In this document: positions 1-27,148 of the stretch, piece by piece
Position numbering within the stretch: position 1 is the first letter of the stretch
Layout: every line of letters starts with the position of its first letter
NCBI RefSeq assembly: GCF_000003605.2
Contig: NW_003158226.1
Location: forward strand, 423,678 to 450,825
Direction of reading: 5' to 3'
DNA: 27,148 nucleotides
From: Saccoglossus kowalevskii
Taxonomy: Eukaryota > Hemichordata > Enteropneusta > Harrimaniidae
Translations under genes and position numbers: made by a program
The notes under the pieces: generated by a model
Told to the model about the DNA's origin: nothing
Databases searched by the model: none
Seen by the model: the letters and a program-made list of their open reading frames with translations, nothing else

Positions 1-429
1 GTTCATCAGTGCCTGTGTATGTGAGAGTATTGCTCTTAAGGAGTTGTAGTCATTTCTCCCATAATATTTCATCCTGATATTGTATCAGATGCATCTTCTA
101 TGTACAGTATGTGTCGGTATGATTTGTTATTGACAAATTAGGCTACAAACATCAACTGAGATGACTATGAACACGTAATTGCTACTACCTGTACAATACT
201 CACTTGTCAAAGCTCACTACAGTAACTTAACTAGTTAAAGTTCAGGAGGAACGTTTCATGTTACAATATTTGCAGTTATAGATTTATGATGATAAGACAG
301 TTACAATCACGTGGATGAACATCGACGCTCCAAATAAATGTTTCTATTTAGAATCCCTATGTGGCCTGAAGCCCGAAAATATCTTCCAACATACACGGAG
401 TTGCATAAATCATACCTATTTACTTACTT

Positions 430-960
430 GGGCCCTTTGCCCCAGTCGAAGCATAGGCCACCGATGATCATCCTCCACTGTACTCGTCTCTGGGCCTTTC
501 TTCTCAGGTCGTGCCAGCTGTTACTGATGCTCATCATCTCTTCCTCAGTGGCCCTTCTCCAGCTGTTTTAGGCCTTCCCCTCTTTCAATTACCCTGTGGG
601 TTCCAGGTCCTAACCTGCTGTGTTATGCTCGTTGCTGGCTTTCTGAGAGTGTGTCCTATCCAGAATCATTTTCTCTTGAGGATCTGCCTTTCCATTGGTT
701 CTTGTCCTGCTTTTTCCAGATCTCTAGGTTGCTGATCTTGTCTGACCACTTGATCTTAAAAATCCTCCTCAGACAAGTGTTAATGACAGTTTGTATCCTG
801 TACTATGTTGCCTTTGTTGTTATTCAGGTCTCAGATCCGTAGATCAGAACTAATTTGACATAGAGTTAAAGATGTGGAGGCCCAGGCATTCCTCAGCATG
901 ATGAAAGCTGCCCTTGCTTTCCCTATCCTGGTTGTAGTGTAGGACGAACTACCCTACCTA
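430..960 (-). pseudogene. Decayed LINE reverse transcriptase, C-terminal part
   Basis: Read on the minus strand, this stretch gives the region that follows the RT palm in many invertebrate LINEs. An upstream block contains the string RAAFIMLRNAWAS. It is followed by INTCLRRIFKIKWSDKIS, then WIGHTLRKPATS, WNPQGKRKRGRPKTTWRRAT and a tail with QRRVQWRMIIGGLC, ending in a stop near 430. The conserved GRPKTTWRR and IGHTLRKP blocks make the family assignment firm. At least one frame change and one stop (around 800-850) show it is dead. The RT catalytic core is not present here, so this is a 5'-truncated copy, as expected for target-primed insertion. Plus-strand frames over this interval are shadows. 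The exact clade is not resolved. Confidence 0.8.
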
Positions 961-2319
961 TAAAAGAACCAGTTACAGAAGCACCGATGATAACAATCCA
1001 AAAAAAACGTCATGGGCATAAATCATGCGAAAATAATATTAGAAAATAAGTGATATTATAAATTACAAAGCATACTATAAAAAAATACCACAGAGTGAAG
1101 TAACGAACAAACAAATATGGCACTACATCACAGTGTAAATAATGATACTAATGATATTAAAACCATTAAAAAATCATCTAAAAACCGGAAGTATAAATCA
1201 GGCAGATATCCTACATACTATGCTAAACTGCTATTTGTAACTTTGATAAGCAAGCGTAACATTTCGCGAAATCAGAATCTTGTTTGCCGAATGTCGGATC
1301 TGAAAGTTCATTGCTGGTAATAGCAGGGTATGGCATGGTAGTTTAATGACGTTTGAGAATTAAATATGAAAAAGTGAATGGGCAGGGTCATCTATATTGG
1401 AGAAGATGTTTGTTATGAATCTGTTGTTTATGCTTGGTGATTATATATTTCAATTCGTCTAGAGAACATTTTGGTAATTTAATTGTCATTATACTGAGAC
1501 AGACTTCCTAATATAGACATCAGATAGACATTACTATTTCGATGTTATTGAGTTTCTAAGATTTACATTGGCAGCGCCCTCTTGAGTTCATTATTGTTTT
1601 CGTTTACAATCTATCTGTTGTTATGGTTACTTCTTCAGCCATGTTAGTAATAAATAAGTAGCCATCTTGTTACACACTTTTATTGCCTGTCACAAAAAAC
1701 TTCCAAACCACGCGGCGCATTTGGATATAATGATCTATTGGACTCTTTTATTCATCATGCATTTTTTCGGGAGAGTCTAATATTTTACGCAATACAATCA
1801 TGGTGACTAACCACAGTCAAGTTCTGTACTTCCGGGGTACAGGTCGAAGTGAATGCATCCTATGTCAAGTATAATATGTAATCTATCGCCTCATCTATGA
1901 TATGTGCAGTTAAAAGAAGAGACGTCACTGCCAAACAGTTCCGTCCAGATGTTCTTTGAACAAATAAAACCCTGAAGGAAATTTATAGATAAATTTATCA
2001 ATTTCAAATCCAAATTGTAAATGGACAGCCATGTGAGAGCTCGGATTTGGGAGTGAATAACATAAAATATAGTTATTTATTAAAACTGCCGGTAGTTTTG
2101 TGTCTAATGTGTTTTGGATACACTCTATGGCAGGCCGTATTTTTGCTCAATACCTTAAATGACAACCCCTCTAATTATAGGGTGTTATTTAAGTGTACAA
2201 TTGCTCCTGAACGGAATATTATGGTAACGAACCAGATATACGCACGGCCTGTCACTGACATTCATATTATGGGAAGTCACATCCGGCTTATACAAAACAA
2301 ATTGGTTTAATAGGTAACA
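961..2319. other. AT-rich stretch without a recognisable gene
   Basis: Short open frames here (for example 1117-1320 and 2047-2310) have no recognisable domain, and the second has only a TTG start. A stretch bounded by tgtaac (1236) and gttaca (1674), with an AATAAA inside near its right end, resembles a solo LTR in outline, but no target duplication is visible. Nothing else is supported. Confidence 0.5.
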
Positions 2320-4400
2320 TTACCGAGCAAGCACTTGAATTTTGCAAATGTTATCATCGTAAATTGCTAATTCAGCTTCAAATTTTAGTACGAACTTGTA
2401 CAATCTGACTATTTTTACACGTGAGTAATATATGAAATTCATCACCAATAGCCTGTTCATTACATAAAAAACAAAACCTTTGCTCTGGAGGTGCTTTTTT
2501 TTATTGTATCTAAGTTTTTCAATTGGCAACGAGTGAGAAGAAATGTGAAACTTAGTTAAGCTGACTCTTAATATGGTTCAAATTAAAAACTTTGTTTAAA
2601 CTTGTTATAAGTACGTAGTTTATTCTGTTCTGGTTTAAATACATTGGCAACCAGACTATATTATAGTAAATTTGTTTGAATTTGGTTTGAATTCTATAGT
2701 GTTAGATTCATCACTAATTTTAGTTAATTTGAATAATCTTTTATCAAATGCTGTCCAAGATATAACAATTCATTTTATTGTCAGTATTGAAAGCACAGTC
2801 CAGAAGATGATTATTTGTAATTGATTTTAGCCTTTCATAATGCTTCAACATATGTGAACTAATGTCAATAATTAGAGGATAGTTACAAAGTTCAGCTCCA
2901 GCTGCTGCATTGCTGTCCTTATTATTAAAACCTAAAATCTTTTTGCAAAGTTTAATATGGAGTTTGTCATTAAACAGACTTTGAATAAAATTGTCTTCTT
3001 TTATTTTGTTATTTTTTGTTTTAAGAAGTTTGATAGTAAAAGCCCCCCATATCTAAGATCCATATAATAAAACGGGTAGGATTGTACTGCGATATAACTG
3101 AATTGCATTTGTCGGAGAAACGATATAATTTTGTAGGCTAACTGTACCGGTTGCACGCATTGCTTTCTTGACTAGATTATCAATAGCAATTGTAAAATTA
3201 CCACTACTTTGAAAAGTAATACTAAGTAGGTAGGACCTGTTGGTCTCCAAGGTAAAATTTGCCATCTATTTTTCTTCCCCTGTTATTAAAAATAATTAAT
3301 TTTAGTTTTGTTATTTTTGACTCCAAGTATCCATTTGATACAGTAGCTTTTAAACAAATCAAGACTATCTTGTAATCCTGTACTTGTGTTTGAAAAAAAA
3401 ATGACAATGTCATCTGCAAAAAGTAGACAATTAATATTGGTGCCATTAAGACTGACAGGCTCAGATTTTTTAAGACTGTCAGATAGGTCATTCATGTAGA
3501 TGTTAAATAATAATGGGCTTAAGTTGCACCCTTGTTTGTTTAACACCACTAGATGATACAAATGCTTTGGTGCAACCCTGGCCAGTCTTAATAGCATACT
3601 TAGTATTTGAATACATTGATTGAATCAAATTAATACATTTTCCTATCACTCCTGCTTTCCCTAATTTAAATAATAGCCCTTCACGCCAAACACTATCAAA
3701 AGCTTTGCTTAAGTCAACAAAGCAGGCATAAAGATATTTCTTGCCAATGCTATTTGTATATTTATTGATAATTGACTTATGAATGAAGATGTTGTCTGTT
3801 GTCCTCCTATGTAAGAAATCATTATTGTTAAGAACATGTTGAATTCTATTATGAATAAAGCTATTGAAAATTTTAGATGTACCATTAGAAAGGGCTATTC
3901 CCCTGTAATTGATGATATCTGAAATGTTTCCAGATTTGTGAATAGGGAGTATATAACTGCACTCTGCTGGAAAACATCTGATTGAATAGTAATAATTTCA
4001 TTGTTGGTATTTTTTTTATCGAGATCTGGATTAACATTTGATTTTTTGTTCAAGCTGTTGACAGAATATTTAACTTCAGAATCAATCTCTGAATTAGAAT
4101 TTAATGATTGAAATTTAATGATTAACAGTGCTGAAAAATAGTCAGTTCAGTCAGTAGTTTGAATTGGATGTAAATGATTAGTGCTGTTAGCACTATAGAA
4201 CTCTTTAATATTTTAATAGCCTCCCCAAAATCTTTTAGTATTTTTTTCAAGTTTTTTCTCTGCATTCTCAAGTTTTGATCAAATGGAAATTTGTCGAGTT
4301 GCATGCAACTATATTGTTAGCTATCCGTCTAAACTGTTCCTGTGTTGGTAAAACTAATCAATATTATTAAGTGTTTTGGATTAATATTTGACCCTAACCC
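2320..4400 (-). pseudogene. Decayed non-LTR retrotransposon (LINE) with RT domain
   Basis: On the minus strand, high to low coordinates, successive LINE ORF2 blocks can be read in shifting frames. There is a linker with FWGGY and YFSALL near 4070-4260, then RT motifs ILPIHKSGNISDIINYRGIA (about 3890-3960), YACFVDLSKAFDSVWREGLL (about 3680-3735) and QGCNLSPLLFNIYMNDL (about 3480-3540). The catalytic LLFADDIVIF follows (about 3400-3440), then a thumb-like segment with KAMRATGTVS and LYRSTILPVLLYGS (about 3053-3160). The C-terminal tail has HISSHSLPIEKLRY (about 2510-2560) and a Cys/His block RFCFLCNEQAIGDEFHILLTC (about 2410-2475). The last two are typical of CR1/L2-like elements. Frameshifts (for example near 3530) and stops interrupt it throughout, so it is inactive. 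The endonuclease domain was not found and the copy is 5' truncated or too diverged. Confidence 0.88.
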
Positions 4401-6380
4401 CTTGATATCGTGTCAATTTATTTTTTGGGAATTGACCACGAGTATCTATTAGACACAGTTTTGCAACTTCTATTAAGTTTTATTTTGATTGCTTAATTAA
4501 TATCCGTTCGTCCTTATAAAAATTATTCAACATAATATTTTTTTTTAAATTTTTAACAATTCTCAACAATATTATAAATAAAATCATTGGCTTTCATTTT
4601 GGCAATCTAAAATGTAGCAATCTACCCAAACTAACATGTTTGGTTAATCTGCCCTCAGTCTAGTAATACAACAGACTGGCAACGCGGCGTTTTCTTTTGA
4701 AGTAATGCGTGCCACGTTTGCTTAGGTTATCAGTTCTTATCGTACCGAGTAAACATTGCGGAGCAACAAGATTATCACAAAATAATGCGAGTTCTATTCA
4801 TATTCCAATCAACTATCGCGAGACATAGGTAATTCTTATTACCTCCACGACCACATCGAAATTCGAAAATGACATTTACGGAAGAATTATCGAATCTGGA
4901 GACGATAGTTACGAACAACGAGTATAACACCTACTATGAAGTCGAACTCGACAAAAATAACACACCCCAATCTCTAACGATAACTGGCTTACGATGAGAG
5001 ATATCATGTATATGACACCAGATATCCCATGTTTAGGCACTCGGAACGCACACAAGAAACTGTCAACACACAAAGTGGTATGATCGCCCGAAACGCAGCA
5101 ATATGCCCTTCCAGAAAAAATGTCGGAAACTTTACGCAAAATCTGCAACGGCGAGAATTATCGTTTAAAAGTTGTTCATTATATATTCAAAAATTATTTG
5201 CGGTATATACTAAGACATGCAGTTACTTGTAACTGTCTAATTGTTGGTCGATTCTTTAAATTCTTACACAGCTGCAAAGGTCAAAATGTCCAGAACGCAC
5301 TTGTTTTTAAAAATGTCCTGATCCGTTTTATGAAGAAAAACGCAATTGCCGAAGAAGCACGAAGTGTGCAGAATATCCGGTGTTCGGTAAACTTTGACGG
5401 TTTCTATGTCAATACTACTGAACGTGGCACTCGTATCATATACAATTAAGCCGATATACACCTTAAACAAGAAGCGTTGCGAGTATGTTGTATTACTAGT
5501 CTGAGATTTGTCGCGAGTGAATGTGTTTGTTGTAAAAAATATATCCGACGTTTCTCTCTGTTTCAAAAATTCAAACATTCTTTTTCTTTACTTGGTATTC
5601 CAACCGAGATTCGCAATCGAATTTAACCAGAACTTCAAAGTCTGGCAAAAAGTCACCGCAACGATCAATCACCTTTTCGATACATTGGTGTACATTGATT
5701 GGTTGTCACCCACATCATCAATATTGCCGCATTCATTTGCTAACACGTCATAGATGTTATGCACCTGTTTGTTTCTTTCATTGTTTGTGAATGTATGAAT
5801 GGATGGTTTTTAAGAATCTGTTGGAGGGATCCGTATCCTCTGATCCTCAATAACAATATTTGATTTGTTAATCCGTCCGTTTTGGCGATGTTTGTGAGCT
5901 GATGTTGGGCGTTCTCGTTGATTGGATTAGAATGTTCGTCTTTATAGAAACGGTACGGCTGGTATATGTGGATGCAGTAGTTTATATATTAGTGGAGTCG
6001 CGTGATGATTGTAACTCAATAGTATTGTCCACGTTCTGGAAGCTGGACTGTGATTGGATTTTGAAAATATCCGTTTACTTCCGATACATCCATTCCGTCA
6101 ATGTTGTTTTGTATGGCGATCTGCTCAGTTCTCTTTTGTAGACTGGATATATCCGTCCTTCATATTAGATGTGAATTACCCCCATTTAATTTGTTTCTGG
6201 TGTCACCAGTCTGAGATACACCTAAAAGTATATGAAAGTATTCCAATTTGGCTATATGATCAAAGGGGGAATGCTATCCAAAATTTATTTTATTCAGTCC
6301 CTGAGGGCGCACTTCATTTTGAATAATAATGCAAGAAAGCGTAGTGATCTCAAGGTAACACAATATATCCCAGAATTCTA
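4401..6380. other. Unassigned region, no recognised gene
   Basis: The longest open frames (5120-5449 on plus, 5264-5578 on minus) overlap on opposite strands, are about 105 codons long and have no domain that I recognise. Base composition from about 4700 to 5750 is slightly richer in CpG than the surroundings, which may reflect an old mobile element or an unrecognised exon. No splice-bounded coding block can be supported. Confidence 0.4.
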
Positions 6381-6382
6381 CT

Positions 6383-6580
6383 TTACAAGTTGTCCACGAG
6401 GTTGACGACAGGGCAGCTCAGTTGTTGACTTCTACTAGGTGAACCACCAGGCTGGTGACTAGGTTGACGATAAGACGGTTGACTTGTAGGACGACAGACG
6501 TCTGAGGAGATTCTTGAGGAGAGCAACGACTTAACACTCAGTACTGACGTACAATTAAGCCCTGAAACGTACAACCTTAG
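6383..6580 (+). other. Possible non-coding exon ending at a strong splice donor
   Basis: This block is visibly GC-richer than its surroundings and ends in CCTTAG|GTAAGTG, a near-consensus 5' splice site with GT at 6581-6582. The next good acceptor in front of a coding sequence is at 10170-10171, nine bases before the GT31 start codon. It could therefore be a 5' UTR exon of that gene across an intron of about 3.6 kb. Against this, the block contains internal echoes of ggttgacga and could be a repeat fragment. The link is inference only. Confidence 0.25.
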
Positions 6581-6619
6581 GTAAGTGTTATATTAAGTTA
6601 GACATTTCCATAAAACTAC

Positions 6620-7112
6620 GTGCAATATGTAAACTGAAAAAAAAGATAATTTACAACAACTGTACAGCCTTAAGACACACTGACACATAAAAAACATATC
6701 AAAATAATCTCTGTGTGCTGCTACCGTGGCTATATTTAAAGTATTGCACATAATTTTATATTGTGTGTCCACTTCCCAGCCAACTTGTCTATATACAAAT
6801 TTACAAAAAAATACGCTGGACTCTTTTGATGTGTTTGACATCAGTTTGATGGATACCATTCTATATAACGCTATAATATTCAAGCCTGTTTCGAATACAA
6901 GAAAAATAAATAACCTTTAAAGTGTCAACATTCTTTATATTGTGACAATTACGTTTGATAAACCACAGCATGCGATTTGAAATTTTTAGAATATTGTTAA
7001 GGTGACTATGAAATGTTAATCTGGAATGAATTATTACTCCTAAATCATTCTGCTCGTTAACCTTATCTAACAGACTTATATGCTGTACAACCATTTTATG
7101 CAAGGAATGCAC
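6620..7112 (-). pseudogene. LINE reverse transcriptase fragment, C-terminal of the palm
   Basis: The minus strand gives NDLGVIIHSRLTFHSHLNNI, then RMLWFIKRNCHNIKNVDTL, CIRNRLEYYSVI and, after a stop, NGIHQTDVKHIKRVQRIF followed by KFVYRQVGWEVD. This is the usual post-FADD order of Jockey/I/CR1-like LINEs: a DLGV block, the HL..I segment, the LEY.S..W motif and the VQR.F block. The expected W after YSVI is a TAG stop (about 6865), so the copy is dead. It differs in sequence from the LINE at 2.3-4.4 kb and belongs to another family. Its 5' end abuts the diverged repeat that begins near 7098. Confidence 0.8.
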
Positions 7113-7720
7113 CCCATCAGGGACGGCAATAAATCAGCCTTAATGGCATAAAACATAGGCGTGTTTTATTAATTGGCCAATTGGAATTACTTCTTGTAAA
7201 GTGTTTACTAAATTATTAAAATATACGACTAATTAACATAGTATAATACAGCAAGTCATGATAAACCAGTAAATATGTGTGTATATATGTGTGTGTTTCA
7301 AACTATATTTAATGCTATATTCAGTCATTACATTCTTCTACATACCACATACTTCTCTAACAAATCCGTGAATATATATTTTTTCTAATAGGTGAGTCTG
7401 GCATGCATAACTTTGTTAAACGTCTATATTATGCAGTATCATTATCAGTAATGGAACCTGGTATTTAAATTAAATTTATGGACTGCTAGGTCCGACATCC
7501 GGGTGCAAAAATATCCGTCGTTTATTTATCTTTCTATCAAAATGTTTATTATTGTTAATATGCAAGGAATGCATATTGTCAAATGTTTCGCTCATACCAC
7601 ACACGACTCTTACTTGCAACAATATGAAGAAATTATTAAAACGTCTAACTTAATAAATCATAGAAATGTTTTATTAGTCGGCCTATTAGAATTAATTCGT
7701 TGTAAAGTTTTGAAGGGGAA
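7098..7720. repeat. Diverged tandem repeat, two units, related to 26.2 kb
   Basis: Two stretches share the same ordered landmarks. The first has atgcaaggaatgca at 7098 and tgttttattaattggcc near 7158. The second opens with taggtccgacatccgggtg at 7487-7505, then has atgcaaggaatgca at 7560 and tgttttattagtcggcc near 7667. Between the landmarks the sequences are strongly diverged. The 19-base opening recurs exactly at 26190-26208, where the following landmarks (tgcaatgcat, aaaattggcc, taacaaagtacaatacag) also follow in order. It is probably an old mobile-element family rather than a local satellite. Unit length is about 430-500 bases. Confidence 0.6.
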
Positions 7721-8178
7721 TAGAGGTGTGGCTTTTGACACTTTGTACATGAAATTTGAGATCTATGAATGAATTATGTCGATAAATACAACTTGTATGT
7801 GCTGTGAAATGCCCTAAATATCGGGTATAAAACGGGCTGTGAAGCAGACGACAAACACCCGCTTTGCCTGGCGTCATTTCGCCTCTAGAGGGCCAGTCAA
7901 ATGATGTCATCAGTGAACACTGATAATTGAACCCATTCATGCTAGTACGTCAATCCCATAGACATGCTACTATGAAAGACCTTGTTAACTGACTAATTAA
8001 AAGTTGAAACATGGCGAGGTGTTGTATTATGAATGCCATAACGATTCATGTTATGTTTATATTTAGGGTATTTCGCAGCACATACAAGTTTTTTTTTCGA
8101 CAGAATTCATTCATAGATCTCAAATTTCATGTACAGAGTGTCAAAAGCCACCACCTCTGCTTCCCTTTAACTTGACAA
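7701..8178. repeat. Fold-back inverted repeat, about 120-base arms
   Basis: The left arm (7701-7821) and the reverse complement of the right arm (8059-8178) match closely over about 120 bases, including an identical block ctgtacatgaaatttgagat with one mismatch, followed by ctatgaatgaatt. The spacer is 237 bases (7822-8058). It carries a TATA-like gggtataaaacggg at its left edge. Small indels (a run of T near 8090, one extra ggt) separate the arms. The open frames 7503-7772 (+) and 7692-7940 (-) are products of this structure and not genes. It is consistent with a fold-back or MITE-like element, or two SINE/LINE fragments in opposite orientation. Confidence 0.85.
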
Positions 8179-8420
8179 TAGACTGGCGTAGTCGGGCGAT
8201 TAATTTGAAGAGACGTTGTGATTGGCTTAGATGATTATCAACACTCATTTACATAATTACCCGTTGAAAAATCGACGGGTGCCTGCGGTGTCGATGGAGG
8301 GCCATGCAGAATAAACCAGTCGAAATGATTTCGCAGTTACAGGCGATTTTGCGCTAACACCTTCATTTCGTGAAATGTTTTATTTTATTTAAACTACAAA
8401 AACAAATTAATCGCCCGACT
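8179..8420. mobile_element. MITE-like element with short inverted ends and 10-base target duplication
   Basis: An exact 19-base inverted repeat lies at 8189-8207 (tagtcgggcgattaatttg) and 8403-8421. The ten bases aacttgacaa occur directly at 8169-8178 and again at 8421-8430, which looks like a target-site duplication. The element between them is 242 bases and has no coding capacity. A near-duplicate decamer (tagactggcg/tagtcgggcg) sits at its left end, so the two ends are not perfectly symmetric. Duplications of 9-11 bases are typical of Mutator-like elements, so a MULE-derived MITE is the best guess. It inserted at the outer edge of the right arm of the fold-back element, and arm-like sequence seems to resume beyond 8421. 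Confidence 0.7.
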
Positions 8421-8639
8421 AACTTGACAACTAAATCTAACCTTTAAGTTTTATTTTAGATAATACAAGTTCCGATTTCCCTAGTCTAACCGGCCTCATG
8501 CATTAATAAATCTACAATAGTCTGCATATAGCAGTTATATTTTACGTTACGGCTAGTGGTTGTAGTCGGTCATCATGTGTTCACATGCAGTGATGCATCG
8601 TCTCAAATTTGTCAGCATCGAAAGCCTTTCGTTATTGTA

Positions 8640-9091
8640 ATGTTTATTGTTCTTATTCTGCCGTTTTTCAAAATTTACAAAACTATTCTTCTCAAAGACG
8701 GGTTGCCCACTTGACCTGAAACTTTACAGCCACAATCTATATGCAAATCTCTGAAACGTCAATGTTTCCAATTTTCGACATGTGATGTCATTCGGCCGCC
8801 ATCTTAGATTTAGTAAAACCCGGATTTGCTCGATTTCACCACTTTCTGAGGGTCTAGGATTTCCAATTTTTTATGGAGCACCTGTGGTATGTGCTTGCCA
8901 ATATTCATGAAAAAAAAACTTCATATGAACATATGACTTTTGCCGCCATATTCTTTTTCCTTATATGATCAAAAAATCACTAAAATAGATATAAGTCATA
9001 CAATTACTGTCCGAATGACATGAAACTTATCAGACATGTAGAGTAACAGTGTCATGACTGCCTACAAAAACTGTCCATACACGGTGATATA

Positions 9092-9134
<43 letters not shown>

Positions 9135-9260
9135 TCATATAAATCATTACACATGCATATTTATAATATCTAGAGAACCATTAAAGTTAGAGACATGAAA
9201 CTAACGCTATATTCATACATTGGATAAGACCACCTACATGTATATAGATTGCACAAATGA
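8640..9260. repeat. Old repeat-rich stretch with a recurring motif
   Basis: The phrase ga(c/c)(c/a)tgaaact occurs in similar contexts near 8713, 9018 and 9192, each time followed by a related A/C-rich stretch. Phrases such as ggccgccatct and gccgccatatt also recur. This looks like several degraded units of one non-coding element. No open frame is conserved. Confidence 0.35.
9087..9132. repeat. (AT)n microsatellite
   Basis: A nearly uninterrupted AT dinucleotide run of 46 bases with one extra T near the left end. Confidence 0.97.
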
Positions 9261-9315
9261 AATCTTCACACTTTTTAAAAAAATTAAATGGTATTATGGC
9301 CTTTTTACTTGAAAG

Positions 9316-9470
9316 CCGGATACTGTCACCAATTTACCATCACAGCACCTTTTACTACCTGTTAGCAACATTGTGACCTGTTTGCCATATAATGTGATCA
9401 GTTCACTCTGCTGTGATTAGATCAACATATATTGTGATCAATTTGCCTACAGTATATAGTAAACGAATCA
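9316..9470. repeat. Degenerate minisatellite, period about 20-21 bases
   Basis: The phrase tgtga(c/t)c followed by a/g-ttt-gcc or a variant starts at 9372, 9393, 9412 and 9433, so spacing is 21, 19 and 21. Weaker copies precede it from about 9316. The units have diverged considerably. Confidence 0.5.
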
Positions 9471-10169
9471 CAGTACATGTCTCCAGAATATGAAATGAAA
9501 TGATATGTAAATTCTGCATTTCAGACGAACGCCATTGTTGAAATAAACGTCATTCAAAGAAATTGTAGGCTGTGCAAGGGATTAACAGGACTCATTAGCA
9601 TATCCACATCTCCAATAAACACTTGCCCGGGCAAGTAAATTGGGCCTTTAAGAGCCAACAACTCTATTGTTTATGTAACGATTTGCTTCATATGGACGTC
9701 ACCCCCTTTCCCCAATTTTCAGGAACAGGAGGTGGGTTCTCCATTCTACTCCAGATATGCCTTTGACCAGGCTCGGTCTGGATTCCCCGTCCCAGTCAAA
9801 TGTGTCAAAATCCATGCTTAGAAACACCAATTTTTGAATGGAGATTAAAATACGACATTTTGGGTTTATTATGGAACCCAAAAACAGCAGATTATTAATT
9901 GTATGGAATAAGCAAATGTAGAACTCTAATATTTATCTCCTGAATCATAGTAATCAATGATAATTTGTCCTGATACTAAGGCAGATATTTAAGCAATGTT
10001 TTCTGTTAAAAAATTAACGTGCTCTAAAACTTGGTGTGTATGAGCCTTCTTCCATGTTCCTCTCGTGCGCATAAACGATACTTAAATTTACTTCCATGAT
10101 TATGCATATAGCTGGTTATTAGTTATACAATACGAGTCTCTAATTTTGGTTATAATAATTGTATTTTTC
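9471..10169. other. Upstream intergenic or intronic sequence of the GT31 gene
   Basis: No gene is recognised. It holds a perfect 16-base palindrome acttgcccgggcaagt at 9621-9636 and a 60-codon minus frame (9699-9881) without any known domain. If the GT31 gene has an upstream 5' UTR exon, as its acceptor implies, this is intron. Confidence 0.5.
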
Positions 10170-10171
10170 AG
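10158..10171 (+). promoter_or_regulatory. 3' splice acceptor before the GT31 coding exon
   Basis: A short T-rich tract ending in ttgtatttttcag places the acceptor AG at 10170-10171. The exon would start at 10172, nine bases before the ATG, in context caccATGg, which matches the Kozak consensus. The implied gene structure is a spliced 5' UTR followed by one long coding exon. Confidence 0.7.
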
Positions 10172-10180
10172 TGTCTCACC

Positions 10181-13100
10181 ATGGCAGGGCAACGTATTCA
10201 CAGAATATGTGTCTGTTTTGTCGTCCTCTCAGTTGCCGTCATTTGCGTCACATTGATGTTATTTTACAGAGTAAACATGAGGACAACTTTACGGCAATGG
10301 TACTCAAGGGAAGTAGATCAACCAAGTCCAGTAAACGCTGGACATATGTTTGACTATTCTGATTCGAGTACTATTTCCATGGTACAAAAATCGTTATGTA
10401 ATCAAGAAGAAGGAATGTATTTACTCGTAGCAGTATCATCTTCTCTGCAAAACATCGAGCAACGATCAGCAATTCGTAAAACATGGGGGCAAGCCATTGG
10501 AGGGAATAGCATAGTTATATTTATGATTGATCGGTCACGTGACCATTATAATACTGATGACATCATACGTGAAAGTGTAACGTACCATGATATTGTTGAG
10601 TTTGATTTACGTCATGGTGTCAACAATACCACATTGAACACAATATCTATGTTTCAGTGGATATCAAATTATTGCCGGACTACACAATATATACTCAAAG
10701 TTGACGACTCCACCCTAGTACTGCCGGACAATCTATGGTCGTACTTGGAACAACTACCATCCAATAACGTGGCAGCTGGTAGGGCTTTGTTCAACACTAA
10801 ACCTATAAGACAAACTGCAAGCAAATGGTTTGTTTCCTCCGAGCAATGGAATAAAACTACATACCCACCTTACATGGAAGGACCTGCATATCTGTTCTCT
10901 TCCGATGTCGTTATTCGTATTGCTGAAGTGGCAGTCAACATTGAACCATTTCAATTTGAAGATGTCTTCATCGGGATTGTCTTACAAAGATTGAAAGTGA
11001 ACATTACTGATGCTAAGTTGTTTGACACTCGTGGCTACAAGAGAATTCCTTGTGAATTGAAGCATAGTGTGTTGTCTGGGCAACATGCAGCAGATCAAAT
11101 GACACTATTGTGGCACAAGCTGCGTGATAATGTGTGTGATGCCAACAATCATTCTGTGAATCTTCACTTCAACTATACATTTATAACTACTCATTCATCG
11201 AAATGTAGTGAACACCAACCATTCCTTGTTCTCATAACACCATCGTCGACCGAAAAAGACAAAGAAAGAGGAATCCTTAGACAAACTAGAATGCGAAATA
11301 AAGTAGTGCTAGGAAAAAAGATTGTGCACGTATTTCTGATTGGGAAGTCGGATTCCACAGAAGTCAATGCAAATGTTATCAAAGAAAACGAAAAATACGA
11401 TGACATTATTATTGTTGATTTCAATGACACATACGTAAACTTGACATTGAAAACAATAATGATTTTGAAATGGGCAACCTACTTTTGTGTTGATACAACA
11501 TACGTCATGAAAGTTGACGATGACGTATTAGTGAATTTCAAGAATCTCGTGGGAACACTTATCACTGCACCGAGATTTCGTTATGTCCTTGCCGATGTTC
11601 ACAGAAGTGATAAGCCCATTAGAGATAAAAAGATTAAATGGTATATAAGCTTCACAGAATGGCCAAATAATGTTTATCCACCTTACCCCAACGGACCCGC
11701 CTATGTTATGTCACGTGATGTTGCACAAAATATTTACTTATCAGCACGTCAGGAACTATTTCGATTTGAAGACGTCTACGTAGGAATTCAGTTGCAGTCG
11801 CTCGGTATTGTACCAACTCATGACTCGCGGTTCGACAGCATGGGAAAAAAACGTTCTATCTGTGAGTTAAAACAAGTAGTGACGACACACTGGATACACG
11901 GAGATCAAATGGTACGATTGACACGTAATTTAGAAGAATGGGCAGAGTACTTAGAATGTGACGATAATACCCATATTGTCAATGACACTAATATGATTAC
12001 AATAAAAAACGGGCGTGTAATCGGTCTTGAAGTTCAGAAACTCCCAGAATACAACATTTCAGAATTTAATATGAATAATCCTAACACGTGCCATATGTCT
12101 ATTAAGCCCGATTTATTTATAATACAGTGTGTTGTTTCTGCGGCAAAAAACTTTGAACGCAGAAATGCAATTCGTCAATCATGGGGATCGTACACTGGAA
12201 ATGTATCTCGTGGAAGACACATAAAAACTGTTTATTTTGTTGGCGTGGTACATGACAGCGTCACTCAGACGAAACTAAACAATGAAAACAAAACACATGG
12301 CGATATAATTCAGTACAATTTTGTCGAATCCTATGACAATTTAATTTTAAAAACTGTATCGATATTACATTGGGTGTATCATGGATGTCAAAATACTGAC
12401 TACGTTATCAAAATTGATGATGACGTGTTTCTGAATCCTGAAAATATTTTGGACTATTTGACATTTGCAACGAGAAAACAATTGTACATGGGTGATATCA
12501 GGATTGGTACTGGTCCACAACGTGACGAAATAGACAAATTTTACACTCCACGAGAGATCTGGTCTGAATCCACATTTCCGCCATATATTGGTGGCTCTTG
12601 TTATTTGTTGTCCACCGATGTAGCGGTCGACATGTTTAAACTTTTTTCTGATGAACGCAAAGTTTTCAAATGGGAAGATGTTTATATTGGAATGTTAGCT
12701 GAGCAACTGCATATCACGCCCTATCCACATATACAATTTGACATGCATCGGTTGTATCGCTCCGCGTGTACGATCCGATATGCATTAGCATCGCACTATT
12801 TTACGGCAGATATGCACGTAAAATACAGACATTTTCTGCAAAACGATGCAAATCATTGCAAAGATGATCAACCACAAAGACTTAAAGCATCACTGTTGAT
12901 AAATGGACCACATATTGGAGAGGATAGTGCCAGATATGAAAGTCGAAACTATTGGACAGTTCATTCGCAATGTGACTTTTATGAACCCGAAAAGTCATCG
13001 TTTTTTCTAGTTATTTTGATTTTTACCTCACCACAAAATTATGAATATAGAAGGGCGCTACGTTACATTTTAGCCCCAAATGACATCGTGTTTGGACAGC

Positions 13101-16100
13101 GTATTACATACCGTTTTGTTATGGGGGATTCTGTGAAAAGAAGTGAGCACCAAACGATGCTGAACGAAGATGCACTTTACCACGACATTCTACTCGGAAA
13201 ACTTCACGACGGCCTCAATGTTACACTTCAGCACATACATGCATATCATTGGGCAATAGACAAATGCAATGCTTTGAATTATGTCATGAAAACACAAGAT
13301 CACGTTTTTGTTAATATTACCAATGTTGTGAAACACCTAATTAATGCTCCAAGACTGGGTTACATCACTTGTCCTGTGTTGTCTGGTCAGAAACCAATCC
13401 GCGATGAAAACAGCCAGTGGTACGTATCGTCGCGTGAGTGGCCGGAAACTAATTACCCGCCATATTGCAGTAACATGGTCCACATCATTTCAACGGATGT
13501 TGTAAAGAAAGTGATACAGTTTTCCATTTCTGGAGGCAAAGTGTTTAAGTTTCCAGATGTGTATTTAGGAATTGTATTGAAGAAACACGGAATGACGCCA
13601 ATCGACAATAAATTATTCAGCGTTTTAGGTATTAGCAGGTTAGACGACGTGTGCAAGTTTCCTTTAGCTCTCACGTACCGCTTGCCAATTGCAGCATACC
13701 TAACGGAGATTGTTCGAAACATGTTAAAGCAATCACCTAACGAGTGCAACCTTCATATCCCAGATGGAACAATGGTAGTCGCTGATCCCAACAAAAACGT
13801 TGGCAGCACAAATACTATAAGTCAAATCACGAGACATATTGATAAATGNNNNNNNNNNNNNNNNNNNNNNNNNNNNNNNNNNNNNNNNNNNNNNNNNNNN
13901 NNNNNNNNNNNNNNNNNNNNNNNNNNNNNNNNNNNNNNNNNNNNNNNNNNNNNNNNNNNNNNNNNNNNNNNNNNNNNNNNNNNNNNNNNNNNNNNNNNNN
14001 NNNNNNNNNNNNNNNNNNNNNNNNNNNNNNNNNNNNNNNNNNNNNNNNNNNNNNNNNNNNNNNNNNNNNNNNNNNNNNNNNNNNNNNNNNNNNNNNNNNN
14101 NNNNNNNNNNNNNNNNNNNNNNNNNNNNNNNNNNNNNNNNNNNNNNNNNNNNNNNNNNNNNNNNNNNNNNNNNNNNNNNNNNNNNNNNNNNNNNNNNNNN
14201 NNNNNNNNNNNNNNNNNNNNNNNNNNNNNNNNNNNNNNNNNNNNNNNNNNNNNNNNNNNNNNNNNNNNNNNNNNNNNNNNNNNNNNNNNNNNNNNNNNNN
14301 NNNNNNNNNNNNNNNNNNNNNNNNNNNNNNNNNNNNNNNNNNNNNNNNNNNNNNNNNNNNNNNNNNNNNNNNNNNNNNNNNNNNNNNNNNNNNNNNNNNN
14401 NNNNNNNNNNNNNNNNNNNNNNNNNNNNNNNNNNNNNNNNNNNNNNNNNNNNNNNNNNNNNNNNNNNNNNNNNNNNNNNNNNNNNNNNNNNNNNNNNNNN
14501 NNNNNNNNNNNNNNNNNNNNNNNNNNNNNNNNNNNNNNNNNNNNNNNNNNNNNNNNNNNNNNNNNNNNNNNNNNNNNNNNNNNNNATGATTTCAATTTTC
14601 TGATTACTAATGAAAACGTTTGTCGCAATCTCGTCATAGAATCGATATGATGTTGTCGTCATAAGCTCACCTGGTAACTTCTTGAGAAGACGTGCGATAA
14701 GAGATACATGGTATGCACATGAAAAGTCATTCCCCCATTTTGAAATAATTACTATGTTTTTGGTGGGAAACACACATGATGTAAATTTACAGAGGCGAAT
14801 TTTGACTGAGAATATCCGATTCAACGATATTATTCAAACCGCGCACCATGACAGCTATGCAAACCTGACTTTAAAAACTGTCATGTTGTTGAAATGGACA
14901 TCAATATATTGTTCTACAGCAACTTACGTCATGAAAGTTGATGACGATGTGTTTGTTAACTTTGATAACCTGGTAGCGGTGTTTAGGGAAACCCCATTGA
15001 CGGGTGTCTATTACGGCCGAACTTATTTCAGGCAACCAGTCGAACGGAATCCCAAACATAAGAATTATACCCCGTATGATATGTGGCCTCACCATGTGTT
15101 CCCCCCTTACAACGCTGGACCTTGCTATATTATGTCAATGGATGTTGCTAACAAAGTATATAACGCTTCATTTAATGAAAAAAATAATTCAAACGAGGAT
15201 GTATTTATTGGTATAATGGCACAGAATGTGGGTATAACACCACAACGCGACGAGCGATTTGATATAACGAGCACAACAAAATATTTGTGCGGCATTCGTG
15301 ACGTCATAGCTATTCATAAAACTCAGCCAGGTGACCTTTATCGCTATTGGTATAAATTCCATTATTTTAAAGATATCGTCTGTAATAAAAACGGGTCTCA
15401 ACATCGGGAAAATTCAACTTTTTTATACCCGGGAAAACCCGTCATATCATCGGTCTTAAATTTTTATTCGACCCCTGAAGTTTGTGTTAAACCAGATTCA
15501 GTTAATGACGTGATACTTGTTCTAATTGCAAGTCGTCCTGGAAATGTTAATGCACGAAATGCGATACGAAACACATGGGGACAGTTTTATGATGGACTTG
15601 GATTTAGCATTGTATGTCTGTTTTTTGTTGGTAAGACTCAGAATGTGACTGAACAGAACTTAATGACACAGGAAGCTAGTTCACATAACGATATCGTCAT
15701 TGCTCAATTTCTGGACCATTCATATAACGAGACTATTAAAACCATCGCTATGTTTCGTTGGGTAGCTGTTTATTGTACAGAAGCTAATTACGTAATCAGA
15801 ACAAATGATGCGTCATATTTGCTTTATAATAATATATTACCATACTTACGAAATTCAGCTCCAAAATCTAACCTGATAGCTGGCAATGTTCTCCAATTAA
15901 AAGAACCAGATAGAAATGTAAAAAGTGATTCATACACTCCGTACGACGTTTGGCCACATAAGGTCTTTCCCACGTATGTAGAAGGACCAACCTATATCAT
16001 GACTATTGATGTAGTAAGGAGGTTATGGAATGCTGCTCAAGAGACGTCTCCTTTACTGTGGGAAGATGTCCACGTAGGTCATCTCTTACAGAAAGCAAAT

Positions 16101-16238
16101 ATAGTGCCAACAAACTTACAAGCGTTTAGCGATGCAAGTCACTGCAAATATAGTAACTTATTCGCAGTAACATATCTTACTCCCAATCAAATGTTGTCAT
16201 CATTTCAGAGTCATCGATATGATTATGATGACTGCTGA
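10181..16238 (+). CDS. Poly-GT31 glycosyltransferase (beta-1,3-galactosyltransferase-like), six visible tandem modules plus one probably in the gap
   Basis: Type II Golgi-type membrane protein predicted to transfer Gal or GlcNAc in beta-1,3 linkage from UDP-sugars. The ATG has a strong Kozak context. Residues 1-8 are cytosolic, about 9-29 form a signal anchor, then comes a short stem. GT31 modules each open with a Cys (C73, C342, C637, C931, a TGN codon at 1223, then TGT at 14621 and 15483) spaced 269, 295, 294, 292, 258 and 287 codons. Within each module the family order is seen: R-AIR-TW, F-VG, an NLTLKT-type helix, DXD, (Y/F)PPY..GP.Y and EDV(Y/F).G. GT31 enzymes usually have one such module in 300-400 residues, so about 2018 residues with seven modules is exceptional. 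The frame crosses an N gap (13849-14585) and breaks by one base near 14648. Substrate cannot be told. It may be annotated elsewhere as two genes split at the gap. Confidence 0.9.
10397..11203 (+). other. GT31 module 1, altered metal site (DDS)
   Basis: Residues 73-341. Visible motifs are SAIRKTWG (96-103), KVDDSTLV with DDS at 175-177 in place of DDD, YPPYMEGPAY (228-237) and FEDVFIG (E260, D261). The fold motifs are well kept, but the last Asp of DXD, which contacts the metal in GT-A enzymes, is Ser. Reduced or absent catalysis is inferred. Spacing to module 2 (269 codons) is the shortest among modules not affected by the gap. Confidence 0.8.
11204..12088 (+). other. GT31 module 2, DXD intact
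   Basis: Residues 342-636. KVDDDVLVN has DDD at 446-448, YPPYPNGPAY starts at 499, FEDVYVG has E530 and D531, and NLTLKT is present before the DXD. The early AIR-TW motif has decayed to GILRQTR, losing the Trp. Metal and base residues are all present, so it may still be catalytic. Confidence 0.82.
12089..12970 (+). other. GT31 module 3, most canonical module
   Basis: Residues 637-930. RRNAIRQSWG, VYFVG, KIDDDVFLN (DDD 746-748), FPPYIGGSCY (from 799) and WEDVYIG (E832, D833) are all close to the family consensus. It is the best candidate for an active beta-1,3-glycosyltransferase centre in the chain. Confidence 0.85.
12971..13846 (+). other. GT31 module 4, degenerate active site (QDH, PDV)
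   Basis: Residues 931-1222. All the main motifs are altered: RRALRYILA replaces RxAIRxTWG, QDH (1039-1041) replaces DDD, YPPYCSNMVH (from 1092) loses the GP.Y part, and FPDVYLG (P1125) loses the Glu of EDV. The reading frame and fold signature stay intact, which suggests a retained non-catalytic or sugar-binding role rather than pseudogene decay. That role is inference. Confidence 0.8.
13849..14585. other. Assembly gap (737 N)
   Basis: The run of N begins two bases into a TGN codon (Cys or Trp) that falls 292 codons after the opening Cys of module 4, exactly where a new module should open. The next opening Cys is at 14621, 258 codons later. The gap therefore most likely hides one whole GT31 module (number 5). 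Its stated length may be an estimate. Open frames running through the N are artefacts. Confidence 0.95.
14621..15482 (+). other. GT31 module 6, DXD intact, with a one-base frame break at its start
   Basis: After the gap, NENVCRNLVIESI is read in the upstream frame and meets TGA at 14648. Skipping one T near 14648 continues as DVVVISSPGNFLRRRAIRDT, the normal family start. Later motifs are FLVG, NLTLKT, KVDDDVFVN (DDD at 14940-14948), FPPYNAGPCY (from 15099) and NEDVFIG (Glu at 15195). Metal and base residues are present. Nearness to the gap makes a sequencing error the simplest explanation for the break. Confidence 0.82.
15483..16238 (+). other. GT31 module 7 (C-terminal), altered metal site (NDA)
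   Basis: It opens with CVKPDSVNDVILVLIASRPG, then ARNAIRNTWG, LFFVG, RTNDASYLL with NDA (15804-15812) in place of DDD, FPTYVEGPTY (from 15966) and WEDVHVG (Glu at 16062). The chain ends in YDYDDC and a TGA at 16236-16238. The early motifs are well kept, but both Asp residues flanking the central D of the DXD site are lost. Confidence 0.8.
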
Positions 16239-16670
16239 CATCTCCCAGTCATTGTTAGACATTTTACTGTGACTATGTGAGCAATTCTTACAATTCACAT
16301 AATTAATCCCATTTTCTGTATTGATAATGATTTATGCCACGCAATTCAACATTGTTCTTTGTACTACCTAATAATTGAACCATTCGAGATGTAATTTGAT
16401 TTTCTGTACTTCATTGCATACTGAGTTTTCGCACTTATATATATATATATGTACTGTACTATTTATGTACTTAATTTAAGAATGTAGTAGTGTTTTCAAG
16501 GAAGTGGAATTCACATTATATTTATTTTCATAGAAGAATTGCTTTAACAAAAATGGAACTATACATATCATGACAGCTCATAATTCACACGTATTTAAAA
16601 TCGATGTTGCGTAAGATACAAACTGTATGTGGTCATGTGACCTAGGCAAATAAACCCTTTATTGAATTTT
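16239..16670 (+). other. Probable 3' UTR of the GT31 gene with AATAAA
   Basis: The first clear AATAAA on the plus strand after the stop codon is at 16649-16654, about 410 bases downstream. A short (AT)n run lies at about 16436-16450. Transcript end is inferred. Confidence 0.45.
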
Positions 16671-19600
16671 CAAATGAGTACAGTGAAGAACCTTTTCTTG
16701 AAACATGTACAATAACAAAAAATGAACAAAAAGAAAGTTTTGTTTATTTAAACTTCATTTGTACCAGAACATTTTGTTCGTTTTGACATTCACATGTTGA
16801 AATCCCCTTCATTTGAACACAACAATTATGAAACTTGAGTGTGGTTTTATATTTAACTCTTTCGTTACCAATAACGAACATTCGTGTGTTGTATTAAATT
16901 AAATTTTGAGGCTTTTTGAACAATTTTCACTGTGATTAATATTATTATTTTTGTCTCTGTAATGTCGTATATGGTGTCATGGCACAAGATGAAACAATAC
17001 TAACTATATACTATATGTAATGTGGAGACAGTCGTATGGACACATCACAATTATATGATCTATGAAGTGGGGAATACAAATCAGAGAATAAGCTACAGCT
17101 GAAATGTTATTGTCATACATGTAATAGCACCAGGTATTGCACCTACAAATGTGGATGATTCTTGACGAAAGTTACCTGGAATAATTAACGTGTTTCTTAG
17201 AATCATAAAGGATTCAGGACACGAGATTTGTTTTATATAACCACCTAACCACGTAGCAACATATTCCATTTTCAATGCAACAGACTGATTGCATGACCAC
17301 AAAGATATAATGAAGCAAATTCTTTCACTTCATTGATGTTGAGTCCATTATTTTATTCAATCAGAACTAAGTTAATGTCGCGTCACCTATTTAATATACA
17401 ATTCTACAGACTTGATACATATCAGATGTAGCTGTTGCTATTATATATCACTTCTTTTGCAGCTGATTAATTGTTGTTTAAGACATATATTCTTCTGTAA
17501 TATAATATTTGTGGAACAGTTGGAAGTTAAATGTTTACAATTTTTCGTAGTGTGGGTTAGTTGTAGTATAATAAACAGAAATGTCATATGTGTTATCACG
17601 AGTTTTATAGAATTTATTACCGGGCTGTTTGACCGTATGTGGAATTGGTGCATGTAATCAGCTACACCCAGTCTGAACTCTCGTACAATTACTAAAATCT
17701 TCGAGCATCAATTACCTTTAAAGAAAAAAATTAAAGACAACAAATAATTTAGGTATTCATAAATTCAAAGATGAACAAATTTTGTTTTTTCGGATCGTAG
17801 TAACTCATGAAATATGGAAAGGTGTTATTCTAATGTATTTTTACTTGCCTTACAATTTAAATTAAGGGAAGGTGGACTATTAACTTCATTGTGATTAGAA
17901 CATTCCTCGTCATTCTTTTAGCATGCAGCTATGGTCATGTCTATGTTTTGTATTTTTTGTGTTAATATTTGTTCAGGAGATTAAGTTACATACGTTCCTA
18001 TGAACCTACAAATAATAGGGGTTTTACGTGGGATCCTCTGCAACAAACACATGATATAGTAAAGCTGGATAGACAACAAATCAGTATGCGAATGAAATCC
18101 TTTGTTTTCAGTTGTCACCCGAACTGGTATGTAAATGTATGTTTACCCATAATTCGGTTTATGTAAATAAACCAAAATTACTCAGTAAAATCATCGTGCA
18201 TAGTAAAATTTGAGTGAGCAACGAAACAATACAACAGTGATTAATATTAAAATTCAATATTAAATTGTTTGAATAATGTATTTTTTTCGATTTTCCACTT
18301 TTGCTACCTTGAAGTGATACACACACAATGTATAGCAAGAATATAAATTCTAAACCCTGCAACAAATTGTATGGTATGAGATGCTTTTATGCATGGCAGG
18401 CACAGGTTTCAGAAAACATAAATATGGCTAAATCACTACAAATATTATTACAAATACAAATACAATATTGGGTTTCAGCTTATATTGTTAATTGAGATAA
18501 CATAATAATACCGATGATTTATAATAATTTAAATGGCTAAGGCAAGTAAAACTCACTATAATTGTGCGTCAAAAAACGAACGAAAATGCAAGGAGTGGCG
18601 TTATATGGCGATGGCTTTTATGGCCTACTGAACCTCCCTCTATTGACGATAATGATACCAAGTACCTTAACCGTAGTACCATAAATACCATTTCATTTTA
18701 TTGATAGACGCTGTTTTTATTTTCATGTTTGCATACAGCCAATTTGAACATCTCCAGCCTGAAGAAGAATCTTTTCTTTTTACAAATTCGTAATACGGCG
18801 TTCCAGTTCGCATTAGAACACTGAAACGAGCTACACACGGAGCTACACACTGCTTGCATATAGCTTGATATCATTCTTATTTTACAAATACACTAAACAC
18901 ATATAGATATACTATCAAAATACACAAAATGTAAAATAAAACTGTTATTATCACAATTATATTTATTGTGTTCAATTAATTGGATTATTGTCACCGTTTT
19001 TGTTCCAATCGTAACTCACAGTGCTGATACCAATTTGTTTTCCAATTTTGGATTCTGGTGTATATATATGAGAAATAAAGCAAACCTAATTCGATGAGAT
19101 TGGTGATTAATTAGATTAGCATAGCTTGAAAATTCTAATCGAGTGAAAAAAACTTATACCACGATTAGGATAATGAGCACTTCAATTTCTTGTTTCTTGC
19201 GATGTCGATAACTAAATTTTAGTGCGACTTTCATGATTTATTTTCAAGATGTATGTGAAAATGGTCTAACATAAATAACAAAACATAGTCATAAAATGTA
19301 CATGAATGATGAAACAGCACATCAGCACCGTAATGTAAAGGATATCTCACTTAGATAGCATAGTATCTAGATGTTGTTTTACGTGGCTGTAATAAAGTGA
19401 AGGGGAAGTCATAGTGGTGGCAAAATGCTTGTCGTCCAATGTATGACGTCAGTGCCATAGTCGTAAACTTGTCTACAACCGCTCGCATGTAAAAACTGTT
19501 CCGAACACTGTTCTAACACTGTTTTCCTAACGGTTTAATGTTGTTTAACTTGTTTGTGGCGATGAGTAGTGATATGTGGAAATTGTGGGAATATGCAGAA

Positions 19601-21029
19601 CACTTTACGCAGAGAACTGTTAGTCAGATTGCTTGTGCATTCCTCGAATAAACCTCCATCAGATTTGATTTGATCATTTCGAGATGATAGCCGTAATTTA
19701 ATATTTACCAATGTATGGCAAAATTGTTTGGATCGGGTTCCATTCTGTGTCGTTTTAAATCAAAGTACTGTACAAGAATACTATATAACTATTTTGTGCT
19801 GTTAACAGTATTCTACATTTGATTTTGTTCAAAAACCACTCAAACTTTCTTAGAGAGTATTATATCTATAAATATATTTCAATGTAATTAATGTGACTCT
19901 CACTGAAGAAAAGTAAATTCGGTGTGGTTCACAACAGCTAACAATCAGTGTTGTTAATGTTTCGAAAAACGTGTTTTGTCTCTTTACTTTTTTTCTTTTC
20001 TGCGGCATTATAAAACCAAATCATGTTTGAAACTCGCACTCAAATCATAGAACAATAATATAGATAGGTCAATGTGTATGTCTATGAAAACACATTGAAC
20101 ATTTCAGTGTCAAGGAAAGTTGTTTGATTATTAGTACCAAGTATTCAATATGGCAAATTGAGACCACGCCTTTATATTTATCAGAAGTCCAGTCAAACAA
20201 GTTTATTTGCGGCAACATGGCCCATAATTATCACATATCAACATATCAAAAATGTAAAAAACTGTAAGTGGGGGAAAAATCTAATTTGAATAAATTCAAA
20301 ATGGCCACCAACATTTACTTTGTTTCTATTGCGTTATAACTATAAAATAGTATTAACGGACAATTTAACAGGATTTTAAATAACTGTGATGATGCTTTTC
20401 CTATGTAAAAATCCAATGTATTATTTACAAAATCGAGTGGGTGTATAATGATAAAGAACCATGGTAATTTACAAGATGGCTGCCATGTTCAAATCTTGTA
20501 TTCATCAAGTAAGGAAACAATGCTGGCTTAAAATTTCACATCAATTATCATAACTGTGTTTTGGTTGCCCCTTATATTTGTTATGACATATGAACTGCAA
20601 ATGAAATTGGTATTGTCTACAACTAATATGCAAATGAATATTTTGGTTACTACTCAAAGTTTAGGTTACATGCAATTCTGAATCATTGAATTCTTTAAGC
20701 TACCAAGGTATATTTAGCACTCCATATTTATGTTTGAATGTTATTGTTGTGTAATTTGAATAAGGCCAAAGTCGTTTTCACGCACACATGTATCAAAGTA
20801 CTGAAATAGCAGTGCAAATTATTTCATATTTTCATGTAATAGGTTATTGTATTTGGAAGGCAAATTGAAACCAAGCCATCTTCATTGTCCAGCATCATAT
20901 GATAAGTAAAATAAAAGCCAAAATGGTGTGCCTCTGCTACGCTGTCAATTAACAATTTCCACGCTAGAAAAACACTGCAATGAGAAATATGAAGACGACA
21001 GATTAATTAACTAGGAGTTGTGGAAAGGA
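16671..21029. other. Long AT-rich region without a recognised gene
   Basis: Open frames here are at most about 80 codons and have no known domain. Small repeats are visible, such as a doubled gagctacacac near 18830 and aacactgtt repeated near 19505-19525. Phrases such as aaaatggccaccaac and aagatggctgccatg near 20300 and 20475 resemble non-coding repeat sequence seen also at 8.8 kb. Nothing here supports a gene. Confidence 0.5.
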
Positions 21030-22800
21030 TGGTTCTCAATGTACACAATGATCATTGTCAATGCCAACAACCTGACACGACCCTGACAAGACAAACAAGA
21101 GATGATAAAGATAGCAAAGCTTTACTTGAATGTTTACAACTGCGAACCCCCTTTGATCCAGATCCATCTTTGCAAGAAGTGCCAATGATGTAACAGCTTA
21201 TGAAACTGTGAATGCAGATACAGCGAAGGAAGTTGGATGTACTATTTTGTAGTTCAAGAAAAAAGCAACAGCTAGTGACAATGGGTGAAAGAAAATCAGT
21301 TAAATTTGGAGCTGATGCTATGTAAATTGATCCTCAGCTACTTTTTTAGAGTTTAATGGCACAAAATGTTGACGAAATATTCAAATATGGGCATCAACCT
21401 TATTCAATGAAAGTGTCTCGTTTGAGAGGCTTATAACCAACTGATGCTATTTGGGCTATGGGTAGGATGCAGGGTTCTGCCCAGCTTCATTTGAGTGCCG
21501 GTCGCTAATTAATATTCATGAGCTCATTAATATTCATGAGCTAATTAATATTCCTTTTCCTTTCTACAAGCTACGATTTAACTACTTTAATTATTTTAAC
21601 TTTTATTTATTTTAAATATTTCAATGTAAAATTAATCTGCTTTAATAAAATTTAAAAAATATATACACTATATTTTTGAAATCACGTCTAAAATACGTAT
21701 TTTGAGACATTGACCTCTGAGCTGGCAGCCATTTTTTTCAAAGTGTGTCGTTCGTTTGTTACGGCAAAAGTGGCAACAAGAATTTAATTGTTTTCTTTTC
21801 TGATGGAACGCTAGTAGATCACATTAATAGTGAGAAATTAGTATTCTTTGTATCGCTGACTGAATATAGCTTATGAATTTAATTTAATGAATGAGTCATG
21901 AAGCCAAAAACGTCACTCGACTGCAAGTGCAGATTAAACGAACGACAGCTTGACGCATCGCTGCCGGTGAAGTGAGCAAGTTATTGTTCAACTCGGCAAA
22001 TCCTACACACAACTTCCGAATATGTCACATGTGCTTGATGGTGACTCATTGATGCAATGCACTCCGTGCAATCGAGAAGAAACCTGCAATTCCATCTGTA
22101 GTAGGTATTTAGATTACAGTAAACACTTTGAAATAGCTACATATCATTTCATCAAATTTACCTCAATACATGAATTAACTGAATCTTAATCATTGTGAAA
22201 GTATACACCATTCTAATTATCGACATCTGAAATTGCGAATTAGCTAAATTAGCTAAAGTAACATGCTAGCTAAAAAGACAGTATACTCAGAATACTAATA
22301 TCACTCTTATTTTTAAAGGATATAGTATAGGCCCATCTACTAAAGATGTTGCACATATTCGACGTTGAAAGGGTTTAGTAGGTGCCCAAGTAACATTTGT
22401 TGGAAACATGCAAATTAAGTACAAAGCTGCAGGCAAATTGCTTTACAGCCATTAATGCTGAAGATAATGCTGGTGTACTTATTGCTCAGACAGCAATAAT
22501 TTCTGCCACAAAATGTATCACCACTCTCATTTGAGAAGATACCGACCTTTTAGTACCACTGTGACAGAGTCTTTCCCACTTGTCTTTAGAACAGAAGGTA
22601 GGCAGACATAAAAAAAGTCTAGAGGGTGGAATAACAAAGGGCTTAAATTCCTGAGGTGTGCAAATTGCTGCTAATTGCTTATACAGTTTCGGAGTGTGAC
22701 AGCACGTCACGATTATTTGGGAATCGCAAACATTTTCCCCACAGTCTTCTGCCCTATATATCTGGTCTGCAAACACGTGAATTTTACAAGTATTACACAT
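21030..22800 (+). pseudogene. Broken copy of an uncharacterised transposon-associated protein family
   Basis: Three plus-strand blocks read in order as one protein family that I know from many fish and invertebrate genomes without a named function. Block 1 (about 21030-21480) has RQTRDDKDSKALLECL, VNADTAKEVG, ERKSVKFGADAM, IDPQLLF and DAIWAMGRMQ. Block 2 (about 22001-22130) has HVLDGDSLMQCTPCNREETC. Block 3 (about 22316-22800) has GPSTKDVAHIRR, KGLVGAQVTFVGN, AEDNAGVLIAQTAIISAT, EDTDLLV and CDSTSRLFGNRK. Several in-frame stops and frame changes disable it. The 520-base interval between blocks 1 and 2 and the 185-base one between blocks 2 and 3 could be insertions or introns; block 3 is preceded by ttatttttaaag. 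Minus-strand frames here are shadows. Confidence 0.7.
21504..21556. repeat. 18-base tandem repeat, three copies
   Basis: gctaattaatattcatga, gctcattaatattcatga and gctaattaatattcctt lie head to tail. Each unit contains ATTAATATTCAT and is partly palindromic. It lies inside the interval that interrupts the 21.0-22.8 kb relic. Confidence 0.93.
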
Positions 22801-23387
22801 AATTTGACTGAATTTTTTTTTATCAACCTTGAATCTAACAACAATATAGTTATCCTACTCATCAACTACTCATTGTTTTGTTAGCTTGTGTTCAAAGTGA
22901 AGTTATGTTATTCTTTTAATATTACCATAATAACAACAATTGGAAGCATCAAAATATGTTTCTTAATATGTGTTATATGAAAAACGCTTTATTTGTTTGC
23001 TGGAAACATATAATTTTGTTAACTGAAAAAGAACTATGAACAATATGCCTGCAATATAAAAAGCTAACTTTACGAGCACCGTTAAGCCAGAACAACATTT
23101 TCAGACTGTGTACCTAGTGTTCCAGTAGACCTTTAGTAAGCTGATGACAAGGATAGGGAAGCACCCTCTTTTTTCAAGGAATGTGGCCAATATTAATTTC
23201 AATATAAGTTCACATTGACCTCAAAGCTCTTTACAAGATGCATATTGAAAAATTACAGACTACACGATTTGAAGCATATATACTCATTTACTAAAAACAT
23301 TACATCATTATACATACTTTCGGGTACACAACACACTGTCACAATTTTATCAATGACAGGGATGTTTGTCCTATTATTTATAAATCA
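22801..23387. other. Spacer without a recognised gene
   Basis: AT-rich sequence; the open frame at 23215-23439 (+) is an antisense shadow of the Gypsy relic at its right end and has no domain. Confidence 0.5.
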
Positions 23388-23660
23388 CATATCACCTAAT
23401 AGCAACTTGCTAATTCGACTTTTAGTAGTAGTCTTCTGACATATATCACATGACCTTCAATACCTAATAACATCATCCTGCATCCCAGGCAAGTAGAACT
23501 GAGTTGCTATTCTATATGTGGTCTTCTTAGCAACCAGAAGTGTTAGAACTTGATAACGATAACACAATGGGAACCCTAATTGGAAACCCACCCGTCCTCT
23601 ATCAACATGGGGTGACTGAAACTCGCTATACATAAGCCTGCTGTTCATCAAAAAACATGC
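23388..23660 (-). pseudogene. Ty3/Gypsy integrase fragment (zinc-binding region)
   Basis: On the minus strand the frame ending at 23457 gives SRLMYSEFQSPHVDRGRVGF, then KKTTYRIATQFYLPGMQDDV and IRY, followed by a stop and then RSCDICQKTTTKSRISKLLL. This is the order around the N-terminal HHCC zinc-binding domain of Gypsy-type integrases: a strand leading to the K(K)T..RI segment, the F(Y/W).PGM..DV motif and the C..CQ pair. The Cys expected after IRY is a stop codon, and the His residues before the KKT segment are not visible, so the copy is dead. A possible upstream continuation (about 23660-23815, with FKELHNKVNTNGGKKP) is not assigned. No LTR was found nearby. Confidence 0.75.
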
Positions 23661-23819
23661 CCGATTACTACAACCTGCACTAAATTTATAGCACGCTCTA
23701 CTGTGGAATAAGACTTCAGTGCCTTTCGCACTGCATCCACAGTAATAGGTTTCTTACCACCATTAGTATTAACCTTATTATGCAACTCCTTAAACTCAGG
23801 AACTATAATAAATCAATCA

Positions 23820-25770
23820 CAGCAAGGTTGAAATTATCGGCATTTAGTTTACCGACAGACTATTTTAGCATGACAGTGTTGCCATGTTTAGGCAGTGGCC
23901 ACGTCAATGACATGCCTACATTAAAGACAGGTTTTCGGCCAAATCTTCTTAATGTCGGAAAGCAAATATCATCGTTTTATATTTCGCAGATGAGAACGAT
24001 TGTGACAACCAACGACACTGCAAGTATTAAACATCATCGCTCTTCACTGTGAACTGGTTAATGAATTGTACAACCATTTGCGCCATAAATTATAGATCAG
24101 TAAACACGCACATCTTGGCACGCTGACCTGACTCCAAATAAAACGATAATATATAATGTCAAAAACAGATATGATGTTGAATGGCGCTGCCTGATTGGTG
24201 AATTCACATTACAAAAGGTCAACTTTAGGGCGACCAGGTACTGCCAATTTTGGGACACTCATTTACAACGATATTCAGTAAGGAAAGAGTGTTACATTTC
24301 TATATGGACTATTCACGCCAGAGATGGTATAACATTCGCACTTAACGCTACCTACCTCGGCTAATTCTAGAAGCAAAAACAATCAAGTCATTCTCATGTG
24401 TACGTAAAGTCAGTTAAGGTAATCTGTGTTTTCTCATGTCACCACCGAGTCAAATTTGAGTGTATGTACTCCGATTACTCAATACTATATACGTAGCTGC
24501 ACATTTATTTTTCATGGAGCCATTAATATGTTGGCCGGCAGACCCGTGTGTACCAAATCGTTTGAGGAGTGAACTCGGCATTACCACTGCAAGCAATGCA
24601 GTAGGCGATACATTCTGTATTTGCCAAATATTATCGGACATTTAGGTACCAATCATTTAGTATTTCAGTGTAAATATGCTATATCACGCAAAAACTATAT
24701 GAGGTTATCACGAGAATCCCGCAATGCACGCGTAAAGGCAGTACAGTTATCAACTGAGGCGCATGCGTTACCATACTGTCCGATCTATTAGTATTCAGTG
24801 ATCCTCTCTCCACCATGTTCTGATAGCTGAAATAAACAAGGTAAAGAATTGTGAATGCGACGCAAATTTTCCAAGCATGACATTCGAACGCGTCTGTAAT
24901 ATATGTGTTTACCTGAATATCAGCATAATTAAATTGGGGACGCATTGCTAGCCTGTATTCATAACCTTTGTCACGCCTAGGTTATCAACGTAGTCAAATA
25001 ACCTTAGTACACCGCCTGTTACAACAGACGTTAGTTTTCTCTCAAAAGTACTAGACAGAGGAGTATTACTAGAGCATAACAATCATTAGCGATAAAGCAA
25101 AACAACAGGACATCGTTAATAATAATGGAGCGGCCTACGTCTTACTCAATTTTCTCGCATTTCTTTTCGAGAAAACAGGTCCACAAACAAATAAAAAAAT
25201 GAATGGCACTGTGGAGTCATATTAATATGAATGCCACTGTAGAGTCACATTGCAAGACTAATCCTACCCGCTTCCCACTTGAAGTATAAGTACGTGTACT
25301 CTTTTGCGACATAAAGTTCGACTCGTGATTATATGTCAAGGACATAAATCATAAATCACGTCATCTGTAACAATGTCAGATGTCTCGACATGTGTGTTTA
25401 CCTTTCTGTCACGTTATCACAGTGATTACACTGTTATCATATAACATATGACCTTCCACGTTTTGTGAAATAGTACTGAAAGATAATGAATCACTGTATA
25501 TTTAAGTTTAATGTATATTTTAAAAATACGTAATTGGAATTCAAGCGGTTCAATCAAAATAAGCTCATATTCGATGTTCGTGCGACTGCCATGTTTCCAT
25601 ATTCAATAATATGTGGGTGATATCCAAGTTACTACTTTAGATTGTTTTTATCTTGAGCGAAAAAAATGATAAACCACTGGAATGTTAACCACGGGGACTG
25701 TGCCATCGATGGGTAGTTCATCCAACTTTTTAGTGTGCAAGTATATCGGTATATTGAATTTAAATTATAT
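23820..25770. other. Region without a recognised gene
   Basis: Short open frames on both strands near 24450-24645 overlap in antisense and have no known domain. Small structures are a 28-base duplication at 25201-25251 and an ataacct...aggttat hairpin near 24960. Nothing else is supported. Confidence 0.45.
25201..25251. repeat. Two-copy direct repeat, period 28
   Basis: gaatggcactgtggagtcat plus att (25201-25223) and gaatgccactgtagagtcac plus att (25229-25251) differ at three positions. Confidence 0.85.
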
Positions 25771-25780
25771 AATGAATTGG

Positions 25781-25920
25781 TATATATAAAGGAAGAGAAG
25801 TTCTTGATGAGGACGGCCAGCGAATGGGTTTACCAGGAAACCGCTGATTTACTTGCCTGATACTGCACAACACCGAGTTAAATCTAATCATTTATTCTCG
25901 ATTGGTCGTCACCCGCAGGT
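25781..25920 (+). promoter_or_regulatory. TATA-like core followed by a candidate first exon and donor
   Basis: tatatataaagg at 25781-25792 is followed, after about 126 bases of mixed composition, by cccgcag|gtaaca with GT at 25919-25920. This spacing would suit a short non-coding first exon of a gene lying further right. There is no coding support, and TATA-like strings are common in AT-rich DNA. Confidence 0.2.
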
Positions 25921-26149
25921 AACAGAATTAAACAACACACACATGTGCACGATAATACGACCGTCGTGAGTGAAAAGTGCAGCCATATGCCTTCGGAGGA
26001 AAGGCGTGGAAAGTATACCAGGTTACAATGACGTCTCTGGTCGTTGTTGAGACCATCTTGTAGCTAGAAATATATTTGCAGGGTCAACTAATACGTACAA
26101 AATGAACGAGCCATACGTAAAAATATTGGTATGAAACTTCAGTCCCGAA

Positions 26150-26620
26150 CTATAGCAATGAAAGTCGGAAATTTAATTTTGTGAATTTATAGGTCCGACA
26201 TCCGGGTGGAAAATTTTATTTTGCTACCTGTAACATTCCTTTCCATCAAAATAAATGTTTTCGTTTTCCTCAACTGATAATATACATTACATGATTTCAG
26301 CTTCTTTTCTGCAATGCATATTCCCAGGTCTCAGAATCAAGTTCTACACGTGTACATTATTATATACAAAAAATTGGCCATACATGACTACTTAACAAAG
26401 TACAATACAGAATGATAAACGAGATACGTGTGCCTCGAAATTTAATCTTTTCAATTATGCTATAATCTTCAGTTACTCCAATCCAAGTGTGTACAAATAC
26501 ATGCGCTCGCTTCTAACAAATACGTGATTATTTTCTGTAATATGCAACGTCAACTTTTACGTTGTGCATTGCCTAATACAAGTCATGGACAAGTTCCCAG
26601 TAGTAGATATCAATATTTTT
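26150..26620. repeat. Copy of the repeat family seen at 7.1-7.7 kb
   Basis: taggtccgacatccgggtg at 26190-26208 is identical to 7487-7505. The flanks also correspond: aattttgtgaatttat before it, tgcaatgcat about 120 bases after, then aaaattggcc, taacaaagtacaatacag, gataaacgag and ttctaacaaatacgtgatta, each with a counterpart in the left copies. This pair brackets the central gene region. Confidence 0.6.
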
Positions 26621-26968
26621 GTAGGGGTCTCCATGAAAAATAAATGTGCAGCCAAAACATCCAACGAATATGATTTTTAACCAAAATATGTTGGTCCGTG
26701 TATCTGCAATTGTGGGTAACCGTCGCTTTTGTGTCAATGTTGCATTAGTGTTTAGTGTTTTTTGAATGAACTTTTAGTATACAGGTGTTAGAACGCACGT
26801 ACATTATCAGCCATATGCCATGAGTTGTTTATTGGCATCACATTTTAAGAGGCACAGTCGGTTTTTTACAGTGATGCTGCAATACATTTTGTTGACGTGT
26901 TTAACTTGAAATGTTGTTTAAGCTACTTTATTACCATTAAATACAATGTGCCGGCTTAGTCTTTTCCA

Positions 26969-27014
26969 CGAAACGAAATGAAACAAAATAAAACGAGACG
27001 AAACGAAACGAAAC
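26969..27014. repeat. (GAAAC)n pentanucleotide tract
   Basis: Imperfect cgaaa/tgaaa/caaaa units, ending in three clean cgaaa copies, run directly into the telomere-like motif at 27012. Confidence 0.9.
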
Positions 27015-27148
27015 CCTAACCCTAACCCTAACCTTAGATTTTGAACGACCTCAAACATCGTCACGTCCGTATTTCACAGTGTGAAATTTTCTCAGATATT
27101 ATTGGGCCAATGAAAAAAAATGCGAGTTAGGTTAGGGTTAGGGTTTGG
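27012..27148. repeat. Inverted pair of telomere-like motifs
   Basis: About three CCCTAA units occur at 27012-27033, and the opposite strand form, TTAGG followed by TTAGGG units, occurs at 27127-27148, where the window ends. The two are inverted relative to each other with 93 bases between. They could be the terminal inverted repeats of a small element that resembles telomeric DNA, or an interstitial telomeric relic. The right limit is cut by the window end. Confidence 0.8.

Follow-up and report, generated by a model that had tools for sequence, protein, structure and literature searches.

Animal glycosyltransferases are normally single- or two-domain Golgi enzymes whose partners meet in trans; those of the B3GALT5 and B3GNT2 type have one catalytic domain per protein, and COLGALT1/2 belong to a CAZy family other than GT31. 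LARGE1/2 and COLGALT1/2 are described in PMC7185993 as animal proteins with a tandem pair of GT-A domains, and the same paper presents COSMC (C1GALT1C1) as a GT31 domain without DxD and xED that has no activity and acts as a scaffold or chaperone for an active one, C1GALT1. By the account in PMC12748766, CHSY1/3 and CHPF/CHPF2 are single-pass membrane proteins of the Golgi that carry GT31 domains, inactive subunits pair with active ones and stabilise them, and CHPF, which lacks the DxD, has such a stabilising role. In PBCV-1 A111/114R, several glycosyltransferase functions are united in one polypeptide (PMC7826918). Among the literature matches listed, none described a poly-GT31 enzyme in its title or the start of its abstract, and automatic gene models of such chains may exist in protein databases.

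The window, by which we mean the whole stretch of 27,148 nucleotides analysed here (Saccoglossus kowalevskii, contig NW_003158226.1, positions 423,678 to 450,825), contains a gene in which tandem GT31 modules follow one hydrophobic N-terminal segment (Table 1), as a sequence-only reading of the same letters had proposed. The order of the mitochondrial genes and the mitochondrial genetic code agree with S. kowalevskii. PF01762 recognises four stretches at 10181-13846 (525 bits, E 1.1e-158) and two at 14655-16235 (283.9 bits, E 8.7e-85), and all six single matches in the window (contig C4725) lie above the curated cut-off of 23 bits. By its N-terminal anchor, a 20-mer at residues 9-28, the product is a predicted type II membrane protein, and a possible splice acceptor just upstream of the start codon suggests an intron in the 5' UTR. 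The earlier claim of a single open frame does not hold, as the frame is open only at 10181-13848, where the 737 N of an assembly gap follow, and the two modules to the right (14655-16238) lie in another frame; an open frame as long as the left part has a probability of ~1e-37 from base composition, which rules out chance for that part. The count of about seven modules stands for the six that are visible, whereas the fifth in sequence is placed in the gap on account of the gap's estimated size between modules 4 and 6. Across it, the opening Cys residues of these two modules are 550 codons apart, and the corresponding HMM starts are separated by 553 residues in the gap-free sister chain B and by 624 in sister chain A. 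The remaining Cys spacings are 269, 295 and 294 codons to the left, as had been read, and 287.3 to the right, a non-integer that reflects the same frame shift; the Cys previously put 258 codons on across the gap apparently uses the TG at 13847, the third base of which is N, so that a Cys there is not established. When chain A module 5 was used as a query, no copy of the window's own module 5 was apparent elsewhere in the assembly among the best candidates scored, the best other match being chain B at 40%. Rfam gave no match in the window at the gathering threshold.

Table 1. Features of the poly-GT31 gene in the window (window positions)
Feature	Position	Strand	Remarks
Possible 3' splice acceptor tttttcag	10164..10171	+	9 bases before ATG; read from sequence
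Open frame from ATG, N-terminal part of chain, modules 1-4	10181..13848	+	1222 codons
Hydrophobic segment, residues 9-28, probable signal anchor of type II membrane protein	10205..10264	+	20-mer, mean Kyte-Doolittle 3.04
Module 1, probable pseudo-enzyme	10391..11104	+	DDS, C-His -> G
Module 2	11198..11914	+	4/4 catalytic/metal residues kept (DDD, ED, H)
Module 3	12083..12820	+	4/4 kept; AF2 pLDDT 83.2; nearest solved fold B3GalT5
Module 4, probable pseudo-enzyme	12965..13702	+	QDH, PD, R; fold predicted intact (pLDDT 80.2)
Assembly gap, place of inferred module 5	13849..14585	.	737 N
Module 6 start, one base off remaining frame	14591..14650	+	NENVCRNLVIESI, then stop
Module 6	14655..15341	+	4/4 catalytic/metal residues kept
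Module 7, probable pseudo-enzyme	15477..16196	+	NDA, C-His -> T
Stop codon TGA	16236..16238	+	

Each module had also been credited with the complete GT31 motif order, and here the window modules divide. We checked the counterparts of B3GNT2 D245, D247, D333 and H376, whose catalytic and metal roles are taken from PMC7948508 (a donor-binding Asp, a metal-binding Asp and His, and a catalytic-base Asp), accepting Asp or Glu at the two outer DxD places. The D-x-D, xED base and C-terminal His are all present in modules 2, 3 and 6 and not in modules 1, 4 and 7, in which one or both outer DxD residues are gone and the C-terminal metal-binding His is replaced, with two or three losses apiece among the four residues. 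Models of modules 3 and 4 match B3GalT5 (TMq 0.82-0.87) and B3GNT2, and both modules are accordingly predicted to have a GT-A fold of the beta-1,3-glycosyltransferase type. A search for phage relatives of module 3 gave no match, and none of the 8 stretches that one peptide pattern found in viral contigs was a relative by tblastn.

The window gene belongs to a family, as several modules in one uninterrupted frame are found in more than one gene of this genome. Besides the window chain, the assembly contains seven further multi-module GT31 open reading frames, among them gap-free chains of 2096 codons with 7 modules and 1791 codons with 6, together with five shorter chains of 2-4 modules; in the six gap-free frames (2096, 1791, 1341, 1266, 1237 and 973 codons), the module HMM recognises 7, 6, 4, 4, 4 and 3 modules, and PF01762 matches 7, 6, 4, 3, 4 and 3 stretches. 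Chain A lies at 146-153 kb of contig C3684. The chain architecture of the sequence-only reading is thus borne out, and the existence of these frames, one of them with seven modules and no gap, speaks against its origin in misassembly or in read-through by chance. Slightly over half of the PF01762 matches of the genome (34/64) fall in the eight chain frames, that of the window included. A clear signal anchor is present in six of the seven chains with at least three modules, chain B being without a strong N-terminal hydrophobic segment. The sole 20-mer above the hydropathy threshold is N-terminal in chains A, C, D and F and in the window chain, where the scan covered the part left of the gap, so that no later module of these chains appears to be anchored separately; in chain E, two weaker hydrophobic 20-mers lie within modules.

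Modules from different chains cluster according to their position and not according to the chain from which they come, so that duplication of whole chains is probable. In a tree of 34 modules from seven chains, 10 changes of position label were needed, compared with a minimum of 17 and a mean of 21.8 in 500 shuffles, with the numbering of chains B and F shifted by one, a choice made after the motifs and tree were seen; for the five chains needing no offset, there were 9 changes against a shuffled minimum of 11 and mean of 16.1. Judged from these sequence comparisons, the homology of modules by position is firm as a whole and less firm fork by fork. The fork at position 3 (85/92), which also contains chain G module 1 and the single-domain genes L041 (+) and L044, and that at position 6 (91/92) are both tentative. 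Single clades of all window modules (p-AU 1e-5) and of all chain A modules (p-AU 8e-16) were rejected, and the former value, together with identities of only 26-36% among the window modules, rules out a recent local duplication within the window gene; a pairing of window modules 3 and 6 was not rejected (p-AU 0.146). Best-match pairwise identity is a weak test of position homology, for which reason the tree was used: window module 1 is tied between chain A modules 1 and 3 at 32%, and modules 2, 4 and 6 have their best chain A match at another position.

The distribution of the catalytic residues follows these positions. All 10 modules at positions 3 and 6 keep the four residues, compared with 1 of 24 at the other assigned positions (window module 2) and none of the 17 at positions 1, 4, 5 and 7. 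Over all chain modules, 24/36 do not keep all four, a count that depends in part on alignment, since nothing aligns at the His in the degenerate modules A m4, B m3 and E m4. Of 21 single-domain genes, 16 keep all four, and in three of the remaining five the alignment places nothing at the His. Position 4 has a signature of its own, 'RL(T/S)W', in 6/7 chains, the window chain being the exception.

The reading that we favor, at a probability of about 0.6, is that the window gene is one of a small poly-GT31 family encoding a signal anchor followed by three to seven luminal GT31 domains, in which one to three beta-1,3-transferase sites stand among pseudo-enzyme modules acting in cis. The anchor would lie at the N-terminus, with the GT-A-fold domains following in the Golgi lumen, and the protein would be an inverting beta-1,3-glycosyltransferase with active sites at positions 3 and 6 and, in the window chain, also in module 2. 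The pseudo-enzyme modules, whose frames are still open though their catalytic residues are partly or wholly lost, may do within their own chain what COSMC and CHPF do in trans, holding, folding or stabilising the active modules and perhaps binding the acceptor glycan; a repeated or multivalent acceptor would thereby remain engaged by the active sites.

An alternative that is unlikely is that the degenerate modules are decaying baggage from unequal duplication, kept open by chance or because any stop would remove the active modules that follow, and that only modules 3 and 6 matter. The longest end branches of the tree do belong to degenerate modules (for example 3.84, 3.48 and 3.13), dead upstream modules must stay open for an active one downstream, and the pN/pS test lends no support to constraint on the degenerate modules. 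In 14 pairs of matched modules, pS was 0.71-0.92 and pN 0.34-0.53, and codon-shuffled controls for three pairs gave a mean pN of 0.53-0.55 against the observed 0.47-0.50, with pS about equal; as the controls nearly equal the observed values, the synonymous sites are saturated and a pN below pS says little about selection on the pseudo-modules. However, module 7 (window, A and B) and position 4 (C, D, E and F) are open although they lie beyond the last active module, degeneration goes with position from chain to chain, and the position 4 signature recurs in nearly all of them.

It is slightly less probable that the frameshift at ~14650 makes the window copy a pseudogene within an otherwise genuine family. 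The frame at 14591 runs for 19 codons ending in NENVCRNLVIESI and meets a stop at 14648-14650, after which module 6 continues as YDVVVISSPGNF in the frame of 14592, so that the frame of 14591-14650 differs from that of 14655 onwards. Sequence errors are common beside assembly gaps, however, and the break lies within ~65 bases of the gap edge; downstream of it, modules 6 and 7 extend over 527 open codons to the stop, and module 6 keeps its four catalytic residues. The frame break is either a sequencing error or a real mutation, and the window copy, with both gap and frameshift, could be broken. On a similarly doubtful footing is the reading that the chain, as one polypeptide, polymerises or decorates glycans processively, in which case two or three active beta-1,3 sites of differing specificity (modules 3 and 6, sometimes 2) would be held at fixed distances by pseudo-glycosyltransferase modules that have become glycan-binding rulers. 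If this were true, a single domain family would have yielded, within one molecule, an equivalent of chondroitin synthase together with CHPF.

The sequence-only reading had allowed for an assembly line or a multivalent scaffold. The former, in which all modules are active and each adds a successive sugar, those without DxD working metal-free, now seems more doubtful than any alternative above. The six window modules have 22 invariant columns in common, modules 2, 3 and 6 retain the four residues, and metal-independent GT-A enzymes exist, as is stated for Gcnt1 (PMC7948508), so that loss of the DxD does not prove inactivity. Nevertheless, loss of the outer DxD residues goes together with loss of the C-terminal His and in some modules also of the base, most chain modules do not keep the set, and the GT31 precedents point the other way, COSMC being inactive without both motifs (PMC7185993) and CHPF without DxD being a stabiliser (PMC12748766). 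A scaffold fits the residue pattern better. Very improbable is that separate single-domain tandem genes are read through by chance or were misassembled: the window copy does have a gap with an adjoining frameshift, and the GT31 frames fetched from the genome outside the chains mostly have one domain, but six gap-free frames with chance probabilities of ~3e-26 to 2e-60 (from base composition) and later modules without their own anchor largely refute this as the source of the architecture.

With up to seven fused GT31 domains, of which those at two fixed positions retain putative active sites and most of the others seem dead, these chains are a natural experiment on pseudo-glycosyltransferases, and they also bear on the spacing of GT-A enzymes along one chain. 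The question posed by COSMC and CHPF, namely the role of a dead partner, becomes testable within one protein by trimming modules. B3GALT5 and B3GNT2, the best PDB matches in both sequence and fold, share family, fold and catalytic residues with window modules 2, 3 and 6 but have one catalytic domain, whereas the chains here have 3-7 per frame, many of them without catalytic residues. LARGE1/2 and COLGALT1/2 have two domains from other CAZy families rather than a chain of seven homologous ones, and PBCV-1 A111/114R is viral and has three functions (PMC7826918). CHSY1/3 and CHPF/CHPF2 combine GT31 and GT7 in each two-domain subunit, in contrast to chains made of GT31 only, and while COSMC and C1GALT1 are separate proteins, here the pseudo-enzyme and active domains, several of each, are joined in one chain.

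The GT31 chain of the window (W) belongs to a gene family in which modules, each one PF01762 domain, are homologous by position along the chain and in which the keeping or loss of catalytic residues is bound to that position. In the window, which is G000:C4725:423678-450825 of the 572-Mb assembly, 1222 codons are open on the + strand from the ATG at 10181, ending at a run of N (13849-14585) that interrupts the chain, and the module-carrying frame 3' of the gap covers 14655-16238. The 19 codons from 14591, including the opening Cys of a module, lie in a different frame that stops at 14648-14650, and since the module continues from 14655, there is a frameshift at most ~65 bases from the gap edge. 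The opening Cys residues are spaced by 269, 295, 294, 550, and 287.3 codons. The distance of 550 runs from m4 to m6 and spans the gap, compared with HMM-start distances between equivalent modules of 553 residues in the gap-free chain B and 624 in chain A; from this spacing, the gap has space for one module, m5. The sequence-only reading proposed one uninterrupted frame encoding about seven modules. The PF01762 count gave not seven but six, four 5' of the gap and two 3' of it, so that six modules are observed, the seventh follows from spacing, and the frame is broken once. Upstream of the gene, 2747-3997 on the - strand contains broken frames with reverse-transcriptase-like motifs (FADDIVIFF and CFVDLSKAFDSVW, read by eye) and is probably a decayed non-LTR retrotransposon.

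The PF01762 search of the assembly gave 64 matches, 34 of which, by hand count of the match table, fall inside eight multi-module frames, W included. The other seven chains (A-G) are gap-free, and the probability of a chance open frame, from base composition, is between ~1e-17 (G) and 2e-60 (A). Modules were also counted with an HMM made first from the window modules and then rebuilt on the genome's own modules.

Chains A-G, with frames measured stop to stop, and the candidate splice acceptor of W
Feature	Location	Strand	Frame (codons)	Evidence
Candidate splice acceptor	9 bases 5' of window ATG	+		sequence read
Chain A	C3684:146 kb		2096	Pfam 7 stretches; module HMM 7, one module matched as two pieces
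Chain B	C4357		1791	Pfam 6 stretches; module HMM 6
Chain C	C3684:70 kb		1341	Pfam 4 stretches; module HMM 4
Chain D	C3684:58 kb		1266	Pfam 3 stretches; module HMM 4
Chain E	C54		1237	Pfam 4 stretches; module HMM 4
Chain F	C2040		973	Pfam 3 stretches; module HMM 3
Chain G	C2180		607	module HMM 2

Chains A, C, and D share a contig and lie within ~100 kb. In a hydropathy scan, the N-terminus of W, A, C, D, E, and F carries a strong hydrophobic segment and that of G a weaker one; chain E has two further, weaker segments within modules. The same scan found no segment over threshold at the N-terminus of chain B (locus L036), which has a C-terminal one at residue 1760, and its topology may therefore differ from that of the other chains. 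The frame at L038:1340-3007 (C2387) combines a GT31-like fragment and 162 N with a second part that is divergent; as far as seen, it is not the same kind of chain.

The mitochondrial contig of the assembly (C4830; 17,037 bases) was also read, with genes named by eye. COX1 is inverted, with ATA at sites that we take to be conserved Ile and its sole AAA codon at a conserved Lys site; a probable ND2 occupies the interval from the rRNA region to ND1, and an inverted ND6 lies between CYTB and tRNA-Phe. For Saccoglossus kowalevskii mtDNA, a COX1 inversion, transposition of ND1 or ND2, AUA as Ile, and AAA as Lys have been described (PMC3121625). The assembly is thus likely to come from S. kowalevskii or a near relation, a point on which the reading of the chains does not depend.

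Modules cluster across chains by position on a maximum-likelihood tree built from 57 of them, 36 belonging to chains and 21 to single-domain genes, with five short fragments excluded. The position 3 fork (support 85/92) unites this position in W, A, C, D, and E with module m2 of B and of F, and also takes in two single-domain genes and G m1. At position 6, W and A group with B m5 (91/92), and A m5 pairs with B m4 (100/99). Support is open or moderate for several position forks, the tree resolves few of the modules at positions 2 and 4, and it has long branches. Placing all W modules in one clade was rejected (p-AU 1e-5), as was one clade of all chain A modules (p-AU 8e-16), while W m3 and W m6 as a pair are compatible with the topology test (p 0.146). 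Position labels for 34 modules of seven chains need 10 changes on the tree, whereas 500 shuffles permuting labels within chains never needed fewer than 17 (mean 21.8); the five chains numbered without an offset need 9 (shuffled minimum 11, mean 16.1). Chain labels need 27. At position 4, the motif RL(T/S)W replaces the usual R-x-T-W in six of seven chains, the exception being W. The simplest reading of these sequences is that an ancestral chain was duplicated whole and that the internal duplications are older.

Modules were scored by alignment to four residues of human B3GNT2, namely D245 and D247 (first and last Asp of the DxD, where Asp or Glu was allowed), the base D333, and His376. These residues serve in donor or metal binding or as the base; His376 is once printed as His356, and D245A and D333A each lower kcat/Km >10,000-fold (PMC7948508). 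All four are kept in 10/10 chain modules at positions 3 and 6, in 1/24 at the remaining assigned positions (window m2), and in 16 of 21 single-domain genes; three of the other five lack a residue aligned at the His, as do the degenerate modules A m4, B m3, and E m4. The Fisher p of 8e-8 for position against retention is not an independent test, because the offset of one by which chains B and F were renumbered was set after the motifs and tree had been viewed; the five offset-free chains give 7/7 versus 1/18. Two of the four are replaced in window m1 (by S and G), three in m4 (by Q, H, and R), and three in m7 (by N, A, and T). Both m3 and the pseudo-module m4 are predicted to adopt the GT31 fold (pLDDT 83.2 and 80.2), with B3GalT5 the closest structure to each, although each alignment consisted of the window's six modules only, so that the prediction for m4 may draw on the active modules beside it. 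The two-module chain G (L039) has all four residues in its first module and none in its second, and may represent a minimal active and dead unit. A single-domain GT31 gene at L040:1802-3205 (C1217), adjoining an intact neighbour, has KDN in place of DxD and is possibly another stand-alone pseudo-enzyme.

A pN/pS test on the modules was saturated and carries little information on selection, the argument for which is based on the open frames and the position-bound residue pattern. We infer a Golgi location, beta-1,3 transfer, and a role for the dead modules. Among the matches listed, literature searches showed no described enzyme of the poly-GT31 kind, and what is claimed as new is the architecture, while the family itself is known. 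GT31 itself provides two dead-partner precedents: COSMC has lost DxD and xED and is a scaffold or chaperone for C1GALT1 (PMC7185993), and CHPF, without DxD, has a stabilising role for CHSY3 (PMC12748766). Because such partners exist within the family, we think that a chain would comprise one to three active transferases with helper modules fused in cis.
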